Part shown: positions 1-64,000 of the stretch, piece by piece
How positions within the stretch are numbered: the stretch's first letter is position 1
Layout: the number at the start of each line of letters is the position of its first letter
The notes under the pieces: model-generated
The model's database searches: none
Told to the model about the DNA's origin: nothing
Seen by the model: only the letters and a program-made list of their open reading frames with translations
NCBI RefSeq assembly: GCF_011044495.1
Contig: NZ_CP049143.1
Coordinates: 868,001 to 932,000, forward strand
Direction of reading: 5' to 3'
Origin: Roseimicrobium sp. ORNL1
Lineage (GTDB): Bacteria; Verrucomicrobiota; Verrucomicrobiia; Verrucomicrobiales; Verrucomicrobiaceae
Length of the DNA: 64,000 bases
Translations under genes and position numbers: made by a program

Positions 1-287
1 CCCGCCTCCGGATGTTTCAGGATGGAGAGCAGGGCGAAGACACCACCCTCACCCTGATTGGTCGCATGCACCAGGATCAGCAGGTACTTGATGCTGACGA
101 TCAGGATGAATGACCAGAGCATGAGGGACACGGGTCCCAATACCGTCACCGGGTCACTTGCCAGGAAGCGCCCTTCACCAAAGCATTCCCGCAACGCATA
201 CAGCGGGCTGGTACCGATGTCCCCATACACGACACCAAGCGCTGCCACGGCAACCGCCCAGCTTCTGGCATGATGTGGATTGTTCAT
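1..287 (-). CDS. kup: Kup potassium transporter, second copy, N-terminal part
   Basis: Potassium/proton symporter of the KUP/HAK family, cut by the left edge of the window. Translation from the ATG at 287 gives a short cytoplasmic head, then the family signature GDIGTSPLYA, a first membrane segment, and NQGEGGVFAL, all matching the neighbouring full-length Kup almost residue for residue. It starts 33 bp after the stop of that gene on the same strand, so the two are probably co-transcribed tandem paralogues. About 95 residues are visible; the C-terminal three quarters lie outside the window. Confidence 0.93.
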   Translation of the reverse strand, partial: MNNPHHARSWAVAVAALGVVYGDIGTSPLYALRECFGEGRFLASDPVTVLGPVSLMLWSFILIVSIKYLLILVHATNQGEGGVFALLSILKHPEA

Positions 288-320
288 GAGTTCCGGACAA
301 CGTCCAACAGCACCAAACCA

Positions 321-2210
321 CTACAGCTCGAGCTGGATGCCCAGTTCGATGACCTGTCGTGAGGGAAGCTGGAAGTAGCCGGTAGCGGGCCGGGCGATGC
401 GGGAAAGGAAGACAAAAAGTTTTTTCCGCCAAGTGGCCATGCGGCCCTTGCCGTCAGTGAGCAGGAGTTCGCGGCTCTGGTAGTAGCTGATGTCACCCAG
501 CTTGGTGATGCCCTGCTTCTTCAGTGCGGCGGTGAGGTCGCGCATCACCTCCGGCTGCTCGGCGAATCCGTAGCGCAGAATGATGCGGGAGAAGGTCTCG
601 TGCAGCTCCACAATCTGGATGCGGTCGGCATTCTTTACATACGGCTCCTCCTCAAATCGCACGGTGAGGATGACGGCGTTCTGGTGGAGCACCTTGTTGT
701 GCTTCAGGTGGTGCAGCAGCACCAAGGGCAGGCCATCGGAGGAGGAGGAAAGGAAGACGCCGATGCCCGGCACGCGAAGGATTTTGTTCTTCTTTACCTC
801 TTCCACGAGGTGAGTCACCGGGATGAGCTGGCGGGTGACTCGCTTCACCAGGATGGCGCGACCGTCGCGCCAGGTCTTCATGAGCGTCCACAGAATGGCG
901 GTGATGACGAGCGGGATCCACGCGCCGTGGCGTATCTTTGTGAGGCTGCCCAGCCAGTAGCCGATTTCCATGGAAAGGAAAATGCCGACGGGGATGGCAG
1001 CCATCCACGTGGGTGTCTTCCACACACGGGTCATCACCATGAAGAGCAGGATGCTGCTCAGGAGCATGTCGGAGGACACACTCAGGCCGTAAGCGCCGGC
1101 GATGGAACCGGACTCCTGAAACACCAGCACAAGGGCGAGGCACGCCACACACAGGAGCATATTCACCTGCGGCATGAAGATCTGGCCACGAGTGTCCGTG
1201 GAGGTGTGTACAATCTTGAGCCGTGGCAGGAAGCCGAGCTGCACCGCCTGCTGCGTCAGGCTGAAGACGCCGGTAATCATGGCCTGCGAGGCGATGATGG
1301 TGGCGGCGGTGGCGAGGATGACCAGCGGCCACTGCGACCACACCGGAGCCATCTGGAAGAAGGGGTTGAACTTCGGCTGATCCACCATCGTGGGGTTGTT
1401 CAGGATCAGTGCGCCCTGGCCGAGGTAGTTCAGGATCAGCGCCGGGTACGCGACGAAGACCCAGGAGCGTTGCATCGCCGTGCGGCTGAAGTGGCCGATG
1501 TCCGCATACAGCGCCTCGCACCCGGTCACGCAGAGCAGCACCGTGCCCATGATGTGCAGGGCCTCCGACCGCTCATAGATGAGGTAGATCCAGCCGTGGT
1601 GGGGCAGCAGAGCGGCGAGGATGTCGGGCCTCTTCACCAGATTGGTCAGGCCGAGGACGGCCAGCACGAAAAACCATATCAACATCACCGGTCCGAAGCT
1701 GGCACCGATGCGCACCGTGCCATGCCGCTGCACGAGGAAAAGCCCAAGGAGCAGGACGGCCGCGCACACGGGCACAATGTAGTGCGGCAAGTCCGGATTG
1801 ATGACGTAGAGGCCTTCCACCGCCGCGAGCACGGAAATCGCCGGGGTGATGATGCCATCCCCATAGAGCAGGGCCGCCCCGACAAGGGCAATGATGCTCA
1901 GTACGCCGATGGCCCGCTTGGAAAGTCCCGCCGCCTGTTGGCGCAGGAGTGCATAGAGGGCGAACACCCCACCCTCACCCTGGTTGTCCGCACGCGAGAG
2001 CAGCAGCAGGTACTTGATGGTGACGATGATGGTCAGGGACCAGAACATCAGGGACACCGGCCCGTAGACCGTGAGCACCTTGTCCGCTTCAAATCTGCCG
2101 TGGGAAACGGTCTCCTTCAGCGCGTAAAGCGGGCTGGTACCAATGTCTCCATACACCACCCCGAGCGCCAGTAGCGCGAGAGTCCAGCTCGAGGATTTTT
2201 TGTCTGACAT
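321..2210 (-). CDS. kup: Kup low-affinity potassium transporter
   Basis: Inner-membrane K+/H+ symporter for bulk potassium uptake. The 629 residues match the usual family length (about 620-630). GDIGTSPLYA is at residues 21-30, followed by about twelve hydrophobic segments to roughly residue 440 and a hydrophilic cytoplasmic C-terminal domain. The ATG at 2210 gives a standard N-terminus. It is followed after 33 bp by a second kup, so potassium import by this family is duplicated. The upstream region has a GTGAAC/GTTCAC palindrome at 2295-2311 that could be an operator; no c-di-AMP riboswitch fold could be recognised. Confidence 0.97.
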   Translation of the reverse strand: MSDKKSSSWTLALLALGVVYGDIGTSPLYALKETVSHGRFEADKVLTVYGPVSLMFWSLTIIVTIKYLLLLSRADNQGEGGVFALYALLRQQAAGLSKRAIGVLSIIALVGAALLYGDGIITPAISVLAAVEGLYVINPDLPHYIVPVCAAVLLLGLFLVQRHGTVRIGASFGPVMLIWFFVLAVLGLTNLVKRPDILAALLPHHGWIYLIYERSEALHIMGTVLLCVTGCEALYADIGHFSRTAMQRSWVFVAYPALILNYLGQGALILNNPTMVDQPKFNPFFQMAPVWSQWPLVILATAATIIASQAMITGVFSLTQQAVQLGFLPRLKIVHTSTDTRGQIFMPQVNMLLCVACLALVLVFQESGSIAGAYGLSVSSDMLLSSILLFMVMTRVWKTPTWMAAIPVGIFLSMEIGYWLGSLTKIRHGAWIPLVITAILWTLMKTWRDGRAILVKRVTRQLIPVTHLVEEVKKNKILRVPGIGVFLSSSSDGLPLVLLHHLKHNKVLHQNAVILTVRFEEEPYVKNADRIQIVELHETFSRIILRYGFAEQPEVMRDLTAALKKQGITKLGDISYYQSRELLLTDGKGRMATWRKKLFVFLSRIARPATGYFQLPSRQVIELGIQLEL

Positions 2211-2294
2211 CGGATGCCTTCGCCGTGTACCTGAGGTCCGGGTCGAGGGACTGCCATCTATGCATTGCGCCGGAGATTTGGCAACTTGGAAGAT

Positions 2295-2311
2295 GTGAAC
2301 GTGTAGTTCAC
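2295..2311. promoter_or_regulatory. Small palindrome upstream of kup
   Basis: GTGAAC and GTTCAC separated by five bases form a perfect 6-bp inverted repeat about 85 bp upstream of the kup start. The position is suitable for a regulator site, but no known consensus was recognised and the arm is short enough to arise by chance. Confidence 0.25.
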
Positions 2312-2439
2312 GCGTTCAACGTAAGTACTTTATGAATACGTAATGAGCGCGGGGTGCAGGAATGTGAGGTTCACAGAACCGTGAGAATCCCGGGGAGGAA
2401 GCTAAAAGACACATGGCTGCGGATGCTGACGCGTAGCGT

Positions 2440-2584
2440 CCTTGGACTGCGTGCAGCCTGCTGCCGCTTTCTCCCGGCGCAGCCTGCTGCGCGCCGTGCC
2501 GCGACGAAGTCGCCAAGCTTTTCCAGACGCATCACCTTACGAGCGAGTATCACCATCGCCGCAGCAGGCTGCCGCAGTCCAAGG
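2440..2584 (+). repeat. Dispersed structured repeat, copy A (145 bp)
   Basis: Fills most of the 413-bp gap between kup and the TPR gene. Ends form an inverted repeat (2440-2464 against 2561-2584, built around TGGACTGC and GCAGCCTGCTGC). A core of about 100 bp aligns with the minus strand of the copy at 22662-22836, including GCGACGAAGTCGCCAAGC. An internal hairpin GCGCAG-CCTG-CTGCGC (2477-2492) is conserved in structure but not in sequence in the other copy. There is no ORF inside, so it looks like a non-autonomous mobile repeat. The rest of 2211-2623 holds only the kup leader. Confidence 0.8.
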
Positions 2585-2623
2585 CCTTCGGCTTGACTCC
2601 TGCCACCTTAACCGTGGCGTAAC

Positions 2624-3505
2624 TTACCGCCGCAGCACCTTCGCGATGCGCTTCTTCAGGACCTCGGCTTTGCGGTCTTCGCCCATGGACTCCAGCACAT
2701 TGGCGTAGTCCATGCCGATTTCCTCGTAGCTGTCTGCGCAGGTGTCGATATTCTGTTCGAGGATGCGCAGGCTCTTTTCGTAATTCTGCTGGGTGGCGGC
2801 GTCGTCCTGCAGTTCGTAGCAGGCGGTGGCGAGGTTGCTGTAGCTTTGGGCCACTTCCGGGTGGTCGGGACCGAACACTTTCGTGCGAATGTCGAGCGCC
2901 TCCATGTGCATCTCCTTCGCCTGCTCGGCAAAACCGGCGGTGTAATAGAGACCGCCCAGATTATTGAAGACAGCGGCCACACGTTCATTGTCACGGCCGT
3001 AGTCCTTCTCCAGCGTCTCCAGAGCCATGAGGTAATGCTGCTCGGCGAGCGGGTAGCGGCCCAGGCTCTTGTAAATCATCGCCAGGTTGTTCCGCATCTG
3101 CGCGCTGTCGTGCGTACGGGGCGGTACCATGCGGTCATAGCCTTCAATCGCCGACTCATAGAGCGGGATGGCCAGCTCCTCCCGCTGGTTGAAATCATAA
3201 AGCGTGGCGAGGCCGGAGCGGAGGCGGGCCATCTGGAAGGTATCCACGCCAGCGCGTTCGCCGGTTTCGATGCCTTCTTGGTAGAGAGATTCGGATTTTT
3301 CGAAATCTCCTGCCTGCCGATGCAGCTCAGCGAGAGTTTCAAGCGCGTTGACCAGCAGGGGGAGGTTGGCCTCGTCTTCTTCAGCGGCCTGGCGCGCGTT
3401 GCGCAGGGCGGTACTGGCCACCCTCAGCGCGTCGTCGATTTTACCGGCATCCAGCAGACTGGACAGGTGTCCTTCGAGGAGCGTGTTGAGGTTTTCTGAG
3501 GACAT
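2624..3505 (-). CDS. Tetratricopeptide repeat protein
   Basis: A 293-residue soluble protein made of kinesin-light-chain-type tetratricopeptide repeats. Clear units are visible around residues 47-75, 130-163 and 174-245, with the hallmark pattern of NNLA.IY...GRY..AE..Y..AL and the segment FGPDHPEVAQSYSNLA. No signal peptide, membrane segment or catalytic domain is seen, so it is probably a scaffold for protein-protein contacts with unknown partner. It lies 51 bp downstream of recO on the same strand and may share its transcript; a functional link to repair is not evident. Confidence 0.9.
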   Translation of the reverse strand: MSSENLNTLLEGHLSSLLDAGKIDDALRVASTALRNARQAAEEDEANLPLLVNALETLAELHRQAGDFEKSESLYQEGIETGERAGVDTFQMARLRSGLATLYDFNQREELAIPLYESAIEGYDRMVPPRTHDSAQMRNNLAMIYKSLGRYPLAEQHYLMALETLEKDYGRDNERVAAVFNNLGGLYYTAGFAEQAKEMHMEALDIRTKVFGPDHPEVAQSYSNLATACYELQDDAATQQNYEKSLRILEQNIDTCADSYEEIGMDYANVLESMGEDRKAEVLKKRIAKVLRR

Positions 3506-3556
3506 GGGTTCAGATTGAAGCCGAAAGGATCACAACAAGCATGGACGGCGCTTCCA

Positions 3557-4132
3557 TCAAGCGAAATCGCGATTGTCTTGGGATTCTTGTTTAGGGGTTT
3601 TGACCATTTCTTCCAGCAATTGGCGCCGCTGCGGGGGGAGTGGCCGGTGATAAACATCATGCAACAGGGCGGCAGCACCGCGCGAGTCATTTCCGAGCCC
3701 GAGTTCTGAACAAAGCTTCGCCTCGAACCTCAGCAGCAATCGTTCCGAGGGGTCGTGCTCCGTGAGATAGTCGAGGCTCAACCTCAACAATTCATAAATG
3801 CCGCCGAGAGGAGTTTCCTTCTCCGCCACAAGATCCACCAGTTTGGAAAAGTAGGTGGCGGCCAGGACGCGTAGATAACTTGTCCGTAATTGCAGGCGGG
3901 GATGAGTGAGGTGCACCTCGCGGAGCGTGTGGAGGTCCGTCTTCGGACTGGGGACCCAGACCACTTCGCAGGTCACGAAGAGGTCGAGCCGCCCGGCAAA
4001 GGGCGACTTGGGCTGGAGTGCTCCCTTGGCCACCGTCTTGAAGAGACCGGCCTCCTCGGAACACCAGTGCACAATCAGGCTGGTTTCGGAGAGCCGGCTG
4101 CGGTTGATGAGGATGGCGCTGGCTGTTTCCAA
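3557..4132 (-). CDS. recO: DNA repair protein RecO
   Basis: RecF-pathway mediator that helps load RecA onto SSB-coated single strands. The N-terminal OB fold is recognisable: A-I-L-I-N-R..L.ETSLIV (residues 6-22), then KGALQPKSPFAGRLDLF (about 36-53), followed by a helical C-terminal half. At 191 residues it is shorter than most RecO (about 230-260) and has no zinc-finger cysteines. The start is a TTG at 4132, preceded by a good Shine-Dalgarno GAGGA at proper spacing; no ATG fits the family N-terminus. First gene of a likely two-gene unit with the TPR protein. Confidence 0.85.
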   Translation of the reverse strand: METASAILINRSRLSETSLIVHWCSEEAGLFKTVAKGALQPKSPFAGRLDLFVTCEVVWVPSPKTDLHTLREVHLTHPRLQLRTSYLRVLAATYFSKLVDLVAEKETPLGGIYELLRLSLDYLTEHDPSERLLLRFEAKLCSELGLGNDSRGAAALLHDVYHRPLPPQRRQLLEEMVKTPKQESQDNRDFA

Positions 4133-4240
4133 AAGAAATTCCTCCAGATGGCGGTGGGGGCAAACGCCTAAGAAACCGCCCTTTCGCCGGTATGTAAAGG
4201 CTTGCAGACCTGCCGACGTTCCGATTTCATGGCGCCCGGC

Positions 4241-5002
4241 ATGAGCATCGCCATCGATCTGACAGGAAAAGTCGCCCTCATCACCGGGGCATCACAGGGT
4301 ATCGGCGCGTGCATGGCACGCACTTTTCACACCGCCGGAGCGACGGTGGTGATCAACCATCCGGGCATGGGAAGCACCCCGGCAGATGCCGCAGCCCTCG
4401 CGGCGGAACTTGAGCAAAAACGCGCCGGGAGCACCCTCGTGGTGGAGGCGAACGTGGCGAACGCGGAGGCGGTGCAGGCGATGATGCACCAGGTGCGCGA
4501 CACCTGCGGTGGCTTGGATGCCCTGATCAACAACGCCGCCATCATCCGCGACCGCACCGTGGCGAAGATGTCTTTGGACGAGTGGCAGTCCGTGATGGAC
4601 GTGAACCTCTCGGGCGTCTTCCACTGCTGCAAATACGGGCTGGAGGTCATGCGTGACCACGGCGCCATCGTGAGCATGGGCAGCATCGCGGCGATTCAGG
4701 GATTCTACGGCCAGGCAAACTACGCCGCCGCGAAGGCCGGCGTGCAGGCCATGATGCGCGTGGTCAGCCGCGAGGCGGCGAGGCGCGGCATCCGTGCGAA
4801 TGCCATCGCCCCGGGCGTGGTGGACACTTCTATGGCGGCGACCATCCCAGAGAACGTGCGCGCCGAGATGCTGAAGAATGTGCCGCTGGCCCGTTTTGGC
4901 ACGGTGGAGGAGATTGCGCACGTGGCGCTGTTTCTGTGCTCACCGCTCGCGTCGTATGTGACCGGCCAGACGATTGAAGTGAACGGAGGCTGGCGCGGAT
5001 GA
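4241..5002 (+). CDS. SDR-family oxidoreductase (FabG/3-hydroxybutyrate dehydrogenase type)
   Basis: NAD(P)-dependent short-chain dehydrogenase, about 253 residues. The cofactor motif TGASQGIG is near residue 14, NNAA near 90, the catalytic YAAAKAG (YxxxK) near 155, and GQTIEVNGGW closes the protein as in FabG. The start MSIAIDLTGK at 4241 matches family N-termini; ATG 4229 and TTG 4202 are in-frame alternatives and none has a clear ribosome site. Its stop overlaps the CoA-transferase start by 4 bp (ATGA). The neighbours suggest it oxidises 3-hydroxybutyrate, or another 3-hydroxyacyl compound, to the 3-keto acid; the exact substrate is inference. Confidence 0.88.
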   Translation: MSIAIDLTGKVALITGASQGIGACMARTFHTAGATVVINHPGMGSTPADAAALAAELEQKRAGSTLVVEANVANAEAVQAMMHQVRDTCGGLDALINNAAIIRDRTVAKMSLDEWQSVMDVNLSGVFHCCKYGLEVMRDHGAIVSMGSIAAIQGFYGQANYAAAKAGVQAMMRVVSREAARRGIRANAIAPGVVDTSMAATIPENVRAEMLKNVPLARFGTVEEIAHVALFLCSPLASYVTGQTIEVNGGWRG

Positions 5003-6543
5003 GGGCCGTCACGCGAATCACGTCCGTGGAGGAGGCCGTGGCGGCGATCCCGGATGGCGCCACGGTGGCGGTGGGAGGTTTCGTGGGAGCCGGGCATCCG
5101 GAAATGCTCACGGCAGCGCTGGAGCGCCGGTTCCTCGCCGGGCAGGGGCCGCGAGATCTCACGCTCATGTACGCCGCGGGGCAGGGGGACCGTGCCTCGC
5201 GCGGATTGAATCACCTCGCGCACGAGGGCCTGCTCAAGCGCGTCATCGGCGGTCACTGGAATCTCGCGCCGAAGCTGGGCAAGCTGGCGCTGGAGAACAA
5301 GATCGAGGCGTACAACTTCCCCCAAGGGGTGGTCTGCGTGCTGTTTCGCGAGATTGCCGCAAAGCGCCCCGGTATCTTCACCAAGGTGGGGCTGAATACC
5401 TTCATCGATCCGGTGCACTCCGGCGGACGCATGAACGCGCGTACCACGGAGCCCTTGATTGAGCGCATGGTCATGGATGGCGAGGACTGGCTGCGCTACC
5501 GCGCGGTGCCGATTCATGTGGGACTCATCCGCGCCACCAGTGCGGACGCCCGGGGGAATCTCACCATGGAACGTGAGGGCCTGGTGGGTGAAGTATTGCC
5601 CATTGCCCAAGCGGCGCGGAATCATGGCGGCATCGTCATCGCCCAGGTGGAGCGCATCACGGAAGGCAGCGTGGATCCCAAGGCGGTGCGCGTACCGGGG
5701 GCGCTGGTGGATTACGTCGTGGTGTCTGATGCGGAGCAGCACGCGCAGACTTTCGGTGAGCAGTTCAACGAAGCGTATGTCACCGCCATGGGGGAGAAGC
5801 TGGAGCCTCCGCGTCTTGCCTTCTCCGAGCGCAAGATCATTGGTGCACGTGCCCTGCAGGAGATTCGTCCCGGGGAAATGGTGAATCTGGGCATCGGCCT
5901 GCCGGAGGCCGTGGCCTCGGTGGCGGCGGAGACCGGCAGGTTGAAGGACTTCACGCTGACCGTGGAAAGCGGTCCCTTTGGCGGTGTACCGGCCTCCGGC
6001 TTGAGCTTTGGCTGCAGTCATCGTCCGGAGGCGGTGATTGACCAGCCCTCCCAATTCGACTTCTACGATGGCGGCGGCATGGACATTGCGATCCTCGGCG
6101 CGGCGGAGATCGATGCGGAAGGCAGTGTGAATGTGAGCATGATGTCCGGTCGATTCGCGGGTGTGGGTGGCTTTGTGAACATCGCCCAGAGCGCGAAGCG
6201 ACTGGTCTTCTGCTGCACGCTAAGGGCCGGGGACCTCGCCGTAGAAATGCGGGAGGGAGGGCTGCGCATACTGCAAGAGGGGAAGCACTCGAAGTTTGTG
6301 AAGCAGGTGCAGCAGGTGTGCTTTCACGGCCCCACGGCGGTTCGTGAGGGCAGGCAGGTGCTTTATGTCACCGAGCGTGCCGTTTTTGAATTGACCCCCC
6401 AGGGACCTGCGCTGATCGAACTGGCTCCGGGAATCGACCTCCAGCGGGACGTGCTGGATCGCATGGAGTTCACGCCTGTGATACAATCACCCCGAGTAAT
6501 GCCGTCCGAGTGTTTCCAGCAGCGCCAGTCCGTCCTAGCATGA
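4999..6543 (+). CDS. Acyl-CoA:acetate/3-ketoacid CoA-transferase (fused alpha-beta)
   Basis: Family I CoA-transferase of the YdiF/SCOT type, moving CoA from an acyl-CoA to a 3-keto acid such as acetoacetate. The 514-residue chain carries both half-domains fused: the alpha part begins with GATVAVGGFVGAGHPE (about residues 14-30) and the beta part has GEMVNLGIGLPE (about 294) and the catalytic glutamate E323 in TVESGPFGG. It is coupled at both ends by ATGA overlaps to the upstream dehydrogenase and the downstream thiolase, so translation is probably linked. Together they form a ketone-body-type degradation route. Confidence 0.92.
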   Translation: MRAVTRITSVEEAVAAIPDGATVAVGGFVGAGHPEMLTAALERRFLAGQGPRDLTLMYAAGQGDRASRGLNHLAHEGLLKRVIGGHWNLAPKLGKLALENKIEAYNFPQGVVCVLFREIAAKRPGIFTKVGLNTFIDPVHSGGRMNARTTEPLIERMVMDGEDWLRYRAVPIHVGLIRATSADARGNLTMEREGLVGEVLPIAQAARNHGGIVIAQVERITEGSVDPKAVRVPGALVDYVVVSDAEQHAQTFGEQFNEAYVTAMGEKLEPPRLAFSERKIIGARALQEIRPGEMVNLGIGLPEAVASVAAETGRLKDFTLTVESGPFGGVPASGLSFGCSHRPEAVIDQPSQFDFYDGGGMDIAILGAAEIDAEGSVNVSMMSGRFAGVGGFVNIAQSAKRLVFCCTLRAGDLAVEMREGGLRILQEGKHSKFVKQVQQVCFHGPTAVREGRQVLYVTERAVFELTPQGPALIELAPGIDLQRDVLDRMEFTPVIQSPRVMPSECFQQRQSVLA

Positions 6544-7706
6544 AATGGTCCGCACCCATCTACGTTGTCGAGGCGAAGCGCACGCCCATAGGCCGCTTCT
6601 GTGGCGGGCTGAAGGAGCTGTCGCCTGCGGATCTGGCGCTCACCGTGGCGCAGGCCGTGGTGCCGGATGAACTGGAGGGCCAGGTGGATGAAGTGATCCT
6701 GGGCCAGGTGTTGCAGGCAGGCTCGGGAATGAATGTGGCGCGTCAGCTCGTGCTGCGACTGGGCCTCGCGCAGAGCGTGCCTGGGTTCACGGTGAACATG
6801 GTGTGCGCCTCCGGCATGAAAGCTGTGGCATTGGCGGCGGATGCCATCGCCTCCGGTCAGTCCTCAGTCGTGCTGGCAGGCGGAGTGGAATCGATGAGCC
6901 GCGCGCCGCACTACGCGCGCCATGTGCGTGAGGGCAGCAAGCTGGGGAATGCCACGCTGGAAGATTCCATTTTTGTGGATGGCCTCACGGACCCCATTCT
7001 CAAGCTCGGCATGGGAGAGACGGCGGAGCGCATCGTGGAGACCTGTGGCATCACCCGCGAGGCGCAGGATGCCTTTGCGCTCACGAGTCAGGAGCGTGCG
7101 GCTGCTGCTGCGGAAGCCTTTGAGCGGGAAATCGTGCCGGTGGAAACCAGGGCGGGCCCGGTCACCCACGATGAACATCCGCGCGCGGATACCACTCTGG
7201 AAAAGCTGGCGAAGTTGAAGCCGGCCTTCCGCAAGGATGGCACGGTCACGGCGGGCAATTCCTCCGGCATCAATGATGGCGCGGCACTGCTGCTGCTTGC
7301 TTCCGAGGAGGCGGTGCGGAAGTACGACCTGCAGCCACGCGCCCGCCTTGTGGCGGGTGTGGCGACCGGATGTGAGCCTGCCACCATGGGACTGGGACCG
7401 GTGTCTGCCGTGCAGCGTCTGCTGAAGGAAACCGGTTGGACCATGGATCAAGTCGACGCCATGGAGATTAACGAAGCCTTCGCCGCACAGACCCTCGCGT
7501 GCGCTGAGCAACTCGGTGTGGATCGCGCGAAGCTGAACCGCCGTGGTGGCGCCATTGCCCTGGGGCATCCGGTGGGCTGCAGCGGCGCGCGCGTGCTGGT
7601 GACCCTGTTGCACATCCTCGAAGACGAAGAACTGAAGCGTGGCGTGGCGACCTTGTGTGCCGGCGGCGGCATGGGCATTGCGATGGCGATGGAGCGGGTG
7701 GAGTAG
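6540..7706 (+). CDS. Acetyl-CoA C-acetyltransferase (thiolase)
   Basis: Type II thiolase, cleaving acetoacetyl-CoA to two acetyl-CoA or the reverse. The 388-residue protein has the nucleophile C89 in MVCASGMKA, H343 in GHPVGCSGAR and C373 in CAGGGMG, at nearly the same positions as in the biosynthetic thiolase of Zoogloea. The start chosen (ATG 6540, MKWSAPIYVVEAKRTPIG) overlaps the preceding stop as ATGA; an earlier in-frame start at 6510 adds ten residues unlike the family. Third and last gene of the operon, followed by a REPIN-like repeat. Confidence 0.95.
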   Translation: MKWSAPIYVVEAKRTPIGRFCGGLKELSPADLALTVAQAVVPDELEGQVDEVILGQVLQAGSGMNVARQLVLRLGLAQSVPGFTVNMVCASGMKAVALAADAIASGQSSVVLAGGVESMSRAPHYARHVREGSKLGNATLEDSIFVDGLTDPILKLGMGETAERIVETCGITREAQDAFALTSQERAAAAAEAFEREIVPVETRAGPVTHDEHPRADTTLEKLAKLKPAFRKDGTVTAGNSSGINDGAALLLLASEEAVRKYDLQPRARLVAGVATGCEPATMGLGPVSAVQRLLKETGWTMDQVDAMEINEAFAAQTLACAEQLGVDRAKLNRRGGAIALGHPVGCSGARVLVTLLHILEDEELKRGVATLCAGGGMGIAMAMERVE

Positions 7707-7720
7707 GGGTGGAAAAGAAA

Positions 7721-7880
7721 GGAGCGCGGACACTCTTGTCCGCTATCCCTGATGTTCCATCTCCTTTCATCTGGCAGGCAGGGCCGTATTCCACCAGCAG
7801 CTTCTGACGAGCGGCGTCACTGTTGTCGCATGAAAGACTTCGCTGCGCCACAGAACGGCGGACAAGAGTGTCCACGCTCC
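7721..7880. repeat. REPIN-like inverted pair, TGTCC family, copy 1
   Basis: A 160-bp element between the convergent thiolase and MFS genes. Each end is GGAGC followed by a 7-bp hairpin (GYGGACA, loop CTCT, TGTCCGC), and the two ends are inverted to each other. The interior is colinear with the copy at 42949-43107 (shared TCTGGCAGGCA, GGCGTCA and ACAGAACGGCGGAC). No ORF is present. GGAG-type head plus hairpin in inverted pairs is the known layout of REP/REPIN elements mobilised in trans by RAYT enzymes. Confidence 0.85.
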
Positions 7881-7924
7881 TTTGGATGCTCGCTCCGCTC
7901 GTCTCGTATTTGGCGTATTCTCGC

Positions 7925-9256
7925 CTATTCGTCCCGGCTGCCCGCACTATCACTATCACCCTCCAGCGACTTCCGATTCGTCTCCGCCGCAATGAACACA
8001 CACGTGATCGTGATGGCTCCCATCACGATGAGATACACCGCGATGGGCCAGGGCTCGTTGCCGCTCCGCTGGAGAAGTTCGGTGGCAATGAGTGGCGCCA
8101 GTCCACCTGCCAGAGGTGAGGCGAGCTGGTAGCCCAAGGAGGTGCCGGTGTAGCGCGTGCGGGTGCCGAAGAGTTCCGAGAAGAACGCAGCCTGCGGCCC
8201 ATACATGGCGGAGTGGCCAATCATTCCCAGGACGATGGCGGCCCAGATCCACCACATGTTTTGGGTGTCCACCAGCCAGAAGAACGGGAATGCCATCAGG
8301 ACCAGGAAGAAGGCGCCCGCCAGATAAACCGGGCGACGGCCCACGCGATCCGAGATGGCGCCGAACCACGGAATGGTGACCAACTGGATGGCACAGCCCA
8401 GCAGCACGCCGTTCAGCGGCGTGCTCTTTGGGAGACCGTGTTTTTCCGTAACGTAGGTCAGCACCCAAATGGTGAATATGTAGAAGAAGGCGTTCTCCGC
8501 GAGACGTGCTCCCATGGCGAGCAGGACATTGCCCGGATGCGTTTTCAACACCTCCAACACGGGCATCGTGGGGAGCGGTTTCTCCTTCTTGGACTGCTCG
8601 AACACGGGACTCTCCAGCACCTGCATGCGGATGAAGAAGCCGATGCCGGTGAGCAGGATGCCAAGCAGAAAGGGCACCCGCCAGCCCCACGCGAGGAAGG
8701 ATCCCTGGGGCATCAGGTTGAAGCAGCTCATCACGCCCGTGGCCAGCAGCATGCCCGCAGGCACTCCGGCCTGCACCCAGCTTGCGTAGAGACCTCGCTT
8801 TTCCTTTTCTGCATGCTCCACCACCATGAGCACCGCGCCGCCCCACTCACCGCCCACGCCGAGTCCCTGAATGAACCTGAGCAACACCAGAAGGATGGGC
8901 GCGAGGACGCCTGCTTTCTCATACGTAGGCAGAAGACCGATGGCGAAGGTGGCCAGCCCCATCATCATGAGCGTGGTCACCAGCATCGATTTGCGCCCGA
9001 TGCGGTCGCCAAAGTATCCGCAAATCACCCCACCCAAGGGACGTGCAAAGAAGCCCACTGCAAAAGTCCCGAAGGAGGCCATGGTGCCGGTGTGGGGATC
9101 GAAGTTGGGGAAGAAGAGCTTGTTGAAGACCAGCGCCGCTGCCGTCCCGTAGAGGAAGAAGTCGTACCACTCGATAGCTGTGCCCACGAAGCTGGCGGTC
9201 ACCACGCGGCGCATCGAATGCCGGCTGGGTGGTGAAGCGGGGGCGGAGGAAGACAT
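7925..9256 (-). CDS. MFS transporter, metabolite:H+ symporter (MHS) type
   Basis: Inner-membrane major facilitator of 443 residues with twelve predicted helices. The N-terminus RRVVTASFVGTAIEWYDFF (about 11-29), the loop GYFGDRIGRKSML and the helix 5 region GLGVGGEWGGAV are signatures of the MHS subfamily that contains KgtP, ShiA and ProP, which carry dicarboxylates, shikimate or compatible solutes with protons. Substrate cannot be read from the sequence. It is convergent with the ketone-body operon and divergent from the cupin gene, so supply of an organic acid to that pathway is a reasonable guess. Confidence 0.9.
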   Translation of the reverse strand: MSSSAPASPPSRHSMRRVVTASFVGTAIEWYDFFLYGTAAALVFNKLFFPNFDPHTGTMASFGTFAVGFFARPLGGVICGYFGDRIGRKSMLVTTLMMMGLATFAIGLLPTYEKAGVLAPILLVLLRFIQGLGVGGEWGGAVLMVVEHAEKEKRGLYASWVQAGVPAGMLLATGVMSCFNLMPQGSFLAWGWRVPFLLGILLTGIGFFIRMQVLESPVFEQSKKEKPLPTMPVLEVLKTHPGNVLLAMGARLAENAFFYIFTIWVLTYVTEKHGLPKSTPLNGVLLGCAIQLVTIPWFGAISDRVGRRPVYLAGAFFLVLMAFPFFWLVDTQNMWWIWAAIVLGMIGHSAMYGPQAAFFSELFGTRTRYTGTSLGYQLASPLAGGLAPLIATELLQRSGNEPWPIAVYLIVMGAITITCVFIAAETNRKSLEGDSDSAGSRDE

Positions 9257-9343
9257 GGATCGCGGGCGAAGCGAGAAAAAACGCGTCTATGGCACAACTT
9301 CTCTCGGAAGTTGAATGTGAAGGTTCTACCAAAAAATAAATGA

Positions 9344-9373
9344 ATGCCCATGAGAAAATGCCTGCATGGGCAT
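9344..9373. promoter_or_regulatory. Perfect palindrome in a divergent promoter region
   Basis: ATGCCCATG at 9344-9352 and CATGGGCAT at 9365-9373 form a perfect 9-bp inverted repeat with a 12-bp centre, inside the AT-rich 168-bp gap between the divergent MFS (start 9256) and cupin (start 9425) genes. The dyad spacing of about two helical turns fits a dimeric regulator. The regulator is not in the window as far as can be seen. Confidence 0.45.
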
Positions 9374-9424
9374 ATGTTTAGCCTTCATCATCGCGCGGCT
9401 AGTTAAACCTCACCCCGAATCCCC

Positions 9425-9829
9425 ATGGCCACCCCCTTTCGAATCGTCCACTACCGGGGCACCTCGCCCTCATTCGTCCAACGGCTCGGCCCCTACAAAA
9501 TTGAGTCGCTGATTGCGCCCGAGGACGAGTTCGCCGCCACGGCCTACCGCGTCTGCATTGAGCCGCACCAGACCACCGGTGTGAGCTATCACAAGGTGGC
9601 CGAGGAATTCTACTACGTCCTCTCCGGCAGCGGCACCGCCATTCTGAATGGAGAGCCTTTCAAGCTGGCCACCGGTGACTTCCTCCGCCTTCCGCCGGGT
9701 ACCACCCACGGCTTCGTCACGCAGGATGAGGAACTGGTGATGCTGGACTTCCACACGCCGGGCTCACGGCCGGATCACGATGTGTACTTCGTGGGCATGA
9801 CGCCCGAGGGGTTCACGGTCAAGGAATAG
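9425..9829 (+). CDS. Cupin-domain protein
   Basis: Single-domain beta-barrel protein of 134 residues. The cupin core runs from about residue 45 to 115: motif 1 resembles G..YHKVAEEFYYVLSGSG (metal ligands H and E), and motif 2 is GDFLRLPPGTTHGF with the closing histidine. No signal peptide or DNA-binding domain. Such small cupins are usually isomerases, dioxygenases or sugar/organic-acid sensors; function here is unknown. It is transcribed away from the MHS transporter and the two may share the palindromic control site between them. Confidence 0.85.
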   Translation: MATPFRIVHYRGTSPSFVQRLGPYKIESLIAPEDEFAATAYRVCIEPHQTTGVSYHKVAEEFYYVLSGSGTAILNGEPFKLATGDFLRLPPGTTHGFVTQDEELVMLDFHTPGSRPDHDVYFVGMTPEGFTVKE

Positions 9830-9899
9830 AATAGGCGCCCCCTGCTGGTCAGGCGCGTATCTTCCCTTGCGCAGCCGCCATCGTATGGCTACCTGACCT

Positions 9900-11046
9900 A
9901 TGGACCAAGCAAAGACCGTCGTCACTGATATGCAAGCCTTCGACACCGAGAGCCTGAAGGGCCGCCTCGGAGCGCTCCGGAGGTATCTTTGACGTCGCGA
10001 AGCTGAAATCCGAACTGGAAACGCTGGAAGAGAAGACCGCCACACCTGAGTTCTGGAATGACCAGGACGCAGCGCGCAAGGTCATCGGTCGAGTCAATGC
10101 CATCAAAGGCCAGCTCGAACCGCTGGCGGCGCTGGAAACGCGGCTGGCCGACTTCTTCGTGCTGGGTGAAATCGCCGAGCACGAGAACGATCTCGCCTCC
10201 TGGAAAGAGGTGGAGAAGGAATACGCCGCGCTCGACAAGGCGCTGGGCGACTTCGAGCTCACGATCATGCTCAGCGGTGAGTATGACAAGACCGGCGCAT
10301 TCATGACCATTCACTGCGGCGCAGGCGGCACCGAATCCTGCGACTGGGCGGACATGCTGCTGCGCATGTACACCCGCTGGTCCGAACGCTCCGGCTACAA
10401 GGTGGAGATGGTGGACTTCCAACCGGGTGAAGAAGTGGGCGTGCGCAACGCCACCTTCAGGGTGACCGGTGACTACGCCTTCGGAAAGCTGAACTGCGAG
10501 CGCGGCGTGCATCGCCTCGTGCGCATCTCGCCTTTCGATGCGGCCAAGAAACGCCACACCAGCTTCGCCAGTGTGGACGTGACGCCCGACATCGAGGACG
10601 ACGGTGGCATTGAACTCAACGAAGCGGACGTGAAGTTTGAAACCTACCGCGCCGGCGGCAAGGGTGGCCAGAACGTGAACAAGGTGGAGACGGCCGTACG
10701 CCTCATCCACGGGCCCACGGGCATCATCGTGAACTGTCAGGTCCAGCGCTCCCAGGGCAAGAATCGTGAAATGGCGATGCACATGCTCAAGGCCAAGCTG
10801 TACCAGCTCGAGCAGGACAAAAAGAAGTCCGAGATGGAGCGCCAGTACGGCGAGAAGGGCGATGTGGCCTGGGGCAACCAGATCCGCAGCTACGTCTTCC
10901 AGCCGTATCAAATGGCCAAGGACCACCGCACCGGTGAGAAGACCGGCAACATCCAGGCCGTGATGGACGGCGACATTGACGCCTTCATCGAAGCCAAGCT
11001 CCGCGGCCGCAAGGCAGGTGAGAGTGATGGGGATGAGGACGTGTAA
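9900..11046 (+). CDS. prfB: Peptide chain release factor 2, with programmed +1 frameshift
   Basis: Class I release factor recognising UGA and UAA. The ATG at 9900 opens a 30-codon frame that stops at TGA 9990-9992; a +1 shift at CTT (9987-9989) continues at 9991 to 11046, giving about 381 residues. The UGA-recognition tripeptide SPF is at residues about 210-212 and the peptidyl-hydrolysis motif GGQ at about 255-257. A long frame beginning at 10159 is only the C-terminal part of this gene. The usual autoregulation applies: scarce RF2 stalls at the UGA and shifts. Confidence 0.96.
9977..9993 (+). promoter_or_regulatory. prfB programmed frameshift site
   Basis: CCGGAGGTATCTTTGAC contains the three known elements in order: an internal Shine-Dalgarno-like GGAGG, three bases (TAT), the slippery codon CTT, and UGA followed by C. 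The spacing agrees with the conserved bacterial RF2 recoding signal, and the frame after the shift is the only one that encodes RF2. Confidence 0.95.
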
Positions 11047-11081
11047 GCCTCCTCTTGCCAGTTTTTGTCGATTTCGGTACC

Positions 11082-11582
11082 ATGGCAAACATGCTCACGC
11101 GTGTTTGCCATGTTGCTTTTGTGCTCGCCACGTTGTGGCTGGCGGGAGGGGTGTATGCGCAAGCTCCGTCCCTCGTGACGGAGAAGAAGCCTGACTCCGA
11201 TGAAGTTGGCAGGAAGGCGATGGAATCCCGGGTGGCGCAGATCAACCATGAGGTCAGCGAGTTTCAGACGAAGCTTCAGAGCGAGAGCAAGACGGCTCGA
11301 CTCGGGAGGACTTGCGGAAGTGATGTCTGGATGATTGAGAAGAGAATTGATGAGGCGACCGCCAAGTTGGAAACTCTGGAAGTATCCAATCCTCATGCTT
11401 CCGAGGTGAAGACGCTTAAGACGGAATTGATGGAGTATAGAAAAGTGGCGAGGGCGATGGAGGAGCAAGACAGGCCTTTGCTGGAAGCTTTTCAACGCAT
11501 CTCCAACTTGCGGCAACGGATCAAGGAACTGGAGGTAGAGCGGGAGAGGTTGGAGCGCGATTTGAAGTCGATGTTGCGGTGA
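11082..11582 (+). CDS. Small exported coiled-coil protein
   Basis: About 166 residues, family not recognised. The ATG at 11082 gives a short head and a hydrophobic signal segment ending in GGVYAQAPS, a good signal peptidase I site. The mature part is rich in K, E, L and R with heptad-like spacing (about residues 45-165), consistent with a periplasmic coiled coil. It begins 35 bp after prfB and may be co-transcribed. The next gene has the same size and design, suggesting related paralogues. Several in-frame starts exist (TTG 11055, ATG 11091). Confidence 0.65.
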   Translation: MANMLTRVCHVAFVLATLWLAGGVYAQAPSLVTEKKPDSDEVGRKAMESRVAQINHEVSEFQTKLQSESKTARLGRTCGSDVWMIEKRIDEATAKLETLEVSNPHASEVKTLKTELMEYRKVARAMEEQDRPLLEAFQRISNLRQRIKELEVERERLERDLKSMLR

Positions 11583-11643
11583 CGCGGATGTGCCGGTCGG
11601 GTTCTTGACGCCATCATCTGGTTTTTGCTATTCTTTGGCACCA

Positions 11644-12147
11644 ATGGATGTTCTGCGTCACGCTTTGATCGTCGTTCTCTTCACGGCGTTTTCCTTTGTT
11701 TCGCCAGTCTCAGCGGATGCGCCCGAAGACAAGAAGGAGGTGAAAAAATCCGCGAGCGCACAGACCCCGCTTGAACTGGCAGAAAAGGATTTGGCAGCAG
11801 CGAAGAAGGAGCTGGAGGAGTATGAAAAGGCAGTCCAGCACTACTTCAGGGGCTGCGCCAATGACTTGATGGACATGGCGGAAGACTTGAAAGGCGCTCG
11901 TCTGCGCCTGGCGGAGCTGGAAAAGAACAAGGGAGACCAGGGCGAAATAAAAGCCGTGAAGGAGAAGGTCTCAGGCTACGAACGGTATTTTCACGAAATG
12001 GAGCAAGAACGGCTCACCAATCCCTTGAGCAAGCATGACATCACGCAAGTGATGAACGGGTTGAGGAGCAAGGTTGCCGATTTGCTTGATGTGCGAGACA
12101 GGCTCAGAGCTGAGGCTGCGAAGGTTCCGGCCAAGAAGGAGAATTGA
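11644..12147 (+). CDS. Small exported coiled-coil protein
   Basis: Unrecognised protein of about 167 residues. Start at ATG 11644 gives a classical signal peptide (MDVLRHALIVVLFTAFSFVSPVSA) followed by a lysine- and glutamate-rich mature chain that is likely a long helix or coiled coil (about residues 45-160). It resembles the preceding exported protein in length, composition and layout, but sequence identity cannot be judged by eye. Nothing in the sequence points to an enzyme. Confidence 0.65.
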   Translation: MDVLRHALIVVLFTAFSFVSPVSADAPEDKKEVKKSASAQTPLELAEKDLAAAKKELEEYEKAVQHYFRGCANDLMDMAEDLKGARLRLAELEKNKGDQGEIKAVKEKVSGYERYFHEMEQERLTNPLSKHDITQVMNGLRSKVADLLDVRDRLRAEAAKVPAKKEN

Positions 12148-12311
12148 ATCCCGGCTTCATGCAGTCACAGTCCTGAGGAAGGGCTTGCCTGAATGCTCGG
12201 CTCGCGCTCTTTTTGCCATGGCTTGATATGCGGCATGAATGTTTCCGGCGTGATTACGTCATAGGGTGTTGTAATCTGTTTTGTGCCAATGACGGACAAT
12301 CTGGTCTCTCC

Positions 12312-12929
12312 ATGAAATCCATACTCCTCTTTTTCGCCGGTGGCGTTGTCGGAGCCCTGGCCATCTGGTTTGGCCTTTCCAGGAATATCGTCCTTGTCCC
12401 CAGTGGAACGACCCTCGTGGAAGTGGATCGTTTCACCGGGAAGGCTCGTGAACTGCACTACTCTTATGAGGAGGCCAACCGCTTGCGCATGGAGGAGGGC
12501 GAGAGGGTGACTAAATTCACTGAGGAGTGGGAAAAGGCGCATCCCGTGGTTCAACCGGTGCCAAACGAAGCGGCGCCCAAGGTCCCCGAAAGCGTCGATA
12601 CGGGGCCGGAACTCACCGCGGAGGAGTTGGCCCAGGTGAAGTTCGTGGGAGCGATCTCGGGGAACTTGAGCCCGAGTTACCTGAACTACCGGATTTTCAA
12701 TGGGACCTCAAAAATGCTTACGTCGGCGGAAGTGCGCATCGAGGGAGTGGACAAGGAGACTGGAATTCCCATTGGGCGGAACCTGAGCTTTCGACTCCAA
12801 TTGCCGGCCGGCACCGATGAGTCCAGCAGCGCGCCGATTCCGCAGGGATCCTTGCGAGAGGCCAGCTCTTCGGAATTGAAAATCACCTTGGTGAAAGTCA
12901 GGTCAGCACCAGCCACCAAGGCTCCGTAA
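12312..12929 (+). CDS. Membrane-anchored protein of unknown function
   Basis: A 205-residue protein starting at ATG 12312. Residues 1-22 (MKSILLFFAGGVVGALAIWF) form a single membrane anchor or uncleaved signal. The middle is acidic and proline-containing; the C-terminal half (about 110-200) is predicted beta-rich, with YRIFNGTSK and LSFRLQLPAG, resembling an extracytoplasmic immunoglobulin-like fold, though no family can be named. Third in a row of small exported proteins between prfB and trmD. Confidence 0.6.
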   Translation: MKSILLFFAGGVVGALAIWFGLSRNIVLVPSGTTLVEVDRFTGKARELHYSYEEANRLRMEEGERVTKFTEEWEKAHPVVQPVPNEAAPKVPESVDTGPELTAEELAQVKFVGAISGNLSPSYLNYRIFNGTSKMLTSAEVRIEGVDKETGIPIGRNLSFRLQLPAGTDESSSAPIPQGSLREASSSELKITLVKVRSAPATKAP

Positions 12930-12941
12930 GAGCTAGGCAAA

Positions 12942-12968
12942 GCAAGCAGCCTTGTTCCTCCTGCTTGC
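12942..12968 (+). terminator. Stem-loop after the membrane-anchored protein gene
   Basis: GCAAGCAG and CTGCTTGC form a perfect 8-bp stem with an 11-base loop just 13 bp after the stop at 12929 and before trmD. No U-tract follows, so it could be a weak terminator, an RNA-stability hairpin, or a leader structure of trmD. Confidence 0.35.
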
Positions 12969-13002
12969 CCAAGTCCAACTTGAGCGATAGGGGTGGTACA
13001 CT

Positions 13003-13680
13003 GTGCTTGCCGATATCATCACCCTCTTTCCCGAAGTCGTAAACGTTCCGCTGGGCTCCAGCATCATGGGGCGTGCGCGGGACAAGGGGTTGTTTCAGTA
13101 TCGTGTGCACGACCTGCGTGAACAGGGCATGGGGAAGTATCGCCAGGTGGATGATGAACCCTATGGTGGCGGCCCGGGCATGGTGCTGCGGCCGGAGCCC
13201 ATCTTCGCGGCGCTGGAGCCGTTGCGCACACCGCAGAGTCGCGTGCTGCTGATGACGCCGCAAGGCAAGCCCTTCAAGCAGGCGGATGCCGTGAGGCTCA
13301 GCAAGGAACAGCATCTTATCTTTCTGTGCGGTCACTACGAAGGCGTGGACCAGCGCATCGTGGAGAGCTCCGTGGATGAAGAGTTGAGTCTCGGAGACTA
13401 CGTCCTCACGAATGGCGCGATCGCCGCTGCGGTGATGATCGATGCCATCGTGAGGTTGCTGCCTGGAGTGCTGGGCGATGATGAAAGCGCGGTGCAGGAG
13501 TCGTTCGGTGAGTCCGGTTTGCTGGACCATCCGCACTACACGCGTCCTGCTGAATGGCGCGGCATAAAGGTGCCTGACATCTTGCTTTCCGGTGACCATG
13601 GGAAGATTGCGAAGTGGCGCAAGGAGCAGGCGTTGGAGCGCACGAAGGCGAACCGGCCGGATTTGTTGGGGGGAAAGTAG
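13003..13680 (+). CDS. trmD: tRNA (guanine-N1)-methyltransferase TrmD
   Basis: SPOUT-class methyltransferase that makes m1G37 in tRNAs, preventing frameshifting. The trefoil-knot family motifs are present: DIITLFPE (4-11), GRARDKGL, VDDEPYGGGPGM (about 48-59), CGHYEGVDQR (about 109) and SLGDYVLTNGA (about 128). The start is a GTG at 13003 with AGGGGTGG upstream as ribosome site; no ATG fits. At 225 residues it is slightly short of the usual 240-250. It stands alone here, without rimM, rpsP or rplS nearby, unlike in many bacteria. Confidence 0.95.
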   Translation: MLADIITLFPEVVNVPLGSSIMGRARDKGLFQYRVHDLREQGMGKYRQVDDEPYGGGPGMVLRPEPIFAALEPLRTPQSRVLLMTPQGKPFKQADAVRLSKEQHLIFLCGHYEGVDQRIVESSVDEELSLGDYVLTNGAIAAAVMIDAIVRLLPGVLGDDESAVQESFGESGLLDHPHYTRPAEWRGIKVPDILLSGDHGKIAKWRKEQALERTKANRPDLLGGK

Positions 13681-13713
13681 GCTAGAAAGCTTGTCCCGGA
13701 CCTGGAATAGCTG

Positions 13714-14032
13714 CCAGGGAGTGGGGACATTTCTGTCCCCATTCGCGACGCGTAAATGCATCATTCAGGTCGCACGTCCCACGAAGGAGGCGAGCGGTTC
13801 GCAGGGAGCGGCACTAGCCTTAGTGCCGGTGGTGGGCAAAGTGGGATGCGGAGCCTTTTCTTTCGAAGCTGTAAAGACGCTTCCAAGCTGCTCGCGTGGC
13901 AACGCTGCATATGACGGCACTAGGCTAGTGCCGCTCCCTGCGGGACGGTCGCTCCGTGCACGCGCATGGGTGATTTTAGTCTTGGGGATGTAGCACGCCT
14001 CGAAAGGGGACAGGAATGTCCCCTCTCCTTGG
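13714..14032. repeat. Outer REPIN-like pair (GGGGACA family) split by a nested element
   Basis: Arms at 13714-13753 and 13993-14032 are inverted copies of about 40 bp with good identity. Each contains a GGAG-type head and a hairpin GGGGACA, 4-base loop, TGTCCCC (13723-13740 and 14006-14023). A second element of another family (13801-13941) lies between them. The 385-bp gap between the convergent trmD and prenyl-synthase-like genes is almost wholly repeat. Confidence 0.75.
13801..13941. repeat. Nested REPIN-like pair (GGCACTA family)
   Basis: Inverted arms at 13801-13828 and 13915-13941: each is GCAGGGAGC followed by a 7-bp hairpin GGCACTA, short GCC(T) loop, TAGTGCC. The arms also show weaker similarity further out (GGAG.CGA.CG blocks). 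Sits inside the GGGGACA pair, as if inserted later. Confidence 0.8.
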
Positions 14033-14065
14033 GCCTGTGCTCACCTCGTGCGTGATTTCACGTGC

Positions 14066-14869
14066 TCAGCGAGAAGCGTACTTTTCGACGGACTTCTGAA
14101 ACACCCTGAGCAGCTTCGCCGCCTCCGGCTCCTTCGTGGAGACTTCAGTGAGATTCGCGTGTGCCTGCTCAAGGTGTTCCTTCACCTTCGCGTGTTCCTC
14201 ATTCAGCCACGCGGCGACTTCGGGTGTGTGAGTGGTGATTGTAGCGGAACCACCTTCTCTCAAGCGCGCAGCTTCCACCACCTTCTGCGGAACATTGATG
14301 ATCCCCGCCGCCACATCATCATCAAAATCCCTCACCACGGAACACCACGCTAACGCCTTCACCAAACCAGGCACCTCCCTCGCGCGGGTCTGTAATCCAG
14401 ACACGACCAGAAGAATATCCACCGAGTGGTAAAAGGTGCGATGCAGATGCGCGTGCAGGGTCTGCTCATCCAGCAACAATCGCTGGACGCGACGCTGCGA
14501 GTCGAAATGCATCGCTTGCAGCAGTGCATACACATCCGTGCGGCCTTCGGGCGCGGCTTCGAGCTCTTTCCAGAAAGCCTCACCGAGTTGGGAGAGGGGA
14601 ATGTCCTCAGCAAAAACACCCGAGTCCCACTCCGCTTGCATGCGTGCGGCCAGTGCATCGAGGGAACCGTCCCACGTGCGATCACCGTCCATGTAGTCGT
14701 CAAACAATTGCAGGAAGGCGTAGCCCACACGGGCAGCATGCATCTTCCTCCAGCGCAGCAGCGAGCGTCCGTAGATGACCAGGAAGATGCCGAAGTAGCG
14801 CCGGTGACGTCTGGCAAAGCGCAGGCTCTCGGCGAAGCTCAGCCATTCTACTCCGCTTCCACGCTTCAT
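14066..14869 (-). CDS. Squalene/phytoene synthase-like isoprenoid enzyme
   Basis: All-helical class I isoprenoid synthase fold of about 267 residues. Two aspartate-rich motifs are visible: DDYMD at residues 57-61 and RDFDDD at 180-185, followed by GIINVP, which together resemble the two Mg-diphosphate sites of squalene/phytoene synthases. Overall similarity to characterised enzymes appears low, so the product cannot be named. The start at ATG 14869 overlaps the desaturase stop as ATGA. Last gene of the Rieske, NTF2-like, desaturase operon. Confidence 0.7.
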   Translation of the reverse strand: MKRGSGVEWLSFAESLRFARRHRRYFGIFLVIYGRSLLRWRKMHAARVGYAFLQLFDDYMDGDRTWDGSLDALAARMQAEWDSGVFAEDIPLSQLGEAFWKELEAAPEGRTDVYALLQAMHFDSQRRVQRLLLDEQTLHAHLHRTFYHSVDILLVVSGLQTRAREVPGLVKALAWCSVVRDFDDDVAAGIINVPQKVVEAARLREGGSATITTHTPEVAAWLNEEHAKVKEHLEQAHANLTEVSTKEPEAAKLLRVFQKSVEKYASR

Positions 14870-15786
14870 GTTTCTGGTTTCTCTGGCATGGGACGCGGAC
14901 CGCGCCACATGCTCAGATAAATACGCAGGAAGGAGGGGCGTGGCTCGGTGAAATCCACATGCTTGTGCAGATGCACCCAGGGCACGTCAGGATGCTGGTG
15001 ATGCGCTTTGTGATGGTGGTAGTTCAAGAAGAGCCACTGCACGACCTTGTTCACCTTCAGATTCCAGGCGCCTTCTTTCGGGTCGAGCTCTGACCACGCA
15101 TGGTCCGCATACTGAAGCGAGCTCCAGTTCACGGCGAAGGTCGCATAACACAGGAGCCAGCCCTGCCATGTGGCATCACTCAAAATGAAAAGGGCGGCCT
15201 GCACCGCGAGCGTGAAGAGAATCTCCACGCGAATCTTCCCACTCGGCGCCTTGTCAAACCCCTCCAGCATCGCATCCGCAGCGGTTTGTTGGGCAAAGCG
15301 CGAGTTGTCCGAACGCAACGCCTTCAGCTGAAACGCGCCCGGCCAGACGAGGTACATGATCATGCCTAGCGGCGAGGCAGTCCAGTAGAGGCCGGTGAGG
15401 ATGCAGTACCACTGGGTGTACTTCAGGAATTTGTTATCCTCCGGGCGCAGGTAGTCGAACTGCTCCACCTCCGTGCGGTTGTTCCGATGATGCCGCAGGT
15501 GGAAGATGCGCTGGAAGGTGAGCGCGGTGGGGAAGAAGGCTGCCGCGACCCGCCCGCCCCATTCATTCGCCGTGCGATTCGAATGGAAGATGCCGTGCAC
15601 GGACTCGTGCAGCAGCGAGAAAATGGTGTTGTTCACGAAAGAGAACGCCACCATCGCCAGCAACGTCTGCCACCACGCGGGCGCGTGGGACGCCGCATGC
15701 AGCAAGACACCCGCCGCCACGGCCGCTCCTGCGAGCAGCAGAAGGTTCAGCCGGTTGGGTATCGCGCGGGACTCAGGGAAGGACAT
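14866..15786 (-). CDS. Fatty-acid desaturase-family membrane enzyme
   Basis: Membrane di-iron enzyme of 306 residues. The three histidine clusters are present: HESVH with H68 (residues 60-68), HLRHH (96-100) and YHHHKAHHQH (about 254-264), separated by paired hydrophobic helices near 15-55 and 125-215. This family includes acyl-lipid desaturases and carotenoid ketolases/hydroxylases. The link by ATGA overlap to an isoprenoid-synthase-like gene makes a terpenoid or unusual lipid substrate possible, but this is inference. Confidence 0.88.
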   Translation of the reverse strand: MSFPESRAIPNRLNLLLLAGAAVAAGVLLHAASHAPAWWQTLLAMVAFSFVNNTIFSLLHESVHGIFHSNRTANEWGGRVAAAFFPTALTFQRIFHLRHHRNNRTEVEQFDYLRPEDNKFLKYTQWYCILTGLYWTASPLGMIMYLVWPGAFQLKALRSDNSRFAQQTAADAMLEGFDKAPSGKIRVEILFTLAVQAALFILSDATWQGWLLCYATFAVNWSSLQYADHAWSELDPKEGAWNLKVNKVVQWLFLNYHHHKAHHQHPDVPWVHLHKHVDFTEPRPSFLRIYLSMWRGPRPMPEKPET

Positions 15787-15827
15787 GACCGCGGGAAGCT
15801 AAAGTCACACGCGGCAAAGCTCAAGTT

Positions 15828-16580
15828 TCAGCGACGACCGCCGGTCTTCCGGCCAATCATCATTCCCAGCAGGAGACCCACGACGGCGCAGCCCATGCCG
15901 ACCATCATCATCGTCTTCTGCACGGCGGTGAGCACGGGGTTGTCGAACATGTTGGTGGAGTAGTGAATCGCGACCACGAGCCACTTGCCGTCCTCCTTGA
16001 TCATGGTGGCCGTCCAGCGCGCATTGATGTCCAGGCGCTGGCCACCCTTCAGGGTGTACACATCCTGAGTGGAGCCGTGGCAGATGCCCATGCTGTCATT
16101 CAGATACAGGGCGGTGAGTTCATCGGCGATAAGCTTCACCGTCACGCTGTCGACCACACGATTGGGGCCGACCATCATCTTGTTGTAATACTCGCGGATG
16201 CCCTGGCGACCGCGGGCCACGTCGCCATTCATGGTGGTGAAGACGACCGAGGGATGCAGGAAGCTCACGAGGCTTTCCATGTCCTTGCGGTTCATGGCGT
16301 CCATGATGCCATCGCGCAGCACACGGAGCTGCTCATGGTTGGGATTTTCCGCGGCGAGTTTTTCGAGCGTAGGCTGTGCTGCAGCAGCTGGAGCCGCACC
16401 GGGTGCTGCTGGTGTAGCGGGCGCGGGAGCCGGGGTGGCTGCGGGGGGAGTGTCTACCACGGGTTGCGCGACAGACGGCGCAGGCGTGGGAGCTGGCGCT
16501 GGGGCGGCGGGTTGCTGGGCAGAGAGGCTGGTGATGCAGGCCAGCGTAAGCAGAGTGAGGAGGAGCTCGAGGCGGATCAT
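15828..16580 (-). CDS. Exported NTF2-like (DUF4440/SgcJ) protein with C-terminal anchor
   Basis: Residues 1-22 form a signal peptide ending in SLSA. A 50-residue stretch rich in proline and alanine follows, then an NTF2-like alpha-beta barrel (about 80-205) with MNRKDMESLVSFLHPSVVF, GRQGIREYYNKM and the closing DGKWLVVAIHYSTN. A hydrophobic helix at about 222-243 and a basic end (GRKTGGRR) suggest anchoring in the membrane. The barrel often binds small hydrophobic ligands. The stop of the upstream Rieske gene overlaps its ATG by 4 bp. Confidence 0.8.
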   Translation of the reverse strand: MIRLELLLTLLTLACITSLSAQQPAAPAPAPTPAPSVAQPVVDTPPAATPAPAPATPAAPGAAPAAAAQPTLEKLAAENPNHEQLRVLRDGIMDAMNRKDMESLVSFLHPSVVFTTMNGDVARGRQGIREYYNKMMVGPNRVVDSVTVKLIADELTALYLNDSMGICHGSTQDVYTLKGGQRLDINARWTATMIKEDGKWLVVAIHYSTNMFDNPVLTAVQKTMMMVGMGCAVVGLLLGMMIGRKTGGRR

Positions 16581-17593
16581 AGCGGCTGCGGGGAGTGAGG
16601 TTGGGGGATGCTACCGGAGCCTTGGCGTGCGGCAAAGCTCAAATACTTGCAAAGATACGGATCTTCCTCCGGTGTCAGCCTCGGAGAAAAGCGCATCCGT
16701 TCCAAAATGCGGATATCCTTCTTCAGGAACGCGTGGAAAAGCCATCCGGCCACCTGCACGCGGAGCCGGGCCAGCAGGGGTGCGGACCCACGAGGCACGG
16801 CGTACACGGGTTTCACCACGGTGCCGCCCTCCACGGGGAGGAAGCTGAGCCACAGGAAGGTCTCCCGGCGCTGGGTGCGTGTCTTCACCGTGAGTACCGA
16901 GCCCTCCCAGCAGTGAATCGTCACATCGATGGAATTGCCGGACACCTTGCGCATGATGCGGTCCGCCAATTCGTCGCCGGTCACCTTGGAGACATAGCGA
17001 AACTCCAGGCGGTGCCCTTGGTCATCGATGGTCGGGGTGCCGTGCAGGGCGCGGGCGTGGACGGTCTGGAAATGATTGAGGTCAAAAGCGTTCGCCACCA
17101 CGGCCTGCCAGGGACAGCGGAGGAAGACGGGCGTGCCCTGTTTGTACACGAGCGAGTCTGGTGAGACGCCGTCGAAGAAGGGGAAGGGCTGGGCGCTGGA
17201 CTCGGAGCGCGGAGTGACCCAGATGGCACCGCAGGCTTCCCGCACGGCGTAGGAGTGGAGCGCGGGGCGTGGCTGCAGGAGCGCGGAGGCTCCGGGGCCA
17301 GCGCAGCCAGGGGAGGTGCCACTGCTGCCGCATTCGAAACGCCAGTGGTGCAGGGGACATTGCAGCGAGGACCCGTGCACGGAGCTGTGGGCCAGATGCG
17401 TGCCCATGTGCGGGCAGTGGGCTTGCACGGCGCGCACGACGTCGTCTTCTCCGCGAAACACCACGAGAGACAGGTCGGACAGGTCGAAGGTGGTGACCGC
17501 GCCACGCTTCAACTGACGCGACGGCGCGACGAGGAACCAGCCGTGCAGCGGCAGAGGCTCATGCCAGTCGAGTTCGGGGAAGGGGGGCGTCAT
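16577..17593 (-). CDS. Rieske non-heme iron oxygenase, large subunit type
   Basis: A 338-residue oxygenase. The Rieske [2Fe-2S] site is C60-x-H62 and C79-x2-H82. The catalytic iron motif is recognisable as DLNHFQTVHA (about residue 168-177), fitting the D/N..H...H pattern of ring-hydroxylating and sterol/cholesterol-type monooxygenases. A hydrophobic stretch near the C-terminus is weak. First gene of a four-gene operon with an NTF2-like protein, a desaturase-family enzyme and a squalene/phytoene-synthase-like enzyme, suggesting oxidation of a terpenoid or lipid. No partner reductase gene is nearby. Confidence 0.85.
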   Translation of the reverse strand: MTPPFPELDWHEPLPLHGWFLVAPSRQLKRGAVTTFDLSDLSLVVFRGEDDVVRAVQAHCPHMGTHLAHSSVHGSSLQCPLHHWRFECGSSGTSPGCAGPGASALLQPRPALHSYAVREACGAIWVTPRSESSAQPFPFFDGVSPDSLVYKQGTPVFLRCPWQAVVANAFDLNHFQTVHARALHGTPTIDDQGHRLEFRYVSKVTGDELADRIMRKVSGNSIDVTIHCWEGSVLTVKTRTQRRETFLWLSFLPVEGGTVVKPVYAVPRGSAPLLARLRVQVAGWLFHAFLKKDIRILERMRFSPRLTPEEDPYLCKYLSFAARQGSGSIPQPHSPQPL

Positions 17594-17665
17594 CGCGGAG
17601 GTGCATGACCATCCGGAGATGCAATGGTGTCGTCAACCGTCTGAGGCGTAGAACGTCCAAGGGCA

Positions 17666-17688
17666 GCCGGCCAGAGGCCAGCGCTCCC
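17666..17688 (-). repeat. Solitary REP-like arm (GCTGGCC family)
   Basis: On the minus strand it reads GGGAGC followed by the hairpin GCTGGCC, loop TCT, GGCCGGC. It matches one arm of the inverted pairs at 40515-40611 and 53420-53499 but has no partner here. It lies between the Rieske gene start and the glyS end. Confidence 0.75.
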
Positions 17689-17739
17689 AGGACCCATGTG
17701 CCCGAGCGAAGTGTAGGGGACTGTTCTTCGCAGTAGGAC

Positions 17740-19506
17740 CTACCGCACGCGCTCGATCAGCCAGCCGAGGAGCTCGCTGATCTTGATGCGGTGCTGGGCG
17801 TTGCTGTCACGCTCGCGCACGGTGACGGTGTCCTTCAGTTCGTCACCTTTTTCGCCGAGGGTGTCGAAGTCGATGGTCACACCGAAAGGCGTGCCTGCCT
17901 CGTCCTGCCTGGCGTAGCGGCGACCGATGCTGGCTGTCTCATCGTAGAAACAGTTCATGTGCTTCTTGAGCAGATCGTAGACTTCGCGAGCCTTGCCCAC
18001 GAGTTCAGGCTTGTTTTTCAGCAGCGGGAACACACCCACCTTGATGGGGGCGATGCGGGGATGCAGGCGCATCACGGTGATGACTTCCTTCTTCCCCTTT
18101 TCATCGACCTTCTCGGTCTCCAAGAAAGCATTCGCCAGCACGGCAAGCGCGAGGCGGTCGAGACCGGCGGAGGGTTCGATGACGTGGGGCACATAGAAGC
18201 CCTTGAAGAGGCGGTCGAACCACGTGCGCACTTCTGCTTCGGTGAGTGGTGTGCCCTTGGTCTTGGCCTGCTCGGCGGCGATGCGCTTCTGGATGAGAGC
18301 TTCCTTCTGCTCGTCGGTCAGCTTGGCAGCGGCGGCTTTCAGTTCATCATCGAAGTATTCCTGCGGCTTGCCACTGTGCTTCTGGTGCTGGCTGAGGTCG
18401 AATTCACCACGAGCGGCAACGCCTTCCAGTTCATCCGTGCCGAACGGGAACTTGAAGAGGATGTCCGTGCAGGCACGCGCGTAGTGCGCGAGGTCGTCCG
18501 CCGACTGCGTGTAGTAGTCGAGCACATCGGTGCCGAGACCGATGGAATTGTAATACTCGGTGCGCTGGGCGACCCAATAGCGGTGCCACAGGTCCCAGCC
18601 CCAGTTCGGCTGCGGCTCGGAGAGGTCGGCGCCTTCAGTCCAAGGCTGTGCAGGAGCGCCGGTGAGGATTTCAATCGCTTCGTCCGGCTTGATGAAGAAC
18701 TCGAGTTCCATCTGCTCGAACTCACGCGAGCGGAAGGTGAAGTTCTTCGGGGTCACTTCGTTGCGGAAGGCCTTTCCGATCTGGCAGATGCCGAAGGGCA
18801 CCTTCACGCGGGAGCTGTCCACCACGTTCCTGAACTGCGCGAAGATGGCCTGTGCGGTTTCGGGACGAAGATAGGCGACATCCGCGTCCGTGGCGGTCGG
18901 ACCCACGAAGGTGCGGAACATCAAGTTGAAGGGGCGCGGCTCGGTGAGCTGCGCGCCGTTCTCGGGGTTGAAGGCACGGGTGTTCTCCACCTTCTCGCCG
19001 GTCTCTCCGCCGGTCGGTTCCGGGGACTTCACACCGCGCTGCTCGTAAAAGAGCTTCGCGATTTTCAGCGCGGACTCACGCGGCTTGCCCTGGGGGGCGA
19101 GCACGGCAAAGGGGACATCGCTCTTCGTGTCCTCAGCACCGGTCGCGCCGGTGAAGCGATACACCATGCCGCTCTGGAGATCGACGTGGTCGGAGCGGAA
19201 GCGCTTCTTGGTCAGAAGGCAGTCGCTCATCGGGTCGCTGAAGGTATCCACGTGACCGCTCGCCTTCCAGATGTTGGGGTGCATGATGATGGTGGCGTCG
19301 AGGCCGACCACATCTTCACGTTCACGGGTCATGGCGCGCCACCAGGTATCGCGCAGATTGCGCTTGAGTTCCGAACCCAGGGGGCCGTAGTCCCAGAAGC
19401 CCGCGATACCGCCGTAGATCTCGCTCGACTGGTAGATGAAGCCGCGGCGCTTGCAGAGGCTCACGAGCTTTTCCATGGAGGCGGTATCTTTCTTGTCTTC
19501 GGGCAT
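17740..19506 (-). CDS. glyS: Glycyl-tRNA synthetase (dimeric, eukaryote/archaea-like type)
   Basis: Class II aminoacyl-tRNA synthetase charging tRNA-Gly. About 588 residues from ATG 19506 (MPEDKKDTASMEKL). The N-terminal GGIAGFWDYGPLG, motif 2 (FRNE followed by FTFRSREFEQME), and motif 3 (EPSAGLDRLALAV) are clear; the anticodon-binding domain with KVGVFPLL follows. This is the alpha2 type, not the alpha2beta2 GlyQ/GlyS type. Upstream in-frame starts up to 19719 would add low-complexity sequence overlapping the divergent gene, so the shorter start is preferred. Confidence 0.95.
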   Translation of the reverse strand: MPEDKKDTASMEKLVSLCKRRGFIYQSSEIYGGIAGFWDYGPLGSELKRNLRDTWWRAMTREREDVVGLDATIIMHPNIWKASGHVDTFSDPMSDCLLTKKRFRSDHVDLQSGMVYRFTGATGAEDTKSDVPFAVLAPQGKPRESALKIAKLFYEQRGVKSPEPTGGETGEKVENTRAFNPENGAQLTEPRPFNLMFRTFVGPTATDADVAYLRPETAQAIFAQFRNVVDSSRVKVPFGICQIGKAFRNEVTPKNFTFRSREFEQMELEFFIKPDEAIEILTGAPAQPWTEGADLSEPQPNWGWDLWHRYWVAQRTEYYNSIGLGTDVLDYYTQSADDLAHYARACTDILFKFPFGTDELEGVAARGEFDLSQHQKHSGKPQEYFDDELKAAAAKLTDEQKEALIQKRIAAEQAKTKGTPLTEAEVRTWFDRLFKGFYVPHVIEPSAGLDRLALAVLANAFLETEKVDEKGKKEVITVMRLHPRIAPIKVGVFPLLKNKPELVGKAREVYDLLKKHMNCFYDETASIGRRYARQDEAGTPFGVTIDFDTLGEKGDELKDTVTVRERDSNAQHRIKISELLGWLIERVR

Positions 19507-19658
19507 GGCAGGGGTGGGGTAAAGAGGGCAGGCAACCAAGGCCTTTCGGCCCCCCTGCGCAAGCGGAAAGAGGGGATACGGCGCAGCCCCTCGGGCAGGC
19601 CGCAAAGACGTCACATTTGCCGCGAACAGTGGGCCGGCATCGACGTAGTGAACGCACG

Positions 19659-21032
19659 ATGATGTGTTTGTGGTTCCTTCTGGCGGGTCTGTTCCTGGTT
19701 TCGTGCCCTTTGCCCGCACAGGAAGGCACCGCCCAGTGGCATTTCAAGCCGAAGGACCATGCCCTCGGAGACGTGCACCCCTTCTTTCATGAGGGCCGTT
19801 GTCATCTTTACTACCTGAAGCCGGGGAAATATGAGGCCGCCCTCGCCATCTCCACCTCGAGCGACTGGCTGCAGTGGTCCGAGGTCCCCCTCACCCATGG
19901 CGAGGTGAAGCCGGAGGATTGGATGCGGCCCTACTTCGTGCTGGGTGTGTTTCGTGGTCCCGAGCCCGGCGTGTTCCGCAGTTTCTACGGTCACGCGGAG
20001 GGGCGAATGGTCAGCTCCACCAGCAACGACCTGCGGCATTGGGATTGCGCGCCCCGGGACTTCAGCGTTCCCCCGGCGGGCTACTACCAGCGCCGGCGTG
20101 ATCCCTTCGTCTTCTGGATTCCGGAAATGAAGCAGTGGGGATGCGTGATGACCACCTGGATAAAGGACCGGCCCAAGGAGACTGCGGGAGCCGTGAGCCT
20201 GGCGACCTCGCCGGATCTGAAGGTGTGGAAGGACCACGGACCCATCCTGGATCCGGGCAACATCGGCGAGCCGGAGGTCCCGCAGATGTTCCGCCTCGGT
20301 GGGCGTTGGATTCTGCTGACCAGCATCTATGACCGCGCCGTGGGACCGCCGGTGTACTGGTGCAGTGAGTCACCCTTGGGTCCGTGGAAATCAAAGCCCG
20401 AGGGCCAACTCGATGGCAAAGACTTGTGCGCCGCGCAGATTGACTTTGATGGCGAAATGCCGGTGCTGTTTGGCTGGATTCCCCTCAAACCATCGAAGCC
20501 GGGAAAGCAGCATTGGGGCGGTCATCTTGCCCTGCCACGAGAAGTGCACGTGCTGCCCGATGGTCGCTTGGGCACGAGGCTACCAGCCAATGTCGCGGAA
20601 ACCTTCAAGAAGCTGCCGTGGGTTGAGAAGCCGGATTTCACGATGGGTAAGCAGGCCCATACCATCGAAGAGAACTGGCAGCGGCTTGCCGTGGAATTCG
20701 CTGTCACCCTGCCTGAGGGAGGTGATGAAATACGGATGAACATCGCTCCGCTCGGCAAGGTCCTCTTGAAGCGCGATCAGATCCGCATTCTGGATCCTGC
20801 CGGCGAATGCTGGAGCGAGTTGCCAGTGGAATTGCCAGCAGCGAAGCCTGTTCAAGTGAAGCTCTTCGTGGAGCAGGGCATGGTTGAGTGTTTCGTCCAC
20901 GGAGCGTATTCCCTGGCTGCACGAGTTCCTGCGCAGCCAGGGACGTTGGGCTTGTCGTTTGAAGCCGACAACTCCCGCGCGCAGGTCACGAAGCTGCGGG
21001 TGAGTGAGTGGGAGCTATCACGAGATCCCTGA
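19659..21032 (+). CDS. GH32-family-like exported glycoside hydrolase
   Basis: About 457 residues beginning at ATG 19659, with a signal peptide (MMCLWFLLAGLFLVSCPLPAQ) that also contains a lipobox-like LVSC. The five-blade propeller of clan GH-J is suggested by GDVHPFFHEGRCHLYYL (place of the WMNDPNG block, aspartate kept), RRDPFVFW (RDP motif) and GEPEVPQMF (in place of EC). A C-terminal beta-sandwich (about 340-455) fits the GH32 C domain. Likely acts on fructosides or a related sugar, but substrate is uncertain because the N-terminal block is atypical. Divergent from glyS. Confidence 0.75.
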   Translation: MMCLWFLLAGLFLVSCPLPAQEGTAQWHFKPKDHALGDVHPFFHEGRCHLYYLKPGKYEAALAISTSSDWLQWSEVPLTHGEVKPEDWMRPYFVLGVFRGPEPGVFRSFYGHAEGRMVSSTSNDLRHWDCAPRDFSVPPAGYYQRRRDPFVFWIPEMKQWGCVMTTWIKDRPKETAGAVSLATSPDLKVWKDHGPILDPGNIGEPEVPQMFRLGGRWILLTSIYDRAVGPPVYWCSESPLGPWKSKPEGQLDGKDLCAAQIDFDGEMPVLFGWIPLKPSKPGKQHWGGHLALPREVHVLPDGRLGTRLPANVAETFKKLPWVEKPDFTMGKQAHTIEENWQRLAVEFAVTLPEGGDEIRMNIAPLGKVLLKRDQIRILDPAGECWSELPVELPAAKPVQVKLFVEQGMVECFVHGAYSLAARVPAQPGTLGLSFEADNSRAQVTKLRVSEWELSRDP

Positions 21033-21049
21033 GAAGGAAGATGGCAGAG

Positions 21050-21613
21050 TTACCTGGGCAGGGCATTCACCGGCGGCAGCGGCCCGGGGAGAATGTCCAC
21101 ACGGGCGCCTTTGCCCACCACGTCGTACAGCCAGATCACATCCCGTGAAGCCATGCGGACGCAACCGTAGCTGGCAGGGGTGCCGAGGGTGCGTTCCTCC
21201 GCCGTGCCGTGGATGTAGATGTAGCGGTCGTAGGCGCGGGCGTTTTGCGGCTCCATGCCCTTCAACCACAGGATGCGGCTCACAATCGGGTCGCGGCCCG
21301 GGGCATTTACCGGGACGATCTCACCGGTGAACCGGCGGTCCTTCAGCTTGGCGCCGGGAGGCAGGCCATCACCGACTTTCTTCGCGATCTTGAAGCGGCC
21401 CAGCGGGGTGAAGTTGGAGCCGGGATAGTCCCCAAGGCCGAACTTGGACGTGCTCACGGGAAACACGGCAATGGGTTTTCCCTCGCTAAAAACGGCGATG
21501 CGCTGCTGGGCCACGCTCACCACCATGCGGTGCTTCGTGTCCGCGCACTGGGTCAGGAGCAGCGCAGCGAGGAGGCCGGTGAAAAGGACAAGCGGGCGGC
21601 AGGGGACTTTCAT
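21050..21613 (-). CDS. L,D-transpeptidase (YkuD) lipoprotein
   Basis: Periplasmic cysteine transpeptidase that makes 3-3 peptidoglycan cross-links or links lipoprotein to the wall. From ATG 21613 the chain is 187 residues, starting with a lipoprotein signal (hydrophobic stretch then LLTQC). The YkuD core has FPVSTSKFGLGD, TPLGRFKI and the catalytic block IYIHGT.......ASYGCVRM with nucleophile cysteine. A much longer open frame extends upstream over the amidase gene, but only this part shows a signal peptide and family similarity. ATG 21622 is an alternative start. Confidence 0.9.
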   Translation of the reverse strand: MKVPCRPLVLFTGLLAALLLTQCADTKHRMVVSVAQQRIAVFSEGKPIAVFPVSTSKFGLGDYPGSNFTPLGRFKIAKKVGDGLPPGAKLKDRRFTGEIVPVNAPGRDPIVSRILWLKGMEPQNARAYDRYIYIHGTAEERTLGTPASYGCVRMASRDVIWLYDVVGKGARVDILPGPLPPVNALPR

Positions 21614-21691
21614 CGCGCGCATTATGCCTATGAAACAGAAGTTCTCCAGCCTTCCATTTGCATCGTACCACATTGGGTCCATCCATAATTC

Positions 21692-22564
21692 ATGAGCAGC
21701 ATCATCAATCTTGGCCTCATCCAGACGCATGCCACCGAGGACAAGGCGGACAACCTCCGCCGGCACATCGCCTTGATCCGCGAAGCCGCGAAGCGCGGCG
21801 CGCACGTGGTGTGTCTGCAGGAACTCTTCCTCACGCCCTACTTCTGCAAGCGTGAGGAGACCGCGCTCTTTGATCTCGCGGATCCCATTCCCGGTGACAC
21901 CACGAAGCAGTTGGGCGATCTCGCGCGTGAACTCGGCGTGGTGATCATCGCCTCCATGTTTGAGAAGCGTGCCATCGGCCTGTATCACAACACCGCCGCC
22001 ATCATCGATGCAGATGGAGAGTACATGGGCAAGTTCCGCAAGATGCACATCCCCGAGGATCCCGGATTCAATGAGAAGTTCTACTTCACGCCCGGCGACC
22101 TGGGTTACAAGGTGTGGGACACGAAGCGTGGCCGCCTCGGCGTGCTCGTGTGCTGGGACCAGTGGTACCCGGAAGCGGCCCGCCTCACCGCCATGAGCGG
22201 TGCGCAGATTCTTTTTTATCCTACCGCCATCGGCTGGCTGAAGAGCGAGAAGGCCGAGCTTGGCAAGGCCCAGCACACCGCCTGGGAAACCGTGCAGCGC
22301 GGTCATGCCGTGGCGAACGGATGCTACGTCGCCGCCGTGAACCGCGTGGGCGTGGAGGAGGAGACCGAGTTCTGGGGCCAGTCGTTTGTGGCGAATCCCT
22401 ATGGTGAGATTGTCGCCAAGGCGTCACCCAGTGATGAGGAGATTCTCATGGTGCCCTGTGACATCAAGGCCATGGAGGACTTCCGCCGCATCTGGCCTTT
22501 CTTCCGCGATCGCCGCATCGATTCGTACAGCGACCTCACGAAGCGGTGGCGGGATGATGGGTGA
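21692..22564 (+). CDS. aguB: N-carbamoylputrescine amidase
   Basis: Nitrilase-superfamily hydrolase that turns N-carbamoylputrescine into putrescine, CO2 and ammonia. The 290-residue length is standard. The Glu-Lys-Cys triad is visible: E in CLQELFLTPYF (about residue 48), K in GKFRKMHIP (about 115) and C154 in LVCWDQWYPEAARL. The next gene on the same strand, after a 540-bp gap holding a repeat, is agmatine deiminase, which makes its substrate. Confidence 0.94.
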   Translation: MSSIINLGLIQTHATEDKADNLRRHIALIREAAKRGAHVVCLQELFLTPYFCKREETALFDLADPIPGDTTKQLGDLARELGVVIIASMFEKRAIGLYHNTAAIIDADGEYMGKFRKMHIPEDPGFNEKFYFTPGDLGYKVWDTKRGRLGVLVCWDQWYPEAARLTAMSGAQILFYPTAIGWLKSEKAELGKAQHTAWETVQRGHAVANGCYVAAVNRVGVEEETEFWGQSFVANPYGEIVAKASPSDEEILMVPCDIKAMEDFRRIWPFFRDRRIDSYSDLTKRWRDDG

Positions 22565-22661
22565 GTGGTGCCGTTGAAGTGTCTTCTAGCGTGCTACCAT
22601 CTTGGCTCACCTAGTAGAAGGATAACTACCCGACAGATCCGGACGTTGTGACGCGCAGCGT

Positions 22662-22836
22662 CCCTGGACTGCGTGCAGCCCTGCTGCCGCTTTCCAGAGT
22701 CCACAGCCTGCTGTGGCGATGGCGACACTCGCTTATAGCGTGACGCGTTCAGAAAAGCTTGGCGACTTCGTCGCGGTGGAACGTGCAGCAGGCTGCACTT
22801 GAGGAAAGCGGCAGCAGGGCTGCACGCAGTCCAGGG
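22662..22836 (-). repeat. Dispersed structured repeat, copy B (175 bp)
   Basis: The ends (22662-22695 and 22803-22836) form a perfect 34-bp inverted repeat containing TGGACTGCGTGCAGCC. Inside are hairpins CCACAG-CCTG-CTGTGG (22701-22716) and, near the other end, GTGCAG-CAGG-CTGCAC. Read on the minus strand the whole element aligns with copy A at 2440-2584, including the GCGACGAAGTCGCC core. It occupies the gap between aguB and aguA. The remaining 22837-23106 has no recognisable gene; an open minus-strand tail there (ending at 22933) is discussed as rejected. Confidence 0.85.
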
Positions 22837-23106
22837 CCTTCGGCACTACTTTCACATCCCTTGCCTCACGCTTACCTGCAGAGGACGAGAGGGCGAGAAC
22901 CTTCAGAAATAGACAAGCAAGACGGATGAAGTTCAAGCCATGAACCCATCCCAGCGATCACGCACATTCCCAATGTCAATGTTCGCCTGCATTTCACGAC
23001 GCGATTTTGAAACGAGAATCTGATTGAGTCCATCTCGTTTCTGCGGAACGAAATGGGTGCGTCTTTTCGCACTCAAAACGTCCCCTCGTCTCCTCAGTAA
23101 TTCTTC

Positions 23107-24162
23107 ATGAGCAAAGCCTCCCCCAGTCCTCACTACATGCCTGCCGAATGGTCTCCTCAAGAGGCCGTGTGGCTTTCCTGGCCGTGTAATCCCGATAGCG
23201 CTCCGCGCACGCACGAAGTGCTGCAGGACAAGTTCGGTGAAATCGCAGCAGACATCTCGCGCTTTGAAAAGGTGCGCATCAATGCACCCGCCATCGCGCA
23301 CCACAGCATCCGCCTGCACATCGCGGATCACGAGGGGGACTTGAGCATGGTGGAACTGTTCGACCATCCCACGAATGATGTGTGGTGCCGCGACCACGGC
23401 CCCATCTTCGTGAAGGACCGTGCGTCGGGTGCGCTCACCATCACCGACTGGGGATTCAACGCCTGGGGTGGCAAGTTCCCGCCATTCGACCTGGACAACC
23501 AGGTGCCTGCACGCGTTGCGGAAGCGTTCAAATTGCCCCGTGTTGCATCGGACATGATTCTCGAAGGCGGCTCCATCGAAGTGAACGGCGCCGGCGTGCT
23601 CATCACCACCGAAGCGGTCCTGCTGAACAAGAACCGTAATCCGGACTGGTCGAAGAAGCAGATCGAAGACGAGATTAAAAAGAACCTCGGCGTGTCCTCC
23701 ATCTTCTGGCTGGGCAGCGGCATCGAGGGCGATGACACGGACGGTCACATCGATGACATCACGCGCTTCATCCGCGAAGACGCCGTGCTGACCGTGGTGG
23801 AAAAGCGCGACTCGGATCCGAACTACAAGATTCTGGAAGAGAATCGCGAGCGCCTGCAGGACCTCCGCACGGAGGACGGCAGCCGCGTGGAAGTGCTCAC
23901 CATCGAAATGCCCGAGCCGCTGCGCCCGAAGAAGAACTGGCGCCTGGACCGCCTGCCGGCGAGCTATGCGAACTTCCTCATCATCAACGGAGCCGTGCTG
24001 GTGCCGATTTTTGGCCAGAAGCGCAATGATAACAAGGCCCTGGGCATCATCCGCGACTGCTTCCCCGGCCGCGAGGTGATCGGCATCCTGGCGAGTGATC
24101 TTGTATTCGAAGGCGGGGCGATCCATTGTATCTCCCAGCAGCAGCCGACCGCCAAGGCGTGA
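23107..24162 (+). CDS. aguA: Agmatine deiminase
   Basis: Guanidino-modifying enzyme converting agmatine to N-carbamoylputrescine and ammonia. 351 residues, with MPAEWSPQEAVWLSWP (about 13-28), NDVWCRDHGP (about 90-99), LEGGSIEVNG, the histidine/aspartate block DDTDGHIDD (about 212-220) and catalytic C341 in GAIHCISQQ. Works directly before AguB (encoded upstream), so this genome region supports putrescine synthesis from agmatine. The source of agmatine, arginine decarboxylase, is not in the window. Confidence 0.95.
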   Translation: MSKASPSPHYMPAEWSPQEAVWLSWPCNPDSAPRTHEVLQDKFGEIAADISRFEKVRINAPAIAHHSIRLHIADHEGDLSMVELFDHPTNDVWCRDHGPIFVKDRASGALTITDWGFNAWGGKFPPFDLDNQVPARVAEAFKLPRVASDMILEGGSIEVNGAGVLITTEAVLLNKNRNPDWSKKQIEDEIKKNLGVSSIFWLGSGIEGDDTDGHIDDITRFIREDAVLTVVEKRDSDPNYKILEENRERLQDLRTEDGSRVEVLTIEMPEPLRPKKNWRLDRLPASYANFLIINGAVLVPIFGQKRNDNKALGIIRDCFPGREVIGILASDLVFEGGAIHCISQQQPTAKA

Positions 24163-24210
24163 GGCGGCTGCCCGAGCTCCGAATCCAGAACCAAAGACAG
24201 ACGATTCTCC

Positions 24211-24936
24211 ATGGGTGCACAATGGAAACAGAAATGGCGTGAACTGGCGGCAGACCAGAAGGGCAAGATTGTCGGCAAGCTGACGCGTGAAATCCAGGTG
24301 GCCACCAAGTTGGGTGGCCCCAACCCGGAGTTCAATGCGCGCCTCGCGGCCGCCATCGCCGTGGCCAAGAAGCAGAGTGTCACGCGCGACACCATTGAGC
24401 GTGCCATCGCCAAGGGCTCCGGTACCGGGGCGGACGCGGTGCAGTACCACACGGTCGTTTACGAAGGTTTCACCCCGCATCGTGTGCCGGTGATTGTCGA
24501 GTGCCTGACGGACAACAACAACCGCACCTCGACGGAAATCAAAATGCTCTTCAAGGCGGGTAACCTGGGCACCCCGGGTTCAGTCGGTTGGATGTTTGAG
24601 CATTGCGGACTGGTGGAGGCGCACCATCCCGATACCTCCACGGACATTGAAACCGCCGCGCTCGAAGCGGACGCGGACAATGTGGAGCCGCTGGAACTGG
24701 ATGACGAGGAGCTGTCCCATCACATCGGTGCACGCTTCTTCTGCCCGACCACGAAGCTCGATGCGGTGACCAAGGCGCTGAAGAGCGCCGGCTGGATCGT
24801 GACGACTTCAGAGCTGCACTACCATCCCAAGGAGTGCCCGCCACTCACGGATGCCCAGCGCGAGGAAGTGACCAATTTCCTGCAATCGCTCGATGGCCAC
24901 GCGGATGTGCACCGCGTGTATGCGGCGATTGCGTAA
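24211..24936 (+). CDS. YebC/PmpR-family protein
   Basis: A 241-residue YebC/TACO1-family protein, known as a transcriptional regulator in some bacteria and as a factor easing ribosome stalling in others. Typical features: KWRELAADQKGK (near residue 6; most members have KWANIKHRK), AIERAIAKGSG (about 60-72), the conserved YEGFTPHRVPVIVECLTDNNNRT (given here as landmarks YEGF and DNNNRT, about 88-112), and GSVGWMFE (about 122-129). The N-terminal KWA block is less conserved than usual. It follows aguA by 48 bp. Confidence 0.9.
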   Translation: MGAQWKQKWRELAADQKGKIVGKLTREIQVATKLGGPNPEFNARLAAAIAVAKKQSVTRDTIERAIAKGSGTGADAVQYHTVVYEGFTPHRVPVIVECLTDNNNRTSTEIKMLFKAGNLGTPGSVGWMFEHCGLVEAHHPDTSTDIETAALEADADNVEPLELDDEELSHHIGARFFCPTTKLDAVTKALKSAGWIVTTSELHYHPKECPPLTDAQREEVTNFLQSLDGHADVHRVYAAIA

Positions 24937-24977
24937 GGTTTAGAGCGCGTTGTGGCTCGCTGCGGGGACGTTTCCGG

Positions 24978-25025
24978 TTAACCGCAAAGGGGCAGAGAGG
25001 CAAAAGGACGCAGAGGAGCGAAGGG
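24978..25025 (+). repeat. CGCAAAG/CGCAGAG-type repeat arm
   Basis: A purine-rich stretch starting TTAACCGCAAAGG and continuing with GGACGCAGAGG. It resembles, but does not match, the AACGCAAAGCAGCGAAG arms found at 37525-38129 and 47500-47566. No inverted partner is obvious here. It might be a degraded solitary arm of the same or a related family. Confidence 0.35.
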
Positions 25026-25134
25026 GGAGGGCTGTTGGGATGGTGAGCGCGCATGGGCGTGCTCACGTCTCGTAGCGGAGGCGGCAGAGACGCGCAGGTT
25101 TGTGCTCATGCCGGAAGATGGATGCGACGTCGGA

Positions 25135-25232
25135 AGGGAGCGCGGGCTTTCCAGCCCGCTTGGTGAGCCCGTTTTTGGTTGGGCACGTCCGTTCGTGAAT
25201 GGTACGAGGCGGCCTGGAAAGGCCGCGCTCCT
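25135..25232. repeat. REPIN-like inverted pair (GCGGGCT family)
   Basis: Inverted arms at each end. The left arm reads GGGAGC plus the hairpin GCGGGCT, loop TTCC, AGCCCGC; the right arm read on the minus strand is GGAGC plus GCGGCCT, loop TTCC, AGGCCGC, so stem pairs differ while pairing is kept. It sits in the 370-bp gap between convergent YebC and kinase genes. The rest of that gap has a GTGAGC/GCTCAC hairpin near 25040-25063 and no gene. Confidence 0.8.
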
Positions 25233-25306
25233 TACTGCCGCTTTGCGTTTCTAGGTCGCCCCGGTGAACTCACCGAAGCGACCTTGGAAGAGACGCGCAG
25301 GTCAAA

Positions 25307-27886
25307 CTAACTCCCTGTCTTCGTGAGCACCATCTTGTCTACGCGCATGAGCTGGTCTCCCGGAGCGATTTGCTTGGGGCGGATCCAGAGGCGGTAGTGG
25401 CCGGGAACGGGAATGCGTGCCCTGCCGAGGGAGATGTTCTTCGGTTGGGGTGAGATTTCCACCTGGCGGGGGAAGAGCTTGCTGCCGAAGCTGACCGTGT
25501 ACAGGCCTGGCTTGGTGCCGGGGTAGGCCTGGCTGATCTGCACTTCGTATTCACCCGGCTGTTCCACTTTCACAAGCCAGCTCACCTGGTCGGCGAGGCC
25601 GAACCAGTTGGTGATGGCGCCGTCCTGTACCTTGAGCGGTCCGGGGGTGAGCACTGCCTTCTCCACGGGGAGCACGGTGGCACTTCCAGTGATCGGTACT
25701 TCGTTTTCCAGAAGGGCAGTGATCTTTTTCACAGCAGCTTCTGCCTGTTGCTTGCTGCGGGGTTCCGTGGTGGCCACCTGCTGGAGGTAGTCACGAGCTT
25801 CAGGCGAGGCCACGCGCTCCAAGGCGCTCAGGATGGCGCTGAGTTCGCGACTGTCCTTCGTATTGCTGCGGGCGGTGATGAGCGCCTGTGCAATTTCTTC
25901 CTGCGGAGTCTCACCCGAAAGCGCGGCGAGGGTGCCGAGGCTGTTGATGGCATTCGTGCGGATGTAGGGATCCTTCGCATTGGGAATGAATTCCTTGAGC
26001 GCGGGGATGGGTTCCGCATTCGGCCAGTCTGCCAGGGAGATGGCCGCCGAGTTGCGAATCTGGGGATTGGTGTTCTCCAGCGCGGTTGTGACGTCCTTGA
26101 GGGAGTCCCGGCCTCCGAGCCTGCTCAGCACCCGGATGTAGGTGGCGCGCACATCGTCGTCACCGGTATTACTGCGGAAGGCCTGCAGGATGGGGCTGCT
26201 GGCGTTGTCTGCATTTGGCTCCTGGGCTGCTGCGTAGACCAGGGCGTTCTCAGCTGCTTTGAGCTCATTGGAATCCCCGCCTTTCAGGTTGGTCAGCATG
26301 TCAGGCACATGGATGGGAGCAGCGATGCGCGACAGGGCCTGCCAGATGGCGATGCGGGCCTCGCGGTCCTGCACTTTGGGGAGCTGGCGAATCAATGGTT
26401 CCGCCGCTTCTGTCACCCCACGGGCCGCAATCGCCAGGGCCAGGTTCTTGCGTGCGAGGTCAGACTTGGCTGACGACACGTGGCGGGAGATGAGCGTATT
26501 GATCGTGTCGCTGCCTTCCAGTTTCTTGAGGGCTTCACCGGCCTGGGGGCTGGTGCCGGGTTCCTCCAGGAATTTGAGAAGGAGATTCACGTCACTGACG
26601 GATCCCTGTGGCTTTTCCATGGCCACCAGGGCATCGAAGCGACTTTGCTCGCGGGCGGTGGAGATGAAGTTGAAAGCAAGGAAGCCGACCACGAGGACGG
26701 CGACGCCGATCGGGGTCCAGAGAGTGAGCCACTTCGGCAGCGGCTCCTTGTGCCGCAGATGCTCCGGAGCCATGGCCGCGGCGATGTTCACCGGGCGAAT
26801 CAACGGCCGTGGAGCTGGCCGCGCACCTACCGCACCGGAAGGAGTGCGAGCGACCGGTCGCGTGGGGCGCGGCGCGACGGGACGCAGGGGACCCGAAGCG
26901 GTGCCGCTGCCTGGTCGAACGTACCGGGGAACGGACTGGGACGAAGTATGCGACTGGCCGCCATCTTCCTCCGGCAGGGCTTCGGCAATGTATTCTTCGT
27001 CCTCCTGCACAGCCATGGCCACGGTGCCATCGTCGGTGAAGGGCTGATCCGCCGGCATGTTGGGCACCTGTCCGGCCTGGAACCATTCGAAGGCCTGGCT
27101 GGCAAGAACGGGACGCTCATTGGGATCGCGCATCATCAGCCACTCCACCCAGGCGGTGAGTGCCCGCGGCAGATCCGGCCGGATCTGGTCCAGTGGCACG
27201 CGACTGTGGTAAAGGTGGCTGGCCATCACTTCCGGAGCGGTCTCTCCCTGGAAGGGGTACTGCTGGGTGAGGGCGAAGTAATAGACGCAACCCAGCGAAT
27301 ACAGGTCCGTGCGGGCGTCCACGGGCGAGCGCTCAAACTGCTCGGGCGCCATGAAATAGATGCTGCCCAGAATCGAGCCATCCGCATCCACCTCCTGAAT
27401 GTGGGGCTGGTGCGCGATCTTCGCGAGACCGAAGTCCAGGATCTTGATCTGGAATTTGCCGCTCGGCAGCCAGATGACCATGAAGTTCTGCGGCTTGATA
27501 TCCAGGTGAATCAGGCCGGTGGCATGAGCGGCGATCATGCCTTCCAGGGATTGGGCGACGAGTTCCCGGAAGTCACCTTCATTGAGCGCGCCACGCTGGA
27601 TGATGTCCTCAAGAGTTTCCCCCTTGAGCAACTCCATCACGATGTAGGCGCCTTCCACATCCTTGCCCACGTCGAAGACGGTGACGATGTGGGGATGCTG
27701 CAGTGTGGAAATCGTGCGAGCCTCCTCAAACAATTGATCCGCCTGACGGTCCGCCTCCTCCGGGGTGTCTGCTCGCACCCGTTTCAGGGCGACTTCACGG
27801 CGAAGGTTTCTGTCGTACGCCTTGTAGACGCTGCCGAGGCCACCTTCGGCAATTTTTCCAAGGACTTCGTAGCGATTTTGGCTCAT
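25307..27886 (-). CDS. Ser/Thr protein kinase with HEAT repeats and C-terminal beta domain
   Basis: Membrane-anchored Hanks-type kinase of 859 residues. Kinase domain about 6-270: GKIAEGGLGSVYKA (glycine loop), VALKRV (lysine), IHLDIKPQNF (catalytic loop, HLD form), DFGLAKI and MAPEQFE. A proline-rich linker follows, then one membrane helix (about 392-412, VAVLVVGFLAFNF). The outer part has HEAT-like repeats (about 430-710) and a beta-rich C-terminal domain (about 740-859) like sugar-binding modules (GEYEVQISQAY, GHYRLWIRP). Architecture suggests a sensor of an external polymer; ligand and substrates are unknown. Transcribed alone. Confidence 0.88.
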   Translation of the reverse strand: MSQNRYEVLGKIAEGGLGSVYKAYDRNLRREVALKRVRADTPEEADRQADQLFEEARTISTLQHPHIVTVFDVGKDVEGAYIVMELLKGETLEDIIQRGALNEGDFRELVAQSLEGMIAAHATGLIHLDIKPQNFMVIWLPSGKFQIKILDFGLAKIAHQPHIQEVDADGSILGSIYFMAPEQFERSPVDARTDLYSLGCVYYFALTQQYPFQGETAPEVMASHLYHSRVPLDQIRPDLPRALTAWVEWLMMRDPNERPVLASQAFEWFQAGQVPNMPADQPFTDDGTVAMAVQEDEEYIAEALPEEDGGQSHTSSQSVPRYVRPGSGTASGPLRPVAPRPTRPVARTPSGAVGARPAPRPLIRPVNIAAAMAPEHLRHKEPLPKWLTLWTPIGVAVLVVGFLAFNFISTAREQSRFDALVAMEKPQGSVSDVNLLLKFLEEPGTSPQAGEALKKLEGSDTINTLISRHVSSAKSDLARKNLALAIAARGVTEAAEPLIRQLPKVQDREARIAIWQALSRIAAPIHVPDMLTNLKGGDSNELKAAENALVYAAAQEPNADNASSPILQAFRSNTGDDDVRATYIRVLSRLGGRDSLKDVTTALENTNPQIRNSAAISLADWPNAEPIPALKEFIPNAKDPYIRTNAINSLGTLAALSGETPQEEIAQALITARSNTKDSRELSAILSALERVASPEARDYLQQVATTEPRSKQQAEAAVKKITALLENEVPITGSATVLPVEKAVLTPGPLKVQDGAITNWFGLADQVSWLVKVEQPGEYEVQISQAYPGTKPGLYTVSFGSKLFPRQVEISPQPKNISLGRARIPVPGHYRLWIRPKQIAPGDQLMRVDKMVLTKTGS

Positions 27887-28118
27887 GCGATGTGATGATG
27901 GAAAAGGTCAGATGCCTGCGTGCACGCAGCCCCACGGTGAGTGCGCGGAACCTGTGGGAGCAAGTTGGCTTCGCGCGGTGAGGCGTGCATGACTCTCATG
28001 ATGTGGAGGGCGATAGCTTCAGGCAATCAAAAAAAGCAAGCAGCGGATGGAGGCGTTCACCATGTACTTACCGGAACCTTTCAATCTCTCTGGAAAAACC
28101 GTCACGATGCGTGGAATG

Positions 28119-28147
28119 AAAAAGGGCGCCCCGAGAGGCGCCCTTTT
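28119..28147. terminator. Bidirectional Rho-independent terminator
   Basis: A GC-rich stem AAGGGCGCC/GGCGCCCTT with a short CCGAGA loop, flanked by A-runs on one side and T-runs on the other. On the minus strand it ends the cyclophilin-containing operon (stop at 28183). In the 296-bp gap between the kinase start and that operon nothing else was found apart from the kinase promoter region. Confidence 0.85.
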
Positions 28148-28182
28148 ACTGGACTAAAGAGCTAGAGAGATGCGCCTGGAGA

Positions 28183-29058
28183 TTACCACACGCGGTAAAT
28201 GAACTTCTCAAGGCCGTTCATGCCGGCTTCGCTCTTGATGATGCTCTTCTTTCCTTTGCTGTTCAGGCTGACCAGCGGTCCCTTCTGCTCCGTGATTTTC
28301 AGGCTCTTGATCTCCACACGCTCCAGCGGAGTGTCATTGGAATCAGTCGCCACCCGGGAGAGTTTCTTCAGGGCATCGAGGCCGGAAAACACCTGACCGA
28401 ACACGGTGTACTGGCCGTTCAGAGCGGACATGTTGCCAAGCACGAAGTAGAACTGGGTGCCATCGCTCTGGCGCTTGGGGTTCAGCTTATCACCGCGACG
28501 GGCCATGGCCACGGCACCGGTGACGTGGGGAAGCTTGAATTCGCCCGGAATGGTGTACTCCTGGCTGAGGCCCCAGTTGTCGCGAGCCTCATTGTCCTTG
28601 CTCACGGGGTCGCCGGTCTGAACGAGATAGTCATCCACGGCGCGGTGGAAGGCCATGCCGGGGTAGATGCCCTTTTCCACGTTGCTCACAAAGTTCTGGA
28701 CCGTCTGCGGAGCGTCCTTGCCGAGAAGCTCGAACATGATCTGGTGTTCCTCACCACCGAATTCCACGACCATCACGGCCACGGTATGGACTTCATTGAG
28801 CTGCTCCTTGGTGGGCTTGGCTGCGGCGGCAGCGTCCTTCTTGGTGGCGCTTACGGGCTTGGAGGAGCTGGTGCTCTTCTTGGTGGCGCCTACCGATGTG
28901 GGACCCACCGCGTCGGAGGCTCCGGAGACGGTGCTCCTCGGGGAGCCCGTGTCGGTTTTCGGCGTGGGAGCGGACTGGGACTGGGCCTGGCTTTGGGCTT
29001 GGAGTGAGACCGCTGTAAACAGAGCGGCGAGGGTCAGGCAGCAACGGGACAACTTCAT
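28183..29058 (-). CDS. Exported cyclophilin-type peptidyl-prolyl isomerase
   Basis: Prolyl isomerase of about 291 residues. Start ATG 29058 gives a signal peptide (MKLSRCCLTLAALFTAVSLQA). A low-complexity Ser/Gln/Thr/Lys linker spans about 22-80. The cyclophilin domain (about 95-260) contains FHRAVDDYLVQTGDP, AMARRGDKLNPKRQSDGTQFYF and GQYTVFGQV, the usual active-site landmarks. Last gene of a minus-strand unit of envelope folding genes and followed by a clear terminator. Confidence 0.92.
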   Translation of the reverse strand: MKLSRCCLTLAALFTAVSLQAQSQAQSQSAPTPKTDTGSPRSTVSGASDAVGPTSVGATKKSTSSSKPVSATKKDAAAAAKPTKEQLNEVHTVAVMVVEFGGEEHQIMFELLGKDAPQTVQNFVSNVEKGIYPGMAFHRAVDDYLVQTGDPVSKDNEARDNWGLSQEYTIPGEFKLPHVTGAVAMARRGDKLNPKRQSDGTQFYFVLGNMSALNGQYTVFGQVFSGLDALKKLSRVATDSNDTPLERVEIKSLKITEQKGPLVSLNSKGKKSIIKSEAGMNGLEKFIYRVW

Positions 29059-29121
29059 GATTGATGGCGTGTTGAGTCGCAAATTCAGGCAGGCAGGCGG
29101 AGAGGCGCACCCGAGGGTGAA

Positions 29122-29499
29122 CTAGCGCAAGGTGTCTGGAATGGGAGGTGCAGGCGTGGTCGGAGGAGCGGGGACTTCGGGAGCAGGAGTCGGCGAGGGG
29201 ATGGGCTCAGGAGCGGGCTCCTGCAGAGCAGGGGCGGGCGCTGCGGCGGGAGTGGAATCCGGCGCGCCGGTAGAGCGCGACGACGACTCATTCATGAAGT
29301 CGCTCGGCATGGCGGGGCGGTAGCGTGGCTTCACCTGGCGCCTCTGCATGCCCCACTGCTCGTGGAGACGATCCATGTCGTCCACGGAGGGATTGCGAAT
29401 GACTTCACCGCTGCTCGCGGTTTCGAATCCAGTGCACGAGGAAAGCAAGCCAATGGCGGTGATGCCAAAAGCGGCGAGCAAAAGATTTTTCCAGTTCAT
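29122..29499 (-). CDS. Proline-rich lipoprotein
   Basis: A 125-residue protein of unknown function. The N-terminus is a lipoprotein signal: KNLLLAAFGITAIGLLSSC with cysteine at residue 22. The middle (about 35-70) is hydrophilic with DDMDRLHEQWGMQRRQVKPRY; the last 50 residues are almost all Pro, Ala, Thr, Ser and Glu, suggesting a flexible spacer in the periplasm. Its ATG overlaps the YgfZ stop by 4 bp, so it is translationally coupled. Confidence 0.7.
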   Translation of the reverse strand: MNWKNLLLAAFGITAIGLLSSCTGFETASSGEVIRNPSVDDMDRLHEQWGMQRRQVKPRYRPAMPSDFMNESSSRSTGAPDSTPAAAPAPALQEPAPEPIPSPTPAPEVPAPPTTPAPPIPDTLR

Positions 29500-30443
29500 G
29501 TAGGGGAAATGTCAACCTTGGCAAAGATTCTAGGCGGTTCTTCGCTGCCAAGCAATAGCGAATCCCCCGCCTCCAATCCGGCACGCACATACGCAAGGCC
29601 CACGAGGCGGTCAAGCACGGGATGGCGGGCGATGCTGGTGACATTGCCGACAGCCTTGGGCGGCTCCTGGGTACCGTCAAAAAGGGTCCAGAGCTCCGGC
29701 GCCGGGGCGTCCACGGGGACGTCGCCGAGCTGGAAGGTCACCAGGCGGCGGGGCATCTTGCCCGTGAGCTTGATACGGGAGAGGATTTCTTGGCCAATGT
29801 AGCACCCCTTGGTGAAGCTCATGGCCCGGCCCTCCAGCCCGGCCTCTTGAGGGAAGGCCTCATTACTGATCTCGTTCGGCCAGCGGGGCACCGCCTTCAG
29901 GATGCGGAGGGTTTCCCACTCTTCTGCGGACACTGCGGGGACGTCTGCCGGGAAGGTGGGAGCGGTGTCGGAGGTGGATGGCAGCCACACATCCACGCCC
30001 GGTACTCCCAAACGGGTGGCATCGAGGCGCGCGGAGCCTTCGGGAAGCTGCAACTTTTTCGCCACTTCCACAGCGGGACCAAAGAAGTGCCAGAGGCTCC
30101 AGTCTTCGGTTACGTCGCGGAATTCCACATCATCTGCTACGATGTAGCGCTCCAGCCGTGCGGCCAGGTGTTCCCGCAGCCCCTCCTCGGCGTCGAGGAA
30201 GAGGAGGTCTTGTGCGCCATTTTCTCCGGAGCCGTGGATGAAGACATCCCCCTCGATGCGGCCCTTGGCATTGGTGACGCAGGCGTAGATGGCGGCCTGG
30301 CCAGAGGCGTTCCGCACTTCGTTGGTGACCTGCCCATTGAGGTACCTCACCCGGTCCGTGCCGGAGAGGGTGAATTTGGCACGGGAAGAGAGGTCTGCGA
30401 CTCCGCCCTGGGTTTCAAGGCGCTGGTACTGTTCCGGAGTCAT
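29496..30443 (-). CDS. ygfZ: Folate-binding protein YgfZ (GcvT-like)
   Basis: Tetrahydrofolate-dependent protein supporting iron-sulfur cluster assembly or repair. The 315-residue chain resembles the T-protein of glycine cleavage. The diagnostic K-G-C-Y-x-G-Q-E motif is present as KGCYIGQE (about 215-222). Near the N-terminus are LSGTDRVRYLNGQVTN and, at about 55-65, ACVTNAKGRIEGD. It sits between a dehydrogenase (18 bp upstream) and a lipoprotein (4-bp overlap downstream). Confidence 0.92.
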   Translation of the reverse strand: MTPEQYQRLETQGGVADLSSRAKFTLSGTDRVRYLNGQVTNEVRNASGQAAIYACVTNAKGRIEGDVFIHGSGENGAQDLLFLDAEEGLREHLAARLERYIVADDVEFRDVTEDWSLWHFFGPAVEVAKKLQLPEGSARLDATRLGVPGVDVWLPSTSDTAPTFPADVPAVSAEEWETLRILKAVPRWPNEISNEAFPQEAGLEGRAMSFTKGCYIGQEILSRIKLTGKMPRRLVTFQLGDVPVDAPAPELWTLFDGTQEPPKAVGNVTSIARHPVLDRLVGLAYVRAGLEAGDSLLLGSEEPPRIFAKVDISPT

Positions 30444-30461
30444 GAGGGAAGATGCTGTCGG

Positions 30462-31484
30462 CTAGTCCCCATTCGCGCCGGTTTTCTTGGGCTCTTCCAC
30501 CTCGACGTCGCCTTCACCGTCGTCGCCCTCCGTATCGAAGGTGGAGGCTTTGAGGGTGATGCGGGTCTGTTTCTTCACGGCCACAGGCCTGGACTCCGGC
30601 CGGGTCGAACTGTCCGACGAGAGGGTCGAAGTCTGCAGATTCTCGAAGATTACCGAGTAGTCCTGCTCACCTCTGCCTGCGCGCTCCGCCTGCTCCATGG
30701 CGGCGACAGTGGCGGCGAGAGCCGGGGCGAGGATACTCTTGTCCTTCGCCAGCTCCTGGGCGTAGCGACCGTCCTTCAGCATGTTTTTCAGCGAGAAATG
30801 GGGCTCGTATGCACCGGCGATCATGGCCGGGAGCTTCATGGTGACCAGAGGCGAACAGTTGGCATTATTCTGAAACGCCTCGAGCAGTTGTGAGCCCTCG
30901 ATGCCTTGCGCCTGGGTGATGGCGAGGGCCTCGGCCAAGGCCTGGACGATGTTTGCGCTGACGAGATTGGTGGCGATCTTCAAGACCGTGGCATCGCCCA
31001 CCTTCATGCCGAAGTTCAGGATCTTCTTGGAGCTGGCTTCCAGGAAGGGTTTGGCCTTTTCCTGTTCGCGTTCGTTGCCCGAGAGGTAGTACACCAGCTC
31101 GCCCTTTTCCGCGGCTGCCTTGCTCCCCGTGAAAGGAGCATCAACGAAGCCGGCGCCAATGTCGTCTGCGAGGGCAAAAGCCTGGCGCATGGCCAGCGGG
31201 CTTGCCGTGGTGTGCGCGCAGATGACATGCGTCTTTTTTAAGGCGGGCTGCATGTCTTTCAGCACTTCCACCAGCGCCTCGCCATCTCGCACAAAAATCT
31301 GGATGTACTGCGCAACCTCCGCCACTTCGGCAGGGGAGGAGAGGAAATTCGGCTCCGCACGCGAGGTGCGGTTCCACACAAACACATCATGCCGTGCCCG
31401 GCGAAGACACTCCGCCACACGGCTCCCGATGATGCCGAGGCCAATCACGCCCACGGTCAGACTCTTGCTGCCACTGCCAGACAT
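30462..31484 (-). CDS. 3-hydroxyisobutyrate dehydrogenase-like NAD(P)-oxidoreductase
   Basis: Beta-hydroxyacid dehydrogenase family enzyme of 340 residues. The Rossmann motif is GVIGLGIIGSRVAE (about 12-25); the substrate block is DAPFTGSKAAAEKGELVYYLSG (landmark PFTGSKAAAEKG, about 120); the catalytic lysine is in GDATVLKIATNLV (about 174). About 40 acidic, low-complexity residues extend the C-terminus beyond the family end. The family reduces or oxidises small 3-hydroxy acids or semialdehydes, including succinic semialdehyde/glyoxylate; substrate is not evident. Confidence 0.88.
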   Translation of the reverse strand: MSGSGSKSLTVGVIGLGIIGSRVAECLRRARHDVFVWNRTSRAEPNFLSSPAEVAEVAQYIQIFVRDGEALVEVLKDMQPALKKTHVICAHTTASPLAMRQAFALADDIGAGFVDAPFTGSKAAAEKGELVYYLSGNEREQEKAKPFLEASSKKILNFGMKVGDATVLKIATNLVSANIVQALAEALAITQAQGIEGSQLLEAFQNNANCSPLVTMKLPAMIAGAYEPHFSLKNMLKDGRYAQELAKDKSILAPALAATVAAMEQAERAGRGEQDYSVIFENLQTSTLSSDSSTRPESRPVAVKKQTRITLKASTFDTEGDDGEGDVEVEEPKKTGANGD

Positions 31485-31535
31485 AAGGACAAACTACGCG
31501 CTCCCTCGCGACGCGCAAAGGGAGATGGGCCTCAT

Positions 31536-32612
31536 TTATTTCGCCACGCCATCCCACGGCGCTGGATCGAGGCCCTTCGCAAAATCGGGCTCCTCCTGAA
31601 TCGTGGCGGCAGCACGCAGTTCGTTGCGCAAGCGGTCGACGGCGGTGATGCGCCACTGGTTCTGCAGCATGGCCACGACTTCCTCCTTCACCTCGGCGAA
31701 CTCGGGGAGACGGGAGGCCTTTTTCTCCTGCACGAGGGCGATGTGCCAGCCGAGCCGCGTGCGGAAGACGGGACTGGGCTTTCCCACAGGTTGGCTGAAG
31801 ATGGCGGTGGCAAAATCCTCCGGAACCCTCTCCCGGGAGAACCAGCCAAGATCGCCGCCGATTTTCTTGCTGCGGTCATCCTCGGAGAATTTCGCGGCGA
31901 GCTGGGGAAAGGTGGCGGTGCCTGCGGCGAGTTGCTGCCGTATTAGGTCCATCTCCGCCGTGCGGTCGGGCTTTTCTGCGTCGTGCGCGGTCAGGAAGAT
32001 GTGAGAGGCACGAATGCGCTCCGGGAGGCGCAGGGATTCGCGGTTCTTGGCGAACCATTCCTGGGCGGCACTTTCGCCGAGTTGTCCGGCGCTGGCGGCG
32101 CGCTGGCTCTTTAGCCACGATTCGATGGCGCGTGTCTGGGCGAGGTCCGCCGTGATTTTCTCGCGAAGCTGGGGCTCGGTCAGGCCCTGCAGTTCCATGC
32201 GCTGCTTCCAGTGGTCAGGCGGCTCGAATTGCCGGATGAACTGCTGAAAGGCCGCCTCCGCATCGGGTGGCGGGATGACGGCGGCATGCGGTGCCTTCGT
32301 TGCGAAGTCGGAGATGAGCCGCTTTTCGATGAGCGCATCGATCGCTTCACGCCGCAGGTTCTCCTTCGTCGGTTCGTCCTGCGATTCCCAGGGCAGGCTG
32401 CGTCTCCACAACAGATCGCGCAGTTCGCGAGCCACCTCCTCGCGGGAAATGGTGATGTTGTTGACGGTGAGTTTTGCCTCGGGTGGCGGCGCGGCGGGCT
32501 TGCAACTTGCGAGAAGCGCCGCCCCCATGAGGAGGACCACTGCCCACGCACGAGAAGCGGACCGCGCCTCAGGCCCGGATGCGCCGTTCCCAAGCCGTGG
32601 CCCTCCGCCCAT
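31536..32612 (-). CDS. Parvulin-type peptidyl-prolyl isomerase lipoprotein
   Basis: SurA/PrsA-like folding factor of 358 residues. A hydrophobic stretch ending LLASC (cysteine about 36) predicts a lipoprotein, after an unusually long 20-residue N-tail that may mean the true start is further in. A SurA-N-like helical region (about 50-190) precedes the parvulin domain (about 195-300) with RASHIFLTAHD, GGDLGWFSRERVPEDF and RTRLGWHIALV. Located 6 bp after a protease gene in a minus-strand operon for envelope protein quality control. Confidence 0.88.
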   Translation of the reverse strand: MGGGPRLGNGASGPEARSASRAWAVVLLMGAALLASCKPAAPPPEAKLTVNNITISREEVARELRDLLWRRSLPWESQDEPTKENLRREAIDALIEKRLISDFATKAPHAAVIPPPDAEAAFQQFIRQFEPPDHWKQRMELQGLTEPQLREKITADLAQTRAIESWLKSQRAASAGQLGESAAQEWFAKNRESLRLPERIRASHIFLTAHDAEKPDRTAEMDLIRQQLAAGTATFPQLAAKFSEDDRSKKIGGDLGWFSRERVPEDFATAIFSQPVGKPSPVFRTRLGWHIALVQEKKASRLPEFAEVKEEVVAMLQNQWRITAVDRLRNELRAAATIQEEPDFAKGLDPAPWDGVAK

Positions 32613-32618
32613 GTCGCT

Positions 32619-33632
32619 TTAGCGGATGTGGAAGCGCTTGGTGACCATCTTGCCGGCCAGAAGCTTGATGCGATTCCACGCGCTCTGGTCATTGAGGGGC
32701 ACCCAGCGGCGCTCTTCCTTGCGGTAGTGCCAGTCCTTGTCGTTCTGGTAATTGAACGCAGCGCCGCGACCTTCGATGATGTTGAGGATCTCGTGGTCGT
32801 GGTAGTTGAGCTCGTCGTAGTCCGTGATGGCCTGCTGGCCCATTTCTGAGTAGAGCTCGTTCAGGTCGATGAGCAGGTCGTTCAGGTCGGCGTCCAGCTC
32901 CTTCACCTTCAGTCCCACGCGCTGGGCCTCCTTCAGCATGATCGGATAACCATGGCTGGGGTAGGCGGAGTTCAGGTGCTTGCTGATGCGTTCGCGTTCC
33001 TTCGGATCCTTGAGATGGTAGCTCAGGATTTCCTCACAGATCTTGATGGAGAGGGAACTCGCACGGTCGATCGCGCCGAAGACGAGCGGATGCACGTGCT
33101 CGTACAGGTTCTTGTAGGGATTGCTGTCCGTCGTCTGGTCGGAGGCGGATTCGCGCCAGAGGCGGAGCACACGATTCAGTTCGTCCTGGCTCACGGAGAC
33201 GGCATAGTTATTACGGTCCACCGGAGAAAGCGCGTGCGTGAGTGAGGTATCCACCGCGGTCAGGTAAGCCAGCGGTCCCATGTGGATCTCATCCGCGCCG
33301 AGGGCCATCATGGTGGCAGCGCTGGCGCACTCCAGCGGGACGAGCGCCGTGATGCGGTCTGTGTGTCGGCGCAGCAGGTTCACAATACGCAGGGCTGCCT
33401 GGCCATTGCCGCCGTTGGATTTGATGAAGAGATACAGCTTCTTCTGCGGCCCGATTTCCTTGAGCACTTCGAAGAAGGCGGCCACGTCGTTGTGACACAC
33501 GCTGCCGTTGCCGCTGCTCCAGTAGGCGATGAACGCGCCGTCGAGCTTCTTCTCGATCTTGGTGATGATCTTCTGCGTTTGCGCAAAGAGGATCGGCGGC
33601 TTGTTGATTTTGACAGCTGGCTTCTTCTGCAT
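32619..33632 (-). CDS. ClpP/SppA-fold serine protease-like protein (SDH family)
   Basis: About 337 residues from ATG 33632 (MQKKPAVKINK). The crotonase/ClpP fold appears as LFIKSNGGNGQAALRIVNLL (landmark SNGGNG, about 96) and PLECASAATMMALGADEIHMG, where the serine of ASAA lies in the catalytic place as in SppA/SDH peptidases (about 130). No signal peptide or membrane helix, so probably cytoplasmic. First gene of the six-gene operon that continues with PpiC-like, dehydrogenase, YgfZ, lipoprotein and cyclophilin. A longer frame to 33785 overlaps the intergenic promoter and was not used. Confidence 0.8.
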   Translation of the reverse strand: MQKKPAVKINKPPILFAQTQKIITKIEKKLDGAFIAYWSSGNGSVCHNDVAAFFEVLKEIGPQKKLYLFIKSNGGNGQAALRIVNLLRRHTDRITALVPLECASAATMMALGADEIHMGPLAYLTAVDTSLTHALSPVDRNNYAVSVSQDELNRVLRLWRESASDQTTDSNPYKNLYEHVHPLVFGAIDRASSLSIKICEEILSYHLKDPKERERISKHLNSAYPSHGYPIMLKEAQRVGLKVKELDADLNDLLIDLNELYSEMGQQAITDYDELNYHDHEILNIIEGRGAAFNYQNDKDWHYRKEERRWVPLNDQSAWNRIKLLAGKMVTKRFHIR

Positions 33633-33799
33633 GGGGGGCAAAGCATGGAGGAAAGCGGCCCGTTGTGCAAGAACTTCACCGTGAGAGTAGGCGCGGTCGG
33701 GCGTGATGTCCGATTTCTTACAAAGATTGTCCGCCAGTTGCCGGGCTGTTTCCCGTAGCATTTTGTAGCTTCCATCCGGTCCCAACCCTCTCGCACGTC

Positions 33800-36700
33800 A
33801 TGACCTGCTTTCGCTGGCTGTCCTCTTCTATTTTCACACTCAAGCTTCGTTCCGTAATCGCCCTCGGGCTGGGACTTGTCCCGCTCTATTCGATTTCCGC
33901 CGCGCCCAAGGAACTGGAGGGCGTCCGTGCTCCCGCCCAGACCGAATGTCCGAGTCCGGAGGAGGCGCGCAAGAAGATGACCGTGCCGGATGGGTATGAG
34001 GTGCGTTGCTTTGCGCACGAACCTATGGTGCAGAATCCTGTGGCGATGACGTGGGATCACCGCGGCCGCCTCTGGGTGGTGGAGCTCTATGAGTATCCGG
34101 AAGGCACACCGCTTCCCGTGGACAAGCGACCCTTCGGCCAGCCCGCCAATGACAGCAACTACCACCCCGTGCCGGACATCTGCAAAGGCGAGCAGAAGGA
34201 GGCAGATGGCAAGATTCCCCGCGACCGTGTGCTCATCCTGGAAGACACGGACAACGACGGCGTGGCGGACAAGCGCACGGTTTTCCTGCAGGGGCTGGAC
34301 ATGGCCTGCGGCATCATCTGCGGTGATGGTGGCGTGTACATCGGCCAGCAGCCACACCTGCTCCATTTCAAGGACACCGATGGTGATGACAAGCCGGACG
34401 AATGGCGCGTGGTGCTCACAGGGTTCGGTCGCGAGGATACGCATGAATTGATCAACAGCTTCTCCTGGGGCCCGGACGGCTGGCTCTACATGACACACGG
34501 TGTTTTCACGAACTCGAAAGTGCGCCGTCCCGGCGAGCCCGCGGAGAAGGGCTTCAAGTTCGATGCCGGCATCGGTCGCTGCAAACCGCTTACGGGTGAG
34601 TTCGAGGTCTTCGCCGATGGCACCAGCAATCCGTGGGGTTGTGACTTCGATCCACGAGGGAACTTCTTCGTGAGCGCCTGTGTGATTGATCACCTCTTCC
34701 ACATGGCACCGGGTGGCATCTATGTGCGGCAGGGTGGCGCACCGGAGAATCCGTATGCGTATGAGCTGCTACCGAGCATCGTGAAGCACAAGCACTTCCG
34801 TGCGGCCTATGCCGGTATCCAGATCTATCAGGGTGGGGTATACCCGAAGGACACGCATGGGCACTTGTTCATCGGGAACATCCATGACAATGCGATCCAT
34901 GAGGAAGTAGTGACCCCGGTGGGCGCCTCCTTCAAAGCAGAGCCCGTGCGCGACTTCCTCCGCGCCAATGACGGCTGGTTCCGCCCCGTGAGCACGCAGA
35001 CCGGACCGGATGGCAACCTGTGGATCATGGACTGGTGCGACAAGTATCCTTGCTACCAGAATGCCAAGGCAAACCCGGAAGGGGTGGACCGCGCACGTGG
35101 TCGTGTGTGGCGCGTGGTGACGAAGGGGGCCAAGCCGGAGACGCGCGAAAAGCAGGACATGGATCTCCAGAAGCTCGGGACGGCGGACCTGGTGAAGCTA
35201 TTGGAACATTCCAATAGCTGGATGCGTCGCCTCGCCCGGCGCATGCTCGCTGAGCGCAAGGATGAGCAGGCCAAGGGGGCACTGGTGACCATGGCGAAAT
35301 CATCGGACGCACGTCTGCGATTTGATGCCCTGTGCACGCTGCATCAGTGCGGACTGCTGGATGCTGCACTGCTGGATGAGACGGTGAAGGATGCTGACGC
35401 CAGCATCCGCGCGTGGGTCGCTCGACTGAGCGGCGAGCGATTCCGCCTCGCCAGCCAGCATGTGGCCGCCGTGGCGGATGGCGATGTGCTCAAGAGTACC
35501 AAGGCGGAGCATAAGGCCTTCGAAGGCATGCTGCCCGACATGGATCGTGTGGAACTGCTCGGAAAGGATCCTGACATGGCGGTGCGCTTCGCCGTGACCG
35601 TGGCTTTGCGCATGGCGGCATCTGGCGCCCTCACGGCGAACCGTCCCAATGCTCACGACGGAGCGCACTGGAGGCCTCTGGTCCGGCCTTGGAATCGACT
35701 GGGTGACGTGCTTGAGACCAGTGCGAACAGCTCAGACGGCCTCCTGAAGCATGGCATCTGGATGGTTCTTGAGCGTGGGCTGGCAGAAGATTCGGAAGAG
35801 GCCATGGACGGTATCTTCAGCCTTGCAAAGAGCACCCAGCCGCTGAGTCACGTGCTTGCCTACAAAGCGATGCGGCGGCTCTGCGATACCCGCGATGCGG
35901 AGCAACTCGATGTCGCGGTCAAGTTCTGCGAATCCATCCAAAGTGAGGCCGTCCTCCTGGCACACGCCTTGGATGGTCTCGTGAAAGGGCAGGAATCGGG
36001 GGTCATCAAACCCAAGAAGGACATTACCAAACAACTCGCCGTGTGGCGAAAGAACGATAACGCGGATGTGCGCAAACAGGCCGAGCAGCTTGCGGTGCTG
36101 TGGGGTGATGTGGAAGCCACCAACGCGCTCATCGCCTCTGCCGTGAATGAGGCAACGCCGACGCCGGAGCGTTTGCAGGCCATCAAGACGCTGCGTCGCG
36201 TGAAGACGGATGCGGTGCGTGCCGGGTTGGCCAAGTTGTTGGGTGAAAAGCTCCCTGCCGCTGTGAGCGTGGAAGGCATTCGTGCGGCGGCGGACCTGGG
36301 TGGCGATATGTTCCCTCCCGTGCTGGTTTCGCTGGCGGCGTCCAAGGACTTCTCCGTCCGTCTTGCCGCGCTGGAGGCGCTCTCGGGGCGTGTCGATTGG
36401 GCGAAACTGATGCTCACCGCGGTTGAAGAGAAGAAGGTCAGCAGTGCTGAGTTCCCCGTTCCCGTGCGTCGTGCGCTGGCCACGAATGGTGACAAGGCGG
36501 TGCGTGACCAGGCCTTCCGTGTGCTCGGTGCCTGGAAGGAATCATCCGCGGATGTGAAAACCTTGATTGCTGACAAGAAGAAAATGGCGCTCGAAGGCAC
36601 ACCGGATCTGGAGCAGGGCAAGCTCATGTTCCAGGCCACCTGTGCCATCTGCCATCCCTTCCACGGGGGTGGCCAGAAGGTGGGGCCAGATCTCATCGGC

Positions 36701-37513
36701 AGCGGTCGCAGCAATCTGGATGCGATCCTCGCCAACGTGATCGATCCCAATCAGATCATCGGCAACGGCTATGAGAACATGATTGCCACCACAAAGGATG
36801 GCCGCACCCTCGCTGGCCGTCTGGTGGAAGACACGCCGGCTCACATCAAGCTCCTCGCTGCCGGTGGTGCCGAGCAAATCGTGCCGCGTGATCAGCTGGT
36901 GAAGCTGGAGAACACCCACCAGAGCCTCATGCCTGCGGGTTTCGGTCAGTTGCCGGATGAGCAGTTCCGCAATCTCATCTGGTACGTGCTCGCTCCGCCG
37001 GAAGAAGGTCCGCTCACGAAGGAAAAGAAGGAGATGCTGAGCAAGGGCGTGGAAGGTGGCGAAGCTGCGAAGAAGCCCGTTGCGTCGTGGTATAAGCCGG
37101 ACTGGGAAAGCGTGTCCTTGTGGAATCCCCAGTGGAAGGTCAGTGCTCCTGATTTCGAACGCACGCCTGTGAAACTCTCCGATTTCCACGGCCGCAAGAA
37201 TGTGCTGCTCATGCATCCCTTCGCCAAGGACAAGCCCACGGTGCTGGAGCGGACGATGAAGCTGGAGGCCGGCAAGCCACATGCGCTGACGGCCACCGTC
37301 GCGGCACATGATCAAGGCGACTGGGAACTGCGCGTGAAGGTGAACGGCAAGGAAGTGAAGAAGCAGGTCATCGATCACGACGGCGAACGCTGGAAGACCG
37401 TGACGGCGGACTTGAGCGAATTCGCCGGCCAGGAAGTCACGATCCAACTCGAAGGCGCCGCCACCGGCTGGGCCTGGGAATTCGGCTACTGGGCTGAGGT
37501 GCGGGTGGAGTAA
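33800..37513 (+). CDS. PVC-type beta-propeller/HEAT/cytochrome c protein
   Basis: A large exported protein of 1237 residues, of the class typical of Planctomycetes and Verrucomicrobia. After an N-terminal hydrophobic signal (about 14-34) comes a six-blade, glucose-dehydrogenase-like propeller (about 60-440: RCFAHEPMVQNPVAMTWD, GPDGWLYMTHG, GPDGNLWIMDWCDKYPC), a long HEAT-repeat part (about 450-920), a cytochrome c domain with heme motif CAICH (C948, C951, H952) and an added C-terminal beta domain (about 1100-1237). Probably an extracytoplasmic dehydrogenase passing electrons to its own heme; substrate unknown. Transcribed alone. Confidence 0.93.
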   Translation: MTCFRWLSSSIFTLKLRSVIALGLGLVPLYSISAAPKELEGVRAPAQTECPSPEEARKKMTVPDGYEVRCFAHEPMVQNPVAMTWDHRGRLWVVELYEYPEGTPLPVDKRPFGQPANDSNYHPVPDICKGEQKEADGKIPRDRVLILEDTDNDGVADKRTVFLQGLDMACGIICGDGGVYIGQQPHLLHFKDTDGDDKPDEWRVVLTGFGREDTHELINSFSWGPDGWLYMTHGVFTNSKVRRPGEPAEKGFKFDAGIGRCKPLTGEFEVFADGTSNPWGCDFDPRGNFFVSACVIDHLFHMAPGGIYVRQGGAPENPYAYELLPSIVKHKHFRAAYAGIQIYQGGVYPKDTHGHLFIGNIHDNAIHEEVVTPVGASFKAEPVRDFLRANDGWFRPVSTQTGPDGNLWIMDWCDKYPCYQNAKANPEGVDRARGRVWRVVTKGAKPETREKQDMDLQKLGTADLVKLLEHSNSWMRRLARRMLAERKDEQAKGALVTMAKSSDARLRFDALCTLHQCGLLDAALLDETVKDADASIRAWVARLSGERFRLASQHVAAVADGDVLKSTKAEHKAFEGMLPDMDRVELLGKDPDMAVRFAVTVALRMAASGALTANRPNAHDGAHWRPLVRPWNRLGDVLETSANSSDGLLKHGIWMVLERGLAEDSEEAMDGIFSLAKSTQPLSHVLAYKAMRRLCDTRDAEQLDVAVKFCESIQSEAVLLAHALDGLVKGQESGVIKPKKDITKQLAVWRKNDNADVRKQAEQLAVLWGDVEATNALIASAVNEATPTPERLQAIKTLRRVKTDAVRAGLAKLLGEKLPAAVSVEGIRAAADLGGDMFPPVLVSLAASKDFSVRLAALEALSGRVDWAKLMLTAVEEKKVSSAEFPVPVRRALATNGDKAVRDQAFRVLGAWKESSADVKTLIADKKKMALEGTPDLEQGKLMFQATCAICHPFHGGGQKVGPDLIGSGRSNLDAILANVIDPNQIIGNGYENMIATTKDGRTLAGRLVEDTPAHIKLLAAGGAEQIVPRDQLVKLENTHQSLMPAGFGQLPDEQFRNLIWYVLAPPEEGPLTKEKKEMLSKGVEGGEAAKKPVASWYKPDWESVSLWNPQWKVSAPDFERTPVKLSDFHGRKNVLLMHPFAKDKPTVLERTMKLEAGKPHALTATVAAHDQGDWELRVKVNGKEVKKQVIDHDGERWKTVTADLSEFAGQEVTIQLEGAATGWAWEFGYWAEVRVE

Positions 37514-37524
37514 GTCGAAAGGTT

Positions 37525-38129
37525 AAACGCAAAGCAGCGAAGCAGCAAAGAGCTACGGATTGAGGGGCTGCAGCTCGCAGTCACGGTTCTCTGAATTTCT
37601 TTGCTGCTTTCGCTGCTTTGCGTTTTCTCCCAAATGAGTTGTCCGATTCCGTGGGATATCGTAAACGGCCACGCCATGGAGGAACTGAGTGATCATGAGA
37701 ACCGTGTGTCGAGGGCAGTGCTGGATGCTGCCTTCGCCGTACACAACCATTTGGGGCCGGGTCTCCTTGAAAGTGTATATGAGATTTGCCTGATGCACGA
37801 GTTGCAGAAGGCAGGACACCAAGTTCGGAGGCAGATTGCTGTTCCGGTGATTTACGACCGCGTCAAGATGGAGGCTGGCTTCCGACTGGACCTGCTGGTG
37901 GATGAAGCGGTCATTGTGGAGTGCAAAGCGGTTGAGGAACTGCATCCGATCACAGCCTCACAGGTGTTCACCTATCTCAAATTAACCGGAAAGCGGCTGG
38001 GTCTGGTCATCAATTTTAATGTCAAATTGCTTCAGAAAGGCATCAAGCGCGTGATTTGCACTGCCAATTCTCAAGCCCGAGCCCCGATCCCACCCGCATA
38101 AATCCTTTGCTGCTTCGCTGCTTTGCGTT
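37525..38129 (+). mobile_element. Candidate mobile unit: 25-bp inverted repeats around a GxxExxY gene
   Basis: The arm at 37526-37550 and the arm at 38105-38129 are exact reverse complements over 25 bp (core CGCAAAGCAGCGAAGC). A third arm at 37599-37625, inverted to the first with one inserted base, lies just before the gene, so the left end alone is also a hairpin with a 48-bp loop. The only gene inside is the GxxExxY protein (37676-38101), whose stop is 3 bp before the right arm. A gene-less hairpin with the same arms occurs at 47500-47566. No target duplication was recognised. Confidence 0.6.
37676..38101 (+). CDS. GxxExxY protein, PD-(D/E)XK nuclease superfamily
   Basis: A 141-residue protein. 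The family motif GLLESVY gives G29, E32, Y35. Further on are D72 in RLDLLVD and E82-x-K84 in VIVECKAVEEL, which fit the D...ExK arrangement of PD-(D/E)XK nucleases. The C-terminal LKLTGKRLGLVINFN is typical of the family. The family is numerous in some genomes and its role is unknown. The start MEELSDHEN matches usual family length; ATG 37634 is an alternative. It is enclosed by a perfect 25-bp inverted repeat, which may mean it is part of a mobile unit. Confidence 0.9.
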   Translation: MEELSDHENRVSRAVLDAAFAVHNHLGPGLLESVYEICLMHELQKAGHQVRRQIAVPVIYDRVKMEAGFRLDLLVDEAVIVECKAVEELHPITASQVFTYLKLTGKRLGLVINFNVKLLQKGIKRVICTANSQARAPIPPA

Positions 38130-38144
38130 CAAATCCTCCGCGCG

Positions 38145-39068
38145 ATGCTCGTGTTCATCTTGCGACGATTCTTCAGCAGCCTGGTGGTGCTGTTTTGTGT
38201 CGTGTCGTTGACGTTCCTGTTGGTGCGGCTGCAGAAGGGTGGGCCGTTTGACCGGGAGAAGGAGCCGCCGCCGCATGTGAAGGCGGAGTTGGAGAAGAAA
38301 TACCGGCTGGATGGCAGCGTCTGGGACCAGCTTGGAGCCTATCTGTGGACCTTCGTGGTGCACCGGGATCCGGGGATTTCCTTGAAATACCGGGATCTGA
38401 CGGTGACGGAGATCCTCTCGCAGAAGCTGCCGAATTCGCTCACGCTGGGTGCATGTGCCTTCCTCATCGCTTCGATCGGCGGGGTGGCGTTTGGATTCAT
38501 TGCGGCGCTGAAACGGGACTCGTGGGTGGATGTGTCGGCGATGTTCTTCGCGCTGGGGGCGATCAGCATTCCCACGTTTATCACGGGGCCGTTGTTGATT
38601 GCCATGTTCGGCTTGTGGCTGGGGTGGTTGCCCATAGGGGGATTCGAAACTTGGCGGCATCTGATTTTACCCGCCATCTGCCTGGGCCTGCCGTTCCTGG
38701 CGTATGTGGCGCGACTCACGCGGAACAGCCTGCTGGACGTGATGTCGCAGAACTACATGCGTACGGCGAAGGCAAAAGGACTGGATGACAGCACCGCACT
38801 GATGCGGCACGCGCTGAAGGTGGCCATCCTGCCAGTGGTCACTTACCTCGGTCCGATGGCGGCCTATGTGTTGACCGGCTCCTTCGTGGTGGAGAGCGTT
38901 TTCAACATCTCGGGGGTGGGCATGGTGTTTGTGAATGGCATTCAGAACAGTGACGTGTTCCTCCTATGCAGCGCGGTGATCGTGTATTCCGCGCTGCTGG
39001 TGTTCTTCAATTTCGCGGTGGATGTGACCTACACGTTCCTGGACAAGCGCATCAAACTCCATGGCTGA
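38145..39068 (+). CDS. Oligopeptide-type ABC transporter permease (OppB/DppB family)
   Basis: Inner-membrane permease of 307 residues with about six helices. Landmarks: N-terminal FILRRFFSSLVVLFCVVSLTFLLVRL helix (short landmark LRRFFSSLVVLF), LPNSLTLGACAFLIA, the EAA-like cytoplasmic loop YMRTAKAKGLDDSTALMRHAL (landmark RTAKAKGLD, about 205) and GSFVVESVFNISGVG. Its 3' end overlaps the second permease by 8 bp. No ATPase or binding-protein gene adjoins, so the rest of the importer must be encoded elsewhere. Confidence 0.93.
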   Translation: MLVFILRRFFSSLVVLFCVVSLTFLLVRLQKGGPFDREKEPPPHVKAELEKKYRLDGSVWDQLGAYLWTFVVHRDPGISLKYRDLTVTEILSQKLPNSLTLGACAFLIASIGGVAFGFIAALKRDSWVDVSAMFFALGAISIPTFITGPLLIAMFGLWLGWLPIGGFETWRHLILPAICLGLPFLAYVARLTRNSLLDVMSQNYMRTAKAKGLDDSTALMRHALKVAILPVVTYLGPMAAYVLTGSFVVESVFNISGVGMVFVNGIQNSDVFLLCSAVIVYSALLVFFNFAVDVTYTFLDKRIKLHG

Positions 39069-40056
39069 CGGGACCTCCACTGCCAATCGCTGGACCGGCT
39101 CCCCACCCAATGGATGGGACGTGCTGAAGCGCAATCGCGTGGCCATGGTGTCGCTGTTGTTTCTCGTGTTCGTGGCGCTGGCGGCGATCGTGATTCCGTT
39201 CTTTTTGCCCGACGCACTTAAAGGAACAAGCGATGCGTCATTCTCCCCGCCCATGAGTCCGAGCGCGGACAAGGCTCACATCCACTACCTCGGTACGGAT
39301 GTGAATGGGCAGGACTTGTTTTACCGCCTGCTCATGGGGGCACAGGTGAGCCTGGGCGTGGGACTCGTGGCCGCATTTGTGAGCCTGCTCATCGGGGGCG
39401 TCTACGGCATGGTCAGCGGCTATGCCGGTGGTCGCGTGGATGGCGGCATGATGCGCTTGGTGGACATCCTGAACTCGGTACCAAGCTTGCTCTTTGTGAT
39501 GATCTTCATCTCGGCCTTTGACGGGCATTTCAAGGGTGCCCTCGATGGAGTTCGCCTCGACGCCCAGGCGAAAGATTGGGGATGGCTGGAGGGCCTGGCG
39601 GGCAATCTCATTCCCTACTCGCGCATCATCATCCTGGTCATCGCGCTGAGCTTTATCCAGTGGCTCACCATGGCGCGCATCGTGCGTGGGCAGGTGCTGG
39701 TGCTCAAGGAGCTGGCCTTCGTCACGGCAGCGCGCACCATGGGGCAGAGCAGCTGGGCCATCCTTTGGAAGCACCTGTGGCCGAACCTCAGCACCATCGT
39801 GCTGACCTACCTCACCCTCACCATCCCAGCGGTGATTCGTGACGAGAGCTTCCTCAGCTTCCTCGGTTTGGGCATCGATGACCCGGCAGCCAGCTGGGGG
39901 TCACTGCTCAAGGACGGCGCCCAAGTGATCAACCCACTCGACAGCAAGTGGTGGCTTTTGGTCTTTCCGGCCTCGCTCATGTCCGCCTGCCTGCTCGCGC
40001 TCAATTTCCTCGGCGACGGGTTGCGCGATGCCTTCGACCCGAAAAGCAACGATTAA
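39061..40056 (+). CDS. Oligopeptide-type ABC transporter permease (OppC/DppC family)
   Basis: Second membrane subunit, 331 residues. The N-terminal helix (about 28-52) is preceded by WDVLKRNRVAMVSL as in OppC; then HYLGTDVNGQDLFYRLLMGAQVSL (landmark LGTDVNGQD, about 77), the loop RTMGQSSWAILWKHLWPN with EAA character (about 225) and FLSFLGLGIDDPAASWG (about 265). A long insertion near residues 155-190 is rare in the family and resembles that of some YejE/OppC proteins. Pairs with the preceding OppB-like protein. Confidence 0.93.
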   Translation: MADGTSTANRWTGSPPNGWDVLKRNRVAMVSLLFLVFVALAAIVIPFFLPDALKGTSDASFSPPMSPSADKAHIHYLGTDVNGQDLFYRLLMGAQVSLGVGLVAAFVSLLIGGVYGMVSGYAGGRVDGGMMRLVDILNSVPSLLFVMIFISAFDGHFKGALDGVRLDAQAKDWGWLEGLAGNLIPYSRIIILVIALSFIQWLTMARIVRGQVLVLKELAFVTAARTMGQSSWAILWKHLWPNLSTIVLTYLTLTIPAVIRDESFLSFLGLGIDDPAASWGSLLKDGAQVINPLDSKWWLLVFPASLMSACLLALNFLGDGLRDAFDPKSND

Positions 40057-40125
40057 CCCGGATCCGCATTCTGTGCATTGACACGGAGGGGGGCACACTG
40101 CACGTTGACGTCCGTCGCAGATCCT

Positions 40126-40485
40126 ATGGCTTCGAAAGCAAAATCCCGACGGACCAAGCTCCAGGCTCGCAAGTGCACAGCCACGCGCATGTGCTCCATC
40201 AGCTCCACCGGTGTGGTGTTTCTGAATGCCAGGGCTCTTGAGGTTTCCTCAGAGATTACCCTGACCGTGCAGACGAACATTCTCGGAAGCGGGCAGGAGT
40301 GGACGGTGCAGGGCTGGGTGGTCGAATGCGTACCGGCGGAGGAGCCGCAGAACTGTTTCAAGGTGACCCTGCTGTTCTCCAATCTGCCCAAGGAGCTGCA
40401 GCAGGTCCTGACGCTCGCGGAAGGCTGCCACGGCGCCACGGCCATCAGGCGGATTCCCGGAGCGGAGTTGTTTGGGCTGAATTGA
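40126..40485 (+). CDS. PilZ-like small protein
   Basis: A 119-residue basic-headed protein. Residues 1-15 (MASKAKSRRTKLQAR) are basic; the rest is a small beta-barrel with ATRMCSISSTGVVFLNARAL, ITLTVQTNIL and WTVQGWVVECVP, a pattern similar to PilZ domains (S..G......L..G..... ). The c-di-GMP-binding RxxxR and D/NxSxxG motifs are imperfect (only ISSTG is close), so ligand binding is doubtful. Start ATG 40126 is chosen; upstream in-frame sequence does not look coding. Confidence 0.6.
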   Translation: MASKAKSRRTKLQARKCTATRMCSISSTGVVFLNARALEVSSEITLTVQTNILGSGQEWTVQGWVVECVPAEEPQNCFKVTLLFSNLPKELQQVLTLAEGCHGATAIRRIPGAELFGLN

Positions 40486-40514
40486 GTTAACGCCGTTTTT
40501 TCAAATCGTTGCGG

Positions 40515-40611
40515 CCCTGGGAGCGCTGGCCTCTGGCCGGCGGAATTGCGTTGCCATCCCTTGCAGAGTACCAGCAGCGAATACGCCGGCCAGAGGCCAG
40601 CGCTCCCAGGG
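40515..40611. repeat. REPIN-like inverted pair (GCTGGCC family), copy 1
   Basis: Arms at 40515-40542 and 40584-40611 are inverted copies. Each is CCCTGGGAGC followed by GCTGGCC, loop TCT, GGCCGGC. The 41-bp spacer differs from that of the copy at 53420-53499 except for GAATACG beside the right arm. Lies in the 246-bp gap between the PilZ-like and NupG-like genes. Confidence 0.9.
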
Positions 40612-40731
40612 CTTCGTCCGGCACTTGGCAGCCTTGTAGTTCTGTGCCGCATCCAGACGGTTTCGTGATGTCCTGGGCCTTCTGAGCCCGGCTGGTGAAT
40701 GGAGACGGACGCAGTGGCGTATTCGTGCTCC

Positions 40732-41943
40732 ATGCAAACTGCGCTCAAGGCAAAGCTGTCCTGTTTCATGTTCCTCCAGTACTTCATTTGGGGATCCTGG
40801 TATGCGAGCCTGGGCGCTTATCTGGGACAGACCCTCAAGTTCGATGGCGAGCAGGTCGGTCTTGCCTATGGAGCCTTCGCGATTGGTGCGATGATTTCGC
40901 CCTTCTTCGTTGGGCTCATCGCGGACCGCTACTTTGCGTCTGAGAAACTGCTAGGAGTGCTGGGCATCCTCGGTGGAGCGGTCTTGTGCTGGCTCCCGAA
41001 TCTCACCACCTTTGGCACCTTCTATCCCGTGCTGATTTTGTATTGTGCGCTCTTTGTACCCACGCTCGCCCTGGGCAATTCGCTGTCCTTGACGCACCTC
41101 GCAGATGCGCGCACCGACTTCCCGAGGGTGAAAATCCTTTCTGCGGTGGGCTGGATTGCGGGCGGGGTCACTTTGAGCCTGCTCAAGGGGGAGCAGTCCT
41201 CGCTGCAGTTTTATCTCGCAGGGGCGATATCGGTCGCATTTGGCATCTTCTCGCTGTTTCTGCCGCACACGCCACCGACGAAGACCGGGGCAAACGTCAG
41301 TCTGGGGGAAATCCTTGGGCTCGACGCCTTGGCCATGCTGAAGAAGCCGTCCTTCGCCATCTTCGTCGTATGCATGTTCCTCATCTGCATTCCGCTCTAT
41401 TTCTATTTTGTGATGATGGGCATCTATCTCACTGAGCTGAAGTGGGAGGGCATGGCCGCCAAGATGACGCTGGCGCAGGTGTCCGATGTCATCTTTCTCT
41501 TCCTGCTCCCGGTGTTCCTGAAAAAACTCGGGTACAAGAAGACCATCTTCATCGGCATTCTCGCGTGGGCGCTGCGATATTTCGCGCTCTACGGCAGCGT
41601 GCACGGAGCAGGCACCCAGGTGGCACTCATCTTTGCCGCCATCCTGCTGCATGGGGTCTGCTATGACTTCCTCTTCATCGCGGGCCAACTCTATGTCGAT
41701 GATGAAGCCGGTGAACGCATCCGTGGTGCGGCGCAGGGTTTCATCGCTTTCATCCTTTGGGGTGTGGGCGCCTTTGTTGGCACCTACCTCGCCGGCAGGG
41801 TGATGGCGGCAAACAAATTGGCCGTGGCGCAAGGAGCCATTACCCACGATTGGCAGACCATCTGGCTGACTCCGGCCCTGGGCGCCTGTGCGGTGCTTGT
41901 TGTCTTCCTCGTGTTCTTCCGCGAGCCCAAGTCACGCACGTGA
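40732..41943 (+). CDS. NupG-like MFS nucleoside/sugar transporter
   Basis: Twelve-helix inner-membrane transporter of 403 residues. The N-terminus KAKLSCFMFLQYFIWGSWYASLGAYL (landmark QYFIWGSWYASLG, residues 15-27) and PTLALGNSLSLTHL (about 116-129) are typical of the nucleoside:H+ symporter NupG/XapB family, which is expanded in Planctomycetes and Verrucomicrobia. Substrate may be a nucleoside or sugar. ATG 40732 is chosen; an earlier frame start at 40699 adds unrelated residues. A GDSL hydrolase follows after 65 bp on the same strand. Confidence 0.88.
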   Translation: MQTALKAKLSCFMFLQYFIWGSWYASLGAYLGQTLKFDGEQVGLAYGAFAIGAMISPFFVGLIADRYFASEKLLGVLGILGGAVLCWLPNLTTFGTFYPVLILYCALFVPTLALGNSLSLTHLADARTDFPRVKILSAVGWIAGGVTLSLLKGEQSSLQFYLAGAISVAFGIFSLFLPHTPPTKTGANVSLGEILGLDALAMLKKPSFAIFVVCMFLICIPLYFYFVMMGIYLTELKWEGMAAKMTLAQVSDVIFLFLLPVFLKKLGYKKTIFIGILAWALRYFALYGSVHGAGTQVALIFAAILLHGVCYDFLFIAGQLYVDDEAGERIRGAAQGFIAFILWGVGAFVGTYLAGRVMAANKLAVAQGAITHDWQTIWLTPALGACAVLVVFLVFFREPKSRT

Positions 41944-42008
41944 TGCCTGCTCCTGTTCCGTTCCCGTTCTCAGCCCTCACTCCCATCCTCTCCTCCCGAA
42001 TTCACCTT

Positions 42009-42854
42009 ATGAAGTTGCCGCCCCTCCTTGTCGCCTTCGTCGCCACGGCACTGGTCGTGCCACTCCACGCCGAGCACGACGGCAAACTCCAGGTCCTTCT
42101 TGTGGGTGACAGCACCACGGAGGCGAGGATTCCCAAACAACACCAGCCCAAGGGGCCACACTTTGAAGATGTGATCCGCATCCTGATGGCGGGGGAGAAG
42201 GACATGCCGCCCTGCAATGTCATCAACTCGGGAGTGAGCGGCGAATTTATCCGCCGGTTGCTGGATTCGAAACGTTATGAGCGCGACATCCAGAAGCTGC
42301 CCGGCCTGGATTACATCTTCATCCGGTACGGCATCAACGACCAGGCGAAGCGTGAGAACTTCACGGAAAACTTCCCCAAGGACTATCAGGAGCTGATTGG
42401 TCTTCTGAAGAAGGACCATCCCGCGGCGCAGATCATCATCATGACGATCATTCCGTACGGCAACCTGGAGAAGAACCAGCAGGTGAATGCCCTCAATGAA
42501 AAGGTCGCCAAGGAGGCGGGCCTGCCACTCTTCGACATCTTTCCCCGCTATCTCGCCGAGCTGAAGAAGGGCGAGAACATGCTGAACTACCGCCGCATCT
42601 CCCTGGACAAGATCCCGCCGCAGTACCTTGAGATCGTGAAGCCGTTCACCTTTGAGAATCCTCCCCGTGTCGAGGTCCTGGACAACCAGTTCGATGCCAT
42701 TCTGGGCCACATCCCCGCGTGGTATGCTGACCGGCACCCCAACCCTGCCGGGTACAACGTGATTGCCGATGAAACGGCGAAGTATCTCACGAAGATGATC
42801 CGCGAGAAGAAGGGTGCGACCACGCCCGCTCCGGCAGCTGCAAAGGCTCCGTGA
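42009..42854 (+). CDS. Exported SGNH/GDSL-family hydrolase
   Basis: A 281-residue esterase or deacetylase-like protein. Signal peptide in residues 1-20 (MKLPPLLVAFVATALVVPLHA). Block I with the nucleophile serine is VGDSTTEAR (about 31-39), block III is IRYGINDQA (about 110), and block V holds the Asp-His pair DRHPNPAGY (about 241). An Ala/Pro-rich tail ends the chain. Members act on acylated polysaccharides or lipids. Probably in one transcript with the NupG-like transporter, suggesting release and uptake of a sugar-type nutrient. Confidence 0.9.
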   Translation: MKLPPLLVAFVATALVVPLHAEHDGKLQVLLVGDSTTEARIPKQHQPKGPHFEDVIRILMAGEKDMPPCNVINSGVSGEFIRRLLDSKRYERDIQKLPGLDYIFIRYGINDQAKRENFTENFPKDYQELIGLLKKDHPAAQIIIMTIIPYGNLEKNQQVNALNEKVAKEAGLPLFDIFPRYLAELKKGENMLNYRRISLDKIPPQYLEIVKPFTFENPPRVEVLDNQFDAILGHIPAWYADRHPNPAGYNVIADETAKYLTKMIREKKGATTPAPAAAKAP

Positions 42855-42948
42855 GTGGGGCCTTGCTGCCCTGCATTATACCGAGAGGAATTGAAAGCGG
42901 GTCTTGGTGAGAGCCTTATGAGCAAGGTGAAGTGCAGGGCATTTTAAG

Positions 42949-43107
42949 GGAGCGTGGACACTCTTGTCCGCCACCCCTGACACACCACCCTCTTCCGTCT
43001 GGCAGGCAAGGTCACACTCCATCAGCTGCTCCAGAGGCGTCAGCAGTAGCTTCCGCACGCTGGAGGTCGCTACGCTACAGAACGGCGGACAAGAGTGTCC
43101 ACGCTCC
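42949..43107. repeat. REPIN-like inverted pair, TGTCC family, copy 2
   Basis: A 159-bp element in the 312-bp gap between convergent GDSL and ROK genes. Ends are GGAGC plus the hairpin GTGGACA, loop CTCT, TGTCCGC, in inverted orientation. The whole interior is homologous and in the same orientation as 7721-7880. The flanking parts of the gap (42855-42948 and 43108-43166) hold no gene. Confidence 0.88.
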
Positions 43108-43166
43108 TTTGCTCAGTCCCTCGCTCCCTGCACAAAGAGCCGTTTCAACTGTCGATTACCCTATTC

Positions 43167-44069
43167 CTATTTCCCCTTCGCCTGCTGCGCCAGCACCATG
43201 GCGCCGAGCATGCCGGCGCGGTCGCCGAGGCCAGGCGGGACAATGAAGTTGTCGATGTCCTGCAGCACCTCATAGGTCTGCACGTAGCCGTTGAGCATGC
43301 GCTGCACTTCTTCACGAATCATCGGGAAGAGGTGCTCCTGGTGCATCACGCCACCACCGAGGATGATGCGTTGCGGCGAAAGTGTGAGGATGAGATTGGA
43401 AAGACCCAGGGCCATGAGCGTGGCGAATTCGCCCCAGCATTCATGTTCCGGTGGGAAAGTCTCCGCAGGCGCGCCCCAGCGTGCGGCAATGGCGGGACCA
43501 CTGATGAGGCCCTCCAGGCAGTCGCCGTGGAAGGGGCAGATGCCATCCGGATTCGGCGCGTCTGATTGGATGGCGGGAATGAACAGGTGGCCAATCTCCG
43601 GATGCAGCGAGCCGTGCAGCGGCTTGCCATTCACCAGCACGCCACCACCGATGCCCGTGCCCACGGTGATGTAGACCAGTGGGTCGCAGGCTTCACCATT
43701 CCCCCAGGTGTACTCGGCGAGCGCGGCGGCATTCACATCCGTATCGAAGCCCACCGGCGCATGGAAGAGCTCCTTCATGGAGCCGAGCAGGTCCGTGTAC
43801 TTCCACCCGTCTTTCGGGGTGGTGGTGATGTAGCCGTAGGTGTCGCTCTGGCGGTTCAGATCAATGGGACCAAAGGAGCCAACGCCAATCCCCACAATGC
43901 GGCCCATCTTGGAGGCGTTCTGGAGGAACTCCATCACGTCATGCAAGGTTTCGGTGGGCGAGGTGGTGGGAATGCGGACGGAGGCGCGGATATCATCCGG
44001 ACCAGTACCGATGGCGCAGTTGAATTTGGTGCCTCCGGCTTCGATGGCTGCAAAGAGATCCGACTTCAT
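43167..44069 (-). CDS. ROK-family sugar kinase, fructokinase type
   Basis: ATP-dependent hexose kinase of 300 residues. AAIEAGGTKFNCAIG (about 6-20) is the phosphate-binding loop, FDTDVNAAALAE holds the substrate site and catalytic aspartate (about 110), and GTGIGGGV is at about 138-145. The zinc-site segment HPEIGH...CPFHGDCLEGLISGPA (about 158-190) is the form seen in bacterial fructokinases rather than NagC-like repressors; there is no DNA-binding domain. Start ATG 44069 overlaps the metF stop as ATGA. Confidence 0.9.
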   Translation of the reverse strand: MKSDLFAAIEAGGTKFNCAIGTGPDDIRASVRIPTTSPTETLHDVMEFLQNASKMGRIVGIGVGSFGPIDLNRQSDTYGYITTTPKDGWKYTDLLGSMKELFHAPVGFDTDVNAAALAEYTWGNGEACDPLVYITVGTGIGGGVLVNGKPLHGSLHPEIGHLFIPAIQSDAPNPDGICPFHGDCLEGLISGPAIAARWGAPAETFPPEHECWGEFATLMALGLSNLILTLSPQRIILGGGVMHQEHLFPMIREEVQRMLNGYVQTYEVLQDIDNFIVPPGLGDRAGMLGAMVLAQQAKGK

Positions 44070-44998
44070 GCTGGGCTGGGATGTGACTGGAATGAGTGAG
44101 AGTCCTTCAGCCCAAGGTCCGCGTAAATCTCCCTCGTAGCCTTGCTCTTGTTTAGCGTGTAGAAGTGGATGCCGTCCACCTGATGATCGAGCAAATCGGC
44201 GCATTGCTCGGTGGCATAGTGCACCCCCACGCGCTGTACGGCGTCCTCGTCGTTGCCGCAGCGGGCGATGGCCTTGAGGAGCTTCGCAGGGAAGCGCGCG
44301 CCTCCGGCCAGTTCCGCCATGCGCTTCATGCCGCTCGCACTGCTAATGGGCATGATGCCTGCAAGGATGGGCACATGGATGCCCGCCAGGCGGCAGCGGT
44401 CGCGGAAGTCGAAGAAATCGCGGTTGTCGAAGAAGAGCTGGGTGCAGATGTAGTCCGCACCGGCGTCCACCTTGGCCTTCAGGTAATCCATTTCCAGCAG
44501 GCGGTTCGGAGTCGAGGGGTGGCCCTCCGGGAAGCCGGCGACACCCACACCGAATCCACGGCCATCCTTATGCGCACCACTTTCTGCAAACCCGCGGATG
44601 AAGCGGACGAGATCCGAGGCGTGCTGGAAGGCGTCCTTGGCCTTTTCATAGTTGGCCAGGTTGCGGGGAGGGTCGCCACCGAGGGCGAGAATGTTGCTCA
44701 CGCCAGCCTCCGCATACCGCTCCAGGATGGAGGCGATGTCGGCTTCGCTGTGGCACACGCAGGTGAGGTGCGGCACCGGGTCCAGGGAGGTGGTTTGCTT
44801 GATGCGCACCACGAGTTCGTGCGTCAGGTCCCGTGTGGTACCACCGGCGCCGTAGGTCACACTCACGAAGGCAGGCTTGTACACCTCCAACTCGCGGATG
44901 GCCTCAAACAGGGTTTCAGCGCCCTCGGGTGTCTTGGGCGGGAAGAATTCGAAGGAGAAGGTCGGCTTGCGCTCGCTGAAGATGTCACGAATGTGCAT
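44066..44998 (-). CDS. metF: Methylenetetrahydrofolate reductase
   Basis: FAD-dependent reduction of 5,10-methylene-THF to 5-methyl-THF for methionine synthesis. The 310-residue TIM barrel begins MHIRDIFSERKPTFSFEFFPPK and has SVTYGAGGTTRD (about 47-58), HLTCVCHS (about 76-83), LALGGDPP (about 104) and the flavin-site TQLFFDN (about 182). A very long open frame extends upstream to 47137, but that part is antisense to the ABC-F gene. Coupled by ATGA to the ROK kinase. No SAM riboswitch recognised in the 129-bp divergent leader. Confidence 0.94.
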   Translation of the reverse strand: MHIRDIFSERKPTFSFEFFPPKTPEGAETLFEAIRELEVYKPAFVSVTYGAGGTTRDLTHELVVRIKQTTSLDPVPHLTCVCHSEADIASILERYAEAGVSNILALGGDPPRNLANYEKAKDAFQHASDLVRFIRGFAESGAHKDGRGFGVGVAGFPEGHPSTPNRLLEMDYLKAKVDAGADYICTQLFFDNRDFFDFRDRCRLAGIHVPILAGIMPISSASGMKRMAELAGGARFPAKLLKAIARCGNDEDAVQRVGVHYATEQCADLLDHQVDGIHFYTLNKSKATREIYADLGLKDSHSFQSHPSPA

Positions 44999-45127
44999 GA
45001 GATGCGGCCACTGTAGGGATTGACGCTCAGGTCGCAACAAGGATGCGCAAAACCCTCTGTCAGGTTCGGCGGAGGCTTCGCCTTGCACTTGCGGGCTTTG
45101 CGAGCATGCTCTTCGCCCCCATCTGCT

Positions 45128-47119
45128 ATGCTTGCCGCTGAAAACCTCGGAATCTCCTATGGCCCACGCCGCCTCTTCGGCGGATTGAACTTCACCCTGC
45201 GCGCAGGGGAACGTGTGGCTCTGGCTGGCCCGAACGGCGCGGGCAAGTCCACCTTGCTCAAGATGATTGCGGGAATCGAGCAGCAGGACGAGGGACGCTT
45301 CATCAAGGCGAAGGCCGTGGAGATTGGCTACCTGCCCCAGGAGGGCGTGGAAATCAAAGGCCGCACCCTGATGGCCGAGGCGGAGACGGCGTTCGAAGGA
45401 GCGCTGCAACTCCAGCGTGAACTGGATGAAACCAGCGAACTGCTCGGTCAGCTCTCGCACGAATCCCCGGAGTACGCGGACGCGCTGGAGGTCTTCGGCG
45501 ATCTCCAGCTCCGGCTGGAGCATCATGATATTTCCACCATGAAGCCGCGCATCGAGCGCGTGCTCGTCGGTCTGGGGTTCTCCCATGCGGACATGGACCG
45601 GCTCACGGATGAATTCAGCGGCGGCTGGCAGATGCGCATTGCCCTGGCGAAGCTGCTGCTCGCCGAGCCCAGCGTGCTGCTGCTGGACGAGCCGACGAAC
45701 CACCTGGACATCGAATCCGTCGTCTGGCTGGAGGACTACATGAAGTCCTACCACGGCGCGGTCCTGCTCATCAGCCACGATCGCCAGTTCCTGGACAATC
45801 TCACCAATCGCACGCTGGCCTTTGAGAGTGGGAAGGTGAACCTCTACTCGGGGAACTACTCCTTTTACGTGCGCGAGAGCACGGCACGCCGCGAGCAGCT
45901 GGAGCGGGCCAAGAAGAATCAGGACCGCGAAATTGCGAAGACGCAGGCATTCATCGACCGTTTCCGGGCGCAGGCCACCAAGGCCTCCCAGGCGCAGAGC
46001 CGCATCAAGATGCTCGACAAGATCGAGCGCATCGAGCTGGAGGACACGGAGGACGAGATCGGCTTCAACTTCCCCCAGCCCCCGCCCAGCGGTCACACCG
46101 TGGTGCGCATGGAGGGCATTTCGAAAACCTATGATGGCACCAAGCTGATCCTGAAGCCCTTCGATTTCGAAATCACCAAGGGGGACCGCATCGCCATCGT
46201 GGGTGTGAACGGCGCGGGCAAGACCACATTCAGCAAAATCGCGGCCGGAGTGGAGAAGGCCACGGGAGGCACGCGCGAACTCGGGCACCATGTGCGCATC
46301 GGCTACTATTCGCAGGACCACGCCGACTCGCTGGATGGCACCAAGACCGTGCTCCAAACCATCGAGAAAAACGCGAAAGGCCTCTCCGAGGCGCAGCTCC
46401 GCACCCTGCTGGGCTGCTTCCTCTTCCGCGGGGATGATGCCTTCAAATCCGTGAAGGTGCTCAGTGGTGGTGAGCGTGGGCGCCTTGCCCTGGCGAACAT
46501 GCTGCTCACCCCGGCGAATTTCCTCGTGCTGGACGAGCCGACGAACCACCTGGACATGCGCTCCCAAGGCGTGCTGCAGCAGGCCCTGACGGACTACACG
46601 GGCACCTACCTCATCGTTTCCCACAATCGCGCGTTCCTGGACCCGATTGTGAACAAGACCCTGGAGTTCCGCGTGGGTGAGCCGCCCCGGCTGTATCTGG
46701 GGAATCTGAGCTACTACCTCACCAAGAAGGCTGAAGAGAAGGCGCGGGGCTATCAACCCGCACCCCTGACCACAGCGGCGCCGCCGCCAACCCCACGTCC
46801 TGGAGCGGAAGTCGATACGGTGAACGCCAAGGAACGCCGTCGCCTGGAGGCCCAGCGCCGCCAGGAGAAGACGCGTACCCTGAAGCCCCTGCAGGAGCAG
46901 CTCGAGAAGGTGGAGGCTACTATCTCCAACCTGGAATCCGAGAAGGCCGCACTCACGAAGAAGATGGCCGGCGAAGGCTTCGGCGAGGACGCGGGAGAGG
47001 TCGTGGAGACCACGTCGCGCTTCGGGGCTGTGGAGCACGCCTTGGAGCGAGCTTTCAGCCAGTGGTCCACCTTGAGCGAGGAAATCGAGCGCGCGGAGAA
47101 GAAGTTCGGGGACGTCTGA
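45128..47119 (+). CDS. ABC-F family ATPase (Uup/EttA-like)
   Basis: Soluble ATPase of 663 residues with two ABC domains and no membrane part, acting on ribosomes. Domain 1: Walker A GPNGAGKST (about 33-41), signature FSGGWQMRIA, Walker B LLLDEPTNHLD. Domain 2: Walker A VNGAGKTT (about 360), signature LSGGERGRLA, Walker B LVLDEPTNHLD. A linker rich in charged residues lies between about 245 and 320. The C-terminal 90 residues are a predicted coiled coil as in Uup. The ATG at 45128 gives the standard start AAENLGISYG. Divergent from metF. Confidence 0.95.
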   Translation: MLAAENLGISYGPRRLFGGLNFTLRAGERVALAGPNGAGKSTLLKMIAGIEQQDEGRFIKAKAVEIGYLPQEGVEIKGRTLMAEAETAFEGALQLQRELDETSELLGQLSHESPEYADALEVFGDLQLRLEHHDISTMKPRIERVLVGLGFSHADMDRLTDEFSGGWQMRIALAKLLLAEPSVLLLDEPTNHLDIESVVWLEDYMKSYHGAVLLISHDRQFLDNLTNRTLAFESGKVNLYSGNYSFYVRESTARREQLERAKKNQDREIAKTQAFIDRFRAQATKASQAQSRIKMLDKIERIELEDTEDEIGFNFPQPPPSGHTVVRMEGISKTYDGTKLILKPFDFEITKGDRIAIVGVNGAGKTTFSKIAAGVEKATGGTRELGHHVRIGYYSQDHADSLDGTKTVLQTIEKNAKGLSEAQLRTLLGCFLFRGDDAFKSVKVLSGGERGRLALANMLLTPANFLVLDEPTNHLDMRSQGVLQQALTDYTGTYLIVSHNRAFLDPIVNKTLEFRVGEPPRLYLGNLSYYLTKKAEEKARGYQPAPLTTAAPPPTPRPGAEVDTVNAKERRRLEAQRRQEKTRTLKPLQEQLEKVEATISNLESEKAALTKKMAGEGFGEDAGEVVETTSRFGAVEHALERAFSQWSTLSEEIERAEKKFGDV

Positions 47120-47208
47120 GTGCGCCTGTCCTTGCAAAGATGGTCAGACGGGTGCATCTCCACCCTCGCCCAATCCGATTTCTCCCTTCTCTTACCTGAT
47201 ATCCCCAC

Positions 47209-47499
47209 ATGAAAGTCCGTCTCCACTCCCAGCAACATGAGTGGCGATCCCGTGATGAGGAGAACCAGGTGGTGATTATTCGTGCCGAGTGGGACTCCAT
47301 CAAATGGAACTTCACCTACACCACGAAGAAGGATCCTGAGTGGCACGATCTGCCCACGCCACTGCTGCACCACTTCGAAGAGCTGCGCGAGATCCTCTTC
47401 AACAAGTACCAGCGCCGCCGCCTGCCCTGGCGCTTCGTTGAGGAGTTGGATGCGCACATCGTGAAGATGCGCCATGAGGAAGGTGTCTCAGAGGATTGA
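47209..47499 (+). CDS. Small conserved-looking protein of unknown function
   Basis: A 96-residue hydrophilic protein, no family recognised. It is rich in aromatic and charged residues (IKWNFTYTTKKDPEWHDLP, HHFEELREILFNKYQRRRLPWRF) and has no signal or membrane segment. Good coding features: clean start at ATG 47209, spacing of 89 bp after the ABC-F gene on the same strand, and a stop that abuts a hairpin repeat. Could be a small cytoplasmic adaptor. Confidence 0.65.
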   Translation: MKVRLHSQQHEWRSRDEENQVVIIRAEWDSIKWNFTYTTKKDPEWHDLPTPLLHHFEELREILFNKYQRRRLPWRFVEELDAHIVKMRHEEGVSED

Positions 47500-47566
47500 A
47501 ACGCAAAGCAACTAAACAGCAAAGGATACAACTCAATTCCTCTTTGTTGCTTCGCTGCTTTGCGTT
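47500..47566. repeat. Gene-less hairpin of the GxxExxY-flanking repeat family
   Basis: Arms at 47500-47524 and 47542-47566 are inverted repeats with about 21 of 25 bases pairing (core AACGCAAAGCA), separated by only 17 bp. The right arm differs at one base from the right arm at 38105-38129. The hairpin fills the gap between two convergent genes almost exactly, starting at the stop of one and ending 4 bp before the stop of the other, so it may also serve as a transcription terminator. Confidence 0.75.
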
Positions 47567-47570
47567 GAGC

Positions 47571-48938
47571 TCACTTCTCCAGCGCCGCCTGAACCGCAGA
47601 GGTGAGGCTGCCTACGCCGTACTGCAGGCTGCCTTCTGCTTCCGGTTTGTAGAGGGGTGAGTGCAGGCTGGGGAGCGGCTTGCCGCCATTCTCGGCTTCT
47701 GTGGCGCGCGCCGGGGGCACGGTGCCCAGCCAGAACATGCAAATCGGAATTTTGTCCTCCGTCATGCCGTAGCGGCTGAAGTCTTCACCACCCATGGTGG
47801 GGCGGCGGTTCTTCACGGCGGCATCGCCATAGCGTTCCTTCAGCGCCGCGGCGATACGCTTGGTCAGCGCCGGATCATTCTGTACCACGGGAGTGAAGCG
47901 CTCGGCTTCTTTAATCTCCGGCAGGTGTGTGTCCGGCAGGCCGGCAGCGCGTGCCATCCCTTCTGAGATGCGACGGATGGCGGCCAGTGTTTTGCCGCGA
48001 GTTTCGGCGTTGAAGGAGCGAATCGTGAGCTGCAGCTTCACTTCATCTGGGATGATGTTGTGCTTCGTGCCGCCGTGGATGCTGCCCACGGTCACGACGA
48101 CGGCTTCGCGCGGATCGATTTCACGGCTGTCGATCATCTGGAGCGCCACGATGATCTGTGCGGCGAGCACCACGGGATCCTTCGTGGTGTGCGGAGCACT
48201 GCCGTGACCACCGATGCCACGCACGGTGATGTCCACGCTATCCACATTCGCCGTGGCAGGTCCTTCGATGAGGCCGAAGGTGCCGACCGCCATGTCGCTG
48301 TTGCAGTGAAGGGCCACACAGGCATCCGGCTTGGGGAAGCGTGTGTAGAGTCCATCCTCCAGCATGGGAGCGGAGCCTCCGCCTTTTTCCTCGGCGGGCT
48401 GGCCGATGAAGACGAGCGTGCCGCTCCATTTCTTTTTGTTCTCCGCAAACCAGCGTGCCGTGCCGGTCCAACAGGCCATGTGCATGTCATGTCCGCAGGC
48501 ATGCATCACGGGCACGTCGGAGCCATCGGCGTCCTTCACGCGCACCTTGCTGGCGAAGGGCAGGCCGGTCAGTTCGCGCACGGGCAGCGCGTCCATGTCG
48601 GTGCGCACCAGCACCGTGCGGCCTTCGCCATTCTTCAGCACGCCGACAACGCCCCAGCCTCCGACTTTCTCGGTGACAGTGAAGCCGATTTCGCGCAGTT
48701 CCTTCGCCAGTCGCTGGCTGGTCTTCTCCTCGAGGTAGGAAAGCTCGGGCGCGGCATGCAGTTCTTCATACAGTTTCCGGAGTCGTGCCTGCTCTTCATC
48801 TGTGAGTTTTGACGAAAGGACAATCTGGGCCACGCCTGGCTTCGAATGCGCGAACGGCAGGACGGCGAATCCCGCCACACAAAGTGGCAGGAGGAGGCGC
48901 GGTGGGAGTATGCGCCGGAGGGACTGGGTGAGATGCAT
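47571..48938 (-). CDS. Exported M20-family amidohydrolase
   Basis: Metal-dependent amidase/carboxypeptidase of about 455 residues, of the IAA-amino-acid hydrolase/hippuricase type (M20D). The start MHLTQSLRR at 48938 gives a signal peptide (hydrophobic 14-30). Metal ligands are recognisable in MHACGHDMHMA (about 150), QPAEEKGGG (about 186, catalytic glutamate pair) and PTMGGEDFSRYG near the C-terminus. The dimerisation domain starts at VDITVRGIGGHGSAPH. Substrates are usually N-acyl amino acids; the exported form suggests peptide or acyl-amino-acid scavenging. Confidence 0.9.
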   Translation of the reverse strand: MHLTQSLRRILPPRLLLPLCVAGFAVLPFAHSKPGVAQIVLSSKLTDEEQARLRKLYEELHAAPELSYLEEKTSQRLAKELREIGFTVTEKVGGWGVVGVLKNGEGRTVLVRTDMDALPVRELTGLPFASKVRVKDADGSDVPVMHACGHDMHMACWTGTARWFAENKKKWSGTLVFIGQPAEEKGGGSAPMLEDGLYTRFPKPDACVALHCNSDMAVGTFGLIEGPATANVDSVDITVRGIGGHGSAPHTTKDPVVLAAQIIVALQMIDSREIDPREAVVVTVGSIHGGTKHNIIPDEVKLQLTIRSFNAETRGKTLAAIRRISEGMARAAGLPDTHLPEIKEAERFTPVVQNDPALTKRIAAALKERYGDAAVKNRRPTMGGEDFSRYGMTEDKIPICMFWLGTVPPARATEAENGGKPLPSLHSPLYKPEAEGSLQYGVGSLTSAVQAALEK

Positions 48939-49164
48939 GGCAGGTCTGGAGAAGACCGACCCGGGGGGGGCTGGGCCAGCGAGTTGTGCTGAAGGCATGC
49001 TGGCGCGAATCCCCACGCTTGTGAAGAAGAAAAGCCCAACGCGCAGAAATACGTCACTTCCGTCGCAGGCGTGTGCGAGGGCAAAAAAATCCATCCGTCC
49101 TTCCACGAATGTACCCAAGGTTTCGCGGAAGGACGGATGCGCGCAATAGGCCGCCGGGGGTAGG

Positions 49165-49338
49165 CTAAGTGGCCCGTTTGTTTCCGGTGAACTGGCCGAA
49201 AATCCAACAGACGAAGAAGATGATGGCTGCAATCCAGAGCAGGTGGAGAAGCACACTGGTGATGGCGAGGGCGACTTTCAACACAAGCCAAAGGACCATG
49301 AGTGCCAGTGCCAGCCAGATGAATGTGGACGAGTGCAT
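49165..49338 (-). CDS. Small two-helix membrane protein
   Basis: A 57-residue reading frame from ATG 49338 to TAG 49165. The translation is nearly all membrane helix: FIWLALALMVLWLVLKVALA and VLLHLLWIAAIIFFVCWIFG, ending with GNKRAT. The form is like the short lmo0937/DUF5670-type membrane proteins. Too short for firm assignment, but its composition and its place before another small membrane gene support coding. Confidence 0.55.
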   Translation of the reverse strand: MHSSTFIWLALALMVLWLVLKVALAITSVLLHLLWIAAIIFFVCWIFGQFTGNKRAT

Positions 49339-49425
49339 AAAAAGAATGTCGTGATGAGTGACTGTGATGAAGCGAGTCTGTGAGTGAGAGAGTGAAAGAG
49401 CTGGTCACCCGTGAAGGGCCGAGTG

Positions 49426-49665
49426 TCATGCAGGTCGCCGACCGAACTGCGATCGCCAGCCGAGCCAGCCCAAAAGGAAGATCCAACCTAGGAGGGCAGA
49501 AGGGCCGAGGAGTTTTGGAGTGTGCCCGCCGTCATAGGCATTGAGCCAGGCAGCGGCGATGAGTACCACATTGGCCATCCAAGCGAAGACCAGCGCGAGG
49601 CGGACGAGTGAAAGGAGATGCGAAATGCCGGCGCCTGTTGTCGGGTGTTCGCTGGAAGTGATCAT
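49426..49665 (-). CDS. Small membrane protein of unknown function
   Basis: A 79-residue frame with two hydrophobic helices (about 16-42 and 53-70), a loop of YDGGHTPKLLGP and a basic C-terminus (WRSQFGRRPA), consistent with an inner-membrane protein with both ends inside. No family recognised. It lies between the small two-helix protein and the end of the kdp operon. Its upstream region has a G-rich tract on the opposite strand. Confidence 0.5.
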   Translation of the reverse strand: MITSSEHPTTGAGISHLLSLVRLALVFAWMANVVLIAAAWLNAYDGGHTPKLLGPSALLGWIFLLGWLGWRSQFGRRPA

Positions 49666-49712
49666 GGCCGTCTTTTTTTACCCGCCCCCCGACGCCTCAC
49701 AAAGAGGTCGCC

Positions 49713-49744
49713 GGGGGGAGAGCGGGGGGTTTGGGGGGATGGGG
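49713..49744 (+). other. G-quadruplex-forming motif
   Basis: Four runs of G (6, 6, 6 and 4) separated by AGAGC, TTT and AT on the plus strand, which meets the usual definition of an intramolecular G-quadruplex. It is in the 287-bp gap between the end of kdpE and the start of a small membrane gene, on the template strand for that gene. The rest of the gap has no clear feature. Confidence 0.6.
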
Positions 49745-49952
49745 TTTTTCAGAAGCCCACCGAAGCGAACTTCTGCGCATCTATGTGCTGGATGAGTGCC
49801 AAGATGTGCGGCGCCTCGTAATGCGTTCTGAATCAACGCGGAGGTTTATTGGATGTGTTTGGTCGAAGTATTTTTTCCGTGCAAAACACCTTCACCGTGG
49901 CGGCTGGGTATGCAGGAAGCAATGCGGGTCGCAATCTGATGCGCACCCGTGC

Positions 49953-50651
49953 TCAGGAATGAAGCGGCGCACTGCCACCATCGACCGCGGACATGCGGTA
50001 TCCGATGCCCGGCTCGTTCTGAATTCGAGGTGCTGCAGGATCGGCCTGAAGTTTTTTTCGAAGCAGATTCACATACACACGGAGGGAGTGCGCGTGTGTA
50101 TCCGCGCTTGGTCCCCACACGGCCTTGAGCAGTTGTTTCTGCGTGACGATGCGTCCTGCGTGTGTGGCGAGCTGGCTGGCGAGCGCATACTCCGTAGGCG
50201 TGAGTTTCAGCTCATGGCCACTGAGCGTCACCTGATGAGAAGACAGATCGATGCGCAGGCTGCCACAGTCGAGCACGGGAGATTCTTGCGCACTGGTGGA
50301 GCGTCGCTGAATGGCCTGCAAGCGCGCGAGCAGTTCTGCGGTGCTGAAGGGTTTCGTTACATAGTCGTCCGCGCCGAGTTCGAAGGCCCGCACCTTCACC
50401 TGCTCCTGATCGCGCACGGAAAGAATCAGCACAGGGACTTCGCTCCACTCGCGGAGACGTTCGAGGACTTGGGTGCCATCCATGTCCGGCAGGCCGAGAT
50501 CGAGGAGGATCACATCGGGGCGATGAAACGCGGTTTCCTGCAAACCGAGTTGACCGGCTTCCGCTTCGCGCACTTCGTATCCACGCGATTCCAGAGCCAG
50601 ACGCAGCAGTCTGCGGATTTGGATTTCGTCGTCGATGATGAGGGCGAGCAT
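49953..50651 (-). CDS. kdpE: KdpE response regulator
   Basis: OmpR-family regulator that activates kdp under potassium limitation or osmotic stress. 232 residues from ATG 50651. The receiver domain has acidic pocket DD at 7-8, phospho-acceptor D51 in ILLDLGLPDMDG and K about 102 in YVTKPF. The winged-helix domain (about 130-225) has LTPTEYALASQLATHAGRIVTQKQLL. Located 44 bp after kdpD, at the end of the operon. Likely target is the direct repeat at 58771-58788. Confidence 0.94.
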   Translation of the reverse strand: MLALIIDDEIQIRRLLRLALESRGYEVREAEAGQLGLQETAFHRPDVILLDLGLPDMDGTQVLERLREWSEVPVLILSVRDQEQVKVRAFELGADDYVTKPFSTAELLARLQAIQRRSTSAQESPVLDCGSLRIDLSSHQVTLSGHELKLTPTEYALASQLATHAGRIVTQKQLLKAVWGPSADTHAHSLRVYVNLLRKKLQADPAAPRIQNEPGIGYRMSAVDGGSAPLHS

Positions 50652-50695
50652 GGAGGCGTGAGCGAGAACGAATGAGTCACTGACCGTGGCAGGAC

Positions 50696-53365
50696 TCAAG
50701 CAGGAAGCGTGGGCTCCAGCGCCTGGGAGTGCGACTGGGTGGAAACAGGAAGCTCCATGATGAAGACCGCGCCGCCATCCGGATGATTGTGCGCCGTGAG
50801 GTCGCCGCCCTGCGCTCGCATGAGTCCTCTCGCGATGGCCAGGCCAAGTCCCGTGCCACCTGCGGGAGAGCCGGGCGCACGGTAGAATTTTTCAAACACC
50901 TTCACTTCAGCACCGCCCGGCAGGCCGGGACCGTGGTCGCGCACGGTGATGCGCAGCACACTCTCGCGGATGCGGGCATCGATTTCGATGGCGGTCCGTG
51001 TCGGTGTGTAGATGGCGGCGTTGTGGAGGATGTTCGACAGTGCTTGAGACAGGAGAATGCTGTCTGCGTGGATGAGGGGCAGGTCTTCCGGGGTGGAGAT
51101 TTTCACCGGATGTCCGGTGAGAACGTCGCTGACGGAGGACTTTGCGTCATCGAGCACTTCGGAGACTTCACACCAATCACGGCGCGGCTCCACCACGGAG
51201 GATTCGATGCGCGTGATGTGCAGCAAGTGATCCACCACGCGTTGCAGCCGGCCTGTCGCGGTGCTCATCTCGCGCACGTAGGGATTGCTGGGTTGGTTCA
51301 ATCCTTCCAGCGCGGCATGCATGACGGCGAGGGGTGTCTTCAGTTCATGGGAAACACTATCGAGCAGCGTGCGGCGCAGCTTTTCCGAACGCTCCAGTAC
51401 TTCCGCGTGGCTGGCTGCCTGGATGAAGTGTTCCTTCTCCAGGACCAATGCGAGCTGGAGGGCGAAGGCCTCGACCGTCTGGCGTGCGGTGAAATCGAGC
51501 GATGCTCTCTCTGGCAGGGCGAGTCCCAACACACCCATCATGGACGTGGCTGTCTGTAGCGGAAACCAGGTTGCCCCAGACTCCGGAAGGGTCGCCGTGA
51601 AGCGGCCCGCAGGTTGGCGGTTCTCATAGCTCCATGCGATGACTCCCCATTCCTTCTCAGTGGGTGTGAAGGAACTCGCTGCGTGTGCAGTATGCGGCAG
51701 GGTGTGGTCCAACTCGCGCACGATGAGTGCCGTCTGTGCACCGAGCAGTTCATCAATGGTATTCAGCGCGGCCTTGAGCCCCGCCTGTGTTTCCACCGTG
51801 AGGGCCGCACTCTGAGTTACCCGCAGCAGTGCCGAGGTCTGGCGCAAGCGACGCCGTTCCGCTTCCTCCCGCTGGCGCAGTCTTGAGGTGAGGTGCCCCA
51901 TGCTCAGCGCCACGATGAAGAACATGACGAACATGAGCAAGTCATGTGGCTGCTCGATATGGAATGTGAAGCGCGGAGGAATGAAGAAGTAATCCCACAA
52001 GAGGGCACACAAACCGGCCATGAACAGCACAGGCCCACGACTCAGCCGCAGGGAAGCGATGACAATCGCCAGAAGGAATAGCAGCGCGGAGAAGACATAG
52101 CCAGTAAGAGGCAATGCCATCCAGCTGAGTGCGCCCATCGCTGCGGTGATCGCGCCTGCCCATGCGTACTCAGCCACGGGAATGCGGCGTTTGTCATCGG
52201 AAAGAGCGGACTCTGAAGCGGGGGATGGCCCGGGTGCGAATGGCCGCACCACACACACGTCGATGTCTCCACTGCCCGCGATGAGCTTGTCTGCTAGAGA
52301 CTGTCGCAGAATGCTGAGGCGCTCGGGCTTGCCCACGACGATCTGTGTCACGTTGCGCTCGCGTGCGATGCGCAGTAGGGCCTCGGAGATATTCTCACCT
52401 GTGGCGGAGACGATTTCAGCGCCGAGGCGTCGAGCCAGACCAAGAGCGCGAGTCAGGCGTTCTTGTTCCGCAGGGCTGAGTTTCCGTGAGGTTTCGATCC
52501 AGCTCACCACCCACGGGCATCCAAGGCGATTCGCCGCACGGCGTGTCCAGCGAATGAGACTCTCCGCGTAGGGACTGGGACCAATACCGACCATGAGCCG
52601 CGCGTGTGTCTTCCACGGACTGGTGACACGGCGCTGACGACGGATGTCCTCCAGGCTGCGATCCACCTGCTCCGCCGTGAAGCGCAACGCGAGCTCTCGC
52701 AAGGCGGTGAGGTTGCCCTTTTGGAAGAAGTTACTGGAAGCCCACTCGGCACGCTCGCCCATGTACACCTTGCCTTCGGCCAAGCGCTGCAGGAGCTTTT
52801 CCACACTCAAGTCGATGAGCTGAATCTCCTGCGCACGATCAAGAATGGAGTCTGGTACGGTTTCCTGAATGTTGATGCCGCTGATCTGGCGCACCGTATC
52901 CACCTGGCTTTCGATGTGCTGGACGTTCAGTGTGGTGCAGACATCAATGCCGGCATCGAGGAGTTCCAGCACATCCTGGTAGCGTTTGGCGTGGCGTGAG
53001 CCAGGTGCATTAGTGTGCGCCAGTTCATCCACCAGCAGGAGGTCGGGTCGCTGTTTCAGCGCCGCATCCAGATCAAATTCCTCAAGGGTGTGTCCGCGGT
53101 GTTCCAGCTTCTGCTTTGGCAGGATGGGCAAACCTTGAAGGAGGGCCGCGGTTTCATGTCGACCATGCGTTTCCACAATGCCGACCAGCACGTTCAGCCC
53201 CTCCTTCTGTCGCTGCCGCGCTGCCTCCAGCATGGCGTAGGTCTTGCCCACGCCAGGGCACATGCCGAGGAAGAGGTAGAGCCGCCCGGTGCGTTCCGCG
53301 TGCTCTTCCCGCTGCACCTGCGCGAGCAGGGCATCGGGATCGGGGCGCGTGTCGTCTGGGGACAT
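50696..53365 (-). CDS. kdpD: KdpD osmosensitive K+ sensor histidine kinase
   Basis: Membrane sensor of 889 residues from ATG 53365. N-terminal KdpD domain with Walker A GMCPGVGKTYAML (about 34-46) and FLVDELAHTN-like LLVDELAHTNAPGSRH; a USP-like domain (about 245-370); four close membrane helices (about 405-500); a GAF-like region; then the kinase core with H673 in SVSHELKTPLA and ATP-binding N, G1 and G2 boxes (RDHGPGLPGG, GTGLGLAIARGL). Phosphorylates KdpE. Separated from the upstream kdp genes by a REPIN-like repeat. Confidence 0.95.
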   Translation of the reverse strand: MSPDDTRPDPDALLAQVQREEHAERTGRLYLFLGMCPGVGKTYAMLEAARQRQKEGLNVLVGIVETHGRHETAALLQGLPILPKQKLEHRGHTLEEFDLDAALKQRPDLLLVDELAHTNAPGSRHAKRYQDVLELLDAGIDVCTTLNVQHIESQVDTVRQISGINIQETVPDSILDRAQEIQLIDLSVEKLLQRLAEGKVYMGERAEWASSNFFQKGNLTALRELALRFTAEQVDRSLEDIRRQRRVTSPWKTHARLMVGIGPSPYAESLIRWTRRAANRLGCPWVVSWIETSRKLSPAEQERLTRALGLARRLGAEIVSATGENISEALLRIARERNVTQIVVGKPERLSILRQSLADKLIAGSGDIDVCVVRPFAPGPSPASESALSDDKRRIPVAEYAWAGAITAAMGALSWMALPLTGYVFSALLFLLAIVIASLRLSRGPVLFMAGLCALLWDYFFIPPRFTFHIEQPHDLLMFVMFFIVALSMGHLTSRLRQREEAERRRLRQTSALLRVTQSAALTVETQAGLKAALNTIDELLGAQTALIVRELDHTLPHTAHAASSFTPTEKEWGVIAWSYENRQPAGRFTATLPESGATWFPLQTATSMMGVLGLALPERASLDFTARQTVEAFALQLALVLEKEHFIQAASHAEVLERSEKLRRTLLDSVSHELKTPLAVMHAALEGLNQPSNPYVREMSTATGRLQRVVDHLLHITRIESSVVEPRRDWCEVSEVLDDAKSSVSDVLTGHPVKISTPEDLPLIHADSILLSQALSNILHNAAIYTPTRTAIEIDARIRESVLRITVRDHGPGLPGGAEVKVFEKFYRAPGSPAGGTGLGLAIARGLMRAQGGDLTAHNHPDGGAVFIMELPVSTQSHSQALEPTLPA

Positions 53366-53419
53366 GGATGATACTGAGGGATACGTTACCACATCTGGCG
53401 AGGGACTACTTCATGCAGG

Positions 53420-53499
53420 CCCTGGGAGCGCTGGCCTCTGGCCGGCGTCGCTCCGGTAAGGTGCGTGAATACGCCGGCCGGAGGCCAGCGCTCCCAGGG
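53420..53499. repeat. REPIN-like inverted pair (GCTGGCC family), copy 2, inside the kdp operon
   Basis: Arms at 53420-53447 and 53472-53499, each CCCTGGGAGC plus the GCTGGCC, TCT, GGCCGGC hairpin (one stem base varies in the right arm). The spacer is 24 bp. It lies between the KdpC-like gene (stop 53506) and kdpD (start 53365), so the polycistronic RNA would carry a strong stem-loop between the pump genes and the sensor genes. Confidence 0.9.
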
Positions 53500-53505
53500 C
53501 TGCAA

Positions 53506-53943
53506 TCATCTCATCTCATCGAGGGCCAAATTTAGCCTCAGTGCGTTCAGCCGCTCCGTGCCCACCATGCGGGAAGGGCTGGGCTCGGTGAGTTCCTTGA
53601 TGAGGTTTTCCAACCGTTCACGCTTTACTGCATCGAGATGGCGCTCGTTAACAACTCGGCCGAGCTGCATGCGAGCTTGCGCAGGAGTCATGTAGGGGCT
53701 GGGCAGTTCGGCTGACGATTCCCCCAGTTGGAAATACTTCGGGCCGCTGAGCTTCGCTTCGAGCAACTCTTGGGCGACGGCTTTCTCGTCTGGAATCGGC
53801 ACCTCGGTGGCATTGCTCATACGAAGAAACTGCGCGGCGAGGGCAAAGAAGAGAAACAACGCGATGAAGGCACCACCATAGATGCCCAGGAGACGCAACG
53901 GGATATGCGACGCTGACGATGATGAATGGCTGGAGGGTTTCAT
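53506..53943 (-). CDS. Shortened KdpC-like membrane protein
   Basis: A 145-residue protein 4 bp after kdpC. One membrane helix (about 20-40, LLGIYGGAFIALFLFFALAA) is followed by an extracytoplasmic part. Its last 60 residues align with the C-terminal domain of the neighbouring KdpC: SPYMTPAQARMQ against [21 protein letters not shown] against RVARARQID, and NALRLNLALD against [10 protein letters not shown]. The middle domain of KdpC (about 50 to 110, with QYFHPRPS) is missing. Looks like a duplicated and reduced KdpC; it could bind KdpA/KdpB or modulate assembly. Confidence 0.75.
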   Translation of the reverse strand: MKPSSHSSSSASHIPLRLLGIYGGAFIALFLFFALAAQFLRMSNATEVPIPDEKAVAQELLEAKLSGPKYFQLGESSAELPSPYMTPAQARMQLGRVVNERHLDAVKRERLENLIKELTEPSPSRMVGTERLNALRLNLALDEMR

Positions 53944-53947
53944 GGAC

Positions 53948-54556
53948 TTAAGGGGATGGAGGTGAAACTGGGGGAACTGCATCCAGGGCCAGGTTGAGCT
54001 GGAGTACATTCACTCCCGCTTCGCCGAGGATGCCGAGATCGGGTGACGTGGTGTGTTGCCGGATGAGTGTGCGGACGGCTTCCTCGTCGATCTGCCGGGC
54101 GCGGGCCACACGCGGAGCCTGCAGTTCGGCATTCGCCGTGCTGATGTGCGGATCCAGTCCGCTGCCGGACGCAGTCACAGCATCGGCAGGAACTGGAATG
54201 TCTGTCGCGAGACCATTGGTCACACGATAGGCCGCGATGCGATCCTTGATCGCGTCATGCAGCTTCTGCGAAGTCGGTCCCAGGTTGGAACCGCTGGAGC
54301 TCGCAGCATCGTAGCCGTTCGCACCGGCGGCGGAGGGACGCGGATGGAAGTACTGCTCGCCAGTGAATCCCTGAGCTAGCAGAGCTGACCCGCGGATGGC
54401 GCCGTCCTTGTCCTTGATGAGGCTGCCGTTCGCCTTGTCGGCAAACACAGTCTGGGCCACACCGGTGACCACGAGGGGATAGACACCGCAGCAGGCGACA
54501 GCGAGCACGGCTGTGGAGACGAATGCTCCACGAAGTTCAGAGAACAGAGTTTTCAT
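53948..54556 (-). CDS. kdpC: KdpC, K+-transporting ATPase subunit C
   Basis: Single-span periplasmic chaperone-like subunit of the KdpFABC pump, 202 residues from ATG 54556. Membrane helix at about 12-32; [22 protein letters not shown] (landmark YFHPRPSAA, about 70), [10 protein letters not shown] (about 88), [10 protein letters not shown] (about 130) and [10 protein letters not shown] at the end are all family signatures. Follows kdpB by 25 bp and precedes a reduced paralogue. Confidence 0.96.
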
Positions 54557-54581
54557 GGTGTGATATGATACAAAGTGATAC

Positions 54582-56603
54582 TCAGGCGAGCTGGAGGGTG
54601 GTGATGAGGACGTCGATGGCCTTGATACCGATGAAAGGCACCACGAGACCGCCAACGCCGTAGATGAGAAGGTTGCGACGCAACACCGCCACGGCGCCCA
54701 CAGGTCGATAGGCCACGCCACGCAGGGCCAGCGGTATGAGGGCCACGATGATGAGCGCATTGAAGATGACCGCGCTGAGGATGGCGCTCTGCGGTGAAGC
54801 AAGGCCCATGATATTCAGGGCCGAAATGGCGGGGAAGGTGACCATGAGCATCGCAGGGATGATCGCAAAGTACTTCGCCACGTCGTTCGCAATGCTGAAG
54901 GTGGTGAGCGAGCCGCGTGTCATCAGGAGTTGCTTCCCGATTTCCACGATCTCGATGAGCTTGGTGGGATTGCTGTCCAGGTCCACCATGTTGCCCGCTT
55001 CGCGCGCGGCCTGGGTGCCGGTATTCATGGCGACACCCACGTCCGCCTGGGCGAGAGCCGGCGCGTCGTTGGTACCGTCACCCGTCATGGCGACAAGGTG
55101 GCCGTTTGCCTGCTCGCTGCGGATGCGCTTGAGCTTGTCCTCAGGCGTGGCTTGGGCCATGAAGTCATCCACACCGGCTTCGGCAGCAATGGCGGCGGCG
55201 GTCATGGGATTGTCCCCCGTGATCATCACGGTGCGGATGCCCATCTTGCGAAGCTGGGCAAAGCGTTCTTTGATGCCGCCTTTGACGACGTCCTTGAGTT
55301 CCACGACGCCCAGCACCTGGCTGCCATCAGCCACCACCAGCGGGGTGCGGCCAGCACGGGAGGCGGACTCCACCGCCTTTTCGATTTCGACAGGATAGGC
55401 GCCGCCTTTGGATAGCACATACTGCTTGATGGAATCTGCCGCGCCTTTGCGGATGCTGCGTCCGTCCATGTCCACACCGCTCATGCGTGTCTGCGCGGTG
55501 AAGGGAATGAAGGTGGCATGCGGCTCCTGGAGTTCGCGGCCGCGGATGTTGAACTTCTCTTTCGCGAGCACCACGATGCTGCGGCCTTCGGGCGTTTCAT
55601 CTGCCAGGGAGGCTAGCTGGGCGGCGTCGGCGAGTTGCTGCTCGGTCACGCCAGGTGCGGGGCGGAAGTCCGAGGCCATGCGGTTGCCGATGGTGATGGT
55701 GCCGGTCTTGTCGAGCAGCAGCACATCGATGTCGCCCGCTGCTTCCACGGCACGGCCACTGGTGGCCATGACATTGCGACGGATTAGGCGATCGATGCCA
55801 CTGATGCCAATGGCGCTGAGCAGTCCCCCGATGGTGGTGGGAATGAGGCACACCAGCAATGCGATGAGCACCGGAATGGAGAATGCCGTGCTGGCATACG
55901 TGCCGAAGGGCTTCAGCGTGACGCACACCATGAGGAACACCAGCGTGAGCGCGGAGAGCAGGATGGTGAGGGCGATCTCGTTCGGTGTCTTTTGACGTTT
56001 CGCGCCCTCCACCATGGAGATCATGCGGTCGATGAAGGTGTTTCCTTTTTCCGAGGTGATGCGAATTACGATGCGGTCACTGATGACGCGCGTGCCCCCG
56101 GTCACGGCACTGCGGTCACCGCCGCTCTCGCGAATCACCGGAGCAGACTCACCCGTGATGGCGGCTTCATCCACGCTGGCGATGCCTTCGACGACTTCGC
56201 CATCGGCAGGAATCACGTCGCCCGTTTCACACACGACGATGTCTCCTTTTTCAAGGGAAGGAGCGGTGACCTGCTCTTCGCGGCCATTGCGCAGGCGGCG
56301 GGCGATCGTGTCCTTGCGCGCCTTGCGCAGGCTGTCTGCCTGGGCCTTGCCACGACCTTCCGCCATGGCTTCGGCGAAGTTTGCGAAGAGAACGGTGAAC
56401 CACAGCCAAACCGCGAGTTGCAGGATGAAGCTGCGCTCGGTGGGCGATGTGAAGACGGCGATGGTGGTGAGGACCGCGCCGACGAGGGTCACGAACATCA
56501 CCGGGTTTTTGATCATGAGACGCGGGTCGAGCTTCTTGAACGACTCGCCAATGGCGGGCCGCAGGATGCTGGCGTCGAACAGGGATGGAGCTTTGTGGGA
56601 CAT
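54582..56603 (-). CDS. kdpB: KdpB, K+-transporting P-type ATPase subunit B
   Basis: ATP-hydrolysing subunit of the high-affinity potassium pump, 673 residues. TGES (150-153) is the dephosphorylation loop of the actuator domain; the phosphorylated aspartate is D298 in [28 protein letters not shown] is the hinge motif (landmark [10 protein letters not shown]). Seven membrane helices fit the family. Length and order are standard. Serine in TGES corresponds to the site known to be phosphorylated for inhibition in E. coli. Confidence 0.97.
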
Positions 56604-56663
56604 GGAAGGAAATGTTATGAAGTGATGAGTTAAGGGGTAGGAAGTCGCGGTGACGCGAACCCA

Positions 56664-58475
56664 TCAAAACAGCGTGCCTTGAGCCGTGAGGAAGTGCTCA
56701 ACAATGGGGCCGAGAGCGAGGGCGGGCAGGAAGTTCAGCGCGCCAATGAGAAGGACGGTGCCGATGAGCAGGACCACAAACATGCCACCTGACACCGGGA
56801 AGGTGCCTGCGCTGGGAGGCGAGATTTTCTTCTGCACCAGCGAGCCGGCGATGGCCATGATGGGCACAATCATGAAGAAGCGGCCGACAAGCATCGCAAG
56901 GCCCAGCGTGATGTTGTAGTGCGGGTCACCATTCGCTGGTGTCGCGGTGAGGCCACCGAAGGCGCTGCCGTTATTAGCGGTCGCAGAGCTGTAGGCGTAG
57001 AGAATTTCGCTGAAGCCATGCGGACCTGCGTTGTTCAGCCCAGCCAGACCCCAATCACTCACGGATGCCCATGCGGTGAAGCACAAGATGGAAAGCGTGA
57101 GCACCAGCAGGGTGATCATGGCCATCTTCACCTCATAGGCCTGGATCTTCTTGCCCAGGTACTCGGGCGTGCGGCCTACCATGAGGCCTGCGATGAAGAC
57201 TGCGAGCACCACGAAGACCAGCATGCCGTACAGACCGGCGCCCACACCACCGATGACCACTTCACCCAGTTCCATCATGAACAAGGGGACCAACCCACCG
57301 ATGGCTGTGAAGGAGTCATGCATCGCATTCACCGCACCACAGGAGGCTGCCGTGGTGACAGTGGCGAAGAGTGAGGAATTGAAGATGCCGAAGCGCACCT
57401 CCTTGCCCTCCATGTTGCCATCCGCAGCGACGATGCCGAGTCCCTGGTGAATGGGATTGCCCTGTGCCTCAGCCCACCAGCAGACAAGCACACCACCGAC
57501 AAAGAGCACCATCATGGCGGTCCACACCGACCAGCCGTGTGCCTGGTTTCCGGTCATGCGACCGAGGTAGTAGGTGAGCCCACTGCCAATCGCGAAGATG
57601 GACAGCATCTGCACGAAGTTCGAGATCGGTGTGGGATTTTCGAAAGGGTGCGCGGCGTTCGCATTCACATAGCCACCGCCATTCGTACCGAGCATCTTGA
57701 TGGCGATCTGCGAGGCCATGGGGCCCTGCACGATGGTTTGTTCTTCGATCACCTGCTTCTCCGAGGCGGGCTGGCCATCCACACCGGTGATGGTGTTACC
57801 GGCGTCGTCTTTCTTCTCCACGGTGATGCTCACCGGCTCCACGAGCTTCGCCTTGTCATACGGCTTGAAGTTCTGAATCATGCCCTGCGACACCAGGAAA
57901 ATGGCGAACACGGTGCAGATGGGCAGAAGCAGGTAATAGGTGACACGCACGAGGTCGACCCAGAAGTTGCCGAGTGTCTTCGCAGATTGGCGGGAGATGC
58001 CACGCACGAGTGCCGCGGCAATGGCAATGCCCGTTGCTGCCGAGGTGAAGTTGTGGATGGTCAGGGCGACCATCTGCGAGAGGTAGGACATGGTCGCTTC
58101 ACCGCCATAGCTCTGCCAGTTGGTGTTCGTGGTGAAGCTCACCGCCGTGTTGAAGGCCAGAGCGTGACCCAGCGCAGGAAGCCCCTGCGGATTGAGCGGC
58201 AGCACGTCCTGCAGGCGGAGGATGGCATACGTGAACACCAGTCCCACGATGCTAAAGAGCAGCATGGCGAAGGTGTAGCGTTTCCAGTCCTGCTCCGCTT
58301 CCGGCTGCACGCCCATGAGGCGGTGCGTGAGGCGCTCCACGGGACGGAGGATGGGATCGAGCCAAGTGCGGCCATGTGGATCCAGCACGCGGGTGAGATA
58401 GATACCGAGAGGTTTGGTGATGAGGGCCAGCAGTCCGATGAAAAGGGCGAACTGCAGCCAGTCAGAGGCGTTCAT
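56664..58475 (-). CDS. kdpA: KdpA, K+-transporting ATPase subunit A
   Basis: Potassium-channel-like translocating subunit, 603 residues from ATG 58475 ([12 protein letters not shown]). Ten membrane helices. Selectivity-loop segments typical of the four M-P-M repeats are visible: [14 protein letters not shown] (about 111-124), [22 protein letters not shown] (landmark [11 protein letters not shown], about 240), [19 protein letters not shown] (about 345) and [12 protein letters not shown] (about 480). The periplasmic loop near residues 180-235 is longer than in E. coli. Second large gene of the operon after kdpF. Confidence 0.97.
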
Positions 58476-58493
58476 GGGAGGGGAAAGCAAAGG

Positions 58494-58577
58494 TCAGAAC
58501 TTCTCCGGGCGGATCATGGCCACGAAGAGATAGAGAAAAAGAAGGAGGGCGATGAGCCCGACGAGGATGGTTTCCAT
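58494..58577 (-). CDS. kdpF: KdpF, small K+-transporting ATPase subunit
   Basis: A 27-residue peptide, METILVGLIALLLFLYLFVA followed by MIRPEKF, with the single helix and the conserved basic-PEKF ending of KdpF, a lipid-like stabiliser of the Kdp complex. It ends 18 bp before the kdpA start, the normal position. Confidence 0.92.
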   Translation of the reverse strand: METILVGLIALLLFLYLFVAMIRPEKF

Positions 58578-58595
58578 GGCGGTCAGGTCAGGGGG

Positions 58596-58679
58596 TTAGA
58601 GCTTTTCGCAGAAGCGGAGGTAGAGGCCGCTGATGACGAAAAAGGCGACGGCAATGCCGAGATAGAGGAGGTCACTCAT
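58596..58679 (-). CDS. 27-residue membrane peptide upstream of kdpF
   Basis: ATG 58679 to TAA 58596, preceded by a strong ribosome site GGAGGTGA. The translation is one helix, LLYLGIAVAFFVISGLYLRF, ending CEKL. Similar tiny ORFs ending in C-(D/E)-(K/R)-L are often found just before kdpF in other bacteria, as far as I recall, without assigned function. It is the first gene of the operon, 18 bp before kdpF, and may be another small structural subunit or a leader peptide. Confidence 0.7.
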   Translation of the reverse strand: MSDLLYLGIAVAFFVISGLYLRFCEKL

Positions 58680-58770
58680 GGCTCACCTCCCGGCTGTGTT
58701 TTGGGTGGGTTGTCATGAGCCCACCGTCTTCCTCAAGGGTGTTTCCAGCGAATCAAAGGCTGGCCCAAGG

Positions 58771-58788
58771 GTGTTAAGAAAGTGTCAA
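58771..58788 (-). promoter_or_regulatory. Candidate KdpE operator (11-bp-spaced direct repeat)
   Basis: On the minus strand TTGACAC and TTAACAC start 11 bp apart, the spacing used by OmpR/PhoB-family dimers. It lies about 90-110 bp upstream of the first kdp ORF, within the 350-bp gap between kdp and the flavodoxin gene. The rest of the gap (58789-59029) shows no gene; a TTGA-rich stretch follows that may hold the flavodoxin promoter. Confidence 0.5.
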
Positions 58789-59029
58789 TGGAGGGGAAAG
58801 GTTGATGGTCTTCGGTTGATGGTTGATAGCCTGAGATTGAGGACAGGACGAAAATTGCCATCGAAGGGCGTCTCGCGAAGATGTCTCAGTCCGAGGGGGT
58901 TAACATAGGGTGAGCACTCTTTGAGCCCACGCTTGCTGCTGCGGGTCGATATTGAGAATCAGTTGCAATACAGGTCCGGATCGCTAGACATGCGCGCATT
59001 CGATTCCGGCTTCTTCAACTTTCACCCCC

Positions 59030-59497
59030 ATGAAATCCTCCATCCTCATCATCTACGGCTCCGTCACCGGCAACTCGGAATACTGCGCGGACAAGACCGC
59101 CAAGGAACTGCGCGAGAAGGGGCTGGAGGTCATCTCAGAAAACATGGCAGATGCCGACCCGATGATGCTGAAGGATCATGAGACCGTGCTCATCATCACC
59201 AGCACCTATGGCGACGGCGAACCGCCAGATGGCGCAGAAGATTTCTACCACGCTGTGGTGAAGAAGGGAGGCATGGATCTCGGCCATGCGCAGTTCGCCG
59301 TGCTCGCGCTCGGGGACACAGGGTATGATCAATTCTGCAAGTGCGGCATCGACTTCGATGCGGCCTTGGAGACCCAGGGTGCGCAGCGTATCCATCCCAT
59401 CGTGCTCGCGGACACGGACTACGATGCGCCGTTTGATGAGTGGAAGAAGGGTGTCTTCGCCGTCCTTGCGGAGCGCCGCACGGTGGCTGCTGCCTAG
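59030..59497 (+). CDS. Flavodoxin-like protein
   Basis: A 155-residue FMN-binding electron carrier. The phosphate loop is YGSVTGNSEYCAD (about 9-21, T/S-rich as in flavodoxins), the flavin loops are TSTYGDGEPPDGAEDF (about 58-73) and LALGDTGYDQFCKCGIDFD (about 95-113). The GDGEPPD form resembles the flavodoxin domain of MioC, sulfite reductase and P450 reductase types. It precedes a HemS-like gene by 41 bp, so it could donate electrons to haem degradation; that is inference. Confidence 0.93.
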   Translation: MKSSILIIYGSVTGNSEYCADKTAKELREKGLEVISENMADADPMMLKDHETVLIITSTYGDGEPPDGAEDFYHAVVKKGGMDLGHAQFAVLALGDTGYDQFCKCGIDFDAALETQGAQRIHPIVLADTDYDAPFDEWKKGVFAVLAERRTVAAA

Positions 59498-59538
59498 TGC
59501 GTCGCATCATTCCCATCACTTGCATCTCATCTGCGCAT

Positions 59539-60633
59539 ATGGATTCCCGTCTCGAAGGGCCGCTGCCACGCATCGCTTACAGTTTCAAGCAGGGCACCTT
59601 CGATCTGAAGAGCCTCGCACCGCATCTCTGGTTTGAGGCGGATGACGGCTGGTCCACCGCGGTGCGTTTGGGCGGCCATCTGCAGTCGCTCTTCCGTCGC
59701 ATCGAGCACCTCGGTGTGGTGCTGGCCAGTGCGCAGTCCGGACCGCTCTCGACTGCGGACACCTGGGAGCGTCCCTCATTTCAATGGGTGTCTCATACCG
59801 GTGAATTCGTGGAGCCCAGCAGCGGCGCGGAGGTGCGTCTTGCATCTCTGAAGTCCGTCATGGCCGTGGTCCAGGAAGTGGAGGACCAGCAGGTGGCGAG
59901 TCTGCAATTCTTCGATGCCTCTGGCGAAGGCGGTTTGAAGTTGATGCTCACGAATTGGTCGGACCTCGACTACTTCGAAGCACTCATCAGCATCCATGGC
60001 CGTGCCCGTGAAGAAGGAAGTTCCAGGCAACGTCTGCTGGGTGGCAAAGGCAACGATAATGACAAAGCCAACGCGATGGTTGTGCCGACTCGCAATGCCG
60101 TGCCTTTCGAAGAGCGTGATGAAGAAGGTGCGGTGCTCTCCGGGTTCACGGCCGACATGGTGCATCCACTCTGGTCCGGCCTATCCCGCACACTGCCGGA
60201 TTCCCATTTTCCTGGAGTGCCAGGACTTTTGCGTCGTGATGCCCTGGCACTGGCCGGTGGTCAGCACGCATGGCAGGTATCAAAAGACATGGTGCTGCGT
60301 GCCATGGAAGACATGGTCATGCGAGGGGTGGCTCTCGGCGGCGCGGTGCGCAATGGTGTGAGCTACGTGCCCATGGCCTTCCGGCCGAAACACTGGAATC
60401 AATGTGGATGCGGACAGACGTTTTTCGGAGAGTGCACCCAATTCACCCTGCGCCGCTGCTGCGGCAGTGCATGGGAATGCTGGGCCGTGTGCCACACGAA
60501 TGCCAAAGGCACGGACGAGGTGGTATGCCTTGAGTTCTACGACAGCCAGCGCCGCTTCTGTGGTGGGCTTGGGCTTAGCACAGGAGCCACCAGCGGTGAC
60601 CATGCTTGCTGGCGGGGATGGCTGGAAAAGTAG
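59539..60633 (+). CDS. HemS/ChuX-like putative haem-utilisation protein
   Basis: A 364-residue protein from ATG 59539. Residues 50-150 resemble a half-domain of HemS/ChuS haem-handling proteins: RRIEHLGVVLASAQSG, then VASLQFFDASGEGG and LKLMLTNWSDLDYF. A second, similar block VVCLEFYDSQRRFCGGLGL is near the C-terminus (about 330-350), suggesting the tandem-repeat plan of HemS. Between them lies a cysteine-rich stretch (CGCGQTFFGECTQF, RRCCGSAWECWAVCH, about 295-325) that is unusual for the family and could bind metal. Probably co-transcribed with the flavodoxin. No TonB-dependent receptor nearby. Confidence 0.6.
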   Translation: MDSRLEGPLPRIAYSFKQGTFDLKSLAPHLWFEADDGWSTAVRLGGHLQSLFRRIEHLGVVLASAQSGPLSTADTWERPSFQWVSHTGEFVEPSSGAEVRLASLKSVMAVVQEVEDQQVASLQFFDASGEGGLKLMLTNWSDLDYFEALISIHGRAREEGSSRQRLLGGKGNDNDKANAMVVPTRNAVPFEERDEEGAVLSGFTADMVHPLWSGLSRTLPDSHFPGVPGLLRRDALALAGGQHAWQVSKDMVLRAMEDMVMRGVALGGAVRNGVSYVPMAFRPKHWNQCGCGQTFFGECTQFTLRRCCGSAWECWAVCHTNAKGTDEVVCLEFYDSQRRFCGGLGLSTGATSGDHACWRGWLEK

Positions 60634-60636
60634 GAT

Positions 60637-61248
60637 TCACGGTTCCACTGTCGCGCTATCTGGTGGCGGAATAAGAAGCGCGTGTCCTTCGTGAAATGCT
60701 GGAAAGCGCAGGGAGGCGGAGTTGCGCTTGTAGTACCACCACTCGAGCCAGTCATCGACATAGGCTCGCGGTGCGGAGAGCCAGTAGTAGCGAACTTTGA
60801 TGCCGGGTGAGCGAATGCCGCCATCTGGGTGACCGAGTGAATCCCATGTGCCGGACCTCGCGCGGATGAACTTGCCCGGCGGAATGGTGATGTAGGGATC
60901 TTCAATGGGCGCGGCGTGCTGGAGTATCACCGAAGAAGATTTCGGTTCGTCAACCGGTTCAAGATAGCCGTGGTAGAATCGGATGGGGAAGCTTCCCTTG
61001 TTTGCGATCAGCACATCAATGGTCCCCTGCGCATTCTTGTTTTCAGTGGATGCTCCTTCCGAGGGTGGGTTCGGCCAGAAAGCAGTGGCCTGAAACTCCA
61101 GTGGGTCTGCCGGTCGCCAAGACAGGACGAGGTAGATTACCGGGACGGCCAGCAGAACGAGAAAGAGGGCAATGACGAAACGCTTGGCTCGGCGGGACAT
61201 GGGAGAGGTGTGCGACTGTACGACAGTGCTTTGCTCGCCCGCGCTCAA
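60637..61248 (-). CDS. Membrane-anchored protein of unknown function
   Basis: About 203 residues; a shorter start MSRRAKRFV at 61200 (residue 17) gives a better N-terminus. One membrane helix (VIALFLVLLAVPVIYLVLSW, about 25-44) is followed by a beta-rich outer domain with IDVLIANKGSFPIRFYHGYL and a tryptophan-rich segment YVDDWLEWWYYKRN. No family recognised. It is 50 bp downstream of the sigma-factor gene and could belong to its operon. Confidence 0.6.
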   Translation of the reverse strand: MSAGEQSTVVQSHTSPMSRRAKRFVIALFLVLLAVPVIYLVLSWRPADPLEFQATAFWPNPPSEGASTENKNAQGTIDVLIANKGSFPIRFYHGYLEPVDEPKSSSVILQHAAPIEDPYITIPPGKFIRARSGTWDSLGHPDGGIRSPGIKVRYYWLSAPRAYVDDWLEWWYYKRNSASLRFPAFHEGHALLIPPPDSATVEP

Positions 61249-61298
61249 TGACGGAGGTGCTCTTTACAAAGAGCTTACCAAGAAGATGTACCGCAAGA

Positions 61299-62633
61299 TC
61301 ATCCTCGTGACCTTGGCGCGTGCGCAGATCCACCCGTGTCTCCGCACTCGCGAAGTCTTGCTTCCAGGAAGGACTGCTCCGAAGTCACATCCGTGAGGCG
61401 CAAAGCTTTTCGGAAATGAATGGCCGCAGCGCGTTTGTTGCCAAGCTGCGATTCGAAATCGCCCAGCACGGCATACACCAGATGGTAGGACTCCAGGTGA
61501 TCGCGATGCCGCATGGATTCCACGGCGGCGATGCCAGCCTTGGCGCCTTCCACCTGGGCCACGGCCACGGCGCGGTTCAGCGCGACCACGGGAGAAGGTG
61601 TGAGCTCCATCCAACGATCATAGAGGGAAAGGATGCTGCGCCAGTCGGTGACCTCATAGTTGGGCGCCATCGTATGGCATGCGGCGATGCCGGCCTGCAG
61701 GTGGTATTCGCTGATGGCTTCACCCGTGCTGGCCTTTGCAAGGTGGAGCATGCCGCGCGCGATGTGTTCACGATTCCATGCCGCGCGATTTTGATCCCGT
61801 AGCCGGAGCATGTTGCCATCGCCATCCACCCTTGTGGAGAAGCGTGCGGCATTCAAGAGCATGAGCGCAATCAAGGCATGCGTGCGCGGTTGGTCCGCCA
61901 CGGGATGCTCCGCAAGCTGCGTGGCAAGCTGGATGGCTTCCTGGCACAGTTCCTCGCGCACCAGGTTATCGCCGCTGGATGCTTTATAACCTTCGTTGAA
62001 GAGCAGGTACAGGATGTGCAGTACTCCCTCCAGACGCGGAGGAAGTTCCGGACCGCTGGGAATCTCAAACGGAATCCCCATCTCCTGGATGCGCTGGCGG
62101 GCACGGGTGAGCCGCTTGGCCGTCGCTGCTTCCGTCGTGAGGAAGGCCTTCGCGATTTCAATCGGTGTGAAACCGCACAGCGTTTTTAACGCGAGCGCAA
62201 TCTGCGACTCCTGCGGAATCTCCGGGTGGCAGCAGGCAAACATCAGGCGCAGTCGGTGCACCTTGATTTCATCCTCGAACATGGGGCCTTCGGCATCATT
62301 TGGAGTGGAGGTGGACTGCTCCATGTGGAGGACGATTTTCTCCTCCTTGTCACCGAAGGACTTCTCCCGCCGCACCACATCCAGAGCAAGATTGCGCGCG
62401 GTCTGCATGAGCCACGCGGTGGGATTCTGCGGGATGCCGTAGTAGGGCCACACCTGCAGGGCGCGAGCCATCGCCTCCTGCACCACGTCCTCCGCGAGTT
62501 GCAGGCGATTGATGCCGAAGATGCCTGTGAGCATGGCCACGAGCCGCCCCGCTTCATGGCGGAAGAGGTGCTCGGTGAGGCGGGGCACATCGTGCTTCAC
62601 CGCCGGATCGGGCATGGCCGTGGAGTCGCTCAC
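61299..62633 (-). CDS. ECF sigma factor with C-terminal TPR-like extension (ECF42 type)
   Basis: RNA polymerase sigma factor of 444 residues (GTG start at 62633; ATG 62615 is an alternative). Sigma-2 region: AGRLVAMLTGIFGINRLQLAEDVVQEAMARAL (landmark EDVVQEAMARAL, about 48-59); sigma-4 region: ALKTLCGFTPIEIAKAFLTTEAATAKRLTRARQR (landmark TEAATAKRL, about 165). The 230-residue C-terminal domain is helical, with ALNRAVAVAQ and KRAAAIHFRKAL, the extension seen in ECF group 42. This group is paired with YCII/DGPF proteins, as here (12 bp upstream). No anti-sigma gene is present. Confidence 0.9.
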   Translation of the reverse strand: MSDSTAMPDPAVKHDVPRLTEHLFRHEAGRLVAMLTGIFGINRLQLAEDVVQEAMARALQVWPYYGIPQNPTAWLMQTARNLALDVVRREKSFGDKEEKIVLHMEQSTSTPNDAEGPMFEDEIKVHRLRLMFACCHPEIPQESQIALALKTLCGFTPIEIAKAFLTTEAATAKRLTRARQRIQEMGIPFEIPSGPELPPRLEGVLHILYLLFNEGYKASSGDNLVREELCQEAIQLATQLAEHPVADQPRTHALIALMLLNAARFSTRVDGDGNMLRLRDQNRAAWNREHIARGMLHLAKASTGEAISEYHLQAGIAACHTMAPNYEVTDWRSILSLYDRWMELTPSPVVALNRAVAVAQVEGAKAGIAAVESMRHRDHLESYHLVYAVLGDFESQLGNKRAAAIHFRKALRLTDVTSEQSFLEARLRECGDTGGSAHAPRSRG

Positions 62634-62645
62634 GCGGCGCGGGTG

Positions 62646-63074
62646 TTATGAGACCTGGGAAAGCGTGGCGGCATTCGCCAGGCGCTGGCCCACGATCTGC
62701 ATGGTGGGGCACTGCTGGATGACCGGACGCACTTCCACGGAGGACCCCCAATCAATCAACGGGCAGTTCTTCGCGATGTCGATGGCTTCCTCTATGGTCT
62801 CCACCGTGAGCAGCAGATAGCCACCCACTGCTTCCTTGGATTCGGCAAAGGGACCGTCCGAAACCGTGCGCTCCTTGTTGCCCACAATCTTGCCATCGTG
62901 GCTGAGCGGCTGGGCGAGCTTGAGTTTACCCGCGAGCGCGAGGCTGGACACCCACTCGGTGAATTTGCCCATGGCCTCCTGCATTTCATGCAAAGGCAGT
63001 CGTTGATCGAGCTGCGTACCGCGGAGAAGCAGGAGGTACTCAGGCAAGGCGGAGGGAGTCGCGTTAACACTCAT
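62646..63074 (-). CDS. YCII-related (DGPF) protein
   Basis: A 142-residue alpha-beta barrel protein of the YciI-like family. The DGPF signature is at residues 73-76 in TVSDGPFAESKE, followed by GGYLLLTVETIEEAIDIAKNCP, typical of the family. Genes of this type are commonly paired with ECF42 sigma factors, and this one precedes such a gene by 12 bp. It may be a target or partner of the sigma factor; a direct biochemical role is not known. Confidence 0.9.
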   Translation of the reverse strand: MSVNATPSALPEYLLLLRGTQLDQRLPLHEMQEAMGKFTEWVSSLALAGKLKLAQPLSHDGKIVGNKERTVSDGPFAESKEAVGGYLLLTVETIEEAIDIAKNCPLIDWGSSVEVRPVIQQCPTMQIVGQRLANAATLSQVS

Positions 63075-63179
63075 GGCGGTGGCAGGGGTGGGTGAGGGAC
63101 GAGTGCGAATGATAGCCGGAGCAATCGACCGGCGACAAACACTTTGATGTGAGAGTTTCTTTGGCTCCAGGAGGGCAAG

Positions 63180-63632
63180 CTAGGGCTTCAGATGGAGCGC
63201 GGCCTTGTAGGGAGGCTTCATGTGGAAGGGGACAGAGCTGTGCTCATGGACGATGAGCCACGAGCCATCGATCTTCCGCCAGCCAAGAGTCATGCGCATC
63301 CAGACATCCGTGTCACTTTCGCCAGTACGCTTGCCAGTGAGATGATTCAGGCTGTGGCTGAAGGCAACATCGCCGGACACGTGCACCTGGAGCTCTTTCA
63401 ATTCCAGTCCGATGGGGCCTGGCCAGGAGCCGAACCATTCCGCAATGTTCCGCGCAAAGGTCATGACGCCCTCCGTGACCAGGGGCGGCGCTGCGTCATA
63501 CAGCACCACATCGGGCGCATAGAATCTCTGCAGCGTGGCAAGATTCTTCGTGTGTATGGCCTCCGCCCAGAGGTGGGTGAGTTCTTTGAGTTCCGCTTCG
63601 TTGTCGATGGAGGGTGGTGGTTCCGCGATCAT
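63180..63632 (-). CDS. SnoaL/NTF2-like protein
   Basis: A 150-residue NTF2-like protein from ATG 63632 (MIAEPPPSIDNEAELKEL). Landmarks: WAEAIHTKNLATLQRFYAPDVVLYD (helix then first strands, landmark LQRFYAPDVVLYD, about 34-46) and RKIDGSWLIVHEHSSVPF near the end. Such proteins are enzymes or ligand-binding proteins of ketosteroid isomerase fold. It is 105 bp upstream of the YCII gene on the same strand and may be part of the sigma-factor regulon; SnoaL-like genes do occur beside ECF41/42 factors. Confidence 0.85.
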   Translation of the reverse strand: MIAEPPPSIDNEAELKELTHLWAEAIHTKNLATLQRFYAPDVVLYDAAPPLVTEGVMTFARNIAEWFGSWPGPIGLELKELQVHVSGDVAFSHSLNHLTGKRTGESDTDVWMRMTLGWRKIDGSWLIVHEHSSVPFHMKPPYKAALHLKP

Positions 63633-63732
63633 GGGATGTTCCTGTTTGGAGTTGGAGAATCGAGGGCCTGTTTTCCCAGTTCCTGAATCGCGCCGCGTAC
63701 CGACATGCCGCGCATGGCTGCATTGCCTCACG

Positions 63733-64000
63733 TCATGAGCGCACCCTGGCGCGGCTCTGGTACAAACGATGCAGCGTGCGAACCGTGAGCCATGACAGCG
63801 AGGCGATGCACAGGGTGATGAGCATGAACCTCACATTGGCAGCAGCGGGCAGTGAGATGCCGAGCCCGGTGGCCATGGCGATGTATGCCGCCATGCACGC
63901 GGGGCACTTCGGCATCAGTACAAGCAGGGCGCTTGGGAGGAGCCAGCCGGTGAGATTCACTCGACGAGGCGTGCGATGGATGGCGCGATCGTGCTGACCG
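63733..64000 (-). CDS. Small membrane protein with CPAC motif, 5' end uncertain
   Basis: An open frame runs from the right edge to the stop at 63733. A GTG at 63960 would give 75 residues: helix 1 with LPSALLVLMPKCPACMAAYIAMATG, helix 2 with FMLITLCIASLSWLTV, and a basic end. The frame remains open to 64000, so the gene may begin outside the window. The KCPAC motif at a helix edge suggests a redox or metal role but no family is named. Confidence 0.5.
   Translation of the reverse strand, partial: GQHDRAIHRTPRRVNLTGWLLPSALLVLMPKCPACMAAYIAMATGLGISLPAAANVRFMLITLCIASLSWLTVRTLHRLYQSRARVRS

Follow-up and report, generated by a model that had tools for sequence, protein, structure and literature searches.

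GxxExxY genes between inverted arrays of a short repeat unit, with gene-less hairpin relatives, in Roseimicrobium sp. ORNL1 and other bacteria

The present study concerns a small GxxExxY gene in a 64,000-nucleotide stretch of the Roseimicrobium sp. ORNL1 genome (7.96 Mb, one contig), the whole of which is called the window here. Many genes of this family stand between inverted arms built from a repeated unit of 8-9 bp, not only in this genome but across its phylum and in other phyla; the same arm type also forms hairpins that hold no gene, and single intergenic sites are occupied differently in related genomes. We consider it probable, with moderate confidence, that these loci are compact hairpin elements of one gene and two unit-array arms, in which a PD-(D/E)XK nuclease would recognize its own arm type and the gene-less hairpins would be non-autonomous copies, in a way resembling REPIN-RAYT systems. 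Binding, cutting and mobilization in trans by the GxxExxY protein are suggested here by sequence comparison and by analogy.

The window element and its gene

The gene (37634..38101, + strand, 155 aa, with an alternative start at 37676) belongs to the PD-(D/E)XK nuclease superfamily and, scanned from the alternative start, matched PF13366 (5.5e-40, 136.8 bits, curated cut-off 22) and TIGR04256 GxxExxY (1.3e-41, 141.7 bits, cut-off 35). Its left arm at 37526..37550 (+), with the three units CGCAAAG-C-AGCGAAG-C-AGCAAAG, is the exact reverse complement of the right arm at 38105..38129 (-), and the pair can be extended to 28 nt at 96%; by a composition-only estimate, 2.4e-7 exact 25-bp inverted pairs at most 1.5 kb apart are expected per 64 kb. 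The preliminary description had claimed this perfect 25-bp bracket, a gene stop 3 bp before the right arm and a third arm making the left end a hairpin, and all three claims held: the gene ends at 38101 and the arm starts at 38105, while 37525-37541 pairs exactly with 37609-37625, inside a third arm (37599..37625, -) that completes a hairpin with the left arm. This hairpin (37526-37625) is predicted to fold as a long one with a single bulged base in the arm, and the element in full has a strong predicted fold. The third-arm stretch also came up as an exact arm-pattern match in the genome-wide search (G000:C1:905599-905624). As a typical feature of such loci the third arm was rejected, a complete hairpin standing on at least one side in 13/111 testable GxxExxY loci and a complete flanking hairpin in 3/224 control stretches. 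The neighbours are a PVC-type heme-protein gene on the left (33800-37513) and an oligopeptide-permease-like gene on the right (38145-39068). Elsewhere in the window, an inverted repeat at 13714-14032 encloses another of different sequence at 13790-13952, and two more inverted-repeat families, probably REP-like, have two copies each (40514-40612 and 53419-53500; 7718-7883 and 42946-43110; GCCCTGGGAGCGCTGGCC and AAAGGAGCG.GGACACTCTTGTCC).

To our knowledge, no role has been assigned to GxxExxY or to four-helix IVP proteins, both of which are common in bacteria. Residues E46, D86, E96, K98 and Q110 were invariant in 73 aligned GxxExxY sequences, E46 lying in the motif used for finding the sequences, whose columns are conserved by construction; 8 of 80 loci, in which the listed range reads a stop, were left out of this alignment. 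D86, E96 and K98 form the acidic-acidic-Lys motif of the PD-(D/E)XK superfamily and are conserved in the family of the window protein, with D replacing E96 in one copy of the sister species (L037). A structural model of the window protein (pLDDT 85) had a predicted restriction-endonuclease-like fold, and its best structure match was to SSO0001 (Z 8.8), which we take to be a Cas4, followed mostly by restriction-endonuclease-like folds at Z 5-7.5, a weak likeness; weak matches included a Cas4 protein (Z 5.7) and Holliday-junction resolvases (Z 5.2 to 6.5), and the best Foldseek E was 9.6e-3. No solved relative was convincing at the sequence level (best E 0.11). A role as an anti-phage defence gene was rejected, with 0 PADLOC families matched.

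Brackets around GxxExxY genes and around other genes

Profile search found four PF13366 genes in this genome and six in the sister species, and an inverted-repeat bracket (score at least 17) was present at 10/10. These ten loci were mostly unlike in sequence, the exceptions being two orthologous pairs (L001/L035 and L004/L039), and two of the four genes of this genome have a positional orthologue in the sister species. Across phyla 47/75 testable loci were bracketed at the same score, or 44/75 with slightly different flank cuts, in a sample that is not random because it holds the best 80 of 582 loci confirmed among at least 589 matches to one peptide pattern (5/80 were too near a contig end). 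For other genomes of the phylum, each represented by its best match, the bracket was found at 23/28 testable loci, L202 scoring 17.5 and L203, cut by a contig end, being untestable. Random control stretches of the same geometry reached 17 in 0/972 cases for the cross-phyla set and 5/930 for the phylum set; arm pairs taken across loci did so in 15/558, since related arm types match each other. Scores below 17 at 33/113 testable GxxExxY loci count against the element reading, and at L209 iterated arms were missing at the score applied. At L252 (G085:C30:34536 and 35322) two GxxExxY genes are adjacent, the first of them being L209. In a blind control with 58 further small ORFs from those 80 loci, two reached 17 and one 16.5; the three were two PF05635 genes and another GxxExxY gene, one of each at 17 or above, and the only other control ORF at 15 or more was a piece of chorismate synthase (15.0).

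The preliminary description had allowed that the association would be chance if arms were absent around most GxxExxY genes and as frequent beside unrelated ones; when this was put to the test, arms were found at most of the GxxExxY genes tested and seldom at others. A chance bracket was rejected on the same-geometry controls, on the small-ORF control and on the 1.2-Mb ORF sample presented below. Carriage as phage cargo was rejected (a GxxExxY match in 0 of 50,697 phage records), as was carriage as plasmid cargo (6 of 72,556 plasmid records), the six plasmid loci comprising three with arms at 17 or more (L291, L292 and L293) and three without. A literature text search, with subscription journals mostly outside its reach, found neither the association of GxxExxY with such arms nor any of six arm 15-mers.

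An even 1.2-Mb sample of this genome, in which non-overlapping ORFs were taken longest first and no GxxExxY gene was present, had brackets at 17 or more around 6/382 small and 8/614 larger ORFs. The 14 were four Y1 transposases, four ordinary larger genes and six frames without a family. The one PF05635 gene of the sample was bracketed as well (29.0) but hidden by a longer opposite frame, and it was among the 8/2174 reaching 17 when every ATG ORF of 240-600 nt was counted, whether or not it overlapped another. The six family-less frames (L316:1487-2137, L301:13129-13527, L333:7701-8048, L346:13015-13302, L330:3087-3419 and L305:13021-13677) may be chance frames in gene-less hairpins, and the one in L330 has the arm type of GxxExxY locus L004. 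The ordinary larger genes (L342:11285-13984, L333:8320-10956, L301:9640-11904 and L304:17177-18433), with hairpin-family repeats inverted on both sides, comprise alanyl-tRNA synthetase, VWA-domain, PATR-repeat and esterase-like genes, and count slightly against the element reading. From this sample it follows that REP-type transposases of this genome share the anatomy of the GxxExxY loci and that few other genes do.

These counts also bear on the idea that the arms are short tandem repeats produced by polymerase slippage at hot spots near gene ends, with small genes lying between them by chance or through a shared intergenic preference. Heptanucleotide repeats are ascribed to polymerase slippage in one report (PMC4679880), and this genome is rich in hairpin families, with some ordinary genes bracketed by them. 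Slippage, however, yields direct repeats and not inverted arms around one gene, the bracketed ORFs were just 14/996 of those sampled, four of them Y1 genes, and there are two gene families with two periods (7 and 8-9). We regard this explanation as close to refuted and as very improbable.

Arm units, gene-less hairpins and occupancy of shared sites

Each arm repeats a unit of 8-9 bp, roughly CRCNRAGR, mostly three to four times. Identity at lag 8 in the left arms of 88 loci (score at least 15) was 0.43 vs 0.29 in shuffled arms and was lower at lags 9 and 10; element by element, the best lag was 8 in 49, 9 in 21, 10 in 8 and another in 10. Units within one element had the same letter at position 2 in 332/352 cases; between left and right arm units, position 2 agreed in 120/122 and position 5 in 122/122, and the degenerate position in 75/122 (45 expected). 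Such a pattern looks like a sequence read unit by unit and not like a stem kept for pairing, with the proviso that conserved positions may be favoured by the alignment. The gene takes up the space between the arms: in 26/45 strong cases its stop codon falls somewhere between 30 bp ahead of the right arm and 12 bp within it.

Heptanucleotide repeats are known from cyanobacterial tRNA introns. A second family, PF05635 (23S rRNA IVP), was found across the phylum between inverted arms whose unit is 7 bp (L150-L155 and L215-L243), with 21/35 loci bracketed at 17 or more and 28/35 at 15 or more, against 0 and 7 of 1122 controls. In this count L236 scores 21.5, and L156, the second half of the L154 gene, is left out of the 35; L157, below the PF05635 cut-off, had no bracket. 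Identity at lag 7 in these arms was 0.62 vs 0.33 shuffled, and the best lag was 7 in 22/27. At L154/L156 (G000:C1:2832732-2833024) the PF05635 gene is split in two frames and the arms are intact. For one member there are also sub-threshold matches to models of the DGR protein Avd. The 7-bp unit fits the heptamers published for the Coxiella 23S intervening sequence, which has heptamer repeats before its ORF and a stem of inverted repeats that RNase III cuts, and which is discussed as a possible former mobile element (PMC4990558).

It is conceivable from the same material that the element acts at the level of RNA, with arms that serve as stems for transcript processing, on the model of 23S intervening sequences, and a protein whose target is RNA or its own message, the hairpins having spread by other means. 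The occurrence of PF05635, the ORF of those intervening sequences, in the same kind of arms favours this, as do the RNase III-cut Coxiella stem with heptamers before the ORF (PMC4990558) and the strong predicted fold of the whole window element. Pairing alone, though, predicts agreement at all positions, whereas the degenerate position falls well behind positions 2 and 5, a weak argument given the possible alignment bias. On balance we find this reading unlikely.

Arm type was also compared with the protein. In 66 elements the unit letter was compared with that of the most similar protein and was the same in 53 at position 2 and in 61 at position 5. When the most similar protein was taken from another phylum, the letter was the same in 50/66 at position 2 (expected 37.6, P=0.0025) and in 50/66 at position 5 (expected 42.7, P=0.017), with labels shuffled within phylum. 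Judged from these sequences, arm type follows the GxxExxY protein, even between phyla. Six of the 66 proteins hold an X, where the listed range reads a stop, and two without a phylum were treated as one group; the tree of the 66 is poorly resolved and the result rests on the nearest-protein counts.

As the preliminary description had proposed, gene-less relatives of the element exist, one of them at 47500-47566 within the window. Arm matches exceed genes in number. The hairpin at 47500-47566 has 25-nt arms of the window element's type, 84% complementary (left 47500..47524, +; right 47542..47566, -), and lies between convergent ORFs (47209-47499, +, and 47571-49256, -), beginning right after the stop of the one at 47499 and ending 4 bp before the end of the other at 47571. 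Genome-wide the window arm type had 29 matches at no more than three mismatches and its reversed control none; 14/29 had an inverted partner inward (11 distinct hairpins, the window's own included) and 0 outward, and 9/14 of the paired matches enclose no open frame of 60 codons. A search for hidden genes in the longer gene-less hairpins gave five open frames of 72-142 codons, without a Pfam match. No near-identical gene-bearing copies were found inside this genome, which counts against the element reading. With the strict three-unit pattern the window's genome, where there are 4 GxxExxY genes, had 201 matches (26 with the pattern reversed) and 96 genomes of the phylum had 1014 (74 reversed), although such matches are not elements, because the pattern overlaps itself in long arrays. 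Of 12 hairpins of this genome that were tested, 5/12 (L018, L022, L024, L027 and L032) had in the loop an inner inverted repeat above every shuffle and 7/12 did not; these hairpins of different sequence are a possible result of insertion into hairpin loops.

As a mechanism we propose that the PD-(D/E)XK gene product reads its own kind of arm unit and that its probable substrate for cutting is the extruded hairpin or cruciform, with re-insertion possibly left to host repair or to the Y1 transposases found in these genomes. Hairpins of that type without a gene would be non-autonomous copies served in trans, so that a single gene or a few could suffice for the many arms of a genome. That the protein may cut or copy the arms, as the preliminary description suggested, is argued from the conserved PD-(D/E)XK residues together with the way in which arm type tracks the protein. 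The anatomy is that of REPIN-RAYT systems, with few genes among many hairpins, two of the four genes in orthologous positions and near absence from phages and plasmids, and on this ground we suggest that the nuclease cuts hairpins of its own unit type.

For the window element's own site and for the site in genus g12, which hairpin stands where in relatives was read by eye. The two neighbours of the window element were adjacent in five relatives: in the sister species another GxxExxY gene (46% identical) stands there between longer arms of its own; gene-less hairpins take the place in G002 and G012, built of another repeat, and in G018, of CACAGAG type; and the arms of G021 match loosely. G006 and G017 are uninformative because the left neighbour differs. 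A second site has a GxxExxY element in the sister species and a gene-less hairpin with related arms in this genome, and at a third the sister species holds unrelated sequence. In genus g12, one intergenic site was matched in 50/59 genomes, 30 of which were compared. It was empty (75-79 bp) in 11/30 and held heptamer arms of two types around a PF05635-like gene in 8/30, a gene-less CACAGAT hairpin in 1/30, gene-less heptamer hairpins in 2/30 and other or unresolved sequence in 8/30; the family was confirmed in five of the six PF05635-like copies searched and not found in the sixth, that of G036, which is maybe decayed. The comparison of relatives that the preliminary description had called for was thus borne out in that the same sites were gene-bearing, gene-less or empty, and not in regard to a target duplication, none of which was clear at two sites against the sister genome or at one site in 30 genomes, the flanks being so diverged that one could have been missed. 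No clean excision was seen at the same sites against the sister genome and in g12, which counts against the element reading.

Within the 96 phylum genomes the three-unit pattern was present in 32/46 with GxxExxY vs 3/50 without (P=2.7e-11, kinship not corrected). At family level the figures were 15/21 vs 2/6 (P=0.15, not significant), which counts against the element reading, as do the arms in the 3/50 genomes without the gene, one of them with 10 matches. PF05635 presence was associated with the pattern too (31/66 vs 4/30, P=0.0014), a point against a simple element reading. Y1 transposases were present in 32/32 genomes having both GxxExxY and arms, which leaves the autonomy of the unit, put forward in the preliminary description, a conjecture. 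A further alternative is that the hairpins are REP-like and moved by Y1 (RAYT, HUH) transposases, GxxExxY being a passenger or accessory gene caught between two of them. There were 17 Y1 matches in this genome and Y1 was present in 67/96 of the phylum sample; among genomes with GxxExxY, arms occurred in 32/40 with Y1 and 0/6 without (P=3e-4), which counts against the simple element reading, and four Y1/RAYT-type genes here, one just below family cut-offs, lie in inverted-repeat brackets (L334:13189-13806, L333:13210-13779, L319:9455-9910 and L316:6810-7724). Because 0/6 of the Y1-less GxxExxY genomes, four of the six being one family, have the pattern, Y1 may be needed too, or other arms may be used. 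Against the passenger explanation, genomes with Y1 had arms in 32/40 with GxxExxY but in just 2/27 without it, arm type tracks the GxxExxY protein across phyla, the four Y1 brackets are not of the CRCNRAGR unit type, and five Y1 loci of other genomes had no bracket at 17 (scores 8 to 13.5, with 13.5 and 13.0 at the two cut by contig ends). We think it quite unlikely.

Comparison with known systems

A wider proposal, which we offer tentatively and regard as rather doubtful in its entirety, is that each of two unrelated families has its own class of hairpin element with a fixed unit, which is 8-9 bp for GxxExxY and 7 bp for the IVP/Avd-like PF05635. Both would insert near gene ends and into older hairpin loops, leaving nested hairpins, and 23S intervening sequences would be 7-bp members that landed in rRNA loops; the proteins would read the unit, open the hairpin and mobilize gene-less copies in trans, and the elements would form a class of bacterial mobile DNA distinct from those of DDE, HUH, serine or tyrosine enzymes. 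Should GxxExxY and IVP proteins indeed be enzymes or partners of iterated hairpin elements, both would have a function open to testing, and an origin would be at hand for many so far unexplained hairpins between genes, in Verrucomicrobiota-type genomes as well as in other phyla; the source of 23S rRNA intervening sequences would become directly testable, and mobile DNA would have a new type of nuclease.

Insertion sequences and MITEs resemble the present element in terminal inverted repeats and gene-less derivatives, and differ in that the window element lacks a known transposase and that no target duplication was found at the sites compared, with their diverged flanks. Recombination-promoting nucleases of the Rpn/YhgA kind are PD-(D/E)XK proteins linked to DNA movement, but we know of no iterated arms with them, and the window gene matched no such family. 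The fdxN element excision controlling factor (2okf, presumably XisH), by its title a factor of programmed excision, was a weak fold match (Z 5.2), set apart by the low Z, by being missing among sequence matches to solved structures and by a different context.

The 23S rRNA intervening sequences likewise have one small ORF in an inverted-repeat stem, and for Coxiella heptamers are reported and a mobile origin is discussed (PMC4990558); in contrast, the window gene has no PF05635 match, its site is outside rRNA and its unit is 8-9 bp and not 7. In REPIN-RAYT systems, as described in PMC3116915, REP doublet hairpins go with REP-associated tyrosine transposases and the enzyme gene is close to its own repeats. 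The present system is like these in that a small number of enzyme genes goes with many hairpins that are dispersed outside genes and have inverted arms (14/29 arm matches, in 11 hairpins, paired inward and 0 outward), and in having a gene near its own repeats, and it is unlike them in an enzyme that is PD-(D/E)XK and not Y1 (HUH) and in arms that are arrays of 8-9-bp units. A cognate Y1 gene in or beside the repeats is absent at the window element, where there is only the PF13366/TIGR04256 gene, and Y1 genes lie elsewhere in the genome. The window element thus parts from REPIN-RAYT in its enzyme and from 23S intervening sequences in its ORF and its place, and these two are its nearest known kinds.
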